From contig CAMAPL010000006.1 of NCBI GenBank assembly GCA_945860165.1, positions 1-64,000 on the forward strand: a stretch of 64,000 bases of DNA. The letters are read 5' to 3'. The position numbers and the translations under genes were made by a program. Origin of the DNA: Rhizobium sp. Q54. Lineage in GTDB: Bacteria; Pseudomonadota; Alphaproteobacteria; Micropepsales; Micropepsaceae. Positions 1-64,000 of this stretch are shown piece after piece (the stretch's first letter is position 1; every line of letters begins with the position of its first letter). Under the pieces are notes generated by a model. That model made no database searches. It saw nothing but the letters and a program-made list of their open reading frames with translations, and had not been told where the DNA came from.

Positions 1-2
1 AG

Positions 3-110
3 CGCAATCTGGTCAAGCGCTTCTACTGCAAGCTCAAGAACTTCAGGCGGGTCGTAACCCGCTTCGACAAGCTGGCGCGCAACTTCCTGGCTACCGTCGT
101 TCTCGCCTAA
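3..110 (+). CDS. IS5-family transposase, C-terminal end (partial)
   Basis: The window opens inside an open frame of 35 residues that ends in TAA. It reads like the extreme C-terminus of IS5-type DDE transposases: an Arg-Asn-Leu-Val-Lys-Arg-Phe start, then a Lys-Leu-Lys-Asn-Phe-Arg-Arg segment and Asp-Lys-Leu-Ala-Arg-Asn-Phe-Leu. In the family this region follows the catalytic Glu of the DDE triad. The rest of the gene lies to the left of the window, so I cannot say whether the element is intact. Family assignment is from remembered C-terminal sequence and is fairly secure; the subgroup is not. Confidence 0.75.
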   Translation, partial: RNLVKRFYCKLKNFRRVVTRFDKLARNFLATVVLA

Positions 111-149
111 ATCCGGCTCTGGGCCAGAAATTATGTGTCCACTACCTAG
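111..149 (+). mobile_element. Probable right end of the IS5-family element
   Basis: Immediately after the transposase stop there is a short non-coding stretch ending in TGTGTCCACTACC at 134-146, followed by TAG. Read inward this would be an inverted repeat beginning GGTAGTGGACAC, a plausible IS terminus. The left terminus is outside the window, so neither the inverted repeat nor the target duplication can be confirmed. Confidence 0.4.
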
Positions 150-160
150 TCCAGGCAGAC

Positions 161-247
161 GGCGCAAAAAACCAGCCGCCGCAGGCGGCGCAAAAGACCC
201 CGCCGCTGCAAGCGGAAAAAAGAAAAAGCCGGATGCGAACATCCGGC
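161..247 (-). terminator. Three tandem intrinsic terminators behind hup
   Basis: Read on the minus strand, three GC hairpins follow hup, each with a T-rich tail. The first is an 8-bp stem (228-235 with 240-247) with a TTCG-type loop and a long T tract at 216-227. The second is a 5-bp stem (203-207 with 211-215) followed by TCTTTT. The third is a 6-bp stem (175-180 with 184-189) followed by TTTTTT. They separate hup from the insertion sequence. Confidence 0.85.
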
Positions 248-279
248 CTTTGCTGTCTTATACCGAAAAGAACCGATCC

Positions 280-603
280 TTAGATAGCTTCCTTCAGTTC
301 CTTGGAGGTGCGGAACGCGACCTTCTTGGAAGCCTTGATCTTGATAGCTTCGCCGGTGGCGGGATTGCGGCCCATGCGCGGACCGCGCTTGCGCACGACG
401 AGGATGCCAAGACCATTCAGACGGATACGCGCGCCCTTTTTCAGGTGCTTGGTAATCAGGGCAATAATATCTTCCAGAATCTCATTGGCCTTCTTCTGGG
501 AGAGCTCGTGCTTCTCCGCGAGCTGGCCGGCGAGTTGGCGGGTGGAAACGGTTTCGACATTTACGGCTTTTACGGCTTTTACGGCTTTTGTGGCGGCTGC
601 CAT
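280..603 (-). CDS. hup: HU-family nucleoid DNA-binding protein with basic N-terminal extension
   Basis: A 107-aa histone-like protein that bends and compacts DNA as a dimer. The HU/IHF fold begins near residue 19 (Ser-Thr-Arg-Gln-Leu). The beta-arm region carries the family pattern Arg-Asn-Pro-Ala-Thr-Gly-Glu around residues 80-86, with Gly-Pro-Arg-Met-Gly-Arg before it. An ordinary HU is about 90 residues; this one has an extra head of about 18 residues, rich in Lys, Ala and Val, encoded by three copies of a 9-base repeat. The ATG at 603 has a GGGAGA ribosome site. A TAAAAT box lies upstream, but no convincing -35. The gene stands alone. Confidence 0.93.
   Translation of the reverse strand: MAAATKAVKAVKAVNVETVSTRQLAGQLAEKHELSQKKANEILEDIIALITKHLKKGARIRLNGLGILVVRKRGPRMGRNPATGEAIKIKASKKVAFRTSKELKEAI
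563..589 (-). repeat. Three tandem 9-base repeats inside hup
   Basis: The plus strand shows ACGGCTTTT three times in a row. In the gene this encodes an Ala-Val-Lys triplet repeated three times. Such a tract can expand or contract by slippage in steps of three residues without breaking the frame. Confidence 0.85.
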
Positions 604-763
604 TGGGATTCTCCCTCTAACGAATCAACAGATGAGCACTATTTTACGGCATTTCCCGCAAGATGAAGCGGTCTCATCACAAAAAACCGCAATAAATTGG
701 GGCTTTTTCCATATATGGGGAGAAAAGCCTGAAAAATTGGGGTTTTGAGGTGGCCGTGCCGTT

Positions 764-804
764 CAAAAACAAACGGGCCGCGGCGGAAATCCGGCGCGGC
801 CCGT
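764..804 (-). terminator. Terminator of the ffh-rplS operon
   Basis: A perfect 10-bp GC stem (773-782 with 795-804) is followed on the minus strand by a T-rich run (TTTGTTTTTG). It lies 47 bases past the rplS stop and closes the ribosomal operon. The rest of 604-850 is the hup leader, where I see no gene. Confidence 0.85.
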
Positions 805-850
805 CAAACTTGTTTCATAGCCAAGCTTCGGTTGGCGGGGCTGAAACGAC

Positions 851-1273
851 TCAGGCGGCGGTGTTGGACGCCTGAGCCTCACTGACGTTATCGGTGCGCT
901 CGGTGATGCGGGCCGACTTGCCGGTGCGCCCGCGCAGATAATAGAGCTTGGCGCGGCGGACCTTGCCCTTGCGCACCACGGTCACCGAATCCACCAGCGG
1001 CGAGTAGACCGGGAAAACGCGTTCCACGCCTTCGCCATAAGAGATTTTGCGGACCGTGAAGCTTTCGTTCAGGCCAGCGCCCTGGCGAGCAATGCAGACG
1101 CCTTCAAAGGCCTGCAGACGCTCACGAGCCTTGTTGGCCTTGGCTTTTTCGTCATAGGTCACGTCGACCACTTTAACGCTCACCTTGAGGGTGTCGCCGG
1201 GGCGAAACGCAGGATGCGCCTTGGCCCGCACGGCCTTCATCTGCTCGGCTTCGAGCTGCTGCAAAAGGTTCAT
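851..1273 (-). CDS. rplS: 50S ribosomal protein L19
   Basis: A 140-aa ribosomal protein found at the 30S-50S interface. The family core is clear: Phe-Arg-Pro-Gly-Asp-Thr near residue 23, the Gln-Ala-Phe-Glu-Gly-Val segment near 54, and Phe-Pro-Val-Tyr-Ser-Pro followed by [11 protein letters not shown]. The ATG has a GGAGA ribosome site. It is the last gene of the ffh-rpsP-rimM-trmD-rplS operon, 65 bases after trmD. The C-terminal tail of about 20 residues after the conserved Arg-Gly-Arg-Thr-Gly-Lys is lineage-variable. Confidence 0.97.
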
Positions 1274-1338
1274 TTTACCAGTCTCCGTGCGGAAAAATCG
1301 GGAATAGAGCCCGCGCTATAGCCTAGGCCGGAGCGTTT

Positions 1339-2058
1339 TCAAAGGCCCTTGGGGCCTTTGGGGTAGGCCTTTACATAGAGTGTCCAGAGGTCCGGACGTC
1401 GGGTCCTGGTCAGGTCTTGTGCCTCCCGGGCCCGAAACTTGGCGATTTCGGAATGATTCCCGCCACTTAATACCTCGGGGATCGGCCTGTCCTCGAACAG
1501 TTGCGGCCTGGTGAAATGGGGGTATTCGAGCAGGCCCGAGCTGAAGCTTTCCTCTTGCGTGGAGGCATGATCTCCCAGCACCCCGGGCAGCAGCCGCACC
1601 GCGGCCTCCACCAGCGCCATGGCCGCGATTTCACCGCCCGCCAGCACGAAATCCCCGAGACTCACTTCCTCGATACCGCGCGCGTCGATCACCCGCTGGT
1701 CCAGGCCTTCGAAACGGCCGCATAGCAGGATCGCGCCCGGGCCATCCGCCAGCTTACGCACCCGATCCTGGTCGAGGCGCGGCCCGCGCGGCGACAGATA
1801 GATCAGCGGACGCCCCGCATGTTCCACCGCATCGATCGCGGCGGCGGCGACATCGGCACGCATCACCATGCCCGGCCCACCGCCGGCCGGCGTGTCGTCG
1901 ACGCTGCGATGCTTGCCCAGGCCATGATCGCGAATGTCACGTACCTCCAGCGACCAGAGATTTTTCTCTAGCGCCTTGCCCAGCAGCGAAATGCCCAAGG
2001 GGCCGGGAAACATTTCCGGAAACAAAGTGAGGATCGTGGCCGACCAGCTACTCGACAT
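1339..2058 (-). CDS. trmD: tRNA (guanine-37-N1)-methyltransferase
   Basis: A 239-aa SPOUT-class enzyme that methylates G37 of tRNAs with G36, using S-adenosylmethionine, to prevent frameshifting. The N-terminus Thr-Leu-Phe-Pro-Glu-Met-Phe-Pro, the segment Gly-Gly-Gly-Pro-Gly-Met-Val, and the knot motifs Leu-Ser-Pro-Arg-Gly and Leu-Cys-Gly-Arg-Phe-Glu-Gly-Leu-Asp are all present. The frame stays open upstream to 2178, but family alignment supports the ATG at 2058. That gives an 11-base overlap with the end of rimM, consistent with translational coupling. Confidence 0.95.
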
Positions 2059-2581
2059 GGTCGCCCGCTTCATCGTCTTCGGGAACGGCAACGATGATGT
2101 AGCCGTCGGCGATATGAATGTGCGGTACTGTCTCGCGGGTAAAGGCCAGATGAACGCTATCGCGGGCCCTTCCATCAAGTGAGGCGCGCGTCAGTTCGAT
2201 CACGTCGCTGGCGCCGAAATTGTGGACGGCAGCGACCTTTCCCAGCACCCGGCCTTCGCTGTCGCGCGCTTCCAGCCCCACCAGGTCGGTGTAATAGAAT
2301 TCGTCCTCGTCCGGCGCGGGCAGAGCGGCGCGATCCACAAACAGCTCGGTGCCTTTCAGGTTTTCCGCGGAATTGCGGTCGCGCACCTCTTCAAACGCCA
2401 TCACCGCCTCGCCCGGTTTGGTTGGGCGAAAGGCGGTGATGGTGAAGATGCGGCCGTCCTTGCCATGCAACTTGCCATAGCGCGGCAGGGCGTCGGGGGT
2501 TGCGGTGAAGATTTTCGCCTTCACCTCGCCCTTTAGACCCTGCGCGCCCATGACGGCGGCCAGGAGAATGTCAGCCGACAA
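2048..2581 (-). CDS. rimM: Ribosome maturation factor RimM
   Basis: A 177-aa 30S assembly factor that binds ribosomal protein S19 and helps mature the 16S 3' domain. The N-terminal beta-barrel (Gly-Leu-Lys-Gly-Glu-Val near residue 15) and the PRC-barrel half (Phe-Tyr-Tyr-Thr-Asp-Leu-Val-Gly near 94) are both visible. The start is TTG at 2581, directly after the rpsP TAG. The next ATG would delete the first conserved strand (Ile-Leu-Leu-Ala-Ala-Val), so TTG is preferred, probably initiated by ribosomes finishing rpsP. The 3' end overlaps trmD. Confidence 0.93.
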
Positions 2582-2947
2582 CTAGGTTGCCGGCGCTTCG
2601 GCCGTCTCAGCAGCCTTGGCGGCAGCCGCGGCGCGTTCCTGCGCCTTCTTCTTGGGCTGGGCCTTTTGCGGATTGTTGTGCACGCGCGCCTTCACCAGGC
2701 CGGCATTGGCCAGGAACTTGTGAACGCGGTCGGACGCCACGGCGCCCTTGCCGATCCAGGCCTGGGCGGACTCTAGGTTCAGCTTCAGACGGTCGGCATG
2801 ATCCGACGGCAGCAGCGGATTGTAGAAGCCGATCTTCTCGATGAAGCGGCCGTCGCGCGGATTGCGGCTGTCGGCGATGACGATGTTGTAGTGCGGGCGT
2901 TTCTTGGTGCCGCCGCGGGCGAGACGAATGCGAAGTGCCATGTTCAT
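2582..2947 (-). CDS. rpsP: 30S ribosomal protein S16
   Basis: A 121-aa S16: Ile-Arg-Leu-Ala-Arg-Gly-Gly near the start, Arg-Pro-His-Tyr-Asn-Ile-Val, Pro-Arg-Asp-Gly-Arg-Phe-Ile-Glu and Gly-Phe-Tyr-Asn-Pro-Leu. The core is about 85 residues; the remaining 35 form an Ala/Lys-rich alphaproteobacterial tail. Two ATGs are possible, at 2947 and 2941. An AAGGA lies 4 bases before the first and 10 before the second, so either could be used. It is the second gene of the operon, 40 bases behind ffh. Confidence 0.96.
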
Positions 2948-2987
2948 TTTTCCTTGCGTTTAAAACGTTAAAATCAGTCGTTCTTAC

Positions 2988-4361
2988 TTACCGCCGACCC
3001 GGAAACATTCCGGGCGGTAATCCACCGGGCATTGCGCCCATGCCGGGCATCGTCGGCATGCGGCCGCCTTTGCCCATTTTCTTCATCATGTCCGCCATCT
3101 GGCGGTGCATTTTGAGAAGCTTGTTCACTTCCGACACTTCCACGCCAGCGCCCGCGGCGATGCGCTTCCTGCGCGAGCCGTTGATCGAATCCGGGTCCAC
3201 GCGTTCGGTCTTGGTCATGGACTGGATTATGGCTTCCTGGCGGGTGAGGATCTTGTCGTCCAGGCCGGCGGCGTCGAGCTGGCCCTTGATCTTGCCCACG
3301 CCCGGCAGCATGCCCAGCACGCCCTTCATGCCGCCCAGCTTCTTCATCTGGTTCAACTGGGATTTCAGGTCGTTCATGTCGAACGTACCCTTCTTCATCT
3401 TGGCGGCGAGCTTTTCCGCTTCTTCCTTGTCCAGCGTCTCAGACGCCTTCTCGACCAGCGAAACGACATCGCCCATGTCGAGGATGCGCGAGGCCACGCG
3501 CGCAGGGTGGAAAGGCTCGAGGGCGTCCAGCTTTTCGCCCGCGCCCAGGAACTTGATCGGCGCGCCGGTGACAAAGCGCATCGACAGCGCCGCGCCGCCG
3601 CGGCCATCGCCATCGACGCGGGTCAGGATGATGCCGGTGACCGACACGCGGTCATGGAAGGACTTGGCGATGTTCACCGCGTCCTGGCCGGTCAGCGAGT
3701 CCGCGACCAGCAGGGTTTCGTGCGGACCCACCAGCGCCTTGACGGCGGCGACTTCGGCCATCAGCTGTTCATCGACATGCTGGCGGCCGGCGGTGTCGAG
3801 GATGACGACGTCATAGCCGCCGACCTTGGCGCTGGCGATGGCGCGCTTGGCGATGTCCAGCGGGCCCTGGCCCGCCATGATGGGTAGCGTGGCGATGCCG
3901 GCCTGTTCGCCCAGCACCCGCAGCTGCTCCATGGCGGCCGGACGGGTGGTGTCCAGCGAGGCCATCAGCACGCGCTTTTTTTCCTTGGTCTGCAGCAGCA
4001 GGCCCAGTTTCGCGCTGGTCGTGGTCTTGCCCGAACCCTGCAGACCCACCATCAGGATGGGGGCCGGGGGCGAGCCGATATTCAGGGCGGCATTTTCCTG
4101 GCCCAGGGTCTCGACCAGAACGTCATGGACGATCTTGACGACCTGCTGGCCCGGCGTCACCGAACGGATGACGTTTTCGCCGATGGCGCGCGGGCGCACC
4201 TTTTCGATGAAGTCCTTCACCACCGGCAAGGCGACGTCGGCCTCGATCAGCGCGGTGCGCACTTCGCCCAGGGCGGCATCGACATCGGCTTCACTGAGCG
4301 CACCGCGCCCGCGAAGCTTGTCGAAGACGCCACTCAGGCGGGACTGTAAGGACTCAAACAA
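2988..4361 (-). CDS. ffh: Signal recognition particle GTPase Ffh
   Basis: A 457-aa SRP54 homologue that binds signal peptides of nascent membrane proteins and docks to FtsY. The N domain spans about residues 1-90. In the G domain are Gly-Leu-Gln-Gly-Ser-Gly-Lys-Thr at 106-113, Asp-Thr-Ala-Gly-Arg near 190 and Thr-Arg-Val-Asp-Gly-Asp-Gly-Arg-Gly-Gly near 248. The methionine-rich M domain follows and ends in a Gly/Met/Pro tail. The start is TTG at 4361 with GGAG 9 bases upstream; Phe-Glu-Ser-Leu right after it is the usual Ffh N-terminus. It is the first gene of the operon, so the TTG may limit its synthesis. The receptor gene ftsY is at 11774. Confidence 0.97.
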   Translation of the reverse strand: MFESLQSRLSGVFDKLRGRGALSEADVDAALGEVRTALIEADVALPVVKDFIEKVRPRAIGENVIRSVTPGQQVVKIVHDVLVETLGQENAALNIGSPPAPILMVGLQGSGKTTTSAKLGLLLQTKEKKRVLMASLDTTRPAAMEQLRVLGEQAGIATLPIMAGQGPLDIAKRAIASAKVGGYDVVILDTAGRQHVDEQLMAEVAAVKALVGPHETLLVADSLTGQDAVNIAKSFHDRVSVTGIILTRVDGDGRGGAALSMRFVTGAPIKFLGAGEKLDALEPFHPARVASRILDMGDVVSLVEKASETLDKEEAEKLAAKMKKGTFDMNDLKSQLNQMKKLGGMKGVLGMLPGVGKIKGQLDAAGLDDKILTRQEAIIQSMTKTERVDPDSINGSRRKRIAAGAGVEVSEVNKLLKMHRQMADMMKKMGKGGRMPTMPGMGAMPGGLPPGMFPGRR

Positions 4362-4597
4362 TATTCAAACTCCAGGCGGCATCGCCGCAAATTCCAACGC
4401 ATTACGCCCCAGGGGGCGCACCTGCGCTGCCTGGGGTCGATCCCCCGCGCCAGGCGGGGGACCGGAAAGGCCTGTGGTCTTTCCGGAAATCGGGCGGGTT
4501 TTAGGCTCCGGGGGTCGGAAAAGTCAAATATCCCTGTAATTGACAGGTTCCCCCGCCCCTTCAATGCTCGCTCAAAACAACGACCGGGAGAGCCTCA
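4362..4597. other. Divergent intergenic region with three hairpins
   Basis: This 236-base gap holds the promoters for ffh (minus) and the SMP-30-like gene (plus). Three inverted repeats lie in a row: 4407-4413 with 4430-4436 (7 bp), 4442-4448 with 4454-4460 (7 bp) and 4462-4469 with 4479-4486 (8 bp). None is followed by a clear T tract. They could structure the ffh leader RNA or be a palindromic repeat element. I see no match to SRP RNA. Confidence 0.6.
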
Positions 4598-5743
4598 ATG
4601 ACCAATCTCAACCGCCGCCTGATGCTGGCCGGCGCCGCCGCTGCGGTGCCGGGACTGGCCTGTGCCCAGGAAACCAAGGCGCAGCTGGGCACCCTCCGCT
4701 CGGTGATCACCAATCCGCCCCGCGATTTCGGCCCCGGCGCCCCGCCCCCCGGCTCGCCCGACCCTGACATCATTCGGATCGATCCCAGCTTCGGCAGCCT
4801 GTTGATCGGCCAGGCCGCGATCAAGCGGGTCTCGGCCGGCTATCACTTCCTGGAAGGCCCGGCCTGGTCGGCGGTCGGTCTCTATCTGATCTTCAGCGAC
4901 GTCAAGGAAGACACGCTCTACCGCTATCTCTGGGACGACGGCCAGGTGACGGTGATGAGGAAGCCCTCCTTTTCCACCAACGGCAACAGCTTCGACTTCC
5001 AGGGCCGCCAGCTTTCCACCCAGGATTATTTCCGCCGCGTGGTGCGCTGGGAGCTGGACGGCTCGATGACCATCGTAGCCGATGCCTTTGGCGACAAGCC
5101 GCTGAACTCGCCCAACGATGTCGCCCCCCACAGGGATGGCAGCGTCTGGTTCACCGATCCCCTGTTCGGCGCCAACCTGGCCGAAGGCCATCCCGATGAT
5201 GACGACGGCCCCACCAATCCCGGCGGCCTGCGCGATCCGCGCATCGGCAATTCCGGCGTCGGGCTGATCGGCTCGATGAAGCAGGTGCTGCCGGCCAATG
5301 TCTATCGCGCCGACCCGTCGGGGCGTGTCGATCTGGTGCTGCCGTTCGAGCAGGGCCTGGGGCCCAACGGCCTGTGCTTCTCGCACGATTACACCAAGCT
5401 CTATGTCATCCGCGGCGGGCGCATCCATGTCGGCGACGTTTCTTCGGGCCGGCTGAGCAATGTGCGCGAATTCACCGACTGCATGGTGGACGGAATCCGC
5501 TGCGGCGCCGACGGCATGCGCGCCGACAGGGCCGGCAACATCTGGGCCAGCTCCAGCGCTCCTCTGGGCTATTGCGGCGTGACGGTGTGGAATCCGGCCG
5601 GCAAGCTGATCGGCCGCATCCGCCTTCCCGAGGGCTGCGCCAATGTCTGTTTCGGCGGCCCCAAGCGCGATCACCTGTTCATGACCGCGACCCAGTCGCT
5701 CTACATGCTGCGGTTGAATATTCAGGGGGCATCACCGGGCTGA
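4598..5743 (+). CDS. Secreted SMP-30/gluconolactonase-like beta-propeller protein (copy 1)
   Basis: A 381-aa protein with an N-terminal Arg-Arg and a hydrophobic stretch ending Leu-Ala-Cys-Ala, which suggests Tat or Sec export. The body matches the SMP-30/lactonase six-bladed propeller: Glu-Gly-Pro-Ala-Trp near residue 86, Asn-Gly-Asn-Ser-Phe-Asp near 127, Asn-Ser-Pro-Asn-Asp-Val near 168 and Trp-Phe-Thr-Asp-Pro. The Glu, Asn and Asp residues in these motifs usually bind the catalytic metal. Family members hydrolyse sugar lactones; the substrate here is unknown. A GGGAGAG ribosome site precedes the ATG. The next gene is a paralogue, so this looks like a tandem duplication. Confidence 0.85.
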   Translation: MTNLNRRLMLAGAAAAVPGLACAQETKAQLGTLRSVITNPPRDFGPGAPPPGSPDPDIIRIDPSFGSLLIGQAAIKRVSAGYHFLEGPAWSAVGLYLIFSDVKEDTLYRYLWDDGQVTVMRKPSFSTNGNSFDFQGRQLSTQDYFRRVVRWELDGSMTIVADAFGDKPLNSPNDVAPHRDGSVWFTDPLFGANLAEGHPDDDDGPTNPGGLRDPRIGNSGVGLIGSMKQVLPANVYRADPSGRVDLVLPFEQGLGPNGLCFSHDYTKLYVIRGGRIHVGDVSSGRLSNVREFTDCMVDGIRCGADGMRADRAGNIWASSSAPLGYCGVTVWNPAGKLIGRIRLPEGCANVCFGGPKRDHLFMTATQSLYMLRLNIQGASPG

Positions 5744-5816
5744 CGCGCCGCAACATTGACAGCCGGTTTTCGGCAGGTTCCAGTCCGTTCCAGAACAACA
5801 CTGCTAGGAGGACTTC

Positions 5817-6950
5817 ATGCCTTTTGACCTGTCACGCCGCGCCCTGGTCACCGGCGCCGCCGCCATGCTGCCCACACTCGCCTTTGCGCAAGGCAAGCCG
5901 CCGGCGCCGGGCACCTCGGTACTGACGGGCCGCGTCTATGGCCCCGACGCCCCGCCGATCAACTATCCCGATCCCGATGTGCTGATCGTCTCGCCGGAAG
6001 GCGCCCGCTGTTTCATCGGCCATTCCAACATCAAGCGCATCGGCACCGGCATGGTGTGGGCAGAAGGCCCAGCCTGGAGCAACCAGGGCCAGTATGTGGT
6101 GTGGAGCGACGTCACCGACGACGTGCAGTATCGCTACATCTGGGAGACCGGCCAGATCACGCCCTTCCGCCGCCCGTCCTACAATTCCAACGGCAACACC
6201 TTCGACTTCCAGGGCCGGCAGATTTCGGCGCAGCACGGATTGCGCCGCGTGGTGCGCTTCGAGCATGACGGCACGCTGACGGTGATCGCCGACAGCTATA
6301 ACGGCCAGCCGCTCAACTCGCCCAACGATATCGCCGTGCACAAGGACGGCAGCATCTGGTTCACCGATCCCTATTACGGCGGACAACTGTCGGAAGGTCA
6401 TCCCGATGACGGTGCCGGTCCGTTCACCGACGGCGTCGCCAACGGCAATATCGGCATGGGCATGCTGGGCGTGATCGGGTCGAAGAAGCAGGTGCGTCCG
6501 CCGGCGGTCTATCGCGTCGACCCGTCGGGGCGCATCGACATGGTGCTGGAAGGCAATCCCAAGCTGGTGGCCAACGGCATCGCCTTCTCGCCCGACTACA
6601 GCAAACTCTATCTGTGCTGGGGCCACGAGCTGGCGGTGGCGGACGTGCAGGGCGAGAAGCTCGCCAACCTGCGCCCCTTCACCGACTGCATGGTGGACGG
6701 CGTCAAGTGCAGCCCGGACGGTCACCGTGTCGACATGTACGGCAATGTCTGGTCGGGCTCGACCGCGCCGCTGGGCTATGCCGGCGTCACCGTGTGGAAC
6801 CCGCAGGGCAAGCTGATCGGCCGCGTCCGCACCCCGGAAACCATCGCCAATGTCTGCTTCTGCGGCCCCAAGCGGGACTTCCTGTTCATGGCCGGCTCCC
6901 AGTCCGCCTACCTGCTGCGGGTTGGCGTCCAGGGGGCTGCCATCAGCTAA
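5817..6950 (+). CDS. Secreted SMP-30/gluconolactonase-like beta-propeller protein (copy 2)
   Basis: A 377-aa paralogue of the upstream gene, 73 bases behind it and with its own strong AGGAGGA ribosome site. It has an Arg-Arg signal segment ending Ala-Phe-Ala-Gln. The metal-site motifs recur: Glu-Gly-Pro-Ala-Trp, Ser-Asn-Gly-Asn-Thr-Phe-Asp-Phe-Gln-Gly-Arg, Asn-Ser-Pro-Asn-Asp-Ile and Trp-Phe-Thr-Asp-Pro-Tyr. Both copies share a Phe-Thr-Asp-Cys-Met-Val-Asp-Gly segment and a Pro-Leu-Gly-Tyr near the C-terminus. Retaining both suggests different lactone substrates or expression, but the sequence does not show which. Confidence 0.85.
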   Translation: MPFDLSRRALVTGAAAMLPTLAFAQGKPPAPGTSVLTGRVYGPDAPPINYPDPDVLIVSPEGARCFIGHSNIKRIGTGMVWAEGPAWSNQGQYVVWSDVTDDVQYRYIWETGQITPFRRPSYNSNGNTFDFQGRQISAQHGLRRVVRFEHDGTLTVIADSYNGQPLNSPNDIAVHKDGSIWFTDPYYGGQLSEGHPDDGAGPFTDGVANGNIGMGMLGVIGSKKQVRPPAVYRVDPSGRIDMVLEGNPKLVANGIAFSPDYSKLYLCWGHELAVADVQGEKLANLRPFTDCMVDGVKCSPDGHRVDMYGNVWSGSTAPLGYAGVTVWNPQGKLIGRVRTPETIANVCFCGPKRDFLFMAGSQSAYLLRVGVQGAAIS

Positions 6951-7029
6951 CAGGGCTGCAAAATCATCCGTTTACGGAATGGCATGGGGGATTTAAGGTA
7001 GGGGCAGAAGTTCCCTTCGAAAGTTCCCC

Positions 7030-7161
7030 ATGCCCAAACTGCCCGATTCATCCGCGTCCGCGATCAAGGCCCGCGAGGCCCTGACCAAGATCTACAAGGC
7101 CTCCAAGCCCAAGGAAGCCCCTGCCGCCCCGCCCAAGCCGCGGATCGCCAAGGGTCGTTAG
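7030..7161 (+). CDS. Small basic Lys/Ala/Pro-rich protein, 43 aa
   Basis: A short frame from ATG 7030 to TAG 7161 encodes a 43-residue basic peptide rich in Lys, Ala and Pro. Third positions are almost all G or C, as in the surrounding genes, which argues for real coding. No strong ribosome site precedes the ATG. A bidirectional terminator follows at 7207-7238. I recognise no family and assign no function. It could bind nucleic acid, but that is only a guess from charge. Confidence 0.5.
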   Translation: MPKLPDSSASAIKAREALTKIYKASKPKEAPAAPPKPRIAKGR

Positions 7162-7206
7162 GCCCCTCGCAAAGGCCGCAAGGCCCGAGTCAGAGACTAG
7201 AAAGCA

Positions 7207-7238
7207 AAACGGCCCGCCGGTCACCCGGCGGGCCGTTT
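7207..7238. terminator. Bidirectional terminator
   Basis: A 14-bp perfect stem (7207-7220 with 7225-7238) with a four-base loop has T-rich flanks on both strands. It serves the small gene on the plus strand and the Flp pilin on the minus strand. Confidence 0.85.
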
Positions 7239-7258
7239 CCGTTTCAACAACCCGGCGC

Positions 7259-7426
7259 TTACTGCGTCAGGCCGGTCGACACGGCGCCGAACGCGGTCGA
7301 CAGCTTGGTGCAGACAGCGGTGACGCCGCTGATGATGGCGACGGCGATCAGGGCGGCGATCAGGCCATACTCGATGGCCGTGGCGCCGCTTTCGTTGGCG
7401 AGGAACTTCTGGATCATCTTACGCAT
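7259..7426 (-). CDS. flp: Flp-type (type IVb) pilin
   Basis: A 55-aa pilin precursor. It shows the class signature: a short basic leader, then Asn-Glu-Ser-Gly-Ala-Thr-Ala-Ile-Glu-Tyr-Gly-Leu-Ile-Ala and a hydrophobic helix. Prepilin peptidase normally cuts before the hydrophobic stretch, and the Glu-Tyr pair is typical of Flp. I chose the ATG at 7426 because GAGG lies 8 bases upstream; an upstream in-frame start at 7450 lacks this. No tad or cpa secretion genes are in the window, so its assembly machinery must be elsewhere. Confidence 0.9.
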   Translation of the reverse strand: MRKMIQKFLANESGATAIEYGLIAALIAVAIISGVTAVCTKLSTAFGAVSTGLTQ

Positions 7427-7560
7427 TGCGATTGCCTCAAAATGGGACACTCGCGATGTAGCGCGTCACGGCATGGATGCTAACGGTTACATCCAAAAGC
7501 GCTTAAGAGGTATCGTTAAAGTAACATCCGTTAATTCCACAGATTAACCTGCCTCACCGA

Positions 7561-9612
7561 TTAATTCTTCAGTCCCAACTTTTCCGCCAGATAGACGAAG
7601 GACAGGCCCCACATTTCCGCGGCCTGGCGATGGTCGGCGGCGGCACTGTGGCCGCCATCGGTGTTTTCATAGAACCAGACCTCATGGCCCTGCTCCATCA
7701 TCCGCGCCGCCATCTTGCGGGCATGCACCGGCGTGACGCGGTCGTCGCTGGCGGCGGTGACGAAAAATACCGGCGGATATTTCACGCCCTTTTTCACATT
7801 CTGGTACGGCGAGTAGGTCAGGATGTAATCGCGCTCCGCGGGAATCGCCGGATCGCCATACTCGCCCACCCAACTCGCGCCCGCGCCGATATGGGTATAG
7901 GCGATCATGTCGATCAGCGGCACCTGGCAGACCACCGCGCCAAACAAATCAGGCCGCTGCACCATCAGCGTGGACACCAAAAGGCCCCCATTGGAGCCGC
8001 CCAGGATGCCCAGCTGTTTTGGCGTAGTCAGCCCCCGGTGCTGCAGGTCCTCGGCCACGGCGGCGAAATCGTCATAGGCGCGCTGGCGGTTGGTCTTGAG
8101 CGCCGCATCATGCCAGGCCGGGCCGAATTCGCCGCCGCCCCGGATATTGGCCACCGCATAGATGCCGCCATGGCTCAGCCACAGCCGTCCGAAATTGGCG
8201 CTGTAGCTGGGGGTCAGCGAGATTTCAAAGCCGCCATAGCCGTACAGGACTGTGGGGACCGGGCCGGAGAGGTTCTTGGGCCGGGTGACGAAATAGGGAA
8301 TTTTGGTGCCGTCCTTTGACGTGGCCTCGAACTGCTCGGTGACCATGCCGGAGGCGTCGAACCGCGCCGGTAGCGACTTGATCGGCTTGGGCGCGTCATT
8401 GCCGGCATCGAAATAGAGCGTGGTGGGCGTCAGGTAGTTCTGGAAACTGAACATCACCTCCGGCCCGTCGTCATTGGTGGAGACGATATTGGCGGTCCCG
8501 TTCGCGGGCAGCGCCAGCACCTTGTCCGACCAGCCTTTGCTGTTGTTGGTGAAAACATGCACCGCGCCGGTGACGTTGCTGGTGATGGCGGCATAAAGCT
8601 TGTCGCGGCCCGCGCCCACCGCTTCGATGCTCTGGCGCGCATTGGGCGCAAAAATGGTCTGCGGCCTTTGCCCATCGCGGAAGGCCACCAGCGCGCCTTT
8701 TGCGAATTTTTCGCCGTCCTTCTCATAGTCCTTGCGCAGCACCGCGATCAGCGCCCCGTCGATCATGGCTTTCACGTCGGCCGAGAGCGGCATGTCCAGC
8801 TTGCGCGCTTTGCCTCCTTCGACCGCGAAATATTCGCTTTCAAAGAAGCTGACCGCGCGGACGGCAAACGGGAAACTGCCCTCCTTGGTGTGGAACACCA
8901 TTGGCGCCACCAGCACGTCTTCCTTGATGCCTTCGTAAACCAGCGGCGCGGCGGCGATCGGGGTGCCGCGCTTCCACAGTTTCACGGTGCGGGCATAGCC
9001 GGAGGCCGTCTCGCCGTCCTTCGCCGTGCCGAACAGGATGGTGTCACCATCGACATATTCCAGATCGACCTTGGCTTCCGGCAGGGAAAAGCCGCCCTCC
9101 ATCAACTTCATCGTGGCCAGGTCATATTCGCGCACCACCACGGCATCGCCGCCGCCGCGCGACAGCCGCACCAGGCAGCGCGTCTCCCCCGGGGCGCAGC
9201 TCGAACCCTTGAACACCCAGTTTTCGCTTTCGGACCTTGCCAGAGCATCGATATCCAGCAAAACCTGCCAGTCGGGGCTGGCCGTCTGGTAGCTGGCGAT
9301 GCTGGTGCGCCGCCAGATGCCCTTGGGGTTTTTCGCGTCCTGCCAGAAATTGTAGACATTGCGGCCGCGCAGGGCGCCCATGGGAATGCGGTCGGTGGCA
9401 TCCAGCACTTCTAGGACGGAATCGTAATTCTTCCGGTAGCGCGGATCGGCCTTCAGGGGGCCAAGCGACTTGGCATTCTGTTTCTTTGCCCAGGCCAGCG
9501 GCTTTGCACCATGCACCTCTTCCAGCCAGACATAGGGATCATCCACAGCATAGGCTCCTGAAGCGAGGACGCAGCCGAGCAACAGGGCGAACAGGCTCAA
9601 TCTTGTGCGCAT
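7561..9612 (-). CDS. Secreted S9 prolyl oligopeptidase-family peptidase
   Basis: A 683-aa serine peptidase with an N-terminal signal peptide (about 20 residues, ending Ala-Tyr-Ala). It begins with the prolyl-oligopeptidase hallmark Asp-Pro-Tyr-Val-Trp-Leu-Glu, followed by the beta-propeller and a C-terminal alpha/beta-hydrolase domain. The nucleophile is Ser near 540 in Gly-Gly-Ser-Asn-Gly-Gly, the Asp is near 623 and the His near 655 in Gly-Gly-His. These enzymes cleave short peptides, often after proline, here probably in the periplasm. The frame stays open a further 285 codons upstream, but the signal peptide fixes the start at 9612. Divergent from dapF, with 90 bases between. Confidence 0.92.
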   Translation of the reverse strand: MRTRLSLFALLLGCVLASGAYAVDDPYVWLEEVHGAKPLAWAKKQNAKSLGPLKADPRYRKNYDSVLEVLDATDRIPMGALRGRNVYNFWQDAKNPKGIWRRTSIASYQTASPDWQVLLDIDALARSESENWVFKGSSCAPGETRCLVRLSRGGGDAVVVREYDLATMKLMEGGFSLPEAKVDLEYVDGDTILFGTAKDGETASGYARTVKLWKRGTPIAAAPLVYEGIKEDVLVAPMVFHTKEGSFPFAVRAVSFFESEYFAVEGGKARKLDMPLSADVKAMIDGALIAVLRKDYEKDGEKFAKGALVAFRDGQRPQTIFAPNARQSIEAVGAGRDKLYAAITSNVTGAVHVFTNNSKGWSDKVLALPANGTANIVSTNDDGPEVMFSFQNYLTPTTLYFDAGNDAPKPIKSLPARFDASGMVTEQFEATSKDGTKIPYFVTRPKNLSGPVPTVLYGYGGFEISLTPSYSANFGRLWLSHGGIYAVANIRGGGEFGPAWHDAALKTNRQRAYDDFAAVAEDLQHRGLTTPKQLGILGGSNGGLLVSTLMVQRPDLFGAVVCQVPLIDMIAYTHIGAGASWVGEYGDPAIPAERDYILTYSPYQNVKKGVKYPPVFFVTAASDDRVTPVHARKMAARMMEQGHEVWFYENTDGGHSAAADHRQAAEMWGLSFVYLAEKLGLKN

Positions 9613-9702
9613 GGCGGGTCCGGGTTTTCGCGGGGGAAGGATGTGAAGTTTGAGCCTCCGAGTCCATGGAAAAAGCCATATTCGCCCCCTATAACGCCTC
9701 CC

Positions 9703-10530
9703 ATGACCGCCTTCCTCAAAATGCACGGCCTGGGCAATGATTTCGTGGTGTTCGACGCCCGCGACTCCGCCTTTGTGCTGACCAGCGACCAGGCGAAAAG
9801 GATCGCCGACCGACATTTCGGTATCGGCTGCGACACGGTGGTGGTGATCCGCCCCGGCGGCGCGGCCACCGATGCCGCCTTGCTGTTTTACAATGCCGAT
9901 GGCGCGGAATCGGAAAGCTGCGGCAATGCCACGCGCTGCGTGGCGCGCTTCCTGATGAACGAGCGCGGGCTGGCGCGGGTCAAGATATCCACCAAGGGCG
10001 GCATGCTGATGTGCCGCGATGCCGGCAAGGGCCTGGTGACGCTGGATATGGGCGAGCCCAAGCTGGACTGGGGTGATGTCCCGATGATCAGGCCGGTCGA
10101 TACCAGCAAATTCCCGCTGGATATCGGCGGCACGGAAGTTCCGGCCAGCGCCAACTCGATGGGCAATCCCCATTGCATCCTGTTCGTGCCGGACGCCGCC
10201 AAGGCCCCGGTGGCCACGCTGGGCCCCAGGATCGAAACCCTGCCGCTGTTTCCCAACCGGGTGAATGTCGAATTCGCCCAGGTGCTGGACCGTGGCCGCA
10301 TCCGGATGCGGGTGTGGGAGCGCGGCGTCGGCATCACCATGGCCTGCGGCACAGGCGCCTGCGCCACCGCCGTGGCCGCGGTGCGGCGCGGCCTGACGGA
10401 CCGCAAGGTCGAGCTGATCCTGGACGGCGGCTCGCTTTTCATCGAATGGCGCGAAGACGACAATCATGTGCTGATGACAGGCCCCGCCGCCTTCCCCTAT
10501 CGCGGCCGCGTCGACCTGGACAAGTTATGA
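9703..10530 (+). CDS. dapF: Diaminopimelate epimerase
   Basis: A 275-aa PLP-independent epimerase that converts LL- to meso-diaminopimelate for lysine and peptidoglycan synthesis. The two catalytic cysteines are in Ser-Cys-Gly-Asn-Ala-Thr-Arg (Cys73) and Ala-Cys-Gly-Thr-Gly-Ala-Cys (Cys215). The N-terminus Phe-Leu-Lys-Met-His-Gly-Leu-Gly-Asn-Asp-Phe is canonical, so the ATG at 9703 is chosen over an upstream in-frame one at 9643. It starts the dapF-mtaB-ftsY-yciB run, whose genes overlap by ATGA. Confidence 0.97.
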   Translation: MTAFLKMHGLGNDFVVFDARDSAFVLTSDQAKRIADRHFGIGCDTVVVIRPGGAATDAALLFYNADGAESESCGNATRCVARFLMNERGLARVKISTKGGMLMCRDAGKGLVTLDMGEPKLDWGDVPMIRPVDTSKFPLDIGGTEVPASANSMGNPHCILFVPDAAKAPVATLGPRIETLPLFPNRVNVEFAQVLDRGRIRMRVWERGVGITMACGTGACATAVAAVRRGLTDRKVELILDGGSLFIEWREDDNHVLMTGPAAFPYRGRVDLDKL

Positions 10531-11777
10531 CGCTGGACGTCGTCACCTTCGGCTGCCGCCTCAATGCCTATGAGAGCGAAGCGATCCGCCTGCGCGCCGG
10601 CGAGGCGCAACTGCGCGATGCCGTGGTCGTCAACACCTGCGCCGTGACCGCCGAAGCGGTGCGCCAGTCGCGCCAGACAATCCGACGGCTCAAGCGCGAG
10701 AACCCCGCCCGGCGCATCCTGGTCACAGGCTGTGCCGCCCAGACCCAGCCCCAGGCCTATGCCGCCATGGCCGAGGTGGACGGCGTCCTGGGAAATGCCG
10801 AAAAGCTCACCGCCCAGGCCTATGCCGACTTCGGCACCGGAAATTCCGAAAAAATCCGCGTCAACGACATCATGAGCATCCGCGAAACCGCGGGCCAGAT
10901 GGTGGATCATTTCGAAGGCCATACCCGCGCCTTTCTGCAGGTCCAGAATGGCTGCGACCATCGCTGCACCTTCTGCGTTATCCCCTATGGCCGGGGCAAT
11001 TCGCGCAGCGTGCCGCTGGGCGCAGTGGTGCAGGAAGCCCGCCGGCTGGTGGAAAAGGGCTTTGCCGAGATCGTGCTGACCGGCGTGGACCTCACGTCCT
11101 ATGGCGCCGATCTTTCGGGCGCGCCCGCATTGGGGACGCTGGTGGAGAAAATCCTTAAGCTGGTGCCGGCACTGCAGCGCCTGCGCCTGTCGTCCATCGA
11201 TTCCATCGAAGCGGACGACCTCCTGATGCGCATGATCGCGGAGGAAGAGCGGCTGATGCCGCATTTTCATCTTTCGGTACAGTCGGGTGACGACATGATC
11301 CTCAAGCGCATGAAGCGCCGACACAGCCGCGCCGACACCATCGCTTTTTGCGACGCCGTCCGGCGTCATCGCCCCGATGCCGCCTTCGGCGCCGACTTCA
11401 TCGCCGGCTTCCCCACCGAAGACGACGACATGTTTGAAAACAGCCTGAAGCTGGTGGACGATGCCGGCCTCTCCGCGCTGCATGTCTTTCCCTATTCCCC
11501 CCGGCCTGGCACGCCCGCCGCGCGGATGCCACGCCTGGCCGGTGACGTCGTGCGCGAACGCGCTGTTCGCCTGCGCCGGAAGGGCGAAGCTGTGCTGGCA
11601 GCCCGGCTGGACGCCATGACCGGCAGTGTCCGGGCCGTCCTGACGGAACGCGGCGGCATCGGCCGCACGCCCTGCTTCACGCCAGTGGTACTGGAGGGGG
11701 CGCACGTCCCCGGCACCCTGCGCACCGTGGCCATAACGGGGCGCACAGCCGATCGCCTGACTGGCGCGCTGCAATGA
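10527..11777 (+). CDS. mtaB: tRNA t6A37 methylthiotransferase (MtaB-type radical SAM)
   Basis: A 416-aa enzyme that adds a 2-methylthio group to t6A37 of tRNAs reading ANN codons. The N-terminal domain has the three cluster cysteines: Cys10 in Phe-Gly-Cys-Arg-Leu-Asn, Cys38 in Asn-Thr-Cys-Ala-Val and Cys69 in Thr-Gly-Cys-Ala-Ala. The radical SAM motif follows at Cys143, Cys147 and Cys150. Cys-Arg-Leu-Asn instead of Cys-Gln-Met-Asn, and Ala-Ala after the third Cys, favour MtaB over MiaB. The true ATG overlaps the dapF stop by four bases. Confidence 0.93.
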   Translation: MTLDVVTFGCRLNAYESEAIRLRAGEAQLRDAVVVNTCAVTAEAVRQSRQTIRRLKRENPARRILVTGCAAQTQPQAYAAMAEVDGVLGNAEKLTAQAYADFGTGNSEKIRVNDIMSIRETAGQMVDHFEGHTRAFLQVQNGCDHRCTFCVIPYGRGNSRSVPLGAVVQEARRLVEKGFAEIVLTGVDLTSYGADLSGAPALGTLVEKILKLVPALQRLRLSSIDSIEADDLLMRMIAEEERLMPHFHLSVQSGDDMILKRMKRRHSRADTIAFCDAVRRHRPDAAFGADFIAGFPTEDDDMFENSLKLVDDAGLSALHVFPYSPRPGTPAARMPRLAGDVVRERAVRLRRKGEAVLAARLDAMTGSVRAVLTERGGIGRTPCFTPVVLEGAHVPGTLRTVAITGRTADRLTGALQ

Positions 11778-12709
11778 GGACCTTCGGCGAAGCCCCCCCG
11801 CCGCCCGGATTTTTCGAGCGGCTCAAGACCAGCCTGTCCAAGACCGGGTTGGGCGAAATCCTGACCAAGAAGAAGCTGGATGCCGCGGCCATCGCCGAAC
11901 TGGAAGAAGCTCTGATCCGCGCCGACATGGGCACCCACCAGGCCAGGAAGATCACCGCCGCCGTCGCGAAGAACCGCTACGACGCGGAAATTTCGGAAAT
12001 CGAATTGCGCAGCGTGCTGGCGCGCGAAATCGCCGCCCTTCTCGCTCCCATCCAGAAACCGCTGGTGATGGATGACAGCAAGAAGCCCTTCGTCATCCTG
12101 GTGGCCGGCGTCAACGGCACCGGCAAGACCACCACTATCGGCAAGATGGCCAAGCGGCTGGCCGAGGAAGGCGCCAAAGTGACGCTGGCGGCGGGCGATA
12201 CCTTCCGCGCCGCGGCCAGCGAGCAGCTTCGGGTCTGGGCCGACCGCGCCAAGGCGCAGTTCGTCGCCACCAAGGCGGGCGGCGATGCCGCGGGTCTGGC
12301 CTTCGAGGCGCTGGAAAAGGCGCGCGCCAATGGCAGCGACATCCTTCTGATCGATACGGCGGGCCGGTTGCAGAACAAGGCCGGGCTGATGGCCGAGCTG
12401 GAAAAGATCGCCCGGGTGATCAAGAAGCTGGACCCTTCGGCCCCCCATGCCGTGCTGCTGGTGCTGGACGCCACCACGGGCCAGAACGCGCTCAGCCAGG
12501 TCGAGACCTTCGGCGCTGCGGTGCCACTGACCGGCCTAGTGATGACCAAGCTGGACGGGACGGCCCGGGGCGGCATCCTGGTGGCGCTGGCGGACCGTTT
12601 CGCCCTGCCGGTACACTATATAGGGGTGGGTGAAGGCGAGGACGACCTGCAGCCCTTCGTGGCGGGCGATTTCGCGAACGCGCTGGTGGGCGCAGGAGAA
12701 CAAAAATGA
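11774..12709 (+). CDS. ftsY: SRP receptor GTPase FtsY
   Basis: A 311-aa membrane-associated receptor that docks Ffh-ribosome complexes at the translocon. It has an N domain (about residues 10-95), the P-loop Gly-Val-Asn-Gly-Thr-Gly-Lys-Thr at 112-119, Asp-Thr-Ala-Gly-Arg, and Thr-Lys-Leu-Asp-Gly-Thr-Ala-Arg-Gly-Gly. The long acidic A domain of enterobacterial FtsY is absent, as in many alphaproteobacteria; a short basic amphipathic start probably binds lipid. ATGA overlaps join it to mtaB before and yciB after. Confidence 0.96.
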   Translation: MRTFGEAPPPPGFFERLKTSLSKTGLGEILTKKKLDAAAIAELEEALIRADMGTHQARKITAAVAKNRYDAEISEIELRSVLAREIAALLAPIQKPLVMDDSKKPFVILVAGVNGTGKTTTIGKMAKRLAEEGAKVTLAAGDTFRAAASEQLRVWADRAKAQFVATKAGGDAAGLAFEALEKARANGSDILLIDTAGRLQNKAGLMAELEKIARVIKKLDPSAPHAVLLVLDATTGQNALSQVETFGAAVPLTGLVMTKLDGTARGGILVALADRFALPVHYIGVGEGEDDLQPFVAGDFANALVGAGEQK

Positions 12710-13263
12710 ACCCGCAACTGCGCAAGCTGGCCCTGGACCTGGGGCCGCTGCTGATTTTTTTCGCGGCCTTCAAGTTTCTGGGCATTTTCGCCGCCACGGC
12801 CGCCTTCATGGTCGCAGTGCTAGCGGCGCTGGCCATCGGCTATACGCTGGAAAAGAAACTCTCGCCCATGCCGATCTTCACCGCCGTGCTGGTGGTGATC
12901 TTCGGCGGGCTGACGCTGTATCTGCAGAACGATCTTTTCATCAAGATGAAACCCAGCGTCCTCTACGCCTTCTTCGGCGCGCTCCTGCTGGGCGGCCTGC
13001 GCTTCAACCGTTTGTTCATCAAGTATGTTTTCGGCCAGGCGTTTGAACTGACGGAAAGTGGCTGGACAAAGCTCACTGTACGCTGGGGCGTTTTCTTCCT
13101 TGCGCTGGCCGCGCTCAACGAAGCGGTATGGCGCACCACCAGCACCGAAACCTGGGTGGCCTTCAAGGTCTGGGGCATCATTCCCCTTCTGTTTCTCTTC
13201 GCGCTCGCACAGACCCCGCTGGTGATGAAACATCAGCAGGGCGACAAAAACGCGCAAGAATAG
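12706..13263 (+). CDS. yciB: Inner-membrane septation protein A (YciB/IspZ family)
   Basis: A 185-aa membrane protein with five or six hydrophobic helices. The pattern Leu-Asp-Leu-Gly-Pro-Leu-Leu-Ile-Phe-Phe near the start, the Lys-Met-Lys-Pro-Ser loop near residue 80 and Trp-Arg near 141 fit the YciB family. In enterobacteria YciB links division and envelope synthesis; the exact role is unsettled. It is last in the dapF-mtaB-ftsY-yciB run and starts inside the ftsY stop. Confidence 0.92.
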   Translation: MNPQLRKLALDLGPLLIFFAAFKFLGIFAATAAFMVAVLAALAIGYTLEKKLSPMPIFTAVLVVIFGGLTLYLQNDLFIKMKPSVLYAFFGALLLGGLRFNRLFIKYVFGQAFELTESGWTKLTVRWGVFFLALAALNEAVWRTTSTETWVAFKVWGIIPLLFLFALAQTPLVMKHQQGDKNAQE

Positions 13264-13597
13264 TTCGCAACCTGAGCGCCCGTATCCGCGGCGCGGACTA
13301 TTTTGTTGGTCTTCCCTGCGAATTTGATATGGCCCGCGGACGGCGGGCTACCAATCATTGTGTGCCACAGCGGCAAACCACGCAAAGCTTTCGTCAAATG
13401 CGCGCGATGCGAAGGCGGACCGGAACCACATCCACATTGCAATATGAGAACGGAAAAATTTTGTACATGGACATCGGCGCGCAAAACCGTTTTAACTGCC
13501 CCTCCGGAGCGCAGAACGACATTGATGTAACCCGAACACGGGACATCGGATCGAGCGCCCCGCGCAAGAGCGTCGCGAAATTTTCAGGGGTCATGGG
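13264..13597. other. Intergenic region before the MarR gene
   Basis: A 334-base stretch without a convincing gene. It is less GC-rich than its neighbours. A GCCCGC/GGCGGGC-type hairpin near 13332-13348 could end the yciB transcript, though no T tract follows. An AT-rich segment around 13437-13466 (TTGCAA then TTTTGTAC) could be the marR promoter. MarR proteins often autoregulate from this position, but I could not pick out an operator. Confidence 0.4.
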
Positions 13598-14113
13598 ATG
13601 ATGAAGGGTCAGCGCAGAACGGGAAATGGTTTCGACCTTTCCGAAGCGCCCTCTCACCTCATCCGCCGTTGCCAGCAATTCTATGGCGACCTTTATGCGC
13701 GCGAAGCCGGCGGCAAGGAATTGACCAAGCAGCAATTCACGCTTCTGTGCGCGCTCGAGCAGAATGACGGCACCAGCCAGACCGCCTTGGTGGAAATCAC
13801 CGGCATCGACCGTTCGACGCTGGCCGAGATGGTGCGCCGGATGCTCGAAAAGGGCCTGCTGTCACGCGAGCGCACCGAGGAAGACCAGCGCGCCAATGCC
13901 GTGGCCATCAGCCCGGCCGGCCGCAAGGCACTGCGGGGCGCCCGCAATGCCGCCGACCGCGCCGAACGGGCGCTGCTGGAGGCCCTGCCCATGCCGGAAC
14001 GCCAGAAATTCGTCAAAGCCCTGTCCCAGATCGCCCAGGCTGCCGAGCAGCTCGATGGCGACGGCAGTCCCCGCCCCCGCCGCAACCTGCGTCGGCGTAA
14101 GATCGGCGGCTAG
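13598..14113 (+). CDS. MarR-family transcriptional regulator
   Basis: A 171-aa winged-helix regulator. The helix-turn-helix lies around residues 60-80 (Gln-Thr-Ala-Leu-Val-Glu-Ile-Thr-Gly-Ile-Asp-Arg-Ser-Thr-Leu-Ala). The wing carries the MarR signature with Arg-Glu-Arg-Thr-Glu-Glu-Asp-Gln-Arg-Ala, a variant of the usual Asp-x-Arg. The C-terminus has a long helix and ends in a basic patch (Arg-Arg-Lys). ATG codons occur at 13598 and 13601. It stands alone, and the sequence shows neither ligand nor target. Confidence 0.88.
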   Translation: MMKGQRRTGNGFDLSEAPSHLIRRCQQFYGDLYAREAGGKELTKQQFTLLCALEQNDGTSQTALVEITGIDRSTLAEMVRRMLEKGLLSRERTEEDQRANAVAISPAGRKALRGARNAADRAERALLEALPMPERQKFVKALSQIAQAAEQLDGDGSPRPRRNLRRRKIGG

Positions 14114-14194
14114 GACCTCGGCGACAGCCAGAGCGTCCTAAAACTATTCTCAGATCACGATCTTGATGTGCTGGCCCAGGCGCACGGCGCCGTT

Positions 14195-14407
14195 TTACGT
14201 CATGGGCGGCGCGGGCGCGGCCTGCACCGGCGCGGCAGTCTGCTTCAGCGGCAGGGGCAAAAAGCCGGCATCGGGCGCCGCCGCCTTGTCCAGCGCCGCG
14301 GCGAAACTGGCCTGGGGTTTTTGCTGGGCCTGCTGCGGCACATGCAGCCGGGCACGCGCCTCGCGGGCGGCCTGCTGGGCGGCAATCAGGGTGGCGCTCA
14401 CTTGCAT
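14195..14407 (-). CDS. Small hypothetical protein, 70 aa, possibly truncated
   Basis: A 70-residue protein with a good GAGGG ribosome site about 8 bases before its ATG. It has an Ala-Ala-Gln-Gln-Ala-Ala-Arg helix at the start, Ser-Phe-Ala-Ala-Ala-Leu in the middle and a Pro-Leu-Lys-Gln-Thr segment before an Ala/Pro-rich end. I do not recognise the family. After the TAA the same frame continues for 14 more sense codons, ending Arg-Leu-Gly-Gln-His-Ile-Lys-Ile-Val-Ile and then TGA at 14150-14152. That continuation looks coding, so the TAA may be a recent nonsense change. Confidence 0.6.
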   Translation of the reverse strand: MQVSATLIAAQQAAREARARLHVPQQAQQKPQASFAAALDKAAAPDAGFLPLPLKQTAAPVQAAPAPPMT

Positions 14408-14475
14408 GGCCCGACCCTCGCAAAACAGGGTTAGGAAAGTCCTAATGGCCCAAGGCGGGTCTCAGGGATTGGCCA

Positions 14476-15021
14476 TTACGGATTGGCTTGGGCCAGCCGG
14501 ATGGCCGGCAGCAGCTCGCGCTCCAGCACCTCGTCGGTGAGCGGGCCGACATACTTGAAACGCATGATGCCCTTGCCGTCAACCACATAGGTCTCGGGCA
14601 CGCCATAGACGCCCCATTCGATCGAGGCGCGGCCGTCAATGTCCTGCACGATCTTGTCGAAGGGATCGCCGACCTCGTCCAGGAAGGCGCGCGCTGCCTC
14701 GGGCTTGTCCTTTTGTACCAGGCCATACAGGGCGATGCCCGGCACCTTGGACAGGGTGACGAGCTGGGGCGCCTCGACGCGGCAGGGGGCGCACCAGGAA
14801 GCAAAGACATTGACGACGCTGACATGGCCCGACGCCAGGTCGGCGGGGGTGAAGGCGGGGCCGCGCCCGTCCAGCGGCGGCAGGACCAGGCGCGGCACCG
14901 GCTTGTTGAGCAGGGCGGAAGGGATCACGCGCGGCGGCGGCGACCACAGGCTGCGGAACAGGAAAAAGGCCAGCAGCGCGAAGGCCGCGACGGGAAGGAT
15001 GAAAATCCAGCGGCGCGTCAT
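14476..15021 (-). CDS. ccmG: Cytochrome c maturation thioredoxin CcmG/DsbE
   Basis: A 181-aa membrane-anchored thioredoxin facing the periplasm. One N-terminal helix (about residues 5-24) is followed by a redoxin domain with the active site Trp-Cys-Ala-Pro-Cys at Cys77 and Cys80. The cis-Pro loop shows Gly-Val-Pro-Glu-Thr-Tyr. It keeps apocytochrome c cysteines reduced for haem attachment. The ATG at 15021 overlaps the ccmD stop by four bases; a longer upstream frame is ignored because it runs through ccmD. Last gene of ccmABCDG. Confidence 0.95.
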   Translation of the reverse strand: MTRRWIFILPVAAFALLAFFLFRSLWSPPPRVIPSALLNKPVPRLVLPPLDGRGPAFTPADLASGHVSVVNVFASWCAPCRVEAPQLVTLSKVPGIALYGLVQKDKPEAARAFLDEVGDPFDKIVQDIDGRASIEWGVYGVPETYVVDGKGIMRFKYVGPLTDEVLERELLPAIRLAQANP

Positions 15022-15170
15022 TTTTCTTTCGAACCTTCCAGCGCCGCCAGCTTGGCCTTGGCCCTGCGCCAGGCGCACACGGTCCAGACCGTGGCGATGC
15101 CGAGCGCCAGCACGGAGACGCCATAGGCGGGCCAGATGAAAGCGCCATAGGGGCTCATGTCGAAATTCAT
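15018..15170 (-). CDS. ccmD: Haem exporter protein CcmD
   Basis: A 50-aa single-helix protein: short N-terminus with Tyr-Gly-Ala-Phe-Ile-Trp-Pro-Ala-Tyr-Gly, one membrane span, then a basic cytoplasmic tail (Arg-Arg-Ala-Lys-Ala-Lys). This is the CcmD pattern; it stabilises the CcmABC-CcmE complex that releases haem-loaded CcmE. It overlaps ccmC and ccmG by four bases each. The Tyr-Gly-x-Phe-Ile-Trp-Pro motif and the position are diagnostic. Confidence 0.92.
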   Translation of the reverse strand: MNFDMSPYGAFIWPAYGVSVLALGIATVWTVCAWRRAKAKLAALEGSKEK

Positions 15171-15880
15171 TGGCTCGCTCCCTTCATCAGGTTGCGGGCC
15201 CGCCGTTCCACGATGGCGGTGCGGATGCCGATCGTCCAGAGGCTGAGGAACAAAAGAAAATAGGCCAGCATCATGGTCAGCAGCGCCGGGACATAGACCG
15301 CCGCCAGCTTGCCGGTGGTGATCGTCTCGCCCTGATGCAGGGTGTTCCACCACTCCACCGAGAATTTGATGATGGGAATATTGACGGCGCCGACCAGCGC
15401 CAGGATGGCGGCGGCGCGCGCCGCCTTGATCTCATCCTCGATCGCGTTCCACAGCGCCATGTACCCCAGATAGATGAACAGCAGCAGCAGGAAGCTGGTC
15501 AGGCGCGCGTCCCATACCCAATAGGCGCCCCACATCGGCTTGCCCCACAGCGCACCGGTGATCAGGCCCATCGCCGTGAACATCGCGCCCAGCGGCGCGG
15601 CGGCACGGGCGGCGGTATCGGACAGCGGATGACGCCACACCAGCGACAGCAGCGAACAGACCGCGATGGAGGAATAGGCCACCATCGCCATGATCGCGGC
15701 GGGGACATGGATGAACAGGATCTTGACGGTGGTGCCCTGCTGATAGTCGGGCGGGACGCTGAACACGAAATACAGACCGGCGGTCAACGCCAGCGCGGCG
15801 CCGATGGCAGTGAAAGGCAGCACTGCGCCCGACAGGCGCATGAAATTGTGCGGATTGGCGTAGCGAAACAGGAACTGCAT
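15167..15880 (-). CDS. ccmC: Haem handling protein CcmC
   Basis: A 237-aa membrane protein with six predicted spans. The tryptophan-rich WWD motif is seen as Trp-Gly-Lys-Pro-Met-Trp-Gly-Ala-Tyr-Trp-Val-Trp-Asp-Ala-Arg near residues 110-125, where haem is held in the periplasm. It loads haem onto CcmE. The start is fixed by ccmB, whose stop directly precedes the ATG. Part of ccmABCDG; ccmE, ccmF and ccmH are not in the window. Confidence 0.96.
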   Translation of the reverse strand: MQFLFRYANPHNFMRLSGAVLPFTAIGAALALTAGLYFVFSVPPDYQQGTTVKILFIHVPAAIMAMVAYSSIAVCSLLSLVWRHPLSDTAARAAAPLGAMFTAMGLITGALWGKPMWGAYWVWDARLTSFLLLLFIYLGYMALWNAIEDEIKAARAAAILALVGAVNIPIIKFSVEWWNTLHQGETITTGKLAAVYVPALLTMMLAYFLLFLSLWTIGIRTAIVERRARNLMKGASQ

Positions 15881-16549
15881 CTAACCACCCAGGTTGAGGC
15901 GGACGCTGGCGGCGGCCGCGAAAGGACTTAGCAGCACCGCGCCGAATGAAAAAGCCGCCAGAAGCGCCAGGGCCCCGATCCCGTCCATGCCGTCCAGCAC
16001 CAGGGCCACCGCGCCCGCGCCGAAAATCACCACCGGGGCCAGCAGGGGCAGGATGATGAGGGGCAGGATCAGCCCGCCGCGCTTGAGGGACAGGGTCAGG
16101 CTGGCGCCAATGGCCCCCACGGCGCTGACGGCAGGGGTACCGATCAGCAGCGATAGGAACAGCGTCAGGCTGGGCGCGACATCCAGGTTGAACAGCAGCG
16201 CCAGCAGCGGCGACAACAAGGTCAGCGGCAGGCCGGTGGAGAGCCAGTGGGCCAAAATCTTGGCCAGCGCCACCGCTTCCAGCGCCAGCGGCGACAGGGC
16301 AATGACTTCCAGGCTGCCATCCTCGTAATCGCCCTGGAACAGCCGGTCGAGCGACAAGAGCGCGCTCAGCACCGCGGCCACCCACAACACACCGCCCGCC
16401 ACCCGCGCCAGAAGCTTCAGGTCCGCGCCCACGCCCAGCGGCACCAGCGTGGCCACCAGCGCGAAGAAGGACAGCGCCAGTGCCGCGCCGCCACCGCTGC
16501 GGGCCGCCAGCCGCAAGTCGCGCATCAACAGGGTCGCAAAGGAGTTCAC
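15881..16549 (-). CDS. ccmB: Haem exporter permease CcmB
   Basis: A 222-aa hydrophobic protein with about six membrane segments. The cytoplasmic loop has Arg-Leu-Phe-Gln-Gly-Asp-Tyr-Glu-Asp-Gly-Ser-Leu-Glu near residues 69-81, a strong family marker. With CcmA and CcmC it forms the ABC complex that drives release of holo-CcmE. It starts with GTG inside the ccmA stop (GTGA overlap). Confidence 0.95.
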   Translation of the reverse strand: MNSFATLLMRDLRLAARSGGGAALALSFFALVATLVPLGVGADLKLLARVAGGVLWVAAVLSALLSLDRLFQGDYEDGSLEVIALSPLALEAVALAKILAHWLSTGLPLTLLSPLLALLFNLDVAPSLTLFLSLLIGTPAVSAVGAIGASLTLSLKRGGLILPLIILPLLAPVVIFGAGAVALVLDGMDGIGALALLAAFSFGAVLLSPFAAAASVRLNLGG

Positions 16550-17220
16550 AGCTTCAGACTTTCATTGCCAAGGCCCAGGGGATCGTGCGTGGCGGCGATG
16601 ATGATGCCGCCATGGCCGCAATGGCGCACCATCAGTTGCGCGATCAACGCCTGTCCGGCGACGTCCAGCGCCGCGAAGGGCTCGTCCAGCAGCCAGAGCG
16701 GGCGCTCGCTGACCAGGAGCCGGGCCAGCGCCAGCCGCCGCCGCTGGCCGGCGGACAGGTAGCGACAAGGAAGTTCCGCCTGCCGCGCCAGCCCCACGCG
16801 CTCGAGAACCGAGATCAGGTCCGCCCCCCCTGCGCGCGAGGCGCTGGCGGGGGAGGTGCCCGTAGCTGGCGCTTGCGCCAGCGAAGGGCGGAGGGGGTCT
16901 CTATAAAGCCGGGCAAAGAAATCGAGCTGCTCGCGCACGGTAAGCTGCGGCTTGAGGCCATCATGATGGCCCAGCCAGCCGATAGACTTGCCGCGCTCTT
17001 CAGCGTCGGTGATTTCGGTTTGCGCGCTCTTCAGCACCAGACGCCCGGCGGCCGGCACCAGGAAACCGGCGATCATCCGCAGCAGCGACGTTTTTCCTGC
17101 GCCGTTGGCGCCTTCCACCGCCAGCGCCTGCCCCGCCGAGACGCGAAACGACAGGCCGTCAAACAGTTTTCTGTCGCCGCGCGTGCAAGCGAGCCTTTCG
17201 GCGGTGAGGGACAAAATCAT
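16546..17220 (-). CDS. ccmA: Cytochrome c biogenesis ATPase CcmA with an in-frame insertion
   Basis: A 224-aa ABC ATPase. Walker A is Gly-Ala-Asn-Gly-Ala-Gly-Lys-Thr near 37-44, the signature is Leu-Ser-Ala-Gly-Gln-Arg-Arg-Arg and Walker B ends Leu-Leu-Asp-Glu-Pro. It powers release of haem-loaded CcmE. Between the helical-domain segment Phe-Phe-Ala-Arg-Leu-Tyr and the signature lie about 24 extra residues rich in Ala, Pro, Ser and Arg (around residues 108-132). These are encoded by a palindromic GC element at 16821-16898; the frame stays open through it. Usual CcmA is about 200 residues. The ATPase is probably still functional because all motifs are intact. Confidence 0.93.
   Translation of the reverse strand: MILSLTAERLACTRGDRKLFDGLSFRVSAGQALAVEGANGAGKTSLLRMIAGFLVPAAGRLVLKSAQTEITDAEERGKSIGWLGHHDGLKPQLTVREQLDFFARLYRDPLRPSLAQAPATGTSPASASRAGGADLISVLERVGLARQAELPCRYLSAGQRRRLALARLLVSERPLWLLDEPFAALDVAGQALIAQLMVRHCGHGGIIIAATHDPLGLGNESLKL
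16821..16898. repeat. Palindromic repeat element inserted inside ccmA
   Basis: A GC-rich stretch with a perfect 8-bp hairpin (16865-16872 with 16875-16882) and flanking runs of C and G that can also pair. It interrupts the conserved CcmA alignment but keeps the frame. Part of it (GCGCGCGAGGC) recurs in the palindromic intergenic block at 23781-23873. Confidence 0.65.
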
Positions 17221-17247
17221 GCCAGCAAACTAACCGCTTACAGCGGT

Positions 17248-17970
17248 TTAATACATATGCTGGCCGCCATTGATCGACATGGTGCTCCCCGTGATGAAAC
17301 CACCTTCATCAGCCACCAGGAACAGCACACCGCGGGCGATTTCGCTGGCCTTGCCGAGGCGTCCCACCGGAATGCGCGCCACAATCTTGGCCAGCACTTC
17401 GGCCGGCACGGCGGCGACCATGTCTGTGTCAATGTAACCGGGCGCGATGGCGTTGACGGTGATGCCCGACTTGGCGCCTTCCTGGCCCAGCGCCTTGGTG
17501 AAACCGTGAATGCCGGACTTGGCGGCGGCGTAATTGACCTGGCCATACTGGCCGGCCTGGCCGTTGATCGAGCCGATATTGACGATGCGGCCGAACTTGC
17601 GTTCCAACATGCCGTCCCAGGCGGCCTTGCACATGTTGTAGCAGCCGCCGAGGTTGGTATCGAGGACTTCGTCCCAGGCCTGGCGGTTCATCTTCTTCAT
17701 GGTTGCGTCACGGGTGATGCCGGCATTGTTGACGATCACATCCACCGGGCCCAGTTCGGCTTCGATCTTCTTGATGCCCGCAACACAGTCGTCAAAGGAT
17801 GAGACGTCCCACTTGTAGGACTTGATGCCGGTGCGGCTTTCAAATGCCTTGGCGCGTTCGTCATTGCCGGCATAGTTTGCCGCCACCGTGTAGCCCGCTT
17901 CTTTCAGCGCCACCGAAATCGCCTCGCCGATCCCGCGCGTACCACCCGTCACCACCGCTACCCGAGCCAT
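17248..17970 (-). CDS. phbB: Acetoacetyl-CoA reductase (NADPH)
   Basis: A 240-aa short-chain dehydrogenase that reduces acetoacetyl-CoA to (R)-3-hydroxybutyryl-CoA for polyhydroxybutyrate. The cofactor motif Thr-Gly-Gly-Thr-Arg-Gly-Ile-Gly is at 8-15, Asn-Asn-Ala-Gly near 81-84, and the catalytic Ser134, Tyr147 and Lys151 are in place. Gly-Gln-x-Gly-Gln-x-Asn-Tyr is typical of PhaB. I chose the ATG at 17970 (AAGGA ribosome site) over one seven codons upstream. It follows phaA with an 88-base gap that contains a small GCCCG/CGGGC hairpin. Confidence 0.95.
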   Translation of the reverse strand: MARVAVVTGGTRGIGEAISVALKEAGYTVAANYAGNDERAKAFESRTGIKSYKWDVSSFDDCVAGIKKIEAELGPVDVIVNNAGITRDATMKKMNRQAWDEVLDTNLGGCYNMCKAAWDGMLERKFGRIVNIGSINGQAGQYGQVNYAAAKSGIHGFTKALGQEGAKSGITVNAIAPGYIDTDMVAAVPAEVLAKIVARIPVGRLGKASEIARGVLFLVADEGGFITGSTMSINGGQHMY

Positions 17971-18058
17971 ACGTTTTCCTTTTGCTTTCAACTTTGCTGA
18001 AAGCAGTTAGGCCCGCTTTTCCGGGCGTTTCAACCTAAGAACGATGTGCGGTGCAGTC

Positions 18059-19231
18059 CTAACGTTCGACCGTCAAGGCAATGCCCATCCCGCCACCAAT
18101 GCACAATGTCGCCAGGCCCTTTTTGGCGTCGCGCTTGCCCATCTCGAACAGGAGGGTGGTCAGGATGCGGGCGCCGCTGGCGCCGATTGGATGTCCGATG
18201 GCGATGGCGCCGCCATTGACGTTCACCTTGGCCGGATCCCAGCCCATGTCCTTGTTCACTGCGCAGGCCTGGGCCGCGAAGGCTTCATTGGCTTCGACCA
18301 AGTCCAGGTCCGCTGCCTTCCAGCCGGCCTTTTCCAGCGCCAGGCGGCTCGCCGGGATGGGGCCCGAGCCCATCACCTTGGGATCGACGCCGGCCTGGGC
18401 CCAGCTGGCGACGCGGGCCAGCGGGGTCAGCCCGCGCGTAGCTGCATCCTTGGCGCTCATCAGCACCAGGGCGGCGGCGCCGTCATTGAGGCCCGAGGCA
18501 TTGCCGGCGGTGACGGTCCCTTCCTTGTTGAAGGCGGGCCTGAGGCCTGCCATCGCCTCGAGAGTGGCGCCGTCGCGAATATATTCATCGGTGTCGACAA
18601 CAGTGTCGCCCTTGCGGCCCTTGACGGTCACCGCCGCGATCTCGTCCTTGAACCTGCCGGCCTTGCGGGCGGCCTCGGCCTTGTTCTGCGAGGCAACGGC
18701 GAAACGATCCTGTTCCTCGCGGGTGATCTGCCATTCCTTGGCGACATTCTCGGCGGTGATGCCCATATGATAGCCGTTGAAGGCGTCCCACAGCCCGTCG
18801 CGGATCATGGTGTCGATGAACTGCGTGTCGCCCATTTTCTGACCGGCGCGCAAATATGCGGCATGGGCCGATAGGCTCATGGATTCCTGGCCGCCCACCA
18901 CCACGATCGCGGCGTCACCGGCGGCGATCGCCCGGGCGCCCAGCGCCACGGTGCGAAGGCCAGAACCGCAGACCATGTTGATGCCCCAGGCCGGCGCACC
19001 CAGGGGGATGCCCGCCGCCATGGAGGCCTGGCGGGCCGGGTTCTGGCCCTGGGCCGCGGTCAGCACCTGGCCGAGAATGACTTCGGAAACTTCCTCGCCG
19101 CTCACCTTGGCGCGTTCCAGCGCGCTGCGGATGGCGACCTCACCCAGCTTGTGGGCCGGTACGGTAGCGAAGGCGCCGCTGAACGACCCCACCGGGGTGC
19201 GGGCGGCCGATACGATGACGACGTCTTCCAT
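18059..19231 (-). CDS. phaA: Acetyl-CoA acetyltransferase (beta-ketothiolase)
   Basis: A 390-aa thiolase that condenses two acetyl-CoA to acetoacetyl-CoA. The acyl-accepting cysteine is Cys88 in Val-Cys-Gly-Ser-Gly, the His is in Gly-His-Pro-Ile-Gly and the second Cys in Cys-Ile-Gly-Gly-Gly near the C-terminus. The N-terminus [11 protein letters not shown] fits the ATG at 19231, with AGGG as ribosome site; the frame stays open upstream to 19324. First gene of phaA-phbB, divergent from phaR. The synthase gene phaC is not in the window. Confidence 0.97.
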
Positions 19232-19495
19232 GAAGAACCCTGTCTTTTTCTTTGTATTGCCGCGCGCAAAATGCCGCGAACGCGCCCAATGGTAAACTGC
19301 GGGTAAAATACAATTACGATTCAATGGTTTAAGTATAGGCTGACGAATTATTCTGTGTTGCGACTGCTAAATGTCGCTGGACTCCCGCGCTGCAGAATGA
19401 TGTCTTACCGGCCTTAATTCCAGCACCTGCGGGTGACTGGGCCGCCTTTCGGGGAAGGCGCAGACAAGGCGTTGCAAAGCAGTAGGGGATTTAAA
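19232..19495. promoter_or_regulatory. phaA/phaR divergent control region
   Basis: This 264-base region lies between phaA (minus) and phaR (plus) and must contain both promoters. It is AT-richer around 19300-19365. A GCGAC/GTCGC inverted repeat (19360-19364 with 19373-19377) and a CTGCAG near 19391 are candidate operators. PhaR of other species represses its own gene and phasin genes, but I cannot show binding here. Confidence 0.45.
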
Positions 19496-20107
19496 GTGTC
19501 AGAAGAAAAAACCAAGGCCGAAGGCCCTGTGGTCATCAAGAAGTACGCCAACCGGCGGCTATACAATACCCAGACATCGTCCTATGTGACGCTCGACCAT
19601 CTCGCCGCCATGGTGAAGGAAGGGACCGAGTTCGAAGTGCTGGACGCGCGCACCGGCGACGACATCACCCGTTCGGTCCTGACCCAGATCATCTTCGAGG
19701 AAGAGGCCAAGGGCCAGTCGTTGCTGCCCATCAAGTTCCTTCGCCAGCTGATCCGCTTCTATGGCGACTCGCTGCAGACCTTCGTGCCCGGCTATCTGGA
19801 CATGAGCATGGACAGCTTCACCAAGAATCAGGGTCCCATGCGCGACCGCATTGCCGAAGCGCTGGGCGGCGGCAACCAGATGGTCGAGAACATGACCCGG
19901 CAGAACCTGGCGCTGTTCGAGAACGCCATGGCGATGTTCACGCCGTTCGGCGCGGCGGGCGGCGCAGCGGGCGGCGCAGCGGGCAAAGCCGAAGGCGGCA
20001 AGCCGGCCGCCAAACCGGGGCCGCAGGGCACCGAAGACATCGCTGATCTCAAGGAAGAGATGGAAGCGATGCGCCGGCAGTTGGCCGAGTTGACCCAGCG
20101 CAAATAG
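19496..20107 (+). CDS. phaR: Polyhydroxyalkanoate synthesis repressor PhaR
   Basis: A 203-aa regulator that binds DNA and PHA granules. The N-terminal PHA-accumulation DNA-binding domain is clear: Ile-Lys-Lys-Tyr-Ala-Asn-Arg-Arg-Leu-Tyr-Asn-Thr and Ser-Tyr-Val-Thr-Leu-Asp, followed by the PHB-accumulation domain. A Gly/Ala repeat and a C-terminal coiled-coil (Leu-Lys-Glu-Glu-Met-Glu) follow. I chose GTG at 19496 because GGGG lies 7 bases upstream; the frame stays open to 19433. It faces away from phaA-phbB, the usual arrangement for its control of PHB metabolism. Confidence 0.94.
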   Translation: MSEEKTKAEGPVVIKKYANRRLYNTQTSSYVTLDHLAAMVKEGTEFEVLDARTGDDITRSVLTQIIFEEEAKGQSLLPIKFLRQLIRFYGDSLQTFVPGYLDMSMDSFTKNQGPMRDRIAEALGGGNQMVENMTRQNLALFENAMAMFTPFGAAGGAAGGAAGKAEGGKPAAKPGPQGTEDIADLKEEMEAMRRQLAELTQRK

Positions 20108-20373
20108 TGAGTTTCGCCGTCCGGGGTGCCGTCAGCATCGCCTTGCTCACCCTGCTGGGCGGCTGTTTCGTGCCCATGACGACGCGCGAGGCGCAGAGTA
20201 TCGCCAGTCAGCGCCTGACCAGTTATTGCAAAAAAAGCTGCGGCGCCTTCACTCTGGCCAATACCCAGAAGATCAACAACCGCTGGCTGGTGGATTTCGA
20301 CGCGCCCCTGCGCAAATTCACCGTCACCGTTGAAGGCAACGGCAACGCCCGCGTCGATACCTGGAATAAGTAG
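20107..20373 (+). CDS. Small putative lipoprotein, 88 aa
   Basis: Starts with GTG overlapping the last base of the phaR stop, so it is probably co-translated. A hydrophobic leader ends in a lipobox (Leu-Leu-Gly-Gly-Cys, Cys near residue 20), predicting lipid anchoring. The mature part of about 68 residues has two further Cys and ends in a beta-like stretch. I do not recognise the family. Confidence 0.65.
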   Translation: MSFAVRGAVSIALLTLLGGCFVPMTTREAQSIASQRLTSYCKKSCGAFTLANTQKINNRWLVDFDAPLRKFTVTVEGNGNARVDTWNK

Positions 20374-20437
20374 ATATTACTGAGCGACCGCGAACCCGGA
20401 GCAAAGCGGAGAGCATCGCGGCGCGACCATAAAAACT

Positions 20438-20970
20438 TTATGGACCCCAATCGGGGTTCATAATCGGCTCTCCGAAATGGAAGCCCAGCAATCCCGCCGC
20501 CAGAAATAAAAATGCGCCGGCCCCAGCGCATTGCTGCAAGGTGGCGAGACCGGCTGCGAGCAGCGCCACGCCGGACAAGGCCGGCACCGGCGCCATACCT
20601 TTTAGCGCGGCAGTAATCAACAGCAGGCTTGCCACCGCCATCGGCATCAAAGCCAAAATCCACAGGCCCGACAGCATGACCGCGAGCCCTGCCGCAAGGC
20701 TTGCGACCAGCGCCATGGTGGCGGCGAAACTGCGCAAAGACCGCGCGAACCGCGCCAGCGCCTGCGAGCTTGATGCCAGCGGCAACAGGAACAACACAGC
20801 GACATCACCAGGCCCGACACCGCTGCTGCCGCCAGCGCCGCCATCAGCATCGCGGCGAAACGCAGATACAGACGCGCCGCGGCGCGCATAGGCGCGGCCA
20901 GCACCCAAGCGCCGATGCTGGCGGCAAACAGCGAAGCTGCACTCGCGAGTGTGAGAGAATCAAAAGCCAT
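20438..20970 (-). pseudogene. Frameshifted small membrane protein gene
   Basis: The first half (from ATG 20970) encodes two hydrophobic helices. Near 20800-20815 the frame turns to Cys/Trp/Arg-rich nonsense while a neighbouring frame becomes hydrophobic and coding-like, running to TAA at 20438. Re-reading one base there joins the halves into a protein of about 177 residues with four or five helices, ending Pro-Asp-Trp-Gly-Pro. A one-base deletion or a sequencing error explains it. The start codon lies within the acnA terminator stem. Family unknown. Confidence 0.6.
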
Positions 20971-20998
20971 CTGGAGCAGGATACTCCAGATGGCTTTT
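20962..20998. terminator. acnA terminator
   Basis: A perfect 15-bp stem (20962-20976 with 20984-20998) with a 7-base loop, starting and ending in A/T runs. It lies 6 bases past the acnA stop on the minus strand and is followed there by TTTTGATTC. It contains the ATG of the disrupted membrane-protein gene. Confidence 0.85.
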
Positions 20999-21003
20999 CC
21001 TGA

Positions 21004-23721
21004 TTACGCGGCCAGCAAGTTGCGCAATACGTACTGCAGGATGCCGCCATTCTTGAAGTAGGCCACTTCGTCCGCTGTCATGATCATCAGGTGGAGCGGC
21101 AGTTCGAAGCTCGTGCCATCGGGGCGATGGACCAGGGCCTTGATTTTCTGGCGCGGCTTGAGCGCGCCGGACAGGCCAGGAATGTCAATGATTTCGCGGC
21201 CCGTGAAGGTATAATCCTTTCGCGTCTTGCCCGCCTCGAAACAGAAGGGTGCCACGCCCATGCCGATCAGGTTGGAGCGGTGAATGCGCTCGAAGCTTTC
21301 AGTGATCACGGCACGGATGCCCAGCAGCTTGGGACCCTTGGCAGCCCAGTCGCGCGACGAGCCGGTGCCGTATTCCTTGCCGCCAATCACCACCGTGCCA
21401 AGGCCGTCCTTTTTGTAGGCCTGGGCGGCGTCGAAGATGGACATGGGTTCGCCCGGCGAATCGGGCTTGGCGTAATAGACGGTGTTGCCACCTTCGGCCC
21501 CGCCCATCATCTCGTTGCGGATGCGGATATTGGCGAAGGTGCCGCGCTCCATCACTTCGTGGTTGCCGCGGCGCGAGCCGTAGGAATTGAAATCGCGCTG
21601 CGCCACATCATGCTCGGACAGATAGACACCGCCCGGCGCCGTGGGCTTGATGTTGCCGGCAGGCGAAATATGGTCGGTGGTGATGCTGTCGCCGAACAGT
21701 GCCAGCACCCGCGCGCCCGCGATTTCGTCGACCGCCTTGGGCGCCAGTTCCATGCCCTCGAAATAAGGCGGGTTCTGCACATAGGTCGAAGCCTTGTCCC
21801 ACTGATAGGTCTGGCCCTTTACCAGCTTGACCTTTTTCCAGTTGGCATCGCCGTCAAACACATTGCCGTAGCGCTTTTTGAAGCTGGCGGGCTTGACCGC
21901 CTTGCGGATCGTGGCGGCGATTTCCTTCGGGGACGGCCAGATATCCTTCAGGTAGACTGGCTCGTTTTCCTTGTCATAGCCAACCGGCTCCCGGGTCAGG
22001 TCCATGTTGATGGACCCGGCCAGGGCATACGCGACCACCAGCATGGGCGATGCCAAATAGTTGGCGCGCACCTGGGGATGCACCCTGCCTTCGAAATTGC
22101 GGTTGCCGGAAATCACGGCGGCAGCGATCAGGTCAGCCTCGGTGACGGCCTTGGCCACTGCTTCCGGCAGCGGGCCGGAATTGCCGATACAGGTGGTGCA
22201 GCCATAGCCGGCCAGGGTGAAGCCCAGCTTGTCCAACGCCTTGTCCAGGCCGGCTTTCTTCAGATAGTCCGTCACAACCTGCGAACCTGGCGCGAGACTA
22301 GTCTTGACCCAGGGCCGCACCTGAAGGCCGCGCTTGACCGCCTTCTGCGCCACCAGGCCGGCGCCGATCATCACGGACGGATTGGAGGTGTTGGTGCAGG
22401 AGGTGATAGCGGCAATCACCACATCGCCATGCCCGATGGAATGCTTGCTGCCTTCCAGACGCGCACGCTTGTTGGCGCTGTCTTCCTTCTTGAAGGTGGT
22501 CATCAAGTGCTCGGCGAAATTGCCGGCGATGCCGGTGAGCGATACGCGGTCCTGGGGCCGCATCGGCCCGGCCATGCAGGGCTCGACCGTGGCCATGTCC
22601 AGGCCCAGCGTGTCGGTGAACACCGGATCGGGGCTTTTCTTGGTGCGCCACAGGCCCTGGGCCTTAGCGTATTTTTCCACCAGCGCCACGCGCGGCGCTT
22701 TGCGCGCGGTGTTCTTGAGGAAACGCACCGTCTCGGCATCGATCGGGAAGAAGCCGCAGGTGGCGCCATATTCCGGCGCCATGTTGGCGAGGGTGGCGCG
22801 GTCTTCCAGGCTGAGTTCGTCCAGGCCGGGACCGTAATATTCCACGAACTTACCGACCACGCCCTTCTTGCGCAGCATCTGGGTGACTGTCAGCACCAGA
22901 TCGGTGGCGGTGACGCCTTCGCGCAGCTTACCGGTCAGCTTGAAGCCGATGATCTCGGGGATCAGCATGGAGATGGGCTGGCCCAGCATGGCCGCTTCCG
23001 CCTCGATGCCGCCCACGCCCCAGCCCAGCACCGCCAGGCCGTTGATCATGGTGGTGTGGCTGTCGGTGCCCACCACGGAGTCGGGGAAGGCGACTTCGAT
23101 AGTCTTTTTGTTGATCGAGGCCTTCTGCTTTCGCACCCACACGGTTTCGGCGAGATATTCCAGATTGACCTGATGGCAGATGCCGTTGCCCGGCGGCACG
23201 ACGCGGAAATTGGCGAAGGCCTGCTGGCCCCAGCGCAGGAATGTGTAACGCTCCTTGTTGCGCTCATATTCGACGGCGACATTCTTCTTGAAGGAATCTT
23301 TCTGGCCGAAATTGTCGATCATCACGCTGTGGTCGATGATCAGATCGACTTCCGCCAGCGGATTGATCTTTTCCGGATTGCCGCCCAGATTTTTCATGGC
23401 ATCGCGCATGGCGGCCAGGTCCACCACCGCTGGCACGCCGGTCAGGTCCTGCATCAGGACGCGGGCGGGGCGGAAGGCGATCTCGCGGTCGGAGGTGCGT
23501 TTTTTCTGCCAGGCGACCACGGCGCGGATATCGTCGGCGGTGACGGTCTGGCCGTCCTCATGGCGGAGTAGATTTTCTAGCAGCACCCGCATCGAATAGG
23601 GCAGTTTCGACGCGCCCTTCAGGCCGTTCTTTTCCGCCGCGATCAGGCTGAAATAGACATAACTCTTGGCGCCGACTTTGAGGGTTTTGCGGCATTTGAA
23701 AGTGTCGAGGCTCTGCGTCAC
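21004..23721 (-). CDS. acnA: Aconitate hydratase A
   Basis: A 905-aa aconitase that isomerises citrate to isocitrate in the TCA cycle with a [4Fe-4S] cluster. Cluster ligands occur in Ser-Cys-Thr-Asn-Thr-Ser-Asn-Pro and Gly-Cys-Thr-Thr-Cys-Ile-Gly-Asn. The swivel domain near the C-terminus shows Tyr-Gly-Thr-Gly-Ser-Ser-Arg-Asp-Trp-Ala. Length and order fit the AcnA/IRP type. It starts with GTG at 23721, with GAAGGG 8 bases before. Monocistronic with its own terminator; the suc genes 5 kb away complete a TCA block. Confidence 0.97.
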   Translation of the reverse strand: MTQSLDTFKCRKTLKVGAKSYVYFSLIAAEKNGLKGASKLPYSMRVLLENLLRHEDGQTVTADDIRAVVAWQKKRTSDREIAFRPARVLMQDLTGVPAVVDLAAMRDAMKNLGGNPEKINPLAEVDLIIDHSVMIDNFGQKDSFKKNVAVEYERNKERYTFLRWGQQAFANFRVVPPGNGICHQVNLEYLAETVWVRKQKASINKKTIEVAFPDSVVGTDSHTTMINGLAVLGWGVGGIEAEAAMLGQPISMLIPEIIGFKLTGKLREGVTATDLVLTVTQMLRKKGVVGKFVEYYGPGLDELSLEDRATLANMAPEYGATCGFFPIDAETVRFLKNTARKAPRVALVEKYAKAQGLWRTKKSPDPVFTDTLGLDMATVEPCMAGPMRPQDRVSLTGIAGNFAEHLMTTFKKEDSANKRARLEGSKHSIGHGDVVIAAITSCTNTSNPSVMIGAGLVAQKAVKRGLQVRPWVKTSLAPGSQVVTDYLKKAGLDKALDKLGFTLAGYGCTTCIGNSGPLPEAVAKAVTEADLIAAAVISGNRNFEGRVHPQVRANYLASPMLVVAYALAGSINMDLTREPVGYDKENEPVYLKDIWPSPKEIAATIRKAVKPASFKKRYGNVFDGDANWKKVKLVKGQTYQWDKASTYVQNPPYFEGMELAPKAVDEIAGARVLALFGDSITTDHISPAGNIKPTAPGGVYLSEHDVAQRDFNSYGSRRGNHEVMERGTFANIRIRNEMMGGAEGGNTVYYAKPDSPGEPMSIFDAAQAYKKDGLGTVVIGGKEYGTGSSRDWAAKGPKLLGIRAVITESFERIHRSNLIGMGVAPFCFEAGKTRKDYTFTGREIIDIPGLSGALKPRQKIKALVHRPDGTSFELPLHLMIMTADEVAYFKNGGILQYVLRNLLAA

Positions 23722-23780
23722 GGGAGCGCCCTTCTGCTGGAATGGAAGATTCGGGTTTAGTCACATTCCTGCCCAAAAGG

Positions 23781-23880
23781 AAGGCGTGGCTTGCTCACGC
23801 CCCCTTGCGGCTTTCGCTGGCCCTCGGGCCAGCGAAAGCCGTCTCCACGCCAGTGCGCTGGCGCGCGCGAGGCAGGAAGC
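23781..23880. repeat. Palindromic GC repeat block upstream of acnA
   Basis: Between acnA and the next gene sits a perfect 14-bp hairpin (23809-23822 with 23827-23840, loop CTCG), flanked by GGCGTGG and CCACGCC-like arms and a GCGCGCGAGGC tail. Such blocks are typical of dispersed palindromic repeats rather than terminators, since no T tract follows. The remainder of the 272-base gap looks like promoter sequence. Confidence 0.7.
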
Positions 23881-23993
23881 CCCAAATGGTTGTCAGATCG
23901 GCTTAAATTCGCCCAATTGCGATGGAATAGTGACGGCAATGAAGGGGGGCCGTCTGCCAGTCCAGGCGGAAACAACCGCTGAGAAAGTATCGC

Positions 23994-24785
23994 GTGAGAT
24001 TCGTCCTCGTACTTTTTGCGGCCCTGCTGGCCAGCCCGGCCCTGGCCCAGCCTGATGGCGCCCCCGGCATACCGCCGGGCATGGCCTCGCGGCTGGCGGC
24101 CGAGCGCCTCAGCGCGATTCAGCCGGGCCTTTACAGCACCGGCGACAAGGACAGTTTCACTCTGCAGCCCTGCGGCCGCGGCAAGTTTCTGCTGCGCTTC
24201 TCCGGCGCATCCGAGCATTTCGTCCTCACCATGGATCGCAGCTCGCTGGGAACCAAGCTACTGAAATACGATACCGGCGCCATGGCGCTGCGGGTTTCGG
24301 TGTGGGGCGGGTTGACACTCTATAATCTGGCCAATCCCGGCGGCCTGCCCGCCACCCGCCAGGGCGACGCACCGCCCCTGCCCGTTCTGGAAGTATCGGG
24401 GCCGGAATTACAGACCGCGCTGAACGATGAAGCCAGTCACCTCAGCTATATGCAAAAAGTAGCGCTGAAATTCTCCGCCGATCCGGCCGTGCTGGAATCC
24501 GATCCGGAAACGCGTGGACGCGCCTTCGACGCCCTGACCAATGCGGCGCTGGGGATCGAGCGTTTCCTCGCCCAGTCACCCACCAGCCGCAAGACCCTGA
24601 TCAAGCGTATCAACCAGGTGAAAGTGGCAGAAGACGGCAAGCCGACCATCAGCATCGTAGGCCAGACCCTGCTAGTCAGCTTCGTTCCCGGCGAAGGCCA
24701 TGAAGGCCACGCGTCGTCGCTGGCGATCCAGCAGGAGCTGGGACGCCTGATGGCGATAACAGCCAAAGACATCGCGGCAAAATAA
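23994..24785 (+). CDS. Secreted protein, resembles DUF4908
   Basis: A 263-aa protein with an N-terminal signal peptide ending Ala-Leu-Ala-Gln, starting at GTG 23994. The middle (Ile-Gln-Pro-Gly-Leu-Tyr, Phe-Leu-Leu-Arg-Phe, Leu-Arg-Val-Ser-Val-Trp-Gly-Gly-Leu-Thr-Leu-Tyr and Pro-Gly-Gly) resembles the Caulobacter-type DUF4908 family from memory. The C-terminal half is helical with a Val-Ser-Phe-Val-Pro-Gly-Glu-Gly-His-Glu-Gly-His segment that could bind a metal. No function is known. It runs into a terminator shared with the convergent gene. Confidence 0.65.
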   Translation: MRFVLVLFAALLASPALAQPDGAPGIPPGMASRLAAERLSAIQPGLYSTGDKDSFTLQPCGRGKFLLRFSGASEHFVLTMDRSSLGTKLLKYDTGAMALRVSVWGGLTLYNLANPGGLPATRQGDAPPLPVLEVSGPELQTALNDEASHLSYMQKVALKFSADPAVLESDPETRGRAFDALTNAALGIERFLAQSPTSRKTLIKRINQVKVAEDGKPTISIVGQTLLVSFVPGEGHEGHASSLAIQQELGRLMAITAKDIAAK

Positions 24786-24813
24786 AAGGCGCCCCCTTTC
24801 GGAAGCGCCTTTT
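24784..24813. terminator. Bidirectional terminator
   Basis: A 9-bp stem (24784-24792 with 24805-24813), A-rich on the left and T-rich on the right, lies between two convergent genes. Confidence 0.75.
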
Positions 24814-24833
24814 CGTTTGCGCGGATAAACCCC

Positions 24834-26069
24834 TTACTTCTTGCTCATCACTGTGACACGGCCAACGCTGGTGTCGCCCGCGACTAGGTTGTTGTTCTTG
24901 TCGAACACCCAATAGCTGGCTTCGATGAACTGGCCATGGCCGATGCCCATGCCGTTGCCCACCGCGCCCAGCACCTTGCCGTCGCGATTGAGCTTGAGGA
25001 ACTGGCCGTCCTGGCCCGACGCCATCCAGGGATTACCGCTCTTGTCGAATTGCAGGGCGCAGACCAGATTTTTGGTAAGCAGCGTCTTCTTGAAGCGGCC
25101 CTCCGCTGTATAGACAACGATACGATACTGTTCGCGGTCACCGATCCAGACATCGCCATTGGTGGGATCCACCGCCAGGCCATGCACGTCGTTGAACTTT
25201 CCCTGGCCCACTTCATTGCCGAACCACTGGCGCACGAACTTGCCGTCCGAGATGAGCTGCATGACACGCGCCACGCCGTACTTGTTTGCGGGATCGGGAC
25301 TGTCGACATCGTTGGGGCTTTCATTGGCATGGCCCATGCCGATATAGACTTCGCCCTTGGGACCGAAGGCGACCATCACCGGCTGCCACAGCAGGCGCTG
25401 GTTCTTTTCCTCGATCCAGTCGCCGCGCTTGCCGCGCTCGCCGATGGTGAGCAGCAGCTTGCCCTCGGAAGACAGCTTCTTGACCGTCGCCTGGCCGGCG
25501 TCGGTGATCCAGACATTGTCCTGGGCATCCACCGCCAGGCCATGGGCCTTTTCATGGAAACCGATCACGCTCTCGGGCACTTCCAGCACCAACTTGCGGC
25601 TGGCATCGAACTTGAGGAGCTGGCTCACACCGGCGGGCGAGCGTTTGAAGACCCATAGACTGCCCTTGGAATCCAGCCCCACGGCGGGCACGCCGCCGAT
25701 GCCCTTGGGCAGGAAATAAGGATAGGAGAAGGCGTAGCCCAGATTCTGGTCGTAAACGACGCGTGACAGCTGGTTGCGCGCATACCCGCCTTCGCGGCCG
25801 CAGATCGGTGATCCCTTGCAGCCGGGCGTGGCGATATAGCCGTCCGGCAAGCGACGGCCGCCGGCGCGCTGTTCGCGCGGCAGCACGTTCACGGTGCCAT
25901 CGGCTTCAACAATGGTGTTGCCGCCGGAATCGGGAAAGGACTGCGTCAATTTCCAGGCGGGCGTTCCGTTCCTGGTTGGCTCGCTCTGAATCGCCAGCCG
26001 GTCGGCCTGGGCGAGAGCAGCGGTGGTCATCAGGCTCAGCGCCAGACCCGCGAGATACAGATTTTTCAT
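24834..26069 (-). CDS. Secreted NHL-repeat beta-propeller protein
   Basis: A 411-aa protein with a signal peptide (ending Ala-Leu-Ala-Gln). The body shows repeated propeller blades with the NHL pattern: Gly-Leu-Ala-Val-Asp-x-x-x-Asn/Asp-Val-Trp-Ile-x-Asp occurs near residues 183 and 295, and a degenerate version near 340. An Asp-Val-His-Gly-Leu-Ala-Val segment is also present. NHL propellers usually mediate binding and a few are lyases; nothing here fixes an activity. Start: ATG 26069 with GAGAGGA five bases upstream. Convergent with the DUF4908-like gene. Confidence 0.8.
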   Translation of the reverse strand: MKNLYLAGLALSLMTTAALAQADRLAIQSEPTRNGTPAWKLTQSFPDSGGNTIVEADGTVNVLPREQRAGGRRLPDGYIATPGCKGSPICGREGGYARNQLSRVVYDQNLGYAFSYPYFLPKGIGGVPAVGLDSKGSLWVFKRSPAGVSQLLKFDASRKLVLEVPESVIGFHEKAHGLAVDAQDNVWITDAGQATVKKLSSEGKLLLTIGERGKRGDWIEEKNQRLLWQPVMVAFGPKGEVYIGMGHANESPNDVDSPDPANKYGVARVMQLISDGKFVRQWFGNEVGQGKFNDVHGLAVDPTNGDVWIGDREQYRIVVYTAEGRFKKTLLTKNLVCALQFDKSGNPWMASGQDGQFLKLNRDGKVLGAVGNGMGIGHGQFIEASYWVFDKNNNLVAGDTSVGRVTVMSKK

Positions 26070-26191
26070 CAACGTCCTCTCTTGTAGCGTTTTTGGAGAT
26101 TTTATTGGGGCGAACGATGCGGGGAGGGCGCGGGCGGCGTCAACGACAAAAACTAGAAATTGTCAGCGTGTGCGCTGCAATAGAGTGCCAA

Positions 26192-26460
26192 TTACGGCGT
26201 GAAACCGTCGGACGCCATCTTGAATTTCGAGAATTCAAAGCCCGGAGAAACCGTGCAGCCACTAGCGTGTAAGCACCCAGGCTTCTTGCCGCCTGCCATT
26301 CGCCCGGCGGCACCACCAGCTGCGGCGCTTGGGCTTCGTCGATATCCAGGATAAGGATATAAATGTCCCTGCCGATTTTCAGTTCCAGCGGCGCGCTACG
26401 ATAGAAGTACCAGACCTCGGCGGCATCCACCCGGTGCCAGTGACCTCCCCGATTAACCAT
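26192..26460 (-). pseudogene. Remnant of a DUF985 (cupin) gene
   Basis: The frame reads His-Trp-His-Arg-Val-Asp-Ala, Glu-Val-Trp-Tyr-Phe-Tyr, Ala-Pro-Leu-Glu-Leu, Pro-Gly-Glu-Trp-Gln-Ala-Ala-Arg-Ser-Leu-Gly-Ala-Tyr-Thr-Leu-Val, which is the conserved DUF985 cupin core. At about 26254 the frame is lost. Shifting by one base restores Cys-Thr-Val-Ser-Pro-Gly-Phe-Glu-Phe and Gly-Phe-Thr-Pro, then TAA at 26192-26194. The N-terminal third of the family (Pro-His-Pro-Glu-Gly-Gly region) is missing upstream. So the gene is both 5'-truncated and frameshifted. Confidence 0.8.
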
Positions 26461-26575
26461 TTTTGGGGCGGGGGGCTTTTTCGTCCGGTTCCGCCGCGCT
26501 ATAGGAGAGTAGTAATTTCGGCGGCAACTCCAGGGCTGGAGCCCGCAAGAACAAGCCGCCTATGGGGACAAAAAA

Positions 26576-27523
26576 ATGCGCTTTTCCTTCGATTTCCGTG
26601 GTAGCCGCCGCTTGCCCATGGTTACCGCCGCGGCCCTCTTGGCCATCGGCCTAGCTGGCTGCTCCAGCCTTTTTGGCGACGACATCGATGAAGGCGCCGG
26701 TTCGGCTTTCACCCAGGCCCTGCAAGTAGCCTATACCGACCAGGCCACCCTGGCCGCCGACCTGCCGGCTAAAGAGGTGGAAAGCTCCATCTTTGATATC
26801 TTCGATATCTTCTCCAGCAGCGAAACCACCAGCGACCTACTGGCCCAGACTTTCACCACCAAGGCCGAACTGGCAGCGAGCGGCGCCGAACCTGAACCCG
26901 AAGCAGCCCCCAACTCTAGCGCCGCCGCCATTCGCGACCGCCTGGTGCGCGCCGTGGCTGCTGGAAAGGACCAGTTCCCCGACCAGGCCACCCGCGCTCA
27001 GGTCGATTACGACTGCTGGGTCCTGTACAGCACGGTGCCCGGCGCCGGCGCTGCGGCACAGGCCTGCAAGACCTCGCTGGATTCCTCGCTGATCCGCCTG
27101 GAAACCGCTGCCCGTCCGGCGGCGCCGGCTCCGGCCTACACACCGCCGCCCCTGGCCCCTGCTCCGGCGCCCGCGACGGCTCCGGCTCCGGCTCCCGATT
27201 TCACGGTCTATTTCAACTTCGACTCCTGGACCCTGAAGGCCGAACAGCTGACGGTGCTGACAAATGTCATCAACAGCGCCCGCACCGGCGGCCAGACCAA
27301 CATCAACATTGTTGGCCATACCGATACGTCCGGTGACGCCGACTACAACCAGCGCCTCTCGGTGCAGCGCTCCAATGTCGTGGTGGAAGCCCTGGTGCAG
27401 ATGGGGGCGCGCCGCCCTGCCCTGCACGCCAGCGGCGTCGGCGAGACCGATCTTGCGGTTCCGACCGAAGACGGTGTCCGCGAAGCCCGCAACCGCCGCA
27501 CGGTTATCATACTGCAACCATAA
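26576..27523 (+). CDS. OmpA-family outer-membrane lipoprotein
   Basis: A 315-aa protein with a lipobox (Gly-Leu-Ala-Gly-Cys, Cys near residue 29). A helical region of about 130 residues and an Ala/Pro-rich linker (about 180-206) lead into a C-terminal OmpA-like peptidoglycan-binding domain (about 208-315): Val-Tyr-Phe-Asn-Phe-Asp, Val-Gly-His-Thr-Asp-Thr-Ser-Gly and Asn-Gln-Arg-Leu-Ser-x-Gln-Arg. This is a Pal-like or OmpA-like envelope anchor; tol genes are not adjacent, so I do not call it Pal. GGGGA lies before the ATG. Confidence 0.88.
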   Translation: MRFSFDFRGSRRLPMVTAAALLAIGLAGCSSLFGDDIDEGAGSAFTQALQVAYTDQATLAADLPAKEVESSIFDIFDIFSSSETTSDLLAQTFTTKAELAASGAEPEPEAAPNSSAAAIRDRLVRAVAAGKDQFPDQATRAQVDYDCWVLYSTVPGAGAAAQACKTSLDSSLIRLETAARPAAPAPAYTPPPLAPAPAPATAPAPAPDFTVYFNFDSWTLKAEQLTVLTNVINSARTGGQTNINIVGHTDTSGDADYNQRLSVQRSNVVVEALVQMGARRPALHASGVGETDLAVPTEDGVREARNRRTVIILQP

Positions 27524-27538
27524 TCTGTGACAAAGCTA

Positions 27539-27580
27539 AACGCCCCTGTTCTCGAAAGAGAGCGGGGGCGTTGTCTTTTT
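27539..27580 (+). terminator. Terminator of the OmpA-family gene
   Basis: A stem of up to 15 bp with one or two mismatches (27539-27553 with 27558-27572) around a GAAA loop is followed by TGTCTTTTT. It lies 16 bases past the stop. Confidence 0.85.
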
Positions 27581-27621
27581 GTCCCTATCGGGCAAGCAAC
27601 AAAGTGCCTAAGCTAAGCCTT

Positions 27622-27993
27622 ATGAAGGCGATAGGATCGCGGATCTTCCTGGCATTGCTGCTGACAGATGCGATCAGCGCGCAGTCAACGGCGCAGCGCA
27701 ACAATAACTATGCCGTCAAGGAAATGAATTTCGATCTCTGGTGCCAGTTGCAGGCGAACCTGCCGGCGGCCCGCTGCGACAAGCGCACGGCGCAGGATGA
27801 AGCAACATTCCAGGCCTATCGCGCCAAGGTCGAAGCGTATGAAATCCCGTATTTGCAGCGTAAAAACGCCGACGCACGCCTGGATCGCAGTAGCCTGCAT
27901 GCCGATCCGATAGGGCCGCTGCGGAACGATCCGGCGGCGCGGCGGCCGGATCTCGACAATCCCGCCACCACATCCACCTTACCGACCCGCTAG
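27622..27993 (+). CDS. Secreted hypothetical protein, 123 aa
   Basis: A hydrophobic leader (Ile-Phe-Leu-Ala-Leu-Leu-Leu, ending around Ala-Gln-Ser) suggests export. The mature part has Asn-Phe-Asp-Leu-Trp-Cys-Gln, Pro-Ala-Ala-Arg-Cys-Asp-Lys-Arg and Tyr-Glu-Ile-Pro-Tyr-Leu-Gln; the two Cys may pair. The C-terminus is Asp/Arg/Pro-rich and looks disordered. I chose the ATG at 27622 so that the signal segment is at the start; no good ribosome site is visible. Family not recognised. Confidence 0.6.
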   Translation: MKAIGSRIFLALLLTDAISAQSTAQRNNNYAVKEMNFDLWCQLQANLPAARCDKRTAQDEATFQAYRAKVEAYEIPYLQRKNADARLDRSSLHADPIGPLRNDPAARRPDLDNPATTSTLPTR

Positions 27994-28291
27994 TTCCTAG
28001 ACAAAGCGGCTGTAATCCTCGCTGATGGCGGCGCGCAAGCAGCCGATCACACCGAATATTTTCTGCAGCAGGTTGCCTGATCAGAAATGCATGAAAGCGG
28101 GACTTTCCTGCGAGCTGGAAGGCTTCATGAAATCCTGGGCCGTAGAGGGCTCTGGATGGTCAGTAAAGGCGTCCAGCTTGCACTGCAGGGCGCTTTTTCA
28201 TTTGCGGGCCATCTGCCGCGTTGCACAAAGCCGGACCCCTGCTATTGTGCGCCCGCTTTCCATTCCGCCCTACTTTTCGAAGGCTAACCCC
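27994..28291 (+). promoter_or_regulatory. Leader region of sucCD
   Basis: This 298-base gap lies before sucC. It stays open in the sucC frame, but the translation has no family resemblance, so I read it as promoter and leader. CTGCAG-type short palindromes occur near 28185, and I could not identify a clear promoter. No other gene is seen. Confidence 0.4.
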
Positions 28292-29461
28292 ATGAATATT
28301 CACGAATATCAGGCCAAAGAGGTTCTGAGCGGATTCGGCGTGCCGGTGCCCAAGGGCAAGGCCGCCTTTACCGTCGAGGAAGCGGTCAAAGTCGCCGAAG
28401 AACTGGGCGGCCCGGTCTGGGTGGTGAAGGCCCAGATTCATGCAGGCGGCCGCGGCAAGGGCGGCGGCGTCAAAGTCGTCAAGTCCATCGCAGATGTGAA
28501 AAAGAAAGCCGAAAAAATCCTGGGCATGACCCTGGTCACCCACCAGACCGGTCCGGCGGGGCGCCTGGTGAAGCGGCTTTATATTGAAGACGGCTCGGTC
28601 ATCGAGCGCGAACTCTATCTGTCGGCGCTGGTCGACCGTGCCACCAGCCGCATCGCCTTCATCGTCTCCACCGAAGGCGGCATGGACATTGAAGCGGTGG
28701 CGCAAAACACGCCGGAAAAGATTCACACCTTCCAGATCGAGCCGATCGCCGGCTACTCGCCCTATATCGGCAACGAAATCGCCGTGGCGCTAGGCGTCAA
28801 GGGCGACGCGGCCAAGCAGCTCAGCAAGGTGGTGAAGAGCCTGTACGATGCTTTCGTCGCCAAGGACATGAGCCTGCTGGAAATCAATCCCCTGGTTATC
28901 ACCAAAGACGGCAACGTCATCTGTCTGGATGCCAAGCTGAACTTCGACGAGAACGCGCTTTACCGCCAAAAGGACATCCAGGCGCTGCGCGACCTGGATG
29001 AGGAAGATCCGGCGGAAGTCGAAGCCAGCAAATACGACCTCTCCTATATCAAGCTGGACGGCGAGATCGGCTGCATGGTCAACGGCGCCGGCCTAGCGAT
29101 GGCGACCATGGACATCATCAAGCTGTTCGGCAGCGAGCCCGCCAACTTCCTGGATGTCGGCGGCGGCGCCACCAAGGAAAAAGTCACCCAGGCCTTCAAG
29201 ATCATCGTCAGCGATCCCAACGTGAAGGGCATCCTGGTCAATATCTTCGGCGGCATCATGAAGTGCGACATCATCGCGGACGGCATCGTCGCCGCCGCCA
29301 AGGAAATCTCGCTGAAGGTGCCGCTGGTGGTCCGGCTGGAAGGCACCAATGTCGAAAAAGGCAAGGAAATACTGGCCAAGTCTGGTCTGGCCATCACCAG
29401 CGCCGACGATCTTGCCGACGCAGCCCGGAAGGTCGTCGCTGCCGTGAAGGGTTCGAAATAA
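28292..29461 (+). CDS. sucC: Succinate-CoA ligase, beta subunit
   Basis: A 389-aa ATP-grasp subunit that binds nucleotide and, with SucD, converts succinyl-CoA to succinate with ATP or GTP synthesis. The N-terminus Asn-Ile-His-Glu-Tyr-Gln-Ala-Lys is canonical and sets the start at ATG 28292. Later come Gly-Gly-Arg-Gly-Lys-Gly-Gly-Gly and [11 protein letters not shown]. The stop overlaps the sucD start by one base. Confidence 0.97.
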
Positions 29462-30339
29462 TGCCCATCCTCGTCGACAAGAACACCAAGGTCATCTGCC
29501 AGGGCTTCACCGGCAACCAGGGCACCTTCCATTCTGAGCAGGCGATTGCCTACGGCACAAAGATGGTCGGCGGCACCACCCCGGGCAAGGGCGGCAGCAT
29601 CCACTTAGGCCTACCGGTGTTCGACACGGTGCGCGAGGCGAAAGAAAAAGTCGGCGCTGACGCGTCCGCCATCTATGTGCCGCCACCTTTCGCGGCCGAC
29701 GCCATCCTGGAAGCGATCGATGCGGAGATCGCGCTAATCGTCTGCATCACAGAAGGCATTCCGGTGCTGGACATGGTGAAGGTGAAGCGGGCGCTGTCGG
29801 GCTCGAAGTCGCGCCTGATCGGACCCAACTGCCCCGGCGTCATCACGCCCGGCGAGTGCAAGATCGGCATCATGCCCGGCCACATCCATCGCCGCGGCAC
29901 GGTCGGCATCGTGTCGCGCTCCGGCACCCTGACCTATGAAGCGGTCTGGCAGACCACCGCGGTCGGCCTGGGCCAGACCACCTGCGTCGGCATCGGCGGC
30001 GATCCGGTGAAGGGCACCGAGCATATTGAGGTGCTGGAAATGCTGCTGGCCGATCCGGAAACCAAAAGCATCATCATGATCGGCGAAATCGGCGGCACCG
30101 CCGAGGAAGATGCCGCCGACTTCATCAGGCGTTCCAAGGTGAAAAAGCCCATGGTCGGCTTCATCGCCGGTGTCACCGCCCCGCCGGGCCGCCGCATGGG
30201 CCATGCCGGCGCCATCATTTCGGGCGGCAAGGGCGGCGCTGACAGCAAGATCGAAGCGATGAAAGCAGCCGGCATCCGCGTCTCGCCGAACCCTGCTGCT
30301 CTGGGTACGACCCTGGTCGAACTTCTCTCCGGCAAGTAA
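29461..30339 (+). CDS. sucD: Succinate-CoA ligase, alpha subunit
   Basis: A 292-aa CoA-binding subunit. It has [10 protein letters not shown] near residue 14 and Gly-Pro-Asn-Cys-Pro-Gly near 122. The phosphorylated histidine is His248 in Gly-His-Ala-Gly-Ala-Ile. It is translationally coupled to sucC. The 222-base gap behind it holds a GC-rich hairpin near 30395-30415 followed by TTTT, a probable terminator or attenuator before sucA. Confidence 0.97.
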
Positions 30340-30561
30340 CCGCCTTCAAACCGTCACCGTACCGGTCCACATACTGGGCCGGGACATGCGCGCGCGGCGG
30401 GGCACGCCCCCCGCTTTTGCCGTGCATATGGGGGTTATTGAGCCCATATTAACCGCATTCAGCGTTGAATCTGCTGGCAGAAGCAGTTACCACGCACCGC
30501 CATAAGCGACGCGGCACCAGGAAGGGCCAGAGCCCAACAAGCTCAGCCATAAGCGTTTAAA

Positions 30562-33525
30562 ATGACTGAACAAATTCCATCAGACCGGTTGAGCCGCGCC
30601 TCCAACGTAATTCTCGAGGCGACCTCCTTCCTCAACGGCACCAACGCCGCCTATGTCGAGCAGCTGTATGCCGCCTGGCTGGCCAATCCGAATTCGGTTG
30701 AGGAAGGCTGGCAGGCGTATTTTTCGCAAGCCGGCGAACAGGGGCTTTCGCCCACCCAGCTGGGCCGTGGCCCGGCCTGGAAACGCGACAGCAAACCCGA
30801 CATCGCCAGCGGCGACCTGATCGCCGCGCTTACTGGCCAAAGCCCTTTGGCCGGCCTGGAACCGGCCAAGGGTAAAGGTAAGTCCGCTGCCGCATCCGCC
30901 GCCAACACCACCGAAGCCGCCAAGGCTTCTATCCATGCCGTGCAGATGATCCGCGCCTATCGCATGATCGGCCATCTTGAAGCAGATCTCGATCCGCTAG
31001 GCATTACGCCCAAGACGCCCCAAGCGACGCTCGACCCCAAGCATTACGGTTTTGAAGGTGCCGCCCTCGACGCACCGGTCTTCGTGGACGGTATCCTGGG
31101 CTTCGATACCGCCACGCCGCGCACCTTGCTGGAAACGCTGCGCGGCCTGTATTGCGGCCACATCGGCTATGAATTCATGCACATCAACGATGCCGAGCAG
31201 AAGACTTGGCTGCAGCGCCGCATCGAAGACGCCGAATATGAAATCCGCTTCACGCCGGAAGGCAAGAAGGCGATCCTCAAAAAGCTGATCGAGGCCGAGG
31301 GCTTCGAGAAATTCGCCTCCACCCGTTTCGTCGGCACCAAGCGCTTTGGCTTGGATGGCGGCGAAGCCACTATTCCGGCGCTGGAACAGATCATCAAACG
31401 CGGCGGCCAGCTGGGCGTCAGCGAAGTGGTGCTGGGCATGGCCCATCGCGGCCGCCTGAACGTGCTGGTCAATGTGATGGGCAAGCCCTATCGCCAGCTG
31501 TTCCACGAATTCCAGGGCGGCGCGGCCAATCCGTCGGATGTCGAAGGCTCCGGCGACGTCAAATACCATCTGGGCGCCTCATCAGACCGCGAGTTCGACG
31601 GCCACAAGGTACATCTGTCGCTCACCCCGAACCCATCGCATCTGGAAATCGTCAATCCGGTGGTGCTGGGCAAGGCCCGCGCCAAGCAGTGGCAGCTGCG
31701 CGACATCGACGCGCGCACCAGCGTGCTGCCGATCCTAATCCATGGCGACGCGGCTTTCGCGGGCCAGGGCGTGGTGGCGGAATGTTTCGCCATGTCGGGC
31801 ATCAAGGGCTTCCGCACGGGCGGCACCATGCATTTCGTCATCAACAACCAGATCGGCTTCACCACCGCGCCGATGTTCTCGCGCTCCTCGCCCTATTGCA
31901 CCGACATCGCCCTGATGGTGCAGGCGCCGATTTTCCACGTGAATGGCGACGATCCCGAGGCCGTGGTCCATGCAACGCGCATCGCCATAGAATTCCGCCA
32001 GAAATTCGAGAAGGACGTGGTGCTCGACATGATCTGCTATCGCAGATTCGGGCATAACGAGAGCGACGAGCCGGCCTTCACCCAACCCCTGATGTACCGG
32101 GTAATCAAGGACCATCCCTCCACCCTGCAGCTCTACACCGGCAAGCTGGTGAAAGAAGGCACTCTGACGCAAGGCGAAGCCGACGCCATGGGCGCCGCCT
32201 TCATCGAGAAACTGGACCAGGAATACGAGGCGTCCAAGTCGCATCTGCCCAACCGTGCCGACTGGCTGGATGGCCGCTGGCAAGGCCTGGAAAAAGCGCC
32301 CAAGAACGGCGATCGCCGCGGCGAAACCGGCGTGGCCGAAGACGTCCTGCGCAAGGTCGGCAAGGCGCTGACCACCGGCCCCGAAGGCCTCACCCTGCAC
32401 AAGACCATCGTGCGCCTGCTGGAAACCAAGGCCAAGATGTTCGAAAGCGGCGAAGGCTTCGACTGGTCGACCAGCGAAGCCCTGGCCCTGGGCAGCCTGC
32501 TGGACGAAGGCTCCTATGTCCGCTTTTCGGGCCAGGATTCTACCCGCGGCACCTTCAGCCAGCGCCATGCTACCCTGGTCGATCAGCAGACCGAGGAACG
32601 CTATTACCCGCTGCAGCACATCGATAAGGATCAGGGCTGCTTCGAGATCATCGACACGCTGCTGTCGGAAGAAGCGGTGCTGGGCTTTGAATATGGCTAT
32701 TCGACCGCTGAGCCCAAGGCGCTGGTCCTGTGGGAAGCCCAGTTCGGCGACTTCGCCAACGGCGCCCAGGTGGTGATGGACCAGTTCATTGCTTCGGGCG
32801 AGATGAAATGGCTGCGCATGTCGGGTATCACCCTGCTGCTGCCGCACGGCTATGAGGGCCAGGGGCCGGAACATTCCAGCGCCCGTCTCGAGCGTTACCT
32901 GCAGCTTTGCGCCCAGGACAATATGCAGGTCTGCGTCCCGACCACGCCGGCCAACTATTTCCACATCCTGCGCCGCCAGATGCATCGCAGCTTCAGGAAG
33001 CCGCTGATCGTGCTGACGCCCAAGTCGCTACTGCGCCACAAGAAGTGCACCAGCTTCCTCAGCGACATGATCCCCGGCACCTCGTTCCACCGCGTGCTGC
33101 GCGACCAGGCCGAAGTCGTGCCCGGCGCCACCACCGTCAAGCTGGTGGAGGATGCCAAGATCCAGCGCGTCGTGCTGTGCACCGGCAAGGTCTATTTCGA
33201 CCTGATGGAAGAACGCGAAAAGCGGGGCGAGAACCGCGTCCAGATCCTGCGCCTGGAACAGCTCTATCCCTTCCCGGAAAATATCCTGGCCCAAGAGCTG
33301 GCCCGCTTCCCCAAGGCCGAGATCGTCTGGTGTCAGGAAGAACCCCAGAACCAGGGCGCCTGGCATTTCGTCCGGTCGCGGATCGAGGATACGGTCGCCA
33401 AGCTGGGCGGCAAGGGCAGCCCGCGCTATACCGGCCGTCCCGAATACGCTTCCACCGCAGCCGGCCTGATGAAGCTGCACCTGGCCGAACTGGCCAAGTT
33501 TCTGGATGACGCGCTAACGCTTTAA
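30562..33525 (+). CDS. sucA: 2-Oxoglutarate dehydrogenase E1 component
   Basis: A 987-aa thiamine-diphosphate enzyme that decarboxylates 2-oxoglutarate and passes the succinyl group to SucB. The N-terminal segment (Tyr-Val-Glu-Gln-Leu-Tyr-x-x-Trp) that binds E2 is present. The core has Gly-Met-Ala-His-Arg-Gly-Arg-Leu-Asn-Val-Leu near 293 and His-Gly-Asp-Ala-Ala-Phe-Ala-Gly-Gln-Gly near 393. Val-Asn-Gly-Asp-Asp-Pro-Glu is a ThDP/Mg motif. The C-terminal half shows Gly-Gln-Asp-Ser-Thr-Arg-Gly-Thr-Phe and His-Gly-Tyr-Glu-Gly-Gln-Gly-Pro-Glu-His-Ser. The ATG at 30562 has only a weak ribosome site. Followed by sucB after 27 bases. Confidence 0.97.
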   Translation: MTEQIPSDRLSRASNVILEATSFLNGTNAAYVEQLYAAWLANPNSVEEGWQAYFSQAGEQGLSPTQLGRGPAWKRDSKPDIASGDLIAALTGQSPLAGLEPAKGKGKSAAASAANTTEAAKASIHAVQMIRAYRMIGHLEADLDPLGITPKTPQATLDPKHYGFEGAALDAPVFVDGILGFDTATPRTLLETLRGLYCGHIGYEFMHINDAEQKTWLQRRIEDAEYEIRFTPEGKKAILKKLIEAEGFEKFASTRFVGTKRFGLDGGEATIPALEQIIKRGGQLGVSEVVLGMAHRGRLNVLVNVMGKPYRQLFHEFQGGAANPSDVEGSGDVKYHLGASSDREFDGHKVHLSLTPNPSHLEIVNPVVLGKARAKQWQLRDIDARTSVLPILIHGDAAFAGQGVVAECFAMSGIKGFRTGGTMHFVINNQIGFTTAPMFSRSSPYCTDIALMVQAPIFHVNGDDPEAVVHATRIAIEFRQKFEKDVVLDMICYRRFGHNESDEPAFTQPLMYRVIKDHPSTLQLYTGKLVKEGTLTQGEADAMGAAFIEKLDQEYEASKSHLPNRADWLDGRWQGLEKAPKNGDRRGETGVAEDVLRKVGKALTTGPEGLTLHKTIVRLLETKAKMFESGEGFDWSTSEALALGSLLDEGSYVRFSGQDSTRGTFSQRHATLVDQQTEERYYPLQHIDKDQGCFEIIDTLLSEEAVLGFEYGYSTAEPKALVLWEAQFGDFANGAQVVMDQFIASGEMKWLRMSGITLLLPHGYEGQGPEHSSARLERYLQLCAQDNMQVCVPTTPANYFHILRRQMHRSFRKPLIVLTPKSLLRHKKCTSFLSDMIPGTSFHRVLRDQAEVVPGATTVKLVEDAKIQRVVLCTGKVYFDLMEEREKRGENRVQILRLEQLYPFPENILAQELARFPKAEIVWCQEEPQNQGAWHFVRSRIEDTVAKLGGKGSPRYTGRPEYASTAAGLMKLHLAELAKFLDDALTL

Positions 33526-33552
33526 TTTTCGCCCTCTAAACCAGAGTCGCTT

Positions 33553-34749
33553 ATGACCATTGAAATCAAAGTCCCCGCGATGGGCGAGTCCGTCACCGAG
33601 GCCACCATCTCCAAGTGGTTCAAGAAGGAAGGCGACGCGGTCAAGCGCGACGAGCCGCTGCTGGAACTGGAGACCGACAAGGTGACGGTGGAAGTGCCCT
33701 CGCCCGCCGACGGCGCCATCGAATCCATCACCGCCCAGGCCGGCGCCACCGTGCAGGTGGGCGCGCTTCTGGGCGCCATCGCCGAAGGCAAAGCCGGCGC
33801 GCCGTCCAAAGCCGCACCGAAGGCTGAGGCCGCCAAGCATGCCGCTACTCCGGCCGCCCCCAAAATTGATTCTCCGGCCATGCCGTCCGCCAAGCGCATC
33901 GCCGCTGAATCCGGCATCGCCGCCGGGTCCGTCGCCGGCACCGGCAAGGACGGCCGCGTCACCAAGGGCGACATGCTGGGCGCGCTTACCGCGCGTTCGT
34001 CGGCGCCGCAGCCCGCCACCGCCGCGCCGTCTGGCCCGCGCCACAATGAAGCGCGCGAGGAACGTGTGCAGATGACGCGGCTGCGCAAGACCATCGCGCT
34101 GCGCCTCAAGGAATCGCAGAACACCGCCGCCCAGCTCACCACCTTTAATGAGGTGGACATGACTGCGGTGATGGCCCTGCGCGCCAGCTACAAGGATATC
34201 TTCGAGAAGAAGCACGGCGTGAAGCTGGGCTTCATGGGCTTCTTCGCCAAGGCCGTGGTCGCGGCCCTGAAGGACCTGCCCAACGTCAATGCCGAGATCG
34301 AAGGCGACAACATCGTCTACAAGAATTACTTCGATATCGGCATCGCGGTTTCGACCGAACGCGGGCTGGTGGTGCCGGTGGTGAAGGGCGCTGACCTTCT
34401 GTCGCTGGCCGACATCGAAAAGGCGATTGTGGATTACGGCACCCGCGCCCGCGACAACAAGCTGAAGCTGGAAGAGCTGCAGGGCGGCACATTCTCCATC
34501 ACCAATGGCGGCGTGTTCGGCTCGCTGATGTCCACACCCATCCTGAATTCGCCCCAGTCGGGCATTCTGGGGATGCACAAAATCCAGCCCCGCCCCATGG
34601 CGATTGGTGACAAGATCGATATCCGTCCGATGATGTACCTGGCGCTGTCCTACGATCACCGTATCGTGGACGGCCGCGAGGCCGTCACCTTCCTGGTCAA
34701 GGTCAAGGACAATCTGGAAGACCCACAACGTCTGTTGCTGGATATCTGA
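33553..34749 (+). CDS. sucB: Dihydrolipoamide succinyltransferase (E2)
   Basis: A 398-aa E2 core of the 2-oxoglutarate dehydrogenase complex. One lipoyl domain (residues 1-77) carries the modified Lys43 in Glu-Thr-Asp-Lys-Val. After an Ala/Pro linker comes a peripheral-subunit-binding domain (about 113-145, Ala-Lys-Arg-Ile-Ala-Ala-Glu-Ser-Gly). The catalytic domain ends with His369 in Asp-His-Arg-Ile-Val-Asp-Gly. The E3 gene (lpd) does not follow here and must be elsewhere. A weak hairpin with T7 follows at 34766-34797. Confidence 0.97.
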
Positions 34750-34765
34750 AGGTTCCCGAAGAACA

Positions 34766-34798
34766 CAAAAAAGGTGGCCCATGGCCGCTTTTTTTATT
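34766..34798 (+). terminator. Probable terminator behind sucAB
   Basis: An A-rich strand, a short GTGGCC/GGCCGC stem and a run of T (TTTTTTT) follow the sucB stop. The stem is imperfect, but the A/T arms extend it. Confidence 0.6.
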
Positions 34799-34862
34799 GC
34801 CTATGCGCTGTCGGAATGGGGTGGGTTCTCACGTCCTTTGGATGAAACCACGGAGATATGCC

Positions 34863-35220
34863 ATGGCCTATATTGACGGTTTTGTGATCTCGGTCCCGAA
34901 AAAGAACCTGGATGACTATAAGGACATGTCCCACAAATACGAGCCGATTTGGCGGGAATACGGGGCCACAGCAGACTATGTTGAATGCGTCGGCGACGAG
35001 ACGCCCGATGGCGAAGTGACGTCTTTCCCGCGCGCAGTGCTGGCCAAGGAAGACGAGATCGTGATTTTTTTCCTGGATCGTCTATCCGTCCAAGGAGGTC
35101 CGCGACGCCTGCAACAAGAAAGTGATAGAAGACCAGCGCCTGAAGGGCATGGATAAAGACACGCCCTTTGATGGCAAGCGCATGTTCTATGGTGGCTTCG
35201 CGCCTTTTCTCGGCCTGTAA
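34863..35220 (+). pseudogene. DUF1428 family gene with a one-base frameshift in a T7 run
   Basis: From ATG 34863 (GGAG ribosome site) the frame matches DUF1428: Ala-Tyr-Ile-Asp-Gly-Phe-Val-Ile-Ser-Val-Pro-Lys-Lys-Asn-Leu and Val-Thr-Ser-Phe-Pro-Arg-Ala-Val. At 35065-35071 there are seven T. Read with six, the frame restores Phe-Ser-Trp-Ile-Val-Tyr-Pro-Ser-Lys, then Pro-Phe-Asp-Gly-Lys-Arg-Met-Phe-Tyr-Gly-Gly-Phe and TAA at 35218-35220, a complete family member of 118 residues. As given, the product departs from the family in mid-domain. The cause is a homopolymer error or slippage; function unknown. Confidence 0.85.
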
Positions 35221-35322
35221 AGCACGAGGGGTTTTTTAGACTGGGCAGGAGCAAGGAGCGATGTGGGCGAACAGCCCATGAGCGACGCGCGACGAACCCA
35301 GGATGAAAAAGACCTCGTGCTT
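35220..35322. terminator. Long symmetric inverted repeat between convergent genes
   Basis: Nested arms pair at equal spacing around a 5-base centre: AAGCACGAGG at 35220-35229 with its complement at 35313-35322, CTGGG with CCCAG, GTGGGC with GCCCAT, and T and A runs opposite each other. Both flanking genes end in TAA followed by GCACGAGG and a T run. It probably terminates transcription in both directions. Confidence 0.55.
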
Positions 35323-35770
35323 AGGGGACGCGCTTGTCGAGGACTTCTAGCTTTGCCAGCTCGACATGGGCGCGCAGCTCGATCTGATCCAGCACCTCTT
35401 GCAGCTGGGGATCGGCAAAAGCTTCATGGCGGCGCGTCACCGCAGCCGCCAGCTTGTTGAGGGTGGCGCGCGGAATGCCGCCCGCCAGCAGGCCGTCCCG
35501 CACTGAATCCAGAAGGTCCAGCAGCTGCTCGCTATGCTTCAGGCCATTGGATTTTCCCTGCATGGAATCGTCAAGGCCCTGCAGCATCAGGATGGAATCC
35601 AGTGCGGCGATGGGGCCGGGACCGGCGACAAGCTGGGCGTGGCTTTCGGGCGCGGCGCTCACGCTGAAGCCGCCACTTGCAGCGCCGGCGGGTACCTTGC
35701 GCTTGATGGCGGACGCCTCAACGCGGCCGGGGCCTTTGATTTCCAAGGGAAGCATCTCACTGCGGCACAT
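35321..35770 (-). CDS. fliX: Flagellar assembly regulator FliX
   Basis: A protein of about 149 aa related to Caulobacter FliX, which couples early flagellar assembly to the sigma-54 activator FlbD. The N-terminal part (Ile-Lys-Gly-Pro-Gly, then disordered) leads to the conserved C-terminal half: Leu-Asp-Ser-Ile-Leu-Met-Leu-Gln, Leu-Leu-Asp-Leu-Leu-Asp, Asp-Pro-Gln-Leu-Gln-Glu-Val-Leu-Asp-Gln-Ile-Glu-Leu-Arg-Ala and Glu-Leu-Ala-Lys-Leu-Glu. I chose ATG 35770, six bases behind GAGGG; ATG 35755 is an alternative. In Caulobacter it sits beside flgI; here no flagellar gene is near. Confidence 0.82.
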   Translation of the reverse strand: MCRSEMLPLEIKGPGRVEASAIKRKVPAGAASGGFSVSAAPESHAQLVAGPGPIAALDSILMLQGLDDSMQGKSNGLKHSEQLLDLLDSVRDGLLAGGIPRATLNKLAAAVTRRHEAFADPQLQEVLDQIELRAHVELAKLEVLDKRVP

Positions 35771-35893
35771 CAGCATCCCTCTTTATGGTTAATGAATGGT
35801 TAGGGCCGTGCCGGAGTTGAACGATAAGGGCCGTTAAAGCCTGGCACAGGGCTTGAAAGGGGTTATCCGATATTTGAAGGAGAAGGTTGCCCC

Positions 35894-36328
35894 ATGCACG
35901 GCGATCATGGTTTTTACGAATGTAAAAAGCCTTACGGCCTGATGGCACTGTTGCTGGTTTCGCTGCTGGTATTGGCCGGCGCGACCTATTGGAAATTGTC
36001 CAAGCCCGCAATGGGCCCTTATGGCGCCATCGCCCTATCGGACTCGTCCCTGACATATGGCGGGGCCTGGGGTTATGCCGATCCGATCGCGGCCTACAAG
36101 CGCTCGATTGCCGAATGTAACAAGGCGGCCAGCGGCAAGGATTGTGTGGTCAAGGTCAGCCTGAAGGACAATTGCGGCGCGCTGGCGATCAGCGTCGAAC
36201 GCAACGCCTCGTTCCTGATGCAGGGCCGCGACCAGGTCACCGCCACCCAGACGGCGATGGCCCAGTGTCAGGAAACCGGCGCCAGCGACTGCGCCATCCA
36301 CGAGAATATCTGCTCGAGCGCTTCGTAG
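35894..36328 (+). CDS. Membrane-anchored DUF4189 protein
   Basis: A 144-aa protein with one N-terminal membrane helix (residues about 16-33) and a periplasmic domain matching DUF4189: Gly-Ala-Ile-Ala-Leu-Ser, Trp-Gly-Tyr-Ala-Asp, Ala-Ile-Ala-Glu-Cys-Asn, Asp-Cys-Val-Val-Lys-Val and Asn-Cys-Gly-Ala-Leu-Ala, with paired cysteines. No function is known for the family. AAGGAG lies about 11 bases before the ATG. Divergent from fliX; the shared gap 35771-35893 holds both promoters. Confidence 0.8.
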   Translation: MHGDHGFYECKKPYGLMALLLVSLLVLAGATYWKLSKPAMGPYGAIALSDSSLTYGGAWGYADPIAAYKRSIAECNKAASGKDCVVKVSLKDNCGALAISVERNASFLMQGRDQVTATQTAMAQCQETGASDCAIHENICSSAS

Positions 36329-36348
36329 GTTTTTCGAAAAGCTTTAAG

Positions 36349-36380
36349 GCCGCCGCGCGAAAACGCCGGCGGCTTTTTGC
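36349..36380 (+). terminator. Terminator behind the DUF4189 gene
   Basis: A 7-bp GC stem (36349-36355 with 36367-36373) is followed by TTTTTGCTTT. It overlaps the end of the convergent rlmH gene's untranslated region. Confidence 0.8.
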
Positions 36381-36381
36381 T

Positions 36382-36864
36382 TTAGGCGCGATGATAGGGA
36401 TGCCCGGCCAGGATGGTCAGCGCGCGATAGACTTGCTCGGTCAATAGCGCACGCGCCAGCAGGTGCGACCAGGTCTGGGGACCGAAAGCCAGGCTGCGGC
36501 CCGCTTTCTTTCCCGGCAACGGCGCCAGCCCGTCAGGACCGCCGATGACAAAGGCGATGTCCTTGGTGCCGACATCGCGCAGGCTTCCCAGCATCTCGGC
36601 GAAATCCTCGGATGTCATGCCCTTGCCGCGCGCATCCAGCACCACGATGTGGGCACCGTCCAGCAGTTTGGCCGACAGCCGCTCGGCTTCGTCTTTCATG
36701 CGGGTGGCGGCGTCACGCTGCTTTCCGACAGTGAGTTCCTCCAGCGCCACGGCGGAGAAACCCATATTGCGCCCCATCTTGCGGGCGCGATCACAGAATT
36801 CCTCGCACAGCTGGCCTTCCGGCGTGCCGCGCATATGGCCGATGGCATAGATCCAAAGTCTCAT
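36382..36864 (-). CDS. rlmH: 23S rRNA pseudouridine-1915 N3-methyltransferase
   Basis: A 160-aa SPOUT enzyme that methylates pseudouridine 1915 in helix 69. Key motifs are Leu-Asp-Ala-Arg-Gly-Lys-Gly-Met-Thr-Ser-Glu-Asp-Phe-Ala near 76, Phe-Val-Ile-Gly-Gly-Pro-Asp-Gly near 105 and a C-terminal Leu-Leu-Thr-Glu-Gln-Val-Tyr-Arg-Ala with Pro-Tyr-His. It is the last gene of the obgE-proB-proA-gfa-nadD-rsfS-rlmH run, and next to rsfS as in many bacteria. Confidence 0.96.
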   Translation of the reverse strand: MRLWIYAIGHMRGTPEGQLCEEFCDRARKMGRNMGFSAVALEELTVGKQRDAATRMKDEAERLSAKLLDGAHIVVLDARGKGMTSEDFAEMLGSLRDVGTKDIAFVIGGPDGLAPLPGKKAGRSLAFGPQTWSHLLARALLTEQVYRALTILAGHPYHRA

Positions 36865-36883
36865 GATGGTCGCCCTGCGTTAC

Positions 36884-37288
36884 TTACGACCGACCGACCG
36901 ACCACATGCCTTCCAGGTCGTAATAGTCGCGCACTTCGGGGCGGAAGAGATGGACGATCACGTCGCCCGCATCCACCAGAACCCAGTCGCCCTGTCCTTG
37001 TCCGCTGATCGGGCGCGTACCGTAACCGCCCTCCTTCAGCTTGCGCGCCAGGTGATCGGCCATGGCGCCGACATGGCGCGAGGAACGCCCCGATGCGATC
37101 ACCGCCGCGTCGCACAGCGACGAACGGCCTTCCAGATTTATGGTGACGATGTTCTCGGCCTTGTCGTCGTCCAGCGATGTCAGGATGCGATCCAGCAGGT
37201 CGCTCGGCGCTACTTTCTTCACGGGCGCTGTCTTGGAGACGATATTGACGAGTTTCTTCGCGGGCTTCTTCGCCGGCTTTGGGGCCAC
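36884..37288 (-). CDS. rsfS: Ribosomal silencing factor RsfS, with a basic N-terminal tail
   Basis: The RsfS domain (about residues 27-134 from the GTG) binds L14 and blocks subunit joining in starvation. It shows Asp-Asp-Asp-Lys-Ala-Glu-Asn-Ile-Val, Ser-Gly-Arg-Ser-Ser-Arg-His-Val, Gly-Asp-Trp-Val-Leu-Val-Asp and Tyr-Asp-Leu-Glu-Gly-Met-Trp. GTG 37288 is the only canonical start before the domain and lacks a ribosome site. The same frame remains open 55 codons further, to a CTG at 37453 with AAAGGA 9 bases before it, and encodes a Lys/Ala/Pro-rich histone-H1-like tail. The true start may therefore be non-canonical. Confidence 0.88.
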   Translation of the reverse strand: MAPKPAKKPAKKLVNIVSKTAPVKKVAPSDLLDRILTSLDDDKAENIVTINLEGRSSLCDAAVIASGRSSRHVGAMADHLARKLKEGGYGTRPISGQGQGDWVLVDAGDVIVHLFRPEVRDYYDLEGMWSVGRS

Positions 37289-37453
37289 CTTCGGGGCGAG
37301 CTTAGCGACCGGCTTCAGAACTGGCTTTGGAGCGGGCTTTTTGGCTGCGGCCTTGATCGCCTTCTTGACCGCTTTCTTGACGGGCTTCGCGGCAGGTTTC
37401 TTGGCGGCAGGCTTCTTCGCGGCTTTTTTCGCGGGCTTCTTGACGGATTTCAG
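37289..37453 (-). other. Open H1-like tail extension upstream of the annotated rsfS start
   Basis: Fifty-five codons in the rsfS frame, nearly all Lys, Ala, Pro or Val, with coding-like third positions and no ATG, GTG or TTG. It begins at CTG 37453 behind AAAGGA; an in-frame TAA lies upstream within nadD. Either rsfS starts at a rare codon, or this is relic coding sequence. Confidence 0.6.
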
Positions 37454-37472
37454 GGCTTGTCGTCCTTTGCAA

Positions 37473-38084
37473 CTAGGGGGTGAGGTTTAGCATGGCCTCG
37501 GCGGCGGCACCAAGGGCTCGTTCCCGAAGATCGGTCGAGCTTTCAAAGCTGCGCGGGCCGTCCAAAACCACCAGCGATGGCGCGGGGCCAAGTCGGCGGG
37601 ACACACCGATCCGCCGCGCCAGGGGAGCATGCAGCGACGCCAGCACGGAACCCGGCCGGCGGACCACCGCGAGCGGGATGCGCGCCGCCAATGCCTGCCA
37701 TCGGCGCCATTGCGAGAATTTCTCGAGATTGTCGCTGCCCATCAGCCAGACAAAATGCACCTGCGCGAAACGCTTCTGCAGCGCGGTCACTGAATCGATG
37801 GTGTAGCGGGTACCCAGCCGGGCCTCGACATCGGTGACGATGATGCGCGCGTCTAGGGCGGCATTGCGCGCCCGCGCCAAGCGTACCGCCAGGGCATCGG
37901 GGATGCGCTTGAGGGGATTTCCCGGCGACACCAGCCACCAGACATAATCCAGCTTCAGCGCCCTGAGTGCGATCTTGCTGACATATAGATGGCCACCATG
38001 CGCCGGATCGAAAGAACCGCCCAGCAACCCGATACGCAGACCGGGTGAAACCGGCCCCGGCCCAAGAGTCCAATGCGCCTTCAT
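37473..38084 (-). CDS. nadD: Nicotinate-nucleotide adenylyltransferase
   Basis: A 203-aa enzyme that makes deamido-NAD from nicotinate mononucleotide and ATP. The nucleotidyltransferase signature Gly-Gly-Ser-Phe-Asp-Pro-Ala-His-Gly-Gly-His is near residue 22, Trp-Trp-Leu-Val-Ser-Pro-Gly-Asn-Pro near 50, and Met-Gly-Ser-Asp-Asn near 117. The C-terminal ISSSxxR motif is replaced by Glu-Ser-Ser-Thr-Asp-Leu-Arg. ATG 38084 lies one base behind the gfa stop; the frame is open further upstream, but that would run into gfa. Confidence 0.93.
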   Translation of the reverse strand: MKAHWTLGPGPVSPGLRIGLLGGSFDPAHGGHLYVSKIALRALKLDYVWWLVSPGNPLKRIPDALAVRLARARNAALDARIIVTDVEARLGTRYTIDSVTALQKRFAQVHFVWLMGSDNLEKFSQWRRWQALAARIPLAVVRRPGSVLASLHAPLARRIGVSRRLGPAPSLVVLDGPRSFESSTDLRERALGAAAEAMLNLTP

Positions 38085-38085
38085 G

Positions 38086-38436
38086 TCAGAGGGCGCGCCC
38101 GTCGTAATGCTTGATGTCCAGGGCCTGCGGGTCGACGCCATCGACAGAGCGCACATTAATCGCCACCATCTTGTTTCCCTTCGGATCGACGCCTTCGGTG
38201 AAGGGCGCGATGCCGCAGACCGTGCAGAAATGCTGCGTCAGCTTGTGTTTGTTGAACTGATAGCTGCCCATATCCGCGCGCGGTGTCTTCAGGGCAAAGC
38301 TGGTTTCCGGGATGAAATGCAGCAAACCGCAGCGCTTCTGGCAAAGCGAGCAGTTGCAATCGAGCACCGTGTCGATATCGCCTTCAAAACTGTAAGCGAT
38401 TTTGCCGCAATGGCAGCCACCGGTATGGGTCGTCAT
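38086..38436 (-). CDS. GFA/CENP-V domain zinc protein
   Basis: A 116-aa protein of the glutathione-dependent formaldehyde-activating (GFA) fold. Zinc ligands: Cys-His-Cys at 8-10, Cys-Asn-Cys-Ser-Leu-Cys near 27-32 and Cys-Thr-Val-Cys-Gly near 71-75. Family proteins bind zinc; the founding glutathione-formaldehyde activity does not hold for most members, so I give no substrate. GGAGAG precedes the ATG. It sits between proA and nadD on the same strand, with 27 bases after proA. Confidence 0.88.
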   Translation of the reverse strand: MTTHTGGCHCGKIAYSFEGDIDTVLDCNCSLCQKRCGLLHFIPETSFALKTPRADMGSYQFNKHKLTQHFCTVCGIAPFTEGVDPKGNKMVAINVRSVDGVDPQALDIKHYDGRAL

Positions 38437-38463
38437 GACGCTCTCCTCAGGGGCGTCCGTCCA

Positions 38464-39740
38464 TCATGGACGGACCTGGCCGTTGCCCCGCACCACATAT
38501 TTGAAGGTGGTGAGCTGTTCGGCGCCGACCGGGCCGCGGGCGTGCATCTTGCCGGTGCCGATGCCGATTTCCGCGCCCATGCCGAATTCGCCACCATCGG
38601 CGAACTGGGTGGAGGCGTTCCACAGCACGATGGCGCTGTCGACGCTGTTCATGAAGGTTTCAGCAGCGGCAGCGTCTTCGGTGACGATGGAGTCGGTGTG
38701 ATGCGAGCCGTAATGCTCGATGTGCAGGATCGCCTGTTCCAGCCCGTCGACCACGCGCACCGCGATGATGGCTTCCAGATATTCGGTCTTCCAGTCTTCC
38801 TCAGTGGTCGCTTTGGCGGCGGGGAAAACGCTGCGCACCGCGTCGTCGCCGCGTATCTCACAGCCCGCCTTGGCGAGGTCTTCAAGCACCGGAACGCCAT
38901 GGGATTGCAGAACACTGCGGTCGATCAGCAATGTTTCCGCCGCGCCGCAGATACTGGTGCGCCGCATCTTGGCGTTCAGCGTGATGCTGCGTGCCTTGGC
39001 CAGATCGGCCTTGGCGTGCAGGAAAACATGGCAAAGGCCTTCCAGATGGGCCAGCACCGGCACCCGCGCCTCGTTGATCACCCGCCCAGTCAGGCCCTTG
39101 CCGCCGCGCGGAATGATCAGGTCCACCGTACCACCCAGGCCTTCCAGCATCAGGCCGACCGCGGCGCGGTCGGTGCTTTTGACCACCTGGATGGCGGCTT
39201 CAGGCAAACCCGCCGCCTTCAAGCCTTCGCTCATCGCGGCCTGAATCGCGGCGGCCGAGCGAATGGAATCAGAGCCGCCACGCAGAATGGCGACATTGCC
39301 CGATTTGAGCGCCAGCGCGCCGGCATCCGCCGTCACATTGGGACGGGATTCATAAATGATGCCGATCACCCCGATGGGGGTCGCGACGCGGGCGATGTCC
39401 AGACCATTGGGGCGCGACCAGCGCGCCAGCTCGCGGCCCACCGGATCGGGCAGCGCGGCGACAATCTCGACACCCTGGGCCATCGCCTCGATGCGCGCAT
39501 CGTTCAGCATCAACCGTTCCACCATGGCCGCGGCCATGTTTCCGGCCTTGGCGGCTTCGATGTCCTCCCGATTTGCGGTGAGAATTTCGCCCATCCGGCT
39601 GCGGATGGCGGCGGCGGCGACGGTGAGAGCGCGGGTCTTGGTTTCGGCGCTGGCCTCGCGCATGGCGCGGGCGGCTTCGCGCGCGGCAGCGCCGATGGTC
39701 ATCATCTCGGCGGCCAATGCATCGGTCGAATTGTGAACCG

Positions 39741-39744
<4 letters not shown>
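38464..39744 (-). CDS. proA: Gamma-glutamyl phosphate reductase
   Basis: A 426-aa NADPH-dependent enzyme, second step of proline synthesis. The aldehyde-dehydrogenase fold carries its catalytic Cys in Ser-Ile-Cys-Gly-Ala-Ala-Glu-Thr near 270. Tyr-Glu-Ser-Arg-Pro-Asn-Val-Thr near 130 and Pro-Arg-Gly-Gly-Lys-Gly-Leu-Thr are typical. It overlaps proB by four bases, fitting the joint channelled action of ProB and ProA. Confidence 0.97.
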
Positions 39745-42205
<2,461 letters not shown>

Positions 42206-42248
42206 TTAAGCCCTATTTATTAGGTCGCTCCGGCTCTCGCCGATGCTC

Positions 42249-42788
42249 CTACGCGGCATGTTTTCGCAGGAAATCGGCCCGCGTCAACAGCATGTCATGG
42301 CACAGCAGGTTCATGCCGCGTGCCCAGCATTCGCGCATCTGGCTGCCATTGTGGCGCGCGCCCAGTTTGGCCAGCACATGGCCGCTGGCGGGATTGTCGT
42401 AGAACCAGCCGGCATGGACGGCTTCCTGATCTAGGTCCTGGAACGCAAAAGTCACCAGCCGGTGGGCAACCTCAGTAGCAAAGCCCTGGCCCCAGAAAGG
42501 CGTGCCCAGCCAGTAGCCAAACTCAAACCCGCCTTCGTCCTGATGCAGGCCGGCCCCGCCCAAGAACATGCCGTCCGACTTGCGCAGCACCGAGAAGGCG
42601 TACCGCCATCCCTCGCGCTGCGGACCGATGCCAGCGACGAACTTCTCGGCATCCTCTTCGTGATACGGATGGGGCACGCGGCTCATATTTCTCGACACGT
42701 TGAAATCGCCCAACCACACCAGTAGCCCTGCGATATCCGTGGGCCTGGGTGACCGCAATATCAGTCTTTCACCCTCCAAAATGCACAT
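42249..42788 (-). CDS. GNAT acetyltransferase (RimJ/RimL type)
   Basis: A 179-aa GNAT enzyme. It begins Glu-Gly-Glu-Arg-Leu-Ile-Leu-Arg and has Phe-Glu-Phe-Gly-Tyr-Trp-Leu, Pro-Phe-Trp-Gly-Gln-Gly-Phe-Ala-Thr-Glu (acetyl-CoA loop) and Asn-Pro-Ala-Ser-Gly-His-Val-Leu-Ala-Lys-Leu-Gly-Ala. This subgroup acetylates protein N-termini or small amines; the substrate is unknown. I chose ATG 42788 (GGGGA ribosome site) rather than the longer frame to 42872. Confidence 0.87.
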   Translation of the reverse strand: MCILEGERLILRSPRPTDIAGLLVWLGDFNVSRNMSRVPHPYHEEDAEKFVAGIGPQREGWRYAFSVLRKSDGMFLGGAGLHQDEGGFEFGYWLGTPFWGQGFATEVAHRLVTFAFQDLDQEAVHAGWFYDNPASGHVLAKLGARHNGSQMRECWARGMNLLCHDMLLTRADFLRKHAA

Positions 42789-42820
42789 GACATTCCCCAC
42801 TCGTTCCTTTCGACGCGAGG

Positions 42821-42852
42821 AATAAAAAAGGGAGATGGCGGACCATCTCCCT
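42821..42852 (-). terminator. Terminator of rplU-rpmA
   Basis: A perfect 10-bp stem (42829-42838 with 42843-42852) with a four-base loop is followed on the minus strand by CTTTTTTATT, 49 bases past rpmA. Confidence 0.9.
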
Positions 42853-42900
42853 CGCACGCAACGGGCCGCCAATTTCTTGGCGGCCTATGTCTTCAGCCGC

Positions 42901-43185
42901 CTATTCTGCCGCGATCTTCATCGCCGGGTTCGCGCCGGTAATCACGGACACGAAGGTGCGGCGCTTATAACCGGTCTTGAACGCGACGCGGCCGTTTCGC
43001 AGGGCAAACAGGGTATGGTCCTTGCCCATGCCGACGCCTTCGCCCGCATAGAATTTCGTACCGCGCTGGCGAATGATCACGTTGCCGCCGGATACGACTT
43101 CGCCGCCGAACAGCTTCACGCCCAGCATCTTGGGGTTTGAGTCGCGACCGTTGCGCGAAGAACCGCCTGCTTTTTTATGTGCCAT
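42901..43185 (-). CDS. rpmA: 50S ribosomal protein L27
   Basis: A 94-aa protein at the peptidyl-transferase centre. Ala-His-Lys-Lys-Ala-Gly-Gly-Ser-Ser at the start, [11 protein letters not shown] and Gly-Lys-Asp-His-Thr-Leu-Phe-Ala are canonical. AAAGGA precedes the ATG. Co-transcribed with rplU, 12 bases upstream. Confidence 0.98.
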
Positions 43186-43197
43186 AAGACTTGTCCT

Positions 43198-43509
43198 TTA
43201 ACCGGCAGTGATGCCGAGCACCTTCACCTTGGTGAAGTGCTGACGGTGGCCGCGCTTGCGGTGGGTGTTCTTGCGGCGCTTCTTCTTGAAGGCGATGACC
43301 TTCTCGCCTTGGCCGTGCTCGAGAATCTCGCACTGGATGGAGGCGCCCTTGACCAGCGGCGCGCCGATCGTGGGGGTGTCGCCGCCCAGCATCAGGACGT
43401 CGCCAAGGTTGAGCTTGGAGCCGACATCACCCGCCAGGGTTTCGACCTTCAGGACGGTGTCCTTGGTCACTTTATACTGTTTTCCGCCGGTGCGGACGAC
43501 CGCGTACAT
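43198..43509 (-). CDS. rplU: 50S ribosomal protein L21
   Basis: A 103-aa L21: Met-Tyr-Ala-Val-Val-Arg-Thr-Gly-Gly-Lys-Gln-Tyr-Lys at the start, and Lys-Lys-Arg-Arg-Lys-Asn-Thr-His-Arg-Lys-Arg-Gly-His-Arg-Gln near the end. AAGGA lies 8 bases before the ATG. First gene of rplU-rpmA; an AT-rich segment at 43515-43545 is probably promoter or leader. Confidence 0.98.
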   Translation of the reverse strand: MYAVVRTGGKQYKVTKDTVLKVETLAGDVGSKLNLGDVLMLGGDTPTIGAPLVKGASIQCEILEHGQGEKVIAFKKKRRKNTHRKRGHRQHFTKVKVLGITAG

Positions 43510-43605
43510 GGTCTAAATCCTTGATAATAATTGTTTTTCCATAGACCTGAGTCCACCGGAGTGGCGGAATATACGCAAAGACACGCAAGGGTCAAGCGCC
43601 GGTTT

Positions 43606-44154
43606 TTACGGGCTTTTCAGGCGCTTTTTCTGGCGCTCCGTCACCTGCCCCAGGACTGCGCCCAGGAGCAGTACCACCCCGACCATGATCGCCATCATCT
43701 TGGCGTTGGAGAGGGTGAAGGCGATGCGGGCCAGAGCGTCGGTGGCGCCCGACAGCATCATGAAAAACTGCAGCGCATTCTCGACTGTGTCGAACATGGC
43801 GCCGGCGACCGGTACCGCGGCCAGCAACGTCAGGATGCGGTACAGCCGGGTTCCCGCCGGGGCGAAAGCCTCGCGCGCGATAATGGCCGAATAGAAGAAG
43901 GACGCCGCATAAAGCGGAATCAACAGGTAATCCAGCCCCCAGTTGAAGCCGGCGCGCACGGCATAGAGCGACGGCCAGACCATGAAAGCGGCGTTGAACT
44001 GCCGGGCGGTGGAAAAGCCCTGCAGGTCGGCGGTGCCGAAACCCGACAGCGCCTCCAGCCGCAGGTCGGACGCCGCCAGGACGGCGAAGACAAGGAGCGC
44101 CAGGAGGGTGGAGATGGCCCAGCGCCGGACCAGAATCTGTTTGGTAATTCGCAT
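43606..44154 (-). CDS. Four-helix membrane protein of unknown function
   Basis: A 182-aa protein with hydrophobic segments around 13-30, 75-95, 105-125 and 145-168. The loop between the first two contains Phe-Asn-Ala-Ala-Phe and Trp-Pro-Ser-Leu-Tyr; Asp-Thr-Val-Glu-Asn precedes the last. I recognise no family. It is divergent from a phosphatase-like gene, with 34 bases between them, so the two promoters overlap. Confidence 0.72.
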   Translation of the reverse strand: MRITKQILVRRWAISTLLALLVFAVLAASDLRLEALSGFGTADLQGFSTARQFNAAFMVWPSLYAVRAGFNWGLDYLLIPLYAASFFYSAIIAREAFAPAGTRLYRILTLLAAVPVAGAMFDTVENALQFFMMLSGATDALARIAFTLSNAKMMAIMVGVVLLLGAVLGQVTERQKKRLKSP

Positions 44155-44188
44155 CGTGTTGCCGAAAAAATGCTCTACATTTCAGTCT

Positions 44189-44809
44189 ATGCGAAGCGTG
44201 GCCGACATTCTCTATAATTTCCACTGGGTCGTGCCGGGCGAGGCGTCGCGGGCGATGCAGGCCTGGGCGGGGGGCCTGGGGGCTTTCCTGCGGCAGCGCG
44301 GCATCCGCGCTATCATCAACCTGCGCGGCCGCAACGACGATCTGGGCTGGTGGCAAAAGGAAACTGCGACTGCGAAGGCAGGCGGCATCGCCCATCTCGA
44401 CGCCATGCTGGATTCGCGCAAGCTGCCCAGCCGCGACATGCTGGTCCGCCTGATCGAGACCTTCAGCACTGCGCCCAAACCCTTCATGCTGAAATGCTCG
44501 GGCGGACAGGACCGCGCCAGCTTCGCCGCCGCGCTATACCTGATTTACAAGGATGGCTGGGCAGCGATGCCCGCCGCCCGGGCGCAGTTTGCGCGCTTTC
44601 CCTATCTGCATTTTCCCAAACGGCACCAGCGCTGGCTGAAGGCTTTCCTGGATTTCGCGCTTGCGGATTCCGGCGGCCTACCGCTGGAGCAATGGATCGC
44701 AGGGCGCTACACGCCCGAAGCCCTCAAGGCCTGGCTGGACACACACGGATTGAATGACGGCTATGCCGCGATCTTCACCGCGCCCACCCGCAGCCCCAAT
44801 CAGTGGTGA
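44189..44809 (+). CDS. Dual-specificity/tyrosine phosphatase-like protein
   Basis: A 206-aa protein with the Cys-x5-Arg P-loop of protein tyrosine phosphatases, seen as Cys103-Ser-Gly-Gly-Gln-Asp-Arg109. The fold is supported by Ile-Ile-Asn-Leu-Arg-Gly near 42 and an Asp in the preceding loop. The usual Cys-x-x-Gly-x-x-Arg has Gly and Asp here, as in some bacterial members acting on phospholipids or nucleotides. The substrate is not shown. The frame stays open upstream of ATG 44189 to 43982, inside the divergent gene. Followed by alkB after 19 bases. Confidence 0.75.
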   Translation: MRSVADILYNFHWVVPGEASRAMQAWAGGLGAFLRQRGIRAIINLRGRNDDLGWWQKETATAKAGGIAHLDAMLDSRKLPSRDMLVRLIETFSTAPKPFMLKCSGGQDRASFAAALYLIYKDGWAAMPAARAQFARFPYLHFPKRHQRWLKAFLDFALADSGGLPLEQWIAGRYTPEALKAWLDTHGLNDGYAAIFTAPTRSPNQW

Positions 44810-44828
44810 TCCCCTCCTGAGTGGTTCG

Positions 44829-45449
44829 ATGAAAATTGCGCCCGGCGCGACGCTGTGGCGCGAGAAGTTCTCGCCGCTCCAGCAAAAGCAGCTGCGGGAC
44901 GATGTGCTGGAACGGCTGAAACAAGCACCGCTGTACCGCCCCATCATGCCCGGCACCGGAAAAGCCTTCTCGGTGGAGGAAACCAGTTTCGGCGCTCTGG
45001 GCTGGGTGGCGGACAAGGCGGGCTATCGCTATCAGCCGCTGCATCCCGTCACCGGCAAAGCCTGGCCCGATATTCCGCCGGTGCTGCTGGCACTCTGGCG
45101 TGAGATCAATGGCGATCCCGCGCCGGAAAGCTGCTTGGTCAATTTCTATCGCACCGGGGCGAAGATGGGCCTGCACCAAGACCTCGACGAGAAAGACGTC
45201 AGCGCGGCGGTGATCGGGGTCTCGCTGGGCGACACCGCCCTATTCCGCATCGGCGGCAATTTTGTTGACGGAAAATGGGGGCGCGGCGGCAAGACCGCCA
45301 GTGTCAGCCTGGTGTCAGGGGACGTGATCGTATTCGGGGGGCCGACCCGGCTGGCCTATCACGGCATCGACCGCATCCGCCCCGGCACATCACGCCTGCT
45401 GCCGGGCGGCGGGCGCCTCAGCCTGACTCTGAGACGGGTAGCGGCCTGA
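44829..45449 (+). CDS. alkB: AlkB-family DNA/RNA repair dioxygenase
   Basis: A 206-aa Fe(II)/2-oxoglutarate dioxygenase that removes methyl groups from 1-methyladenine and 3-methylcytosine. The iron ligands are His116 and Asp118 in His-Gln-Asp-Leu-Asp and His178 in Tyr-His-Gly-Ile. The 2-oxoglutarate-binding arginines are in Arg-Leu-Ser-Leu-Thr-Leu-Arg near the end. Asn-Phe-Tyr-Arg-Thr-Gly-Ala-Lys-Met-Gly-Leu is the usual lead-in. ATG 44829 is preferred over an upstream one that lies inside the phosphatase gene. Confidence 0.95.
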   Translation: MKIAPGATLWREKFSPLQQKQLRDDVLERLKQAPLYRPIMPGTGKAFSVEETSFGALGWVADKAGYRYQPLHPVTGKAWPDIPPVLLALWREINGDPAPESCLVNFYRTGAKMGLHQDLDEKDVSAAVIGVSLGDTALFRIGGNFVDGKWGRGGKTASVSLVSGDVIVFGGPTRLAYHGIDRIRPGTSRLLPGGGRLSLTLRRVAA

Positions 45450-45774
45450 TTGCGATCCCCGGAGCGCGTCGGCACTACGCTGGCGATAGCCGACAGCACA
45501 AAAAAAGCCCCCGGCACGAGGCCGGGGGCAAATGCGCTTAGATGCGCGAGGAGCGGCCGGGAGGGGATGAACCAGACGCTCCGGCGAAGAACGGGAGCTA
45601 AAAGCGAGCGGGGGGCAGTGCCAGAAGCTCAAGGCCATCCTTCAAGATATAAACTATGTAAAAATACTACAGTTTTCAATAAAATTCTCGAATTTGCCGC
45701 GTTAGATAATTTTTATATAGACAATAGTAATTTTGATACATTTTTTGGCGCGACCCGGCGCGATTTCGAACCGC
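45450..45774. other. Gene-poor stretch with an AT-rich island
   Basis: A 325-base gap. From about 45640 to 45757 it is strikingly AT-rich for this genome, with runs such as TTTTTATATAG. From 45500 to 45640 it is GC-rich again and ends, on the minus strand, in a strong terminator. No frame in either direction looks coding. A minus-strand small RNA, or a leftover from a lost insertion, are both possible. Confidence 0.5.
45498..45529 (-). terminator. Orphan terminator
   Basis: A perfect 9-bp stem (45507-45515 with 45521-45529) is followed on the minus strand by TTTTTTTGTG. The nearest minus-strand reading frame upstream is a pseudogene ending 245 bases away, so this terminator may end a small unannotated transcript. 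Confidence 0.8.
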
Positions 45775-46496
45775 CTAGCCGGGCCGCATCGCGTCGCCGA
45801 ACGCGCCAAAAATGGCCCGGCTGAGCGAAACGTCGGCCCAGCGCCATTCCGGGTGCCACTGCCTCCCCAGAAGGAAGACAGCCCCCTGTGGCATCGACAC
45901 CGCTTCGATCTGCCCGTCGGGCGCGACCGCTTCGGTTTTCAGCCCCGGTGTCAGGCGGCCCACGCCCTGATCGTGCAGCAAGTTGACCATGGCGTCGGTC
46001 TGGCCAGATAGGCGCGCTAGCATTCCGCCCGGCACGAGGGCAATGGCATGAGCGGGCGCATGTTCCTCGTCCAGTGACACGCCGGGCGCCTCGCGGTGAT
46101 CCAGTCAGCCGGCGATCTCATAGACGTGCTGATTCAGGGTGCCGCCCAGCACGACATTGAGTTCCTGAAAGCCGCGGCGGATGGCGAGCACCGGTACGCC
46201 GCGCGCAGCAGCGGCAAGGTGGTGGCATCGCGCGTTTCGTCCAGCGCGGTGCCGGACCTGGGATCGCTGCCGCCATAGTATGACGGCGCGACATTGTGGA
46301 CGGCGCGCCCGTGAACAACAGCCCGTCCGCCGCATCCAGGATGGCTTCCACCGCCAGCGGCGCATCGGTCGAGAGAAACAAAAACGGCAACACGCCCGCG
46401 CTATCGCGCAACGCGGTGACATACTCGTCATTGGCCTGATGAGTCGCCATGCCGTCCACCAGCCGGAGATCAGTGACGATCGCCACAGGCCGGCAT
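45775..46496 (-). pseudogene. Decayed class-I glutamine amidotransferase (peptidase C26, PuuD-like)
   Basis: Pieces in different frames align in order with gamma-glutamyl-GABA hydrolase relatives: Leu-Val-Asp-Gly, Gly-Leu-Leu-Phe-Thr-Gly-Ala-Pro-Ser, then (after a shift) Asn-Val-Ala-Pro-Ser-Tyr-Tyr, then (another shift) Gly-Val-Pro-Val-Leu-Ala-Ile-Arg-Arg-Gly-Phe-Gln-Glu-Leu-Asn, a TGA at 46105-46107, and Gln-Trp-His-Pro-Glu-Trp. The nucleophile motif Ile-Cys-Arg-Gly-Phe has become Ile-Arg-Arg-Gly-Phe. A further shift follows the ATG at 46496, which directly abuts the lolA stop. At least five lesions make this a true pseudogene. Confidence 0.9.
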
Positions 46497-47144
46497 TTAG
46501 TTGCTGCTTTGCTTGATCTTGGCGGTCTTGACCGGCACCGTGAAAAGCGCCTGGTCCAGGCTGGCGCCGATCTGCGGGCTTTGCAGCGCCACGGTGGTGA
46601 CGCCGCCCTGATTGTCCTTGACCGTCCATTGCCGCAGCTCGAGGCCGGGCGTGGAAAAGACCAGCGTGATGTTGGAATTGTTGCGATTGGCGCTGGTGCG
46701 GGCGCGCACGATCAGGGCGCCGTTCTGCTCGGCCACGCCCAGCACCGCCTTGTTGCGCGCCAGGTCCACCTTGTCGTTCAGCAGCAGTCCCAGCGGCGTG
46801 TCGGACAGGTCGTATTTGTCCACTGTGTTGAGGCGGGCATTCTTCACATAAATCGCGCCGCCGGTGGCGACGATCGTCACCGGGTTGGGCTGACGGAAAG
46901 CAAACCGGATGCGGCCCGGTTTTTCGATATACAGCTCGCCTTGGTCAGCGCCGCCTTCCGGCCCGATCTGGACGAATTCGCTCCGGAGGGTGCGGATGCC
47001 GTTGAGATAGGCGCTGATCCTGTCCAGCTGGGCTTTTTCCTGCGCGCTATAGGCCTGGTACAGCCGCTGGGGAACCGGCTGACCGGCGCCGGTCAGGCAG
47101 AACACAGACAAGGCGGCGGTGAGAAGAAGGCGGAAGCGGCGCAT
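46497..47144 (-). CDS. lolA: LolA-like outer-membrane lipoprotein carrier protein
   Basis: A 215-aa periplasmic protein that carries lipoproteins from LolCDE to the outer membrane. Signal peptide (about 20 residues), then Leu-Asn-Gly-Ile-Arg-Thr-Leu-Arg-Ser-Glu-Phe-Val-Gln, Gly-Glu-Leu-Tyr-Ile-Glu-Lys-Pro-Gly-Arg-Ile-Arg-Phe and Asp-Leu-Ser-Asp-Thr-Pro-Leu-Gly-Leu-Leu-Leu. These are typical of alphaproteobacterial LolA. Start at ATG 47144, set by the signal peptide; the frame is open further upstream inside gpsA's antisense. The stop touches the pseudogene start. Confidence 0.9.
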   Translation of the reverse strand: MRRFRLLLTAALSVFCLTGAGQPVPQRLYQAYSAQEKAQLDRISAYLNGIRTLRSEFVQIGPEGGADQGELYIEKPGRIRFAFRQPNPVTIVATGGAIYVKNARLNTVDKYDLSDTPLGLLLNDKVDLARNKAVLGVAEQNGALIVRARTSANRNNSNITLVFSTPGLELRQWTVKDNQGGVTTVALQSPQIGASLDQALFTVPVKTAKIKQSSN

Positions 47145-47259
47145 CTGTGAAGGCTCACACGGCAATGGGGAGAAAATCGGGCGGTTTGCAGGAAGCCCGT
47201 CTTTGCGGCCACTCTGGGGCAAGATAGGGTCCAAACCTGAATAAGCAACCAACGATTTA

Positions 47260-48255
47260 ATGACCGATTCTCCATTTTCCCATATCGCAGTCCTAGGCGC
47301 GGGCGCCTGGGGCACAGCCTTGGCGCTGGCGGCGCTGAGGGCTGGGCGCAAGACCACCCTGTGGGTGCGCGAGCCCGATGCCCTGGCGTCGATCCACGCG
47401 CGGCGCGAAAACCGTTTTCTGCCGGGCGTGACCATGCCCGCGGAACTGATCGCCACTGGCGACCTGGCCGAGGCCGCCAAGGCCGATGCCCTGCTGCTGG
47501 TGGTGCCGGCGCAGGCGCTGCATGGCTTTGCCGACCGGTTGAAACCGCATTTGCGCGACGGCCACCCGCTGGTGATCTGCGCCAAGGGCATCGAACAGGG
47601 CAGCGGAAAACTGGTGACCGAAGTGCTCGAGCAGGCCGCGCCGCAAGCCGCGGCCGCCATTCTGTCGGGCCCTTCCTTCGCGCGCGATGTGGCGCGCGGC
47701 CTTCCCACTGCGGTGACCATCGCCGCCAAAGGCCATCTGGCGGCGATGCTGCAGGCCAGCCTGGGCTCGGCCACCTTCCGCCCCTATGCCAGCGACGACC
47801 TGACCGGCGTGGCCTTGGGCGGGGCGGCGAAGAATGTCTATGCCATCGCCTGCGGCGTGGTCGAAGGCATGGGGCTGGGCGAAAATGCCCGTGCCGCATT
47901 GCTGGCCCGAAGCTTCGCGGAACTGGCACGGCTGGGCGAGAGCCTTGGCGCCAAGCGCGAAACCCTGATGGGCCTGTCTGGCCTGGGCGATCTGGTTTTG
48001 ACCGCCACCAGCAAATCCTCGCGCAATTTTTCCTTCGGCGCCGAACTGGGCGCGGGGAAAACCGTCGCCGATCTCAGCGCACCCGGCCAGCCATTAGCGG
48101 AAGGCGCGTCCACGGCGCCGGCCCTGGTGGCACGCGCCAAAATGGCGGGCGTGGAAATGCCTATCGCCGAGGCGATGGCCGATCTTCTCAGCGGTGCGCT
48201 GCCGCCGGGTGAAGCGGTGTTGCGGTTGATGGGAAGAAAGTTGAAAGCGGAATAG
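47260..48255 (+). CDS. gpsA: Glycerol-3-phosphate dehydrogenase (NAD(P)+)
   Basis: A 331-aa enzyme that makes sn-glycerol-3-phosphate for phospholipids. The Rossmann motif Gly-Ala-Gly-Ala-Trp-Gly-Thr-Ala is near 13-20, Leu-Ser-Gly-Pro-Ser-Phe-Ala near 135, and Gly-Ala-Ala-Lys-Asn-Val-Tyr-Ala-Ile-Ala with the catalytic Lys near 188-197. Divergent from lolA and directly followed by the EVE gene. Confidence 0.96.
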   Translation: MTDSPFSHIAVLGAGAWGTALALAALRAGRKTTLWVREPDALASIHARRENRFLPGVTMPAELIATGDLAEAAKADALLLVVPAQALHGFADRLKPHLRDGHPLVICAKGIEQGSGKLVTEVLEQAAPQAAAAILSGPSFARDVARGLPTAVTIAAKGHLAAMLQASLGSATFRPYASDDLTGVALGGAAKNVYAIACGVVEGMGLGENARAALLARSFAELARLGESLGAKRETLMGLSGLGDLVLTATSKSSRNFSFGAELGAGKTVADLSAPGQPLAEGASTAPALVARAKMAGVEMPIAEAMADLLSGALPPGEAVLRLMGRKLKAE

Positions 48256-48672
48256 ATGGCCTACTGGTTGTTCAAGACCGAAGCGGAAACATGGTCATGG
48301 GACCAGCAGAAGAAAAAGGGCGCCAAGGGCGAACCTTGGAGCGGGGTACGCAATCACACCGCCAAGCTGAACATGAAGGCGATGAAGAAAGGCGATCTGG
48401 GCTTCTTCTATCATTCGGGCAACCAGAAAGCCGTGGTGGGGATCGTGGAAGTGATCGGCGAATACCGCCCCGATCCCACCGACGAGAAAGGCCAGTTCGG
48501 CCTGGTGGTGGTCAAGGCGGTCAAGGACATGCCCACGCCCGTGACCCTGGCCGATGCCAAGACCAGCCCCAAGCTGGCGGAGATGTCGCTGGTCAACAGC
48601 TTCCGGCTCTCGGTGCAGCCGGTGCGGGCTGATGAGTGGAAAGAAATCTGCAGGATTGGCGGCCTGAAATAG
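48256..48672 (+). CDS. EVE-domain protein
   Basis: A 138-aa single EVE domain: Tyr-Trp-Leu-Phe-Lys-Thr-Glu at the start, Trp-Ser-Gly-Val-Arg-Asn, Lys-Lys-Gly-Asp-Leu-Gly-Phe-Phe-Tyr-His-Ser and Gly-Ile-Val-Glu-Val. EVE domains are PUA-like folds that bind modified bases in DNA or RNA. The single-domain form is widespread in proteobacteria, usually in housekeeping context as here. The ATG follows the gpsA stop with no gap, so it is translationally coupled. Confidence 0.92.
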   Translation: MAYWLFKTEAETWSWDQQKKKGAKGEPWSGVRNHTAKLNMKAMKKGDLGFFYHSGNQKAVVGIVEVIGEYRPDPTDEKGQFGLVVVKAVKDMPTPVTLADAKTSPKLAEMSLVNSFRLSVQPVRADEWKEICRIGGLK

Positions 48673-48679
48673 TCGGCGC

Positions 48680-48994
48680 TCATACCGACAGTTTCATCAG
48701 CGCCAGCCCGCTCACGATCAGTCCCGCCGCTGCAAGGCGCATGGCGCTGGCCGGTTCACCCAGCAGCGCGATGCCCAGCGCGAAAGTCCCGATCGCGCCA
48801 ATGCCGGTCCAGATCGCATAGGCAGTCCCCAGCGGCAGGGCGCGTAGCGACAACGACAGGAACAGCAGGCTGCCCACCAGCGATACCAGCGTGATGATGG
48901 TGGGACCCGGGCGCGTGAAGCCCTGCGACTGTTTGAGATAGTAAGCCCAGACGATTTCCAGGGCGCCCGCGAGAACAAGATAAAACCAAACCAT
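48680..48994 (-). CDS. gdx: SMR guanidinium exporter (Gdx/SugE type)
   Basis: A 104-aa small multidrug resistance protein with four membrane helices. The essential Glu is in Gly-Ala-Leu-Glu-Ile-Val-Trp-Ala near residue 13. Gly-Phe-Thr-Arg near 25 and Leu-Pro-Leu-Gly-Thr-Ala-Tyr-Ala-Ile-Trp-Thr-Gly-Ile-Gly-Ala near 53 mark the Gdx (SugE) branch, which exchanges guanidinium for protons, rather than EmrE. The leader carries a guanidine-II riboswitch pattern (49014-49063), which supports guanidinium as substrate. Convergent with the EVE gene, only 7 bases apart. Confidence 0.9.
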   Translation of the reverse strand: MVWFYLVLAGALEIVWAYYLKQSQGFTRPGPTIITLVSLVGSLLFLSLSLRALPLGTAYAIWTGIGAIGTFALGIALLGEPASAMRLAAAGLIVSGLALMKLSV

Positions 48995-48997
48995 TAC

Positions 48998-49015
48998 GGC
49001 TCTTGCCTAAGAGCC
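48998..49015 (-). promoter_or_regulatory. Hairpin just before the gdx start codon
   Basis: A perfect 7-bp stem (48998-49004 with 49009-49015) has a four-base AGGC loop and ends three bases before the ATG. The only Shine-Dalgarno-like AGG is in this loop. It could be the expression platform switched by the upstream riboswitch. Confidence 0.55.
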
Positions 49016-49063
49016 GGGCCGTTCCGGGCGTTACTGGGGGAATGCGCGAGGTCGTCCTGCGCA
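49014..49063 (-). promoter_or_regulatory. Guanidine-II (mini-ykkC) riboswitch candidate
   Basis: On the minus strand two hairpins lie about 14 bases apart. The first (49043-49063) has an 8-bp stem with one bulged C and an ACGA loop closed by G-C. The second (49014-49028) has a CCGG/CCGG stem around an ACGG loop with an A-C mismatch at its closing pair. Tandem hairpins with ACGR loops upstream of an SMR gene are the hallmark of the guanidine-II class. Guanidine should turn on the exporter. Confidence 0.78.
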
Positions 49064-49105
49064 CCTTCAATCTAGGACATGAACGGGGAAATTCAAGTCT
49101 GCGGT

Positions 49106-49582
49106 CTAACCCAGATACCGCCGCAGCATCAGCGTATAAGGCGCATAGCCGGCGCCTTCATAAGCGCGGATCGCATGGGCGTTGCGCGTCAGGACGCCGA
49201 TGGTTAGCAGCTTGTGGCAGCGTTCGCGCGCCCAGTCCTCGCATCCCGCGATCAGCGCTCGTCCCAACCCCTTGCCGCGCGCTTCGGGCATCACGAAGAT
49301 TTCCGCCAGGAAGCCGTGGCGGCGCTCCGGCTCGACGATGAAGAGTTCGGCATTCTGGTCATAGGCAAAGGCCCAGCCCGCGGCTTTGTCCGCATCCTGC
49401 GCAATCAGCATTGTGCCGTGCTTTTCGGCGCAGCGATGCTGAAGTTCGCGCCAATGCTCGATGGAAAAATTGGGGTCGCGGCGGCGGTCCGGCTCGAATG
49501 CGGCCTCGTAATCCTGCAACCCATTGATGAAAGACAGGATGGCCGGCTCGTCAGCGGGAAGCCGTGCTTCTCGTATTGTCAT
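49106..49582 (-). CDS. GNAT acetyltransferase
   Basis: A 158-aa GNAT enzyme. The acetyl-CoA site is Phe-Val-Met-Pro-Glu-Ala-Arg-Gly-Lys-Gly-Leu-Gly-Arg-Ala-Leu near 95-109. The C-terminus has Asn-Ala-His-Ala-Ile-Arg-Ala-Tyr-Glu-Gly-Ala-Gly-Tyr. The substrate is unknown. Its ATG overlaps the stop of the transporter gene by four bases, so the two are co-translated; the enzyme may act on the transported compound, but that is inference. Confidence 0.88.
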   Translation of the reverse strand: MTIREARLPADEPAILSFINGLQDYEAAFEPDRRRDPNFSIEHWRELQHRCAEKHGTMLIAQDADKAAGWAFAYDQNAELFIVEPERRHGFLAEIFVMPEARGKGLGRALIAGCEDWARERCHKLLTIGVLTRNAHAIRAYEGAGYAPYTLMLRRYLG

Positions 49583-51219
49583 GCATCGATATTGGCATTG
49601 CGGGTTTCGCGAATGAAGAACAGTCCGATCACGAAGGTAAGCCCGGCCACGATCACCGGGTACCAGAGGCCGTAGAAGATGTCGCCACTGGCCGCCACCA
49701 TGGCGAAGGCGGTGGTCGGCAGAAAGCCGCCGAACCAGCCATTGCCGATGTGATAGGGCAGGCTCATCGAGGTGTAGCGGATGGCGGCGGGGAACATTTC
49801 CACCAGCATGGCGGCGATAGGGCCATAGACCATGGCGACATAGATCATCAGCACGGCGAGGATGGCGATCACCGCCGGCTTGTTGACCGTGGCGCTATCA
49901 GACGAGGTGGGATAGCCGGCGGCGGCAAGCGCGGCGGCGGCCTCTGCCTCCCAAGCGGTGCGGCGTGCGGCCAGTTCCGCCTTGTCCAGCGCATGGCCGT
50001 CGAAGGATGGCAGCGCGGTATCGCCGACCGAGACCCGCGCCAGCGTGCCGGGCGCGGCGCTTTCATTGCGGTAAGGCAGGCCGGCGCGGGCGAGATAGGA
50101 CTTGGCGATGTCGCAGGACGAGTTGAACGCCGCCTTGCCCACGGGATCGAACTGGAAGGCGCAGCCGGCCGGGTCGGCGATGACGGTGATGGGGGCGCGC
50201 TGCGACGCAGCGGCCAGGCTGGGATTGGCGGCCGCCGTCAGGGCATGGAACAGCGGGAAGTAGGTCAGCGCCGCGAGCAGGCAGCCGCCCAGGATGATGG
50301 GCTTGCGCCCGATCTTGTCCGACAACCAGCCGAACAGGATGATGAAGGGGGTGCCGATGGCCAGGCCGCAGGCGACCAGCTGGTTGGTCAGCGCACCGTC
50401 TACCTTCAGGATCTTTTCCAGGAAGAACAGCGCGTAGAACTGGCCGGTGTACCAGACCACCGCCTGCCCCGCCGTGAGGCCCGCCAGCGCTAGGATCACC
50501 AGCTTGAGGTTCTTCTTGTTGGCGAAGGCCTCGGTGAGCGGCTTTTTCGAGGTTTTGCCTTCCTTGACCAGCCGCTGGAACACCGGGCTTTCGTTCAGGC
50601 GCAGGCGAATCCAAAGCGACACGCCCAGCAGCACGCCCGACAGCAGGAAGGGCAGCCGCCAGCCCCACTCGGCAAAGTCCTGGGTACCCAGCTGGTTGCG
50701 GGTGACCATGATCACGATCAGGCTGAGGAACAGCCCCACCGTCGCAGTGGTCTGAATCCAGCTGGTGTAAAAGCCGCGCCGCCCGGGCGGTGCATGTTCG
50801 GCGACATAGGTGGCCGCGCCGCCATATTCCCCGCCCAGCGCCAGACCCTGGATCAGGCGCAGCGACACCAGCGCGATTGGGGCGATCACCCCGACACTGG
50901 CGTAAGAGGGAAGAAGGCCGACCGCGAAGGTCGATACACCCATCAGCAGCATGGTGACCAGGAAGGTGTTCTTGCGCCCCCACAGATCGCCCAGCCGCCC
51001 GAAGATCAGCGCGCCGAAGGGGCGCACCGCAAAGCCTGCCGCGAAGGCCAGGAGGGCGAAGATGTAACCGGTGGTTTCATTCACGCCGGAAAAAAAGTGC
51101 CGGGTGATGTAGGTGGCCAGCGATCCGTAGAGATAGAAGTCATACCATTCGAACACGGTGCCAACGGAGGCGCCGCCGATTACCATCGCGTCCTTGCGAT
51201 CAACCTTGTGGCCCGCCAT
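49579..51219 (-). CDS. MFS transporter, metabolite:H+ symporter (MHS) family
   Basis: A 546-aa twelve-helix transporter. Early motifs are typical of the MHS group (KgtP, ProP, ShiA): Gly-Thr-Val-Phe-Glu-Trp-Tyr-Asp-Phe-Tyr-Leu-Tyr near 20, Arg-Pro-Phe-Gly-Ala-Leu-Ile-Phe-Gly-Arg-Leu-Gly-Asp near 66 and Arg-Leu-Ile-Gln-Gly near 121. Between helices 8 and 9 lies an extra domain of about 110 residues (around 325-435) with two Cys, seen in one MHS subfamily. These proteins import organic acids or betaines; the substrate here is not shown. Upstream of the GNAT gene. Confidence 0.88.
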   Translation of the reverse strand: MAGHKVDRKDAMVIGGASVGTVFEWYDFYLYGSLATYITRHFFSGVNETTGYIFALLAFAAGFAVRPFGALIFGRLGDLWGRKNTFLVTMLLMGVSTFAVGLLPSYASVGVIAPIALVSLRLIQGLALGGEYGGAATYVAEHAPPGRRGFYTSWIQTTATVGLFLSLIVIMVTRNQLGTQDFAEWGWRLPFLLSGVLLGVSLWIRLRLNESPVFQRLVKEGKTSKKPLTEAFANKKNLKLVILALAGLTAGQAVVWYTGQFYALFFLEKILKVDGALTNQLVACGLAIGTPFIILFGWLSDKIGRKPIILGGCLLAALTYFPLFHALTAAANPSLAAASQRAPITVIADPAGCAFQFDPVGKAAFNSSCDIAKSYLARAGLPYRNESAAPGTLARVSVGDTALPSFDGHALDKAELAARRTAWEAEAAAALAAAGYPTSSDSATVNKPAVIAILAVLMIYVAMVYGPIAAMLVEMFPAAIRYTSMSLPYHIGNGWFGGFLPTTAFAMVAASGDIFYGLWYPVIVAGLTFVIGLFFIRETRNANIDA

Positions 51220-51235
51220 TCCCGCCCCCGCGCTG

Positions 51236-52642
51236 TTAGTGATCCAGCGCCTTGACGATTTCTTCCGTCATCTTCTTGGCGTCGGCAAACAGCATCATGG
51301 TGTTGTCGCGGAAGAACAGCTCGTTCTCGACGCCGGCATAGCCCGAACCCATGCCGCGCTTGATGAACAGCACGGTCTTGGCCTTTTCCACGTCCAAGAT
51401 CGGCATCCCGAAGATCGGCGACTTGGGATCGGTCTTGGCCGAGGGATTGGTGACATCGTTGGCACCGATCACGTAAGCGACATCGGCCTGGGCGAATTGG
51501 GAATTGATGTCTTCTAGTTCGAACACTTCGTCATACGGCACATTGGCTTCCGCCAGCAGCACGTTCATGTGGCCCGGCATGCGGCCCGCCACCGGATGAA
51601 TGGCGTAGCTGACCTTTACGCCCTCTTTCTTCAGCTTGTCGGCCATTTCACGCAACGCGTGCTGGGCCTGGGCCACCGCCATGCCGTAGCCGGGCACGAT
51701 GATGACGCTCGAAGCGTTTTTCATGATGAAAGCGGCGTCGTCGGACGAGCCCTGTTTGACAGGGCGGGTTTCCGCCGGGCCCTTGGGGCCGCCGGTCTCG
51801 CCGCCGAAGCCGCCGGCGATGACGCTGACAAAGCTGCGGTTCATGCCCTTACACATGATGTAGGACAGGATCGCGCCCGAGGAACCCACCAGCGCGCCGG
51901 TGATGATCAGGGCGGTGTTTTCCAGGGTGAAGCCCAAGGCAGCAGCGGCCCAGCCCGAATAGGAATTCAGCATCGAGACCACTACCGGCATGTCGGCGCC
52001 GCCGATGGGGATGATGAGCGTAATGCCAAAGATGAAGCTGAGGACGGTGATGGCCCAGAACATCCAATAGGCCTGGTCCACGGCGAACCAACCGACCAGC
52101 CCGATGATCGTCACGAAGATCAGGATATTGAGCAGTTGCCGCGCCGGCAGGATGATGGGCGCACCGGACATATTACCGTTGAGCTTGGCGAAGGCGATAA
52201 CCGAACCAGAGAAGGTGATGGCGCCGATGGCAACGCCCAGGCTCATCTCGATCAGGCTCTGGGCATGAACAGCGCCGGGCGTGCCGATGCCGAAGGCTTC
52301 GGGTGAATATAGCGCCGCGCCGGCGGTCAGGACGGCGGCCAGGCCGACCAGGCTGTGAAACGCCGCCACCAGCTGGGGCATGTTGGTCATGGCGATGCGC
52401 TTGGCCATCACTGCGCCGATGGTGCCGCCGATACCCAGGCCGCCGATCACCAGCGCCCATGTGATCGGGTCGCTGACGCCGGAAATCCACAGGGTGGTGA
52501 GAACCGCGATGGTCATGCCGATCATGCCGTTGCGGTTGCCCGCGCGGCTGGAGGCCGGCGACGACAGGCCCTTCAGCGCTAGGATAAAAAGCGAGCCGGC
52601 GACGAGATAAAGGAGCGCGGCGATATTGGGATTCGCGCTCAT
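51236..52642 (-). CDS. pntB: NAD(P) transhydrogenase, beta subunit
   Basis: A 468-aa subunit with about nine membrane helices (domain II) and a C-terminal NADP(H)-binding domain III: Val-Ile-Ile-Val-Pro-Gly-Tyr-Gly-Met-Ala-Val-Ala-Gln-Ala near 315, His-Pro-Val-Ala-Gly-Arg-Met-Pro-Gly-His and Gly-Ala-Asn-Asp-Val-Thr-Asn-Pro near 405. It uses the proton gradient to make NADPH from NADH. The correct start is ATG 52642, inside the pntAB stop; the frame further upstream is antisense to pntA. Confidence 0.97.
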   Translation of the reverse strand: MSANPNIAALLYLVAGSLFILALKGLSSPASSRAGNRNGMIGMTIAVLTTLWISGVSDPITWALVIGGLGIGGTIGAVMAKRIAMTNMPQLVAAFHSLVGLAAVLTAGAALYSPEAFGIGTPGAVHAQSLIEMSLGVAIGAITFSGSVIAFAKLNGNMSGAPIILPARQLLNILIFVTIIGLVGWFAVDQAYWMFWAITVLSFIFGITLIIPIGGADMPVVVSMLNSYSGWAAAALGFTLENTALIITGALVGSSGAILSYIMCKGMNRSFVSVIAGGFGGETGGPKGPAETRPVKQGSSDDAAFIMKNASSVIIVPGYGMAVAQAQHALREMADKLKKEGVKVSYAIHPVAGRMPGHMNVLLAEANVPYDEVFELEDINSQFAQADVAYVIGANDVTNPSAKTDPKSPIFGMPILDVEKAKTVLFIKRGMGSGYAGVENELFFRDNTMMLFADAKKMTEEIVKALDH

Positions 52643-52953
52643 TTTTTTTCTTTCTTCTTGTACATCGCCAGCATCCGGCTGGTGACCAAAAAGCCGCCGA
52701 AGATATTCACCGATGCCAGGATCAGGGCGAAGAAGCCCAACCCCTTGGAAACCCAGGACGCATCGTCGATCACCGGCACCGCCACCGCGATCAGCGCGCC
52801 CACCACGATCACCGAGGAGATTGCATTGGTCACCGCCATCAGCGGGGTGTGCAGTGCGGGCGTCACGCCCCACACCACGAAATAACCGACGAAGATCGCC
52901 AGCACGAATATGGAAAAACGGAAGACAAAGGGATCGATGACCATAGTTTCCAT
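52639..52953 (-). CDS. pntAB: NAD(P) transhydrogenase, alpha subunit part 2 (membrane)
   Basis: A 104-aa protein with three membrane helices, the split-off domain IIa of PntA. Phe-Val-Gly-Tyr-Phe-Val-Val-Trp-Gly-Val-Thr-Pro-Ala-Leu-His-Thr-Pro-Leu-Met is the family hallmark. It ends in a Lys-rich tail. The separate small subunit is the Rhodospirillum-type arrangement. ATGA overlap with pntB; two bases after pntAA. Confidence 0.96.
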   Translation of the reverse strand: METMVIDPFVFRFSIFVLAIFVGYFVVWGVTPALHTPLMAVTNAISSVIVVGALIAVAVPVIDDASWVSKGLGFFALILASVNIFGGFLVTSRMLAMYKKKEKK

Positions 52954-52955
52954 AT

Positions 52956-54077
52956 CTAGCCCCTGACCACCGGCGCACCGTCTTTGGTGACGGCGGCGCC
53001 CTTGACGATTTCGTCACTCCAGTCGATCGCCAGCGCGCCCGACTTCTTGTCCACGATCAGCGACACGAAATTGAACAAGTTGCGGGCATAGAGCGAGGAT
53101 GCATCGGTCGAAAGCCGGCCCGGCAGGTTGGTGTAGCCCATGATAGTGACGCCATGGACCTCGACCACTTCATCCGGCTTCGACAAAGGCGTGTTGCCGC
53201 CCGCGCCCGCCGCCAGGTCCACGATCACCGAGCCCCGTTTCATAGACTTGATCATCTCCTCATTGACCAGGATCGGCGCCTTGCGGCCCGGGATCAGCGC
53301 GGTGGTAATGACGATGTCCTGCTTCTTGATAGTCTCGGCGGTCAGTGCCGCCTGCTTGGCCTGATATTCGGAGCTCATTTCCTTGGCATAGCCGCCGGCG
53401 GTCTGGGCGTTCTTGAATTCCTCGTCCATCACCGCGACGAAGGTACCGCCCAGCGACTCCACCTGTTCTTTGGTGGCCGGACGCACGTCTGTGGCGCTGA
53501 CGATGGCGCCCAGCCGCTTGGCGGTGGCGATGGCCTGCAGCCCCGCCACGCCCACGCCCATCACCAGCACGCGCGCGGGCGCAATGGTACCCGCCGCCGT
53601 CATCATCATCGGCATGGCGCGGCCGAACTGGGCGGCAGCATCGATCACCGCCTTATAGCCGGCAAGATTTGCCTGGGAGGACAGCACGTCCATGGACTGG
53701 GCGCGGCTGATGCGCGGCAGAAATTCCATGGCGAAGGCGATAACGCCCTGCGACGCCAGCGAAGCGATGGCGTCCTTCTCGGCATGCGGCGCCAGCAAGG
53801 CTGCCAGCACCGCACCGTTTTTCATCTGCGAAATCTCGCTGTCTTCCGGTCCGCGCACCTTCAGGACAATGTCGGCGTCCTTCAGGGTCGTGGCCGCGTC
53901 CGGCGCAACGCTCGCCCCGGCAGCGATATAATCGGCATCGGCAATGCGCGCGCCGGCGCCCGCGCCCGCCTGCACAACGACCTCCAGGCCGAGCGCCTTG
54001 AATTTTTTGATGGACTCCGGGGTCGCGGCAACCCGCGTCTCGCCCGCTCGTGTTTCCTTGGGGACCGCGAGCCGCAC
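52956..54077 (-). CDS. pntAA: NAD(P) transhydrogenase, alpha subunit part 1 (NAD-binding)
   Basis: A 373-aa soluble domain I. Pro-Lys-Glu-Thr-Arg-Ala-Gly-Glu-Thr-Arg-Val near the start, the NAD fold Gly-Val-Gly-Val-Ala-Gly-Leu-Gln-Ala near 174 and Tyr-Thr-Asn-Leu-Pro-Gly-Arg near 322 are typical. The start codon is GTG at 54077, 15 bases after the cox subunit gene, with only a weak ribosome site. First gene of pntAA-pntAB-pntB. Confidence 0.96.
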   Translation of the reverse strand: MRLAVPKETRAGETRVAATPESIKKFKALGLEVVVQAGAGAGARIADADYIAAGASVAPDAATTLKDADIVLKVRGPEDSEISQMKNGAVLAALLAPHAEKDAIASLASQGVIAFAMEFLPRISRAQSMDVLSSQANLAGYKAVIDAAAQFGRAMPMMMTAAGTIAPARVLVMGVGVAGLQAIATAKRLGAIVSATDVRPATKEQVESLGGTFVAVMDEEFKNAQTAGGYAKEMSSEYQAKQAALTAETIKKQDIVITTALIPGRKAPILVNEEMIKSMKRGSVIVDLAAGAGGNTPLSKPDEVVEVHGVTIMGYTNLPGRLSTDASSLYARNLFNFVSLIVDKKSGALAIDWSDEIVKGAAVTKDGAPVVRG

Positions 54078-54092
54078 CTTATCGGGTCGCGA

Positions 54093-54239
54093 TCAGTTGG
54101 TGCGGAAAATGGCGAGGAAAATCATGATCAGCATGATCCCCGCGAACGACCACTTGGTGAAGGCGATGAAGCCAGCATAGGACTTCTTGTGCTGGCTGAT
54201 ATCCATGGAACCGGGCTGATAATCGTGTTCGTGCGCCAT
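54093..54239 (-). CDS. aa3-type cytochrome c oxidase subunit IV
   Basis: A 48-aa one-helix peptide: a polar N-terminus with Gln-His-Lys-Lys-Ser-Tyr-Ala-Gly-Phe-Ile-Ala-Phe-Thr-Lys-Trp, then a hydrophobic helix. This is the small bacterial aa3 oxidase subunit IV domain known from Paracoccus. I chose ATG 54239 (GGGGAG ribosome site). It precedes the transhydrogenase genes on the same strand; the main oxidase genes are not in the window. Confidence 0.88.
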   Translation of the reverse strand: MAHEHDYQPGSMDISQHKKSYAGFIAFTKWSFAGIMLIMIFLAIFRTN

Positions 54240-54498
54240 TTCGGCTCCCCACTGTCTTTGAAAGTGGTCGGAATATAGCAAACGCGGGCGCTGCGGCAAC
54301 GGGCTTTATTCAGCCTTTCTTGCCCGTGTTTCCGGCGGTTTCCGAGGTGCATTTGGGACCCGGCGCTGTGGATAGCGCCAATTCAGCTTTTCTTAAGCAT
54401 CGAATCGCCCGGTTGCCTTCACCGGATAAGGACAGACTTAAATACCACATTTACCTGTGCCGACGACAATGCGGCTTCATTCTTGGAAGGCCTTTGTC
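54240..54498. promoter_or_regulatory. Divergent promoter region
   Basis: A 259-base gap between the cox/pnt genes (minus) and the response regulator (plus). A GGCGCT/AGCGCC inverted repeat occurs near 54362-54379, followed by TTTTCTTAA. It may be an attenuator or operator. No gene is seen. Confidence 0.4.
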
Positions 54499-56019
54499 AT
54501 GGCGCAGACCATTCTTGTCGTGGACGATGATCCGGTTCAGCGCCGTTTGCTGGAAGCTGCGATAACGCGCAGCGGCATGCAGGTCGTCACCGCGCCCGGA
54601 GGCCAGCCCGCTTTGGACCTGATCGGCGGCCCGCGCGGCGACCAGATCACCCTGATGATGCTCGACCTAGTGATGCCCGACATGGGCGGCCTGGAAGTCC
54701 TGGCCAAGCTGCGTCTCAGCAATCCCGACCTGCCGGTGATCGTGCTCACCGCCAAGGGCGGCATCGATTCCGCTGTCGAGGCCATGCGCGCCGGCGCCAA
54801 TGACTTCCTGGTCAAGCCGGCCAGCCCGGAACGCATCGCGGTCTCCATCCAAAACCAGCTGAAGATCGGCACCCTGTCGGGTGAAGTGAAGCAGCTGAAG
54901 AAGAAGGCGGGCAACAAGCTGACCTTCGACGACATAATCGCCTCGTCGCCGGAAATGGAGCAGGTGTTCCGCCTGGGCACTCGCGCCGCCCAGTCCGACA
55001 TCCCGGTGCTGATCGAAGGCGAAAGCGGCGCCGGCAAGGAACTGATCGCCCGCGCCATCCAGGGCACCTCGGGCCGTTCGGGCAAGCCGTTCGTAACGGT
55101 GAACTGCGGCGCGATCCCGGAGAACCTGATCGAATCCATCCTGTTCGGCCATGAGAAGGGCTCGTTCACCGGCGCCTCCGACAAGCATCTGGCCAAGTTC
55201 CAGGAAGCCGACGGCGGCACCCTGTTCCTGGACGAAATCGGCGAGCTGCGCCTGGACATGCAGGTCAAGCTGCTGCGCGCCCTGCAGGAAGGCGAAGTCG
55301 ATCCCGTCGGCTCCAAGCGCCCCTTGAAAGTGGATGTGCGCATCGTCGCCGCCACCAACCGCGACCTGGGCCAGATGGCCAAGGAAAACACCTTCCGCGA
55401 AGACCTGTATTATCGCCTCAACGTGTTCCCCATCATGGTGCCGAGCCTGCGCAATCGCACCAGCGACATCGCGCCCCTGGCACGTCACTTCATCGAACGA
55501 TTCGCAGCCGAAGAGAACAAGCCGGTCTCCAGCCTCACGCCCCAGGCCAGCCAGCTGCTGGAAACCTTCAACTGGCCGGGCAATGTGCGCCAGCTGGAAA
55601 ACACCATTTTCCGCGCTGTCGTGCTGTGCGACGGCGCGCTGCTGGATGTCTGCGATTTCCCGTAGATCGCCGCTGCGATGGGCGTGGACACGCTGGTGCG
55701 CCAGAATGTGCCGGCGCCCGCTGCCGGCGGTTACGCACCCGCCCTGCCCGCCGGCTCGGCCTATGCGCTCAACGCCACGGACGGCGCAGGCCATATCCGA
55801 AAATTCGAGGAGATGGAATCGGAAATCATCCGCATGGCCATTGCGCGCTATGAAGAACATATGTCCGAAGTGGCGCGGCGCCTGGGCATCGGCCGCTCGA
55901 CTCTCTATCGTAAGCTGAAGAAATTCGGCCTAGAGCCGGAACTGCAGAACGAGCCGACGGCAGGCGTGGCCCTGGATACCGACGAGTCGGTTCAGCCGGC
56001 AGTTCGCAAAACGGGCTGA
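54499..56019 (+). pseudogene. Sigma-54-dependent response regulator interrupted by an amber codon
   Basis: The full frame has 507 codons. A receiver domain (phosphorylatable Asp56 in Leu-Asp-Leu-Val-Met-Pro) is followed by an AAA+ domain: Walker A Gly-Glu-Ser-Gly-Ala-Gly-Lys at 174-180 and the sigma-54 loop Gly-Ser-Phe-Thr-Gly-Ala at 221-226, a variant of GAFTGA. TAG at codon 389 (55663-55665) stops it. The same frame then continues through a Fis-type helix-turn-helix (Glu-Val-Ala-Arg-Arg-Leu-Gly-Ile-Gly-Arg-Ser-Thr-Leu-Tyr-Arg-Lys) to TGA at 56019. A CAG to TAG change is the simplest cause. GGAAGG precedes the ATG. As given, the product would lack DNA binding. Confidence 0.85.
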
Positions 56020-56037
56020 TCACGTTGACGAAAAAAG

Positions 56038-56067
56038 AAACGGCCCGTTCTTGCGAACGGGCCGTTT
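56038..56067. terminator. Bidirectional terminator
   Basis: A perfect 13-bp stem (56038-56050 with 56055-56067) with a four-base loop has A/T-rich flanks on both sides. It separates the regulator from the convergent gapR. Confidence 0.9.
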
Positions 56068-56088
56068 TCTTTTGCGCCAGCAATGCTG

Positions 56089-56331
56089 CTAGCGCATTTC
56101 CATCGCGGTCAAATAGAGATCGAGCATCGCTTCCTGTTCCTGGAAGTCGGCCTTGTCGAGTTTGCGCATGCGGATCACCTGGCGCATGATCTTGGTGTCA
56201 AAGCCGGTGCCCTTGGCCTCGCTATACACTTCCTTGATGTCGGCAGAGAGCGCGGCACGCTCTTCCTCCAACCGCTCGATGCGATTAATGAAGGATTTTA
56301 GCTGGTCTTTGGCGAAGCCGGATTTGGTCAT
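56089..56331 (-). CDS. gapR: GapR-family DNA-binding protein (DUF2312)
   Basis: An 80-aa protein related to Caulobacter GapR, which binds overtwisted AT-rich DNA ahead of replication forks and stimulates topoisomerases. It has Gln-Leu-Lys-Ser-Phe-Ile-Asn-Arg-Ile-Glu-Arg-Leu-Glu-Glu-Glu, Asp-Ile-Lys-Glu-Val-Tyr-Ser-Glu-Ala-Lys-Gly-x-Gly-Phe-Asp, and Arg-Met-Arg-Lys, all conserved. The full length is covered. No strong ribosome site is visible before the ATG. Confidence 0.94.
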   Translation of the reverse strand: MTKSGFAKDQLKSFINRIERLEEERAALSADIKEVYSEAKGTGFDTKIMRQVIRMRKLDKADFQEQEAMLDLYLTAMEMR

Positions 56332-56399
56332 ACTGGGAACTCGAATTTTGAAGAGCGGCGGACCCTAGCCCGCCCGCGCGAAGCGGCGCAACGCGGAAG

Positions 56400-57137
56400 T
56401 TAGGCCCGGCTGTGCATATCCAGGAGCGCCGCATCCAGTATGGGCTTGAGCCGCAACGCAAAGGCTTCTGCGCCGGCATCGTCGACAATCAAATCCTGCC
56501 GCATTTCGATCAGCACATGCGGCAGATCGCCTAGGGTGCCATGGGTGTAAAGCGTATCGCCTTCCAGCGCGCCGGTATAAGGCTCATTGTCGCCGACGGT
56601 GAAACCAGCCTCATCCAGTCGGGCCATCAGCGGCGAGGACAGCCGCGTGTCGCGGTCATAAAGCACGCCCACATCCCAGATCCGTGGCACACTCTTCCAT
56701 GACGGCGTGAAGCTGTGCATCGAGACAATCACGGCGCCAGGACCGATGCGGTCCAACTCATCCCGGATGGCGGCGTGATAGGGGGCGTGAAACTGCGCGA
56801 TGCGCCGCGACACCTCGGCCGCATCCGCGTTCCGGTTGCCCGGAATGATGCTGCCGTCCGACAACTTCATCACCAGAGTGGGATCTTCGGCACCGCGGTT
56901 AAGGTCGATCAAAAGCCGCGACCAGCCCCCAAGCAGCGCGGGCGCGCCATAGGCCGCCGCCAGCGCCCGTGTCACCTGTGCCGCGCCGATGTCATAGGCG
57001 ATGTGGGTGGCGAATAGCGCTGGGTCCAGGCCCAGCGTGCCGAATCCCGGGGGTAGAGCGTTGGAGGCATGATCGCATAGCAGCAAAAGAGGTGACTTTG
57101 CGCTGGCCGGCACGGCTTCAAAGGCGGTTTGCGTCAT
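56400..57137 (-). CDS. N-formylglutamate amidohydrolase family protein
   Basis: A 245-aa zinc hydrolase. Cys-Asp-His-Ala-Ser-Asn-Ala near 21-27, Asp-Leu-Asn-Arg near 78-81, and Ser-Met-His-Ser-Phe-Thr-Pro near 139 match the family; the His and Glu residues coordinate the metal. The classical enzyme splits N-formylglutamate in histidine breakdown, but no hut genes are near, so a broader amidohydrolase role is possible. It lies behind a divergent DUF1036 gene on the other strand. Confidence 0.88.
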   Translation of the reverse strand: MTQTAFEAVPASAKSPLLLLCDHASNALPPGFGTLGLDPALFATHIAYDIGAAQVTRALAAAYGAPALLGGWSRLLIDLNRGAEDPTLVMKLSDGSIIPGNRNADAAEVSRRIAQFHAPYHAAIRDELDRIGPGAVIVSMHSFTPSWKSVPRIWDVGVLYDRDTRLSSPLMARLDEAGFTVGDNEPYTGALEGDTLYTHGTLGDLPHVLIEMRQDLIVDDAGAEAFALRLKPILDAALLDMHSRA

Positions 57138-57203
57138 GGGCCTGCCATATAGGGCCGCGTCCCGTTGACGGACAACTGGTTTCGCGCCAAACCGGACCTT
57201 ACG

Positions 57204-57605
57204 ATGCGTCGCACGACCCTCCTTCTGGCTGTGACCCTAACTCTTTTGGGGCCCGCCCCGGCGCTTGCCGCCTTCAATGTCTGCAACAAGACCAGCCTGG
57301 CCACCCGTGTCGCCATCGGCCGCTTCGACGGCACCAGCTGGACCAGCGAAGGCTGGTGGACGATCAAGCCCAAGGCCTGTACCAGCATCCTGACGGGGCC
57401 GTTGCAGGGACGCTTCTATTACCTTTATGCCAGCGATGGCGCCGCCGGGGCCTGGGAAGGCAAAACGCATTTCTGCGTCGCGCCCGACAGCCGCTTCAAG
57501 GCGGCCGGCCGCGGCACGTGCGCCGGGCGCGGCTTTGACCGTCGCGGTTTTTTTGAAGTGGACACCGGCAAGAAAGCCGACTGGACTCAGAATCTTTCCA
57601 ACTAG
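57204..57605 (+). CDS. Secreted DUF1036 protein
   Basis: A 133-aa protein with a signal peptide (Arg-Arg-Thr-Thr then a hydrophobic run ending Ala-Leu-Ala-Ala). The mature domain shows Phe-Asn-Val-Cys-Asn-Lys-Thr, Gly-Trp-Trp-Thr-Ile-Lys-Pro, Phe-Tyr-Tyr-Leu-Tyr-Ala and Phe-Cys-Val, matching DUF1036. Unknown function, common in alphaproteobacteria. I chose ATG 57204 so that the signal peptide is N-terminal. It lies just 8 bases before pyk and is probably co-transcribed with it. Confidence 0.88.
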   Translation: MRRTTLLLAVTLTLLGPAPALAAFNVCNKTSLATRVAIGRFDGTSWTSEGWWTIKPKACTSILTGPLQGRFYYLYASDGAAGAWEGKTHFCVAPDSRFKAAGRGTCAGRGFDRRGFFEVDTGKKADWTQNLSN

Positions 57606-57613
57606 GATCAGCC

Positions 57614-59032
57614 ATGCGCCGTCGCAGAAAAACAAAAATATTGGCCACGCTTGGGCCGGCTTCCAACACCAGGGCGATGATGCGGGCGCTGTTCGACGCC
57701 GGCGTCGACGTCTTTCGCATCAATATGAGCCATACCAGCCATGAGATGCTGAAGCAGATGGTGGGTGATCTGCGCAGCTTGTCGGAAGAAGTGGGCCGTC
57801 CGATCGGCGTGTTGTGCGACCTGCAAGGTCCCAAGATCCGGCTGGGCCGGCTCAACGGCGGACCGCGCATGCTCAAAGAAGGAGAGCGCATCAAGCTGAT
57901 CCTGGGTGAAACCAGCAATACGCCGGACGAACTTCCGATCCCGCACCCGGAAATCTTCCAGGCCATCAAGCAAAAGCACGCCCTGCTGATCGACGACGGC
58001 AAGGTGCGGCTGCGCCTGCTGCGCAAGGCCGATACCTTCGCCGAAGCCGTGGTGGAAGTGGCGGGCGAAATCAAGGACTGCAAGGGCGTCAACATGCCCG
58101 ACACCTTGCTGCCCATGTCCGCCATGACGCCCAAGGACCGCGCTGACCTAGACGCGGCGCTGGAGTTGGGCGTGGACTGGATCGCGCTGAGCTTTGTGCA
58201 GCGCTCGGAAGACGTGGCCGAATTGAAGAAGATCGTGGCGGGCCGTGCCTGGGTGCTGGCCAAGATCGAAAAGCCCAAGGCGCTGGACTCGCTGCACGGC
58301 ATCCTGGAACTGGCCGACGCGCTGATGGTGGCACGCGGCGATCTGGGCGTGGAAATGCCGCTGGAGCGGGTGCCGGGCCTGCAGAAGCAGATTACCCATG
58401 CCGCGCGCAAAGCAGGCAAGCCGGTGGTGGTCGCGACCCAGATGCTGGAATCCATGATCACGTCGCCCATGCCCACTCGCGCCGAAGTGTCGGATGTGGC
58501 GACGGCAGTGTTCGACGGTGCCGATGCTGTGATGCTGTCGGCAGAATCGGCGTCCGGTTCTTACCCTGTGGAAGCGGTGCAGACCATGGACCGCATCGCC
58601 ATGGCGGTGGAGGATGACGAGCTTTATCGCTCTTATATCGAAGCCCAGCGCGGCGTGCCGGAAAAGACCACGCCCGACGCCATCATGGCGGCGGTGCATG
58701 AAGTGACCGAGACCATCGAGGCCCGCGCCATCGTGTGCTGGACCAAGTCAGGCATCACCGCCCTGCGCGCGGCGCGCGAGCGGTCCTCGGCGCCCATCAT
58801 CGCGCCCACCCCCAGCATCGAAACGGCGCGGCGGCTGACCCTGGTCTGGGGCACCCACAGCATCATGACCGAGGACATTCGCGATTTCGACGACATGGTG
58901 AAGCGCGCCTCGCAGATCGCGCGGCAGGAAGGCTTTGCCGTGGCGGGCGAACGCATAGTCATCACCGCGGGCGTGCCGCTGGGCACCACCGGCGCCACCA
59001 ATATGCTGCGGGTAGCGTTTGTCGAAGAGTGA
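57614..59032 (+). CDS. pyk: Pyruvate kinase
   Basis: A 472-aa enzyme making pyruvate and ATP from phosphoenolpyruvate. The N-terminus Lys-Ile-Leu-Ala-Thr-Leu-Gly-Pro-Ala-Ser, Phe-Arg-Ile-Asn-Met-Ser-His near 34, Cys-Asp-Leu-Gln-Gly-Pro-Lys-Ile-Arg and the catalytic-Lys segment Leu-Ala-Lys-Ile-Glu-Lys-Pro near 217 are all present. Met-Val-Ala-Arg-Gly-Asp-Leu-Gly-Val-Glu follows. It has a C-terminal allosteric domain. Its transcript may end at the palindrome at 59054. Confidence 0.97.
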   Translation: MRRRRKTKILATLGPASNTRAMMRALFDAGVDVFRINMSHTSHEMLKQMVGDLRSLSEEVGRPIGVLCDLQGPKIRLGRLNGGPRMLKEGERIKLILGETSNTPDELPIPHPEIFQAIKQKHALLIDDGKVRLRLLRKADTFAEAVVEVAGEIKDCKGVNMPDTLLPMSAMTPKDRADLDAALELGVDWIALSFVQRSEDVAELKKIVAGRAWVLAKIEKPKALDSLHGILELADALMVARGDLGVEMPLERVPGLQKQITHAARKAGKPVVVATQMLESMITSPMPTRAEVSDVATAVFDGADAVMLSAESASGSYPVEAVQTMDRIAMAVEDDELYRSYIEAQRGVPEKTTPDAIMAAVHEVTETIEARAIVCWTKSGITALRAARERSSAPIIAPTPSIETARRLTLVWGTHSIMTEDIRDFDDMVKRASQIARQEGFAVAGERIVITAGVPLGTTGATNMLRVAFVEE

Positions 59033-59053
59033 GGCACGACCGATTTGCCGGTC

Positions 59054-59076
59054 AAATCGATCCAGTGGATCGATTT
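59054..59076. terminator. Perfect palindrome behind pyk
   Basis: A 10-bp perfect stem (59054-59063 with 59067-59076) with a three-base loop. It has only TTTTA after it on the plus strand, so terminator activity is uncertain; a protein-binding site is possible. Confidence 0.5.
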
Positions 59077-59116
59077 TAGTGCCGAACTCCCAGAGAGAAA
59101 GCGAAGGGCAATAGAC

Positions 59117-59527
59117 CTAGCTGATCAGGTCGCAGGCCGGCATTTTGAAATCACCGGCCACCCGCCGCGCGTGATAGGCGAAGTTGGTCCGCAGATAGAC
59201 GTAATGCTGCTTCTGCGCATCGATTGAGACAATCCTGTAGGCGTCGGTCCTGGGATTCTCTTCACCATTCACGGTCTGGATCGTGATGGTGAAGCCGCCC
59301 GCCGACTGCGACCAGCGGCCGGCGGCGGCCTGGTCGAACGCCTTGCCCTTGATGCAGGTGCGGTGATGGACACGGAATTCGCCGCTCGGCAGCATCCTGT
59401 CCAGATACATCGCGCCCTTGTCGTCCGGCTGGCCATGGCCGAACCAGGTGCCGGCCAGCGACGGCACGGCAAAGGCCGCAGATGGCAGCAGCGCAAGCAT
59501 CACAAGGCATACGACCAGCAGGCCCAT
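59117..59527 (-). CDS. Secreted hypothetical protein, 136 aa
   Basis: A signal peptide (hydrophobic run ending Ala-Ala-Phe-Ala) precedes a small, probably beta-rich domain: Ala-Gly-Thr-Trp-Phe-Gly-His-Gly, Met-Leu-Pro-Ser-Gly-Glu-Phe-Arg-Val-His and Gly-Arg-Trp-Ser. The Gly-x-Trp start and repeated strands recall lipocalin-like folds, but I do not recognise the family. ATG 59527 lies 4 bases behind the TPR gene's stop; an overlapping GTG at 59557 is an alternative. Last gene of the glc run. Confidence 0.65.
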   Translation of the reverse strand: MGLLVVCLVMLALLPSAAFAVPSLAGTWFGHGQPDDKGAMYLDRMLPSGEFRVHHRTCIKGKAFDQAAAGRWSQSAGGFTITIQTVNGEENPRTDAYRIVSIDAQKQHYVYLRTNFAYHARRVAGDFKMPACDLIS

Positions 59528-59531
59528 CGCC

Positions 59532-60122
59532 TCAGATATCCTGGCCTTCGACGTCACGGGTCAGTTCGCGAACCCGGCGCTCCGCCCCTTCCAGTTGGGG
59601 ATTGAGCGCCAGCGCGCCCCGGTAGAGTTTCAGCGCCTGGGGCTTGTCGCCATATTCCTCCAGCATGTCGGCCAGCTCCATCATGGCGGGGAAGTGGCGC
59701 GGGTTGAGCTGCACGGATTTTTGCAAACTGACCATGGCGGCGGCGTCATCGCCCGCCGCATTTTCCAGCGCGGCGCGGGCGCGCCAGCCCTCAGCATAGC
59801 GCGGCGCGATGGTGGTCACGGCATTTATCAGCTTCCTGGCCACGGCCTTGTCCGCGGCGGCAGCGGCTGCCCCGGCGCGGGTCATCAGCAGGTCGACACT
59901 GGCATTGCCGGAGACACGAAACATCGCTTCCAGCTTTTCCGCGATCGGCTTGGCGGCTTCCGGCGTGCCCGCTTTCTGCAATTGGGCCAGGAGGTCCGCT
60001 TCACTCTCCATGCTTTTGGGCTTGGGCGCGAGCGCGGCTTTTTGCGCAGGCGCGGCGGTGGCCACGCCGGACAGGAGCAGGCCAGACAGAAGCGAGAAAA
60101 ACAGCGAAAAGGCCGGGCGCAT
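59532..60122 (-). CDS. Secreted tetratricopeptide-repeat protein
   Basis: A 196-aa protein with an N-terminal signal peptide (ending Ala-Thr-Ala-Ala). The C-terminal half contains two TPR-like units: Ala-Glu-Gly-Trp-Arg-Ala-Arg-Ala-Ala-Leu-Glu-Asn-Ala-Ala-Gly and Phe-Pro-Ala-Met-Met-Glu-Leu-Ala-Asp-Met-Leu-Glu-Glu-Tyr-Gly, each followed by a Leu-Asn-Pro helix end. It probably binds proteins in the periplasm. It follows glcF after 32 bases and precedes a second secreted protein. Confidence 0.75.
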   Translation of the reverse strand: MRPAFSLFFSLLSGLLLSGVATAAPAQKAALAPKPKSMESEADLLAQLQKAGTPEAAKPIAEKLEAMFRVSGNASVDLLMTRAGAAAAAADKAVARKLINAVTTIAPRYAEGWRARAALENAAGDDAAAMVSLQKSVQLNPRHFPAMMELADMLEEYGDKPQALKLYRGALALNPQLEGAERRVRELTRDVEGQDI

Positions 60123-60154
60123 GGCGGCAGCTTAAAGCGGCCAGATGGCCAATT

Positions 60155-61429
60155 CTAGGCGCGCGGCAGGTCCAGATTGGCTGGTTTCGGGCCGCCTTCT
60201 GCCCAATCCAACAACTCCGCCAGATGCAAGATAGGCTGCAGCTTGCCCGCCCCCGCCGCCAGGTGCTGCAGACAGCCAATATTGCCGCTGACCAGCACGT
60301 CCGGCTCGGCGGCGGCGATGTTGCCCAGCTTGCGACTGCGCAGGGCGGCGGAAAGTTCCGGCTGCAGGATGGAATAGGTGCCAGCCGAACCGCAGCACAG
60401 GTGCGATTCCGCGAAAGGCGTGACGGTGAAGCCGGCCGCTTCCAGCATCGCCTCGCCCGATCCATTCAGCTTCAGGCTGTTCTGCAGCGAGCAGGCTGGA
60501 TGATAGGCGACACGCAGTGCTTGCGGCGGCGTCACGCTGACGGGCGCACAAAGTTCGGCGAAATCGCGCGCATCGGCGGCGAATTTCCGCGCGCGCGGCT
60601 CCCACACCGAGTCCCCGGCGAACTGGTGCGCGTAATCCTTCAACTGCGCGGAGCAGCCCGTGGCGGTGATCAGCACGCCGTCATACTGGCCCTGTTCATA
60701 GGCAATGATCGCCTTCTTGGCCCATTGCTGGGAGTCATGTTCGCGGCCCATATGATGGGGCAGCGCGCCGCAACAGCCCGAACCTTCCAGCGCCACCAGC
60801 TCAATGCCGCGCCGTGCCAGTACCCGGCCCACGGCGCCGTCGATCTGCGGACTGAGCGCGCCTTGCACGCAGCCCGGCATGATGGCGATGCGCTGCTTCA
60901 CCACCGCAGGCTTGGGGAAATGTGTCGGCTCCGGTCCCTGGGGGTGCGCGGAAAGACCAATGCGTGCCATGGCGCCCAGCCGGCCGGGCATGATCATGAC
61001 GATGGGGGCGCCGATTTTCGCCAGCAACAGCCCGATGCGAACCAAGCTGGGGCGCGTCATCACCTTGGCGATGGTCCAGCGCAGAATGCGCTCGCCCAGC
61101 GGGCGCTGATAGTGTTCCTGGATATGGACGCGCGCCTGATCGACCAGCCGCTGATAGTTGACGCTGGAGGGACAGGCCGTCTTGCAGTTCAGGCAGGACA
61201 GGCAGCGGTCGATGTGGTGCACCTGTTCCTTCGTGGGCGCCCCGCCCTTTTCCAGCATGTCCTTCATCAGCACGATGCGGCCGCGCGGGCTGTCGCGCTC
61301 GTCGCCCAGCAGCACATAGGTGGGACAGGTGGCGGTGCAGATACCGCAATGGACGCAGGAGCGTACCGCGGCGGCGGCGGGACCGAGCTGCAGATCGGCA
61401 AGCTGCTCTGGTGTAAAAGCGTATTTCAT
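60155..61429 (-). CDS. glcF: Glycolate oxidase iron-sulfur subunit
   Basis: A 424-aa subunit with two [4Fe-4S] motifs: Cys-Val-His-Cys-Gly-Ile-Cys-x3-Cys-Pro near 25-35 and Cys-Leu-Ser-Cys-Leu-Asn-Cys-x3-Cys-Pro near 76-86. Two CCG-type segments follow (Ser-Gly-Cys-Cys-Gly-Ala near 225 and Leu-Cys-Cys-Gly-Ser near 353). It passes electrons from GlcD/GlcE to the respiratory chain. Its ATG directly follows the glcE TAG (TAGATG). Confidence 0.96.
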   Translation of the reverse strand: MKYAFTPEQLADLQLGPAAAAVRSCVHCGICTATCPTYVLLGDERDSPRGRIVLMKDMLEKGGAPTKEQVHHIDRCLSCLNCKTACPSSVNYQRLVDQARVHIQEHYQRPLGERILRWTIAKVMTRPSLVRIGLLLAKIGAPIVMIMPGRLGAMARIGLSAHPQGPEPTHFPKPAVVKQRIAIMPGCVQGALSPQIDGAVGRVLARRGIELVALEGSGCCGALPHHMGREHDSQQWAKKAIIAYEQGQYDGVLITATGCSAQLKDYAHQFAGDSVWEPRARKFAADARDFAELCAPVSVTPPQALRVAYHPACSLQNSLKLNGSGEAMLEAAGFTVTPFAESHLCCGSAGTYSILQPELSAALRSRKLGNIAAAEPDVLVSGNIGCLQHLAAGAGKLQPILHLAELLDWAEGGPKPANLDLPRA

Positions 61430-62569
61430 CTAGAGCCGGCCCGGATTGAAGAGGGAAAGCGGATCGAAGGCGGCCCTGACGCTGCGGTTCAGCGCCGCCA
61501 GGGCGGGTGGCTGCGGCGCATACAGGCCAATGGCGGTGCGGGTTTCTGCACTGGCGCGCAGTAGCATCGCCTGACCTTGCGCCGCTGCGGCGATGCCACG
61601 GATGCGCGCGGCATCCGACGATGGCGCGGCCAGCCACAGCAAGCCGCCGGCGAGGTCGCCCAACCAGTGCGACGCGTTCAGTTCCTTGGCCACGCGCGGC
61701 GCTTCGGACGGTGCAATCATCACTCGCCAGATATCGCCAGGGATGCGCGCGAATTTCTCGCCGCTGCCGATGGCCCCGAACGGGTCGTCGCCCTCCAGAC
61801 GGGTCATGGCGTTTCCGAGCAATCCGTGCGCCAGCGCGATTTTTTCTTCCAGCGGCTGGCTGGCGCCTTCCAGCCGGATCAGCGCCGAGCCCTGCCCCAT
61901 GGCTGGTGCGATATTACCCGGCAGATAGGCCAGGCCGGCCGGCTCCAGCGCGCTTTGCGCGATCTTGCGCAAGGCTGAAAAGCCGATTTCCGGCAACACA
62001 TCCGGCATGACCAGGATCGCAAAATGGGAGGGGCGGGGATAGACGCGAAACGTCACTTCGGTCAGCACGCAGAGCGTTCCGAAGGCGCCGCAGACCAGCT
62101 TGGGCAAATCAAAGCCGGTGACATTCTTCACCACCTTGCTGCCAGCGCGGAAAAACGCGCCCTGTCCGTTGACGCCGTGAAAGCCCAGCAGGGAGTCGCG
62201 CGCCGGACCATGGCGCAGGCGTCCTGAACCCGAAGCGTCGCAGGACATGGCCCCTGCCAGCGTCGCCACGCCATTGGAACCCAGCAGCTGCGACCAGTCG
62301 GCGGGATCGAAGCCCAGGCGCTGGTTCCTAGCCGCCAGAACGCTGACGATTTCCGCCAGCGGCGTGGCGGGCGCGGCGGTGATGATCAGTTCTTCGGGCT
62401 CATATTTTAGGATCCCGGAAAGGCCGGAAACATTGAGCTGCGACAGCTCCCCCAGCGGATTGCCGACGGCGCGGCGGGTACCGCCCGCCACAATCTCGAA
62501 CGGCGATCTGTTGGCCCGCGCGGCGTGCACGAACTCGACGATCTCGGCAGTGCTGGAAACGCTGCTCAT
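61430..62569 (-). CDS. glcE: Glycolate oxidase FAD-binding subunit GlcE
   Basis: A 379-aa subunit with a PCMH-type FAD-binding domain: Val-Ala-Gly-Gly-Thr-Arg-Arg near 27, Pro-Ala-Thr-Pro-Leu near 66, Leu-Gly-Ser-Asn-Gly-Val-Ala-Thr-Leu-Ala-Gly near 95 and Val-Thr-Gly-Phe-Asp near 148. The C-terminal Phe-Asn-Pro-Gly-Arg-Leu is typical. ATG directly follows the glcD TAG. Together the Glc proteins oxidise glycolate to glyoxylate. Confidence 0.95.
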   Translation of the reverse strand: MSSVSSTAEIVEFVHAARANRSPFEIVAGGTRRAVGNPLGELSQLNVSGLSGILKYEPEELIITAAPATPLAEIVSVLAARNQRLGFDPADWSQLLGSNGVATLAGAMSCDASGSGRLRHGPARDSLLGFHGVNGQGAFFRAGSKVVKNVTGFDLPKLVCGAFGTLCVLTEVTFRVYPRPSHFAILVMPDVLPEIGFSALRKIAQSALEPAGLAYLPGNIAPAMGQGSALIRLEGASQPLEEKIALAHGLLGNAMTRLEGDDPFGAIGSGEKFARIPGDIWRVMIAPSEAPRVAKELNASHWLGDLAGGLLWLAAPSSDAARIRGIAAAAQGQAMLLRASAETRTAIGLYAPQPPALAALNRSVRAAFDPLSLFNPGRL

Positions 62570-64000
62570 CTAGAAGCGCGGCAGGTGCGGATGGGGCAAT
62601 TGCGCGCCATGGACATGGATATGGCCCTGCTCGACGCAGGCCGACAAAGTGGGGAACACCTTGCCCGGATTGAACAGGCCCTGGGAATCGAAGGCGCATT
62701 TCACGCGATGCTGCTGGTCGAGGTCGGCCTCGCTGAACATCTCGGTCATCAGGTCGCGTTTTTCGATGCCGACGCCATGTTCGCCCGACAGCACGCCGCC
62801 GACCTTGACGCACAGGCGCAATATGTCGGCCCCGAAAGCCTCGGCGCGCTCGAACTCGCCTTTCTTCATCACGTCGAAAATGATCAGGGGGTGGAGATTG
62901 CCGTCGCCGGCATGAAAGACATTGCAGAAGCCCAGGCCATATTGTTCGGACAGGACAGCCATCTCGTCCAGTACCTGCGGCAGGGCATGGCGCGGGATGG
63001 TGCCATCCATGCAGATCATGTCGGGCGCAAGGCGCCCCATGGCGGCAAACGCAGCCTTGCGGCCCGACCAGATGCGGGTGCGCTGTTTTTCGTCGGTGGC
63101 TTCCACCGTCTTGCCGCCGCTTTGCGCCACGATAGCGGTCACACGCGAGATGGCATGGGTGACGTCGGCCTGGACGCCATCGGCGTCGATGATCAGGATA
63201 GCTTCGGCGCCGGCGGGATAGCCCGGCTGGTTATAGCTTTCGATCGCTGCGGCGGCGCGTCCGTCCATGAACTCCATGGCGGCGGGCACCACGCCATCGG
63301 CGATGATGGCGGCGACGCAGGCACCGGCGGCGGCCACGGTGTCGAAGGACGCCATCAGGGTGCGCGTGACCGGCGGCTTGCGCAGGATCTTCACCACCAC
63401 CTCAACGACGATGCCCAGCAGGCCTTCCGAGCCGGTAACTACGCCCAGCAGATCAAGCCCGCCCTGCGCGCCGCACTTGCCGCCCAGGGTGACGATCTCG
63501 CCGCCCGGCAGCACCAAGGTGACGCCCAGCAGATTGTTGGTGGTCAGGCCATATTTCAGGCAGTGCAACCCGCCGGAATTCTCCGCCACATTGCCGCCGA
63601 TGGTGCAGGCAACCTGGCTGGAGGGATCGGGCGCGTAATAGAAGCCCTGGGCTTCCACCGCCTTGGTGATGTTCAGATTGGTGACGCCGGGCTCGACCAC
63701 GACGCAGCCATTTTCATAATCGATCTCGAGGATGCGCTTCATGCGCCCCATGCCGATCAATATGCCGTCTTCGCGCGGCAGCGCGCCGCCGGACAGCGAA
63801 GTGCCGGCGCCGCGCGGCACGATGGGAATGCCTTCGGCGGCTGCGTATTTCAGGACTTCGCTGACCTGCTCGCGGTCGGACGGCAGGACGCAGACCAGCG
63901 GCATCTGGTGATAGGCGCTGAGCGCATCGGAATCGAAAGTGGCAAGGCCGGACTTATCCGAGACCACGCCGTCCGTCACGATAGCCTGCAGCGCCGCGAC
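62570..64000 (-). CDS. glcD: Glycolate oxidase subunit GlcD (N-terminus outside window)
   Basis: A flavin-linked dehydrogenase of which 476 codons are in the window. It shows Val-Pro-Arg-Gly-Ala-Gly-Thr-Ser-Leu-Ser-Gly-Gly, Thr-Ile-Gly-Gly-Asn-Val-Ala-Glu-Asn-Ser-Gly-Gly, Gly-Ser-Glu-Gly-Leu-Leu-Gly and Asn-Val-Phe-His-Ala-Gly-Asp-Gly-Asn-Leu-His-Pro. The frame is open past a GTG at 63979 to the window edge, and family members have about 20-30 further residues, so I treat it as partial. First of glcD-glcE-glcF. Confidence 0.96.
   Translation of the reverse strand, partial: VAALQAIVTDGVVSDKSGLATFDSDALSAYHQMPLVCVLPSDREQVSEVLKYAAAEGIPIVPRGAGTSLSGGALPREDGILIGMGRMKRILEIDYENGCVVVEPGVTNLNITKAVEAQGFYYAPDPSSQVACTIGGNVAENSGGLHCLKYGLTTNNLLGVTLVLPGGEIVTLGGKCGAQGGLDLLGVVTGSEGLLGIVVEVVVKILRKPPVTRTLMASFDTVAAAGACVAAIIADGVVPAAMEFMDGRAAAAIESYNQPGYPAGAEAILIIDADGVQADVTHAISRVTAIVAQSGGKTVEATDEKQRTRIWSGRKAAFAAMGRLAPDMICMDGTIPRHALPQVLDEMAVLSEQYGLGFCNVFHAGDGNLHPLIIFDVMKKGEFERAEAFGADILRLCVKVGGVLSGEHGVGIEKRDLMTEMFSEADLDQQHRVKCAFDSQGLFNPGKVFPTLSACVEQGHIHVHGAQLPHPHLPRF

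What the first reader, a model, noticed from the sequence alone, without database searches (positions are those of the whole stretch)
48680..49063. Guanidine-II riboswitch with a third hairpin over the ribosome site
Two ACGR-loop hairpins precede a Gdx-type SMR gene. A perfect hairpin with an AGGC loop ends three bases before the ATG. The layout suggests translational switching by guanidine, with an extra expression-platform hairpin.
Basis: partly seen in the sequence, partly recalled or inferred. Interest (0 to 1): 0.65.

Follow-up and report, generated by a model that had tools for sequence, protein, structure and literature searches.

The report
Worn guanidine riboswitch before exporter gene
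A short RNA switch of a known kind, which should turn on a guanidine exporter gene when guanidine is present, sits here in a slightly damaged form; the extra hairpin is probably its off-state, hiding the ribosome site, so the find is mostly ordinary.

Summary
The features are real. On the minus strand, hairpins with ACGA and ACGG loops (49063-49043, 49027-49014) precede a hairpin (49016-48997) and an intact SugE/Gdx-like gene (48994-48680). Rfam's guanidine-II model gives 27.4 bits, under its cut-off of 32, but E = 0.0017 in the whole genome (next hit 0.89). Three sister genomes carry the leader at 43-47 bits, so guanidine-II ancestry is near certain. The third hairpin is not an add-on: it uses P2's last three bases and buries the ribosome site. 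In four same-genus SugE leaders the two folds balance within 0.6 kcal/mol; here the off-state is favoured by 2.8. This copy is worn: P2's closing G-C is A·C (G-C in the 49 other leaders that a pairing rule kept), the lost G being the base guanidinium stacks on, and AGGAGAG reads AGGCAAGAG. Such a P2/ribosome-site hairpin was proposed for Gloeobacter in 2017. Best reading: a translational ON switch, detuned in this strain. Two side findings interest me more: a P1 loop type CCACGN that Rfam mostly misses, and a second ATP synthase subunit a gene under its own guanidine-II leader in four related genomes.

The parts
48680..48994 (-). SugE/Gdx-like small multidrug resistance (SMR) exporter, 104 aa, intact
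   Evidence: PF00893 E 7.6e-27; best NCBIfam model SugE PRK11431, 106.8 bits, below its cut-off of 126; best solved chain 6wk5 (SMR family) E 2.8e-23 against 5.4e-9 for the best EmrE chain; dN 0.068-0.092 with dS 0.41-0.61 against three sister genes
49043..49063 (-). P1 hairpin, ACGA loop, 8 pairs with one bulged C (49048)
   Evidence: Rfam Guanidine-II alignment; sequence
49014..49027 (-). P2 hairpin, ACGG loop, 4 G-C pairs, closing pair A49023·C49018
   Evidence: marks the mismatch; the 49 other leaders kept by the script have G-C there (its rule demanded a standard pair, so mismatched leaders would have been dropped)
48997..49016 (-). P3 hairpin, 8 pairs, loop AGGC; its 5' strand shares CGG 49016-49014 with P2
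   Evidence: conserved in sister leaders
49000..49008 (-). degenerate ribosome site AGGCAAGAG (sisters: AGGAGAG or GGAGAG), inside P3
   Evidence: alignment; best pairing of the last 32 leader bases with the anti-SD -4.1 against -6.5 to -7.4 kcal/mol in four same-genus leaders
49069..49096 (-). possible promoter TTGAAT-N16-TAGATT, which would start the transcript near P1
   Evidence: read by eye; similar spacing in several sister leaders; not found by the consensus scan; inference only

Best explanation
The leader descends from a guanidine-II riboswitch that controls translation of a guanidinium exporter. Without guanidine, the 3' end of P2 is captured by P3, an 8-pair hairpin that buries the ribosome site. 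With guanidine, the P1 and P2 loops kiss and hold P2 closed, which removes three G-C pairs from the base of P3, leaves a weak small hairpin, and lets ribosomes in. In this strain the switch is detuned towards OFF: P2 has lost its loop-closing G-C (including the base on which guanidinium stacks) and the ribosome site is degraded, so it should need more guanidine, reach a lower maximum, or no longer switch. Shown here: the sequences, their conservation in sisters, the three-base overlap and the computed energies. Inferred: ligand binding, kissing, the direction of control and the detuning.
For: Rfam Guanidine-II E 0.0017 genome-wide, next hit E 0.89. Three sister leaders score 47, 46.7 and 43 bits and a fourth same-genus leader 37.6, all over the cut-off, each directly before its sugE. 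In all, 9 of 96 family genomes have a hit over the cut-off; the other five lie before three further SugE-like genes and two genes of another type, one of which is DUF1989/urea-amidolyase-associated by Pfam and NCBIfam. P3 is present in the sisters with the ribosome site inside it. P3 against P2 local energies, OFF minus ON: -0.6, -0.6, -0.6 and -0.2 kcal/mol in four same-genus leaders, -2.8 in the window. In 19 of 50 leaders with both hairpins, the P3-type helix meets a structural definition and has shuffle p <= 0.05; its pairs change in compensatory ways (position +2: T-A 9, C-G 7, G-T 2, T-G 1). The exporter is under purifying selection. In the solved P2 structure guanidinium stacks on G6, the base that is A here (PMC5486947 section 11).
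Against: The curated Rfam cut-off is not met. The free fold of the 101-nt leader is no better than shuffles (z -0.70, 54 of 200 as good), and although it forms P3 it pairs P2's 5' strand upstream. Across all 50 leaders the P3 alternative is usually weaker than P2 (median OFF minus ON +3.7 kcal/mol), so a P3 off-state is a feature of some lineages only; for sister L007 and same-genus L117 the ensemble puts the ribosome site in P3 only 0.14 and 0.26 of the time. The loose definition of P3 is met by 32 of 50 leaders but 24.2 are expected by shuffling. No transcript start, binding or expression data exist. A sequencing error at 49023 or in 49008-49000 cannot be excluded.
Confidence: 0.72

Rival explanations
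1. Fully working guanidine-II switch: the A·C closing pair is tolerated (for example as a protonated A+·C wobble) and the weak ribosome site is simply how this gene is tuned.
For: Both loops keep the ACG core needed for kissing, and C49018 is kept (in the crystal structure the partner loop's A7 bonds to that C). The gene is constrained. P3 stays perfect.
Against: G-C at that place in the 49 other leaders that the pairing rule kept. The OFF bias of 2.8 kcal/mol is outside the -0.6 to -0.2 range of four same-genus leaders.
Confidence: 0.22
2. Relic (an extreme form of the best explanation, so its odds overlap with it): sensing is lost, and the exporter is off, or expressed at a low fixed level through P3.
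For: Two changes at functional sites. A same-genus genome (G076, L116) shows what decay looks like: P2 loop AUGG, no recognisable P1, Glu13 replaced by Lys and 10 residues missing in SugE, yet a P3-like hairpin still there.
Against: The window's gene is intact and constrained, unlike that of L116. P1 and the rest of P2 are kept.
Confidence: 0.25
3. The off-state is another pairing (a P0 helix upstream of P1, or the P1-P2 linker), as modelled for Pseudomonas aeruginosa and E. coli, and P3 is incidental.
For: The free fold pairs P2's 5' strand with bases 5' of P1. In 8 of 50 leaders the ribosome site pairs mainly upstream of P1 and in 7 of 50 with the linker; for sister L007 the linker is the main partner (0.32). 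The P0 and linker models are in print (passages of PMC9561414, and PMC9300104).
Against: In the window and in sisters L109 and L110 the ribosome site's main partner is the P3 stem (0.46-0.47). The upstream partner would lie before the inferred transcript start.
Confidence: 0.1
4. Chance hairpins before an ordinary SMR gene; no riboswitch ancestry.
For: Below the Rfam cut-off; perfect 8-pair hairpins are not rare in this DNA.
Against: Alignable sister leaders over the cut-off before closely related genes.
Confidence: 0.01

Closest known systems
Guanidine-II riboswitch (mini-ykkC, Rfam RF01068)
   Same: Two short hairpins with ACGR loops and a linker, directly before a guanidinium exporter gene; all 48 model positions aligned.
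   Different: 27.4 bits, below the cut-off of 32; P2's closing G-C is A·C; ribosome site degraded.
Gloeobacter violaceus guanidine-II leader, as discussed by Huang et al. 2017 (PMC5486947)
   Same: A stem-loop overlapping both P2 and the ribosome site, mutually exclusive with the folded switch, was proposed there (passage).
   Different: Only named there as a potential stem-loop in one species; here it is a perfect 8-pair hairpin, kept in same-genus leaders, with pair changes across lineages.
Pseudomonas aeruginosa and E. coli guanidine-II leaders (PMC9561414, PMC9300104; passages)
   Same: Same aptamer type; translational control; ribosome site hidden without ligand.
   Different: There the anti-SD is placed in a P0 helix or in the P1-P2 linker, not in a P3 that reuses P2's 3' strand.
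SMR_Gdx exporters (solved chain 6wk5 and relatives; that this chain is a Gdx protein is recalled, the record says SMR family)
   Same: Aligned over residues 1-101, E 2.8e-23.
   Different: None of note; transport not tested.

Membership tests
Guanidine-II riboswitch (RF01068) | Score at or above Rfam's curated cut-off (32 bits) | tested here: not met
   27.4 bits; sisters 47, 46.7 and 43
Guanidine-II riboswitch (RF01068) | Two hairpins, each with an ACGR loop | tested here: met
   ACGA and ACGG
Guanidine-II riboswitch (RF01068) | G-C pair closing both loops (the G is the guanidinium stacking base) | tested here: not met
   P1 yes; P2 is A·C; role of G6 from PMC5486947 section 11
Guanidine-II riboswitch (RF01068) | Close upstream of a guanidine-related gene | tested here: met
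   SugE-like gene starts about 20 nt after P2
Guanidine-II riboswitch (RF01068) | Shared descent with accepted members | tested here: met
   alignment with four same-genus leaders over the cut-off
Guanidine-II riboswitch (RF01068) | Binds guanidinium and changes expression | not testable with these tools
   needs in-line probing and a reporter
SMR_Gdx exporter | SMR family, closer to Gdx/SugE than to EmrE | tested here: met
   PF00893; 6wk5 85.2 bits against EmrE 39.4; SugE model 106.8 bits but under its cut-off of 126
SMR_Gdx exporter | Residues G10, E13, W16, S42, Y59, W62 (set recalled from memory; the paper looked through gave no match to these spellings) | tested here: inconclusive
   all six letters are in the translation, but the list comes from no call

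The most novel reading that the evidence does not exclude
The window leader is a natural one-pocket guanidine-II switch: only P1 keeps a complete ligand site, while P2, with A in place of the stacking G, serves merely as docking partner and as the strand that competes with P3. It would show how far one of the two sites can be given up before control is lost.
Probability: 0.2. Interest if true: 0.4.

Novelty: new variant of a known kind. Interest (0 to 1): 0.3.

Why it matters
Guanidine-II switches have several proposed off-states (P0, linker, P2-overlapping hairpin). This genus gives a clean, energetically balanced example of the third, with natural variants: intact (G075, G070, G083, G080), probably detuned (window) and decayed (G076). 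It makes the P2/P3 competition model directly testable in small RNAs. The window element itself is of modest interest. Of the side findings, a second ATP synthase subunit a under its own guanidine-II leader would, if it protects the enzyme from guanidinium, name a cellular target of guanidine toxicity.

Tried and rejected
A free fold of the whole leader was uninformative (z -0.70). The order-wide Rfam search returned the same 96 genomes as the family search, so it added nothing. A loose count of P3-like helices does not beat shuffles clearly (32 of 50 against 24.2) and was replaced by the per-sequence test (p <= 0.05 in 21 of 50, 11 of them <= 0.01; the combined p of 2e-15 overstates, since the leaders are related). 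The SugE tree is poorly supported (7 of 50 inner branches starred) and does not decide whether the CCACGN type of P1 arose once (AU p 0.237). The promoter scan found nothing. 'mini-ykkC' with 'Alphaproteobacteria' gave no paper. Papers PMC5340285 and PMC5558903 are not held.

Rows dropped: of 91 leaders (80, the window, 10; the eleventh other genus hit, L108, is the same place as L007) the script kept 50; 7 had only one hairpin by its rule and 34 had no P2. The window's P1 and P2 were placed by hand in that script, because the bulge in P1 and the mismatch in P2 fail its rule. Rfam itself, at E <= 1, placed Guanidine-II directly before sugE (locus positions 1421-1483) in 37 of 80 loci, 24 of them over the cut-off; further hits lie about 217 bases (L015) and 249 bases (L061) upstream, in L040 at 419-461, and as second copies in L019, L022 and L026.

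Full report
What is there. On the minus strand of the window, a 104-residue SMR gene (48994-48680) is preceded by P1 (49063-49043, loop ACGA), P2 (49027-49014, loop ACGG) and P3 (49016-48997, loop AGGC), with ATG at 48994. It missed that P2's closing pair is A49023·C49018 and that P3's first three bases, CGG 49016-49014, are also P2's last three.

Is it more than chance? The Rfam guanidine-II model covers all 48 positions with 27.4 bits; the curated cut-off is 32 and the window-wide scan at cut-off lists nothing here. In a search of the whole 2.48 Mb genome this place has E 0.0017 and the next E 0.89. In 96 genomes of the family, 9 have a hit over the cut-off; among these are the three nearest sisters by SugE identity (G075 88%, G083 86%, G070 84%) with 47, 43 and 46.7 bits. 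G075 holds the same contig as L007, whose record is titled 'MAG: Rhizobium sp. Q54'. The leaders align, and P3 is kept: CGGCUCU-UUUUCGG-AGAGCCG, CGGCUCU-UAGG-AGAGCCG and CGGCUCU-CAGG-AGAGCCG. Descent from a guanidine-II leader is therefore hardly in doubt, even though this copy fails the cut-off. SugE itself is patchy: 12 of 69 genus genomes, the window's included, have it at E <= 1e-10.

The third hairpin. Because P3 takes P2's last three bases, complete P2 and complete P3 exclude each other. In the sisters the ribosome site GGAG lies within P3. Local energies (P2 start to ATG; no P1, no kissing, no ligand) give OFF minus ON of -0.6 (L007), -0.6 (L109), -0.6 (L110) and -0.2 (L117): almost balanced, so that a modest gain from ligand would tip them. 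The window gives -2.8; its P2 is worth -5.5 instead of -8.4. In the ON state a small remnant hairpin remains, so exposure is a matter of degree. The other family leaders over the cut-off (L089-L091, L093, L095) were not put through this calculation.

Wider survey. Of 91 sugE leaders, 50 have two recognisable hairpins (the others were dropped as told under Tried and rejected). Shuffling the part after P2 500 times, the P2-3'/downstream fold is better than 95% of shuffles in 21 of 50. In 19 of 50 it also fits the P3 definition, in lineages as far apart as Roseomonas, Paenalcaligenes, Dyella, sphingomonads and rhizobia. Pair types at the helix positions change on both sides. These pairs are read from predicted folds, which leans towards pairing. 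Against generality: over all 50 the median OFF minus ON is +3.7, and the ribosome site pairs mainly upstream of P1 in 8 and with the linker in 7. So P3 is one of several off-states in this class, not the rule.

What is odd about this copy. The 49 other leaders kept have G-C closing P2; the window alone has A·C (the script demanded a standard pair of any kind there for all but the window, so leaders with a mismatch would have been dropped). In the solved Gloeobacter P2 structure guanidinium stacks on that G (G6), while the partner loop's A7 bonds to the C, which is kept here (PMC5486947 sections 10 and 11 read). AGGAGAG of the sisters reads AGGCAAGAG; the leader's best predicted pairing with the anti-SD falls to -4.1 from -6.5 to -7.4 kcal/mol (-2.4 by the shorter scan). 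The gene is nevertheless constrained: dN/dS about 0.11-0.21 against three sisters. An ACGA/ACGG loop pair like the window's binds with KD 133 uM in E. coli (PMC9300104, table passage), so the loops alone are unremarkable. A 20-bp deletion over P2 in E. coli goes with constitutive gdx expression (PMC13064478, passages), which fits P2's strand taking part in hiding the ribosome site, although that paper draws the off-state differently.

A decayed relative. In G076 (L116) the P2 loop is AUGG, P1 is not recognisable, SugE has Lys for Glu13 and lacks 10 residues, but a P3-like hairpin persists.

Side finding 1: a P1 type. Ten of the 50 leaders have a P1 of the form GAGG[CCACGN]CCUC, two extra C before ACG, with P2 loop ACGG in 10 of 10, against 21 of 37 for ordinary P1 (Fisher p 0.01, not corrected for kinship). 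Rfam at E <= 1 reported one (L013) of the four such loci given to it (L008, L013, L024, L050), and the family search two (L097, L098; 26.3 and 25.3 bits) of the six genus genomes that carry it. A pattern search in the window's family matched 6 of 96 genomes with no match for the reversed control pattern; another family gave 3 of 36 with one control match; a sparse class-wide sample with a stricter pattern gave 1 of 385 with no control match. All ten loci from these three searches (nine distinct places) lie directly before a SugE-like gene. No search of papers was made for this form by name.

Side finding 2: an ATP synthase gene. In L019, L022 and L026 (Brucella-named records) a guanidine-II hit over the cut-off (34.8, 33.1, 34.9 bits) lies directly before a gene for ATP synthase subunit a, which is followed by a second guanidine-II leader and sugE. 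L040 (a Rhizobiales isolate) has the same gene order with a hit of 31.6 bits, about 265 bases before the gene, and no Rfam hit directly before sugE. The gene is PF00119 at E 1.5e-62 to 6e-67 in the three scanned (L019, L026, L040). These four genomes each have two PF00119 genes, while those of L014, L015 and L061 have one. The copy beside sugE keeps the arginine of S-x-S-[VI]-R-L-F-A but reads SHS[VI]RLFAVMLAGH, in 4 of 4, where the six other copies read have SLSVRLFANMLAGH (the other copy of the L040 genome, L131, was not read but does not match the pattern of the first). The start of the L022 copy does not align, perhaps a frameshift. A degenerate pattern for the changed stretch matched none of 385 genomes of a sparse class sample, so it looks restricted. 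A guess: a guanidine-induced replacement subunit whose site around the essential arginine tolerates guanidinium. That this arginine is essential is recalled. Searches for 'guanidine', 'riboswitch' and 'ATP synthase subunit a' together, and for 'mini-ykkC' with 'atpB', found no paper.

Verdict. A diverged guanidine-II leader with a P2-overlapping off-state hairpin; probably detuned, possibly dead. Known in kind; the P3 arrangement was foreseen in 2017.

Noticed in passing
L019 616-1818, L022 621 onward, L026 607-1818, L040 419-1818: A second ATP synthase subunit a gene (PF00119) lies beside sugE and behind a guanidine-II hit of its own, in genomes that also have an ordinary copy; it keeps the central arginine but reads SHS[VI]RLFAVMLAGH instead of SLSVRLFANMLAGH. 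Possibly a guanidine-induced, guanidinium-tolerant subunit.
   Followed up: partly
L008, L013, L024, L050, L111-L115, L118 (leaders; also L119-L121): P1 hairpin with a six-base loop CCACGN (GAGG[CCACGN]CCUC) instead of ACGR, before SugE-like genes, with P2 loop ACGG in the 10 unselected cases; the Rfam model mostly misses it. Possibly an unrecognised subtype of guanidine-II.
   Followed up: partly
L011, L016, L021 (Acinetobacter leaders): P1 with a five-base loop AACGA and a long P1-P2 linker.
   Followed up: no
L116 (genome G076): Decaying copy: P2 loop AUGG, P1 unrecognisable, SugE with Glu13 to Lys and 10 residues missing; the P3-like hairpin remains.
   Followed up: partly
L090 and L093 (genomes G021, G017): Guanidine-II leaders over the cut-off before a different gene; for L093 it is DUF1989 / urea amidolyase associated protein UAAP1, L090 looks alike by sequence.
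   Followed up: partly
window 49096-49069, minus strand: TTGAAT-N16-TAGATT, similar in several sister leaders, a candidate promoter that would start the transcript near P1; not found by the consensus scan.
   Followed up: partly
window 4451-4399, minus strand: Only Rfam gathering-level hit of the window: ffh sRNA (RF01793), 47.3 bits.
   Followed up: no
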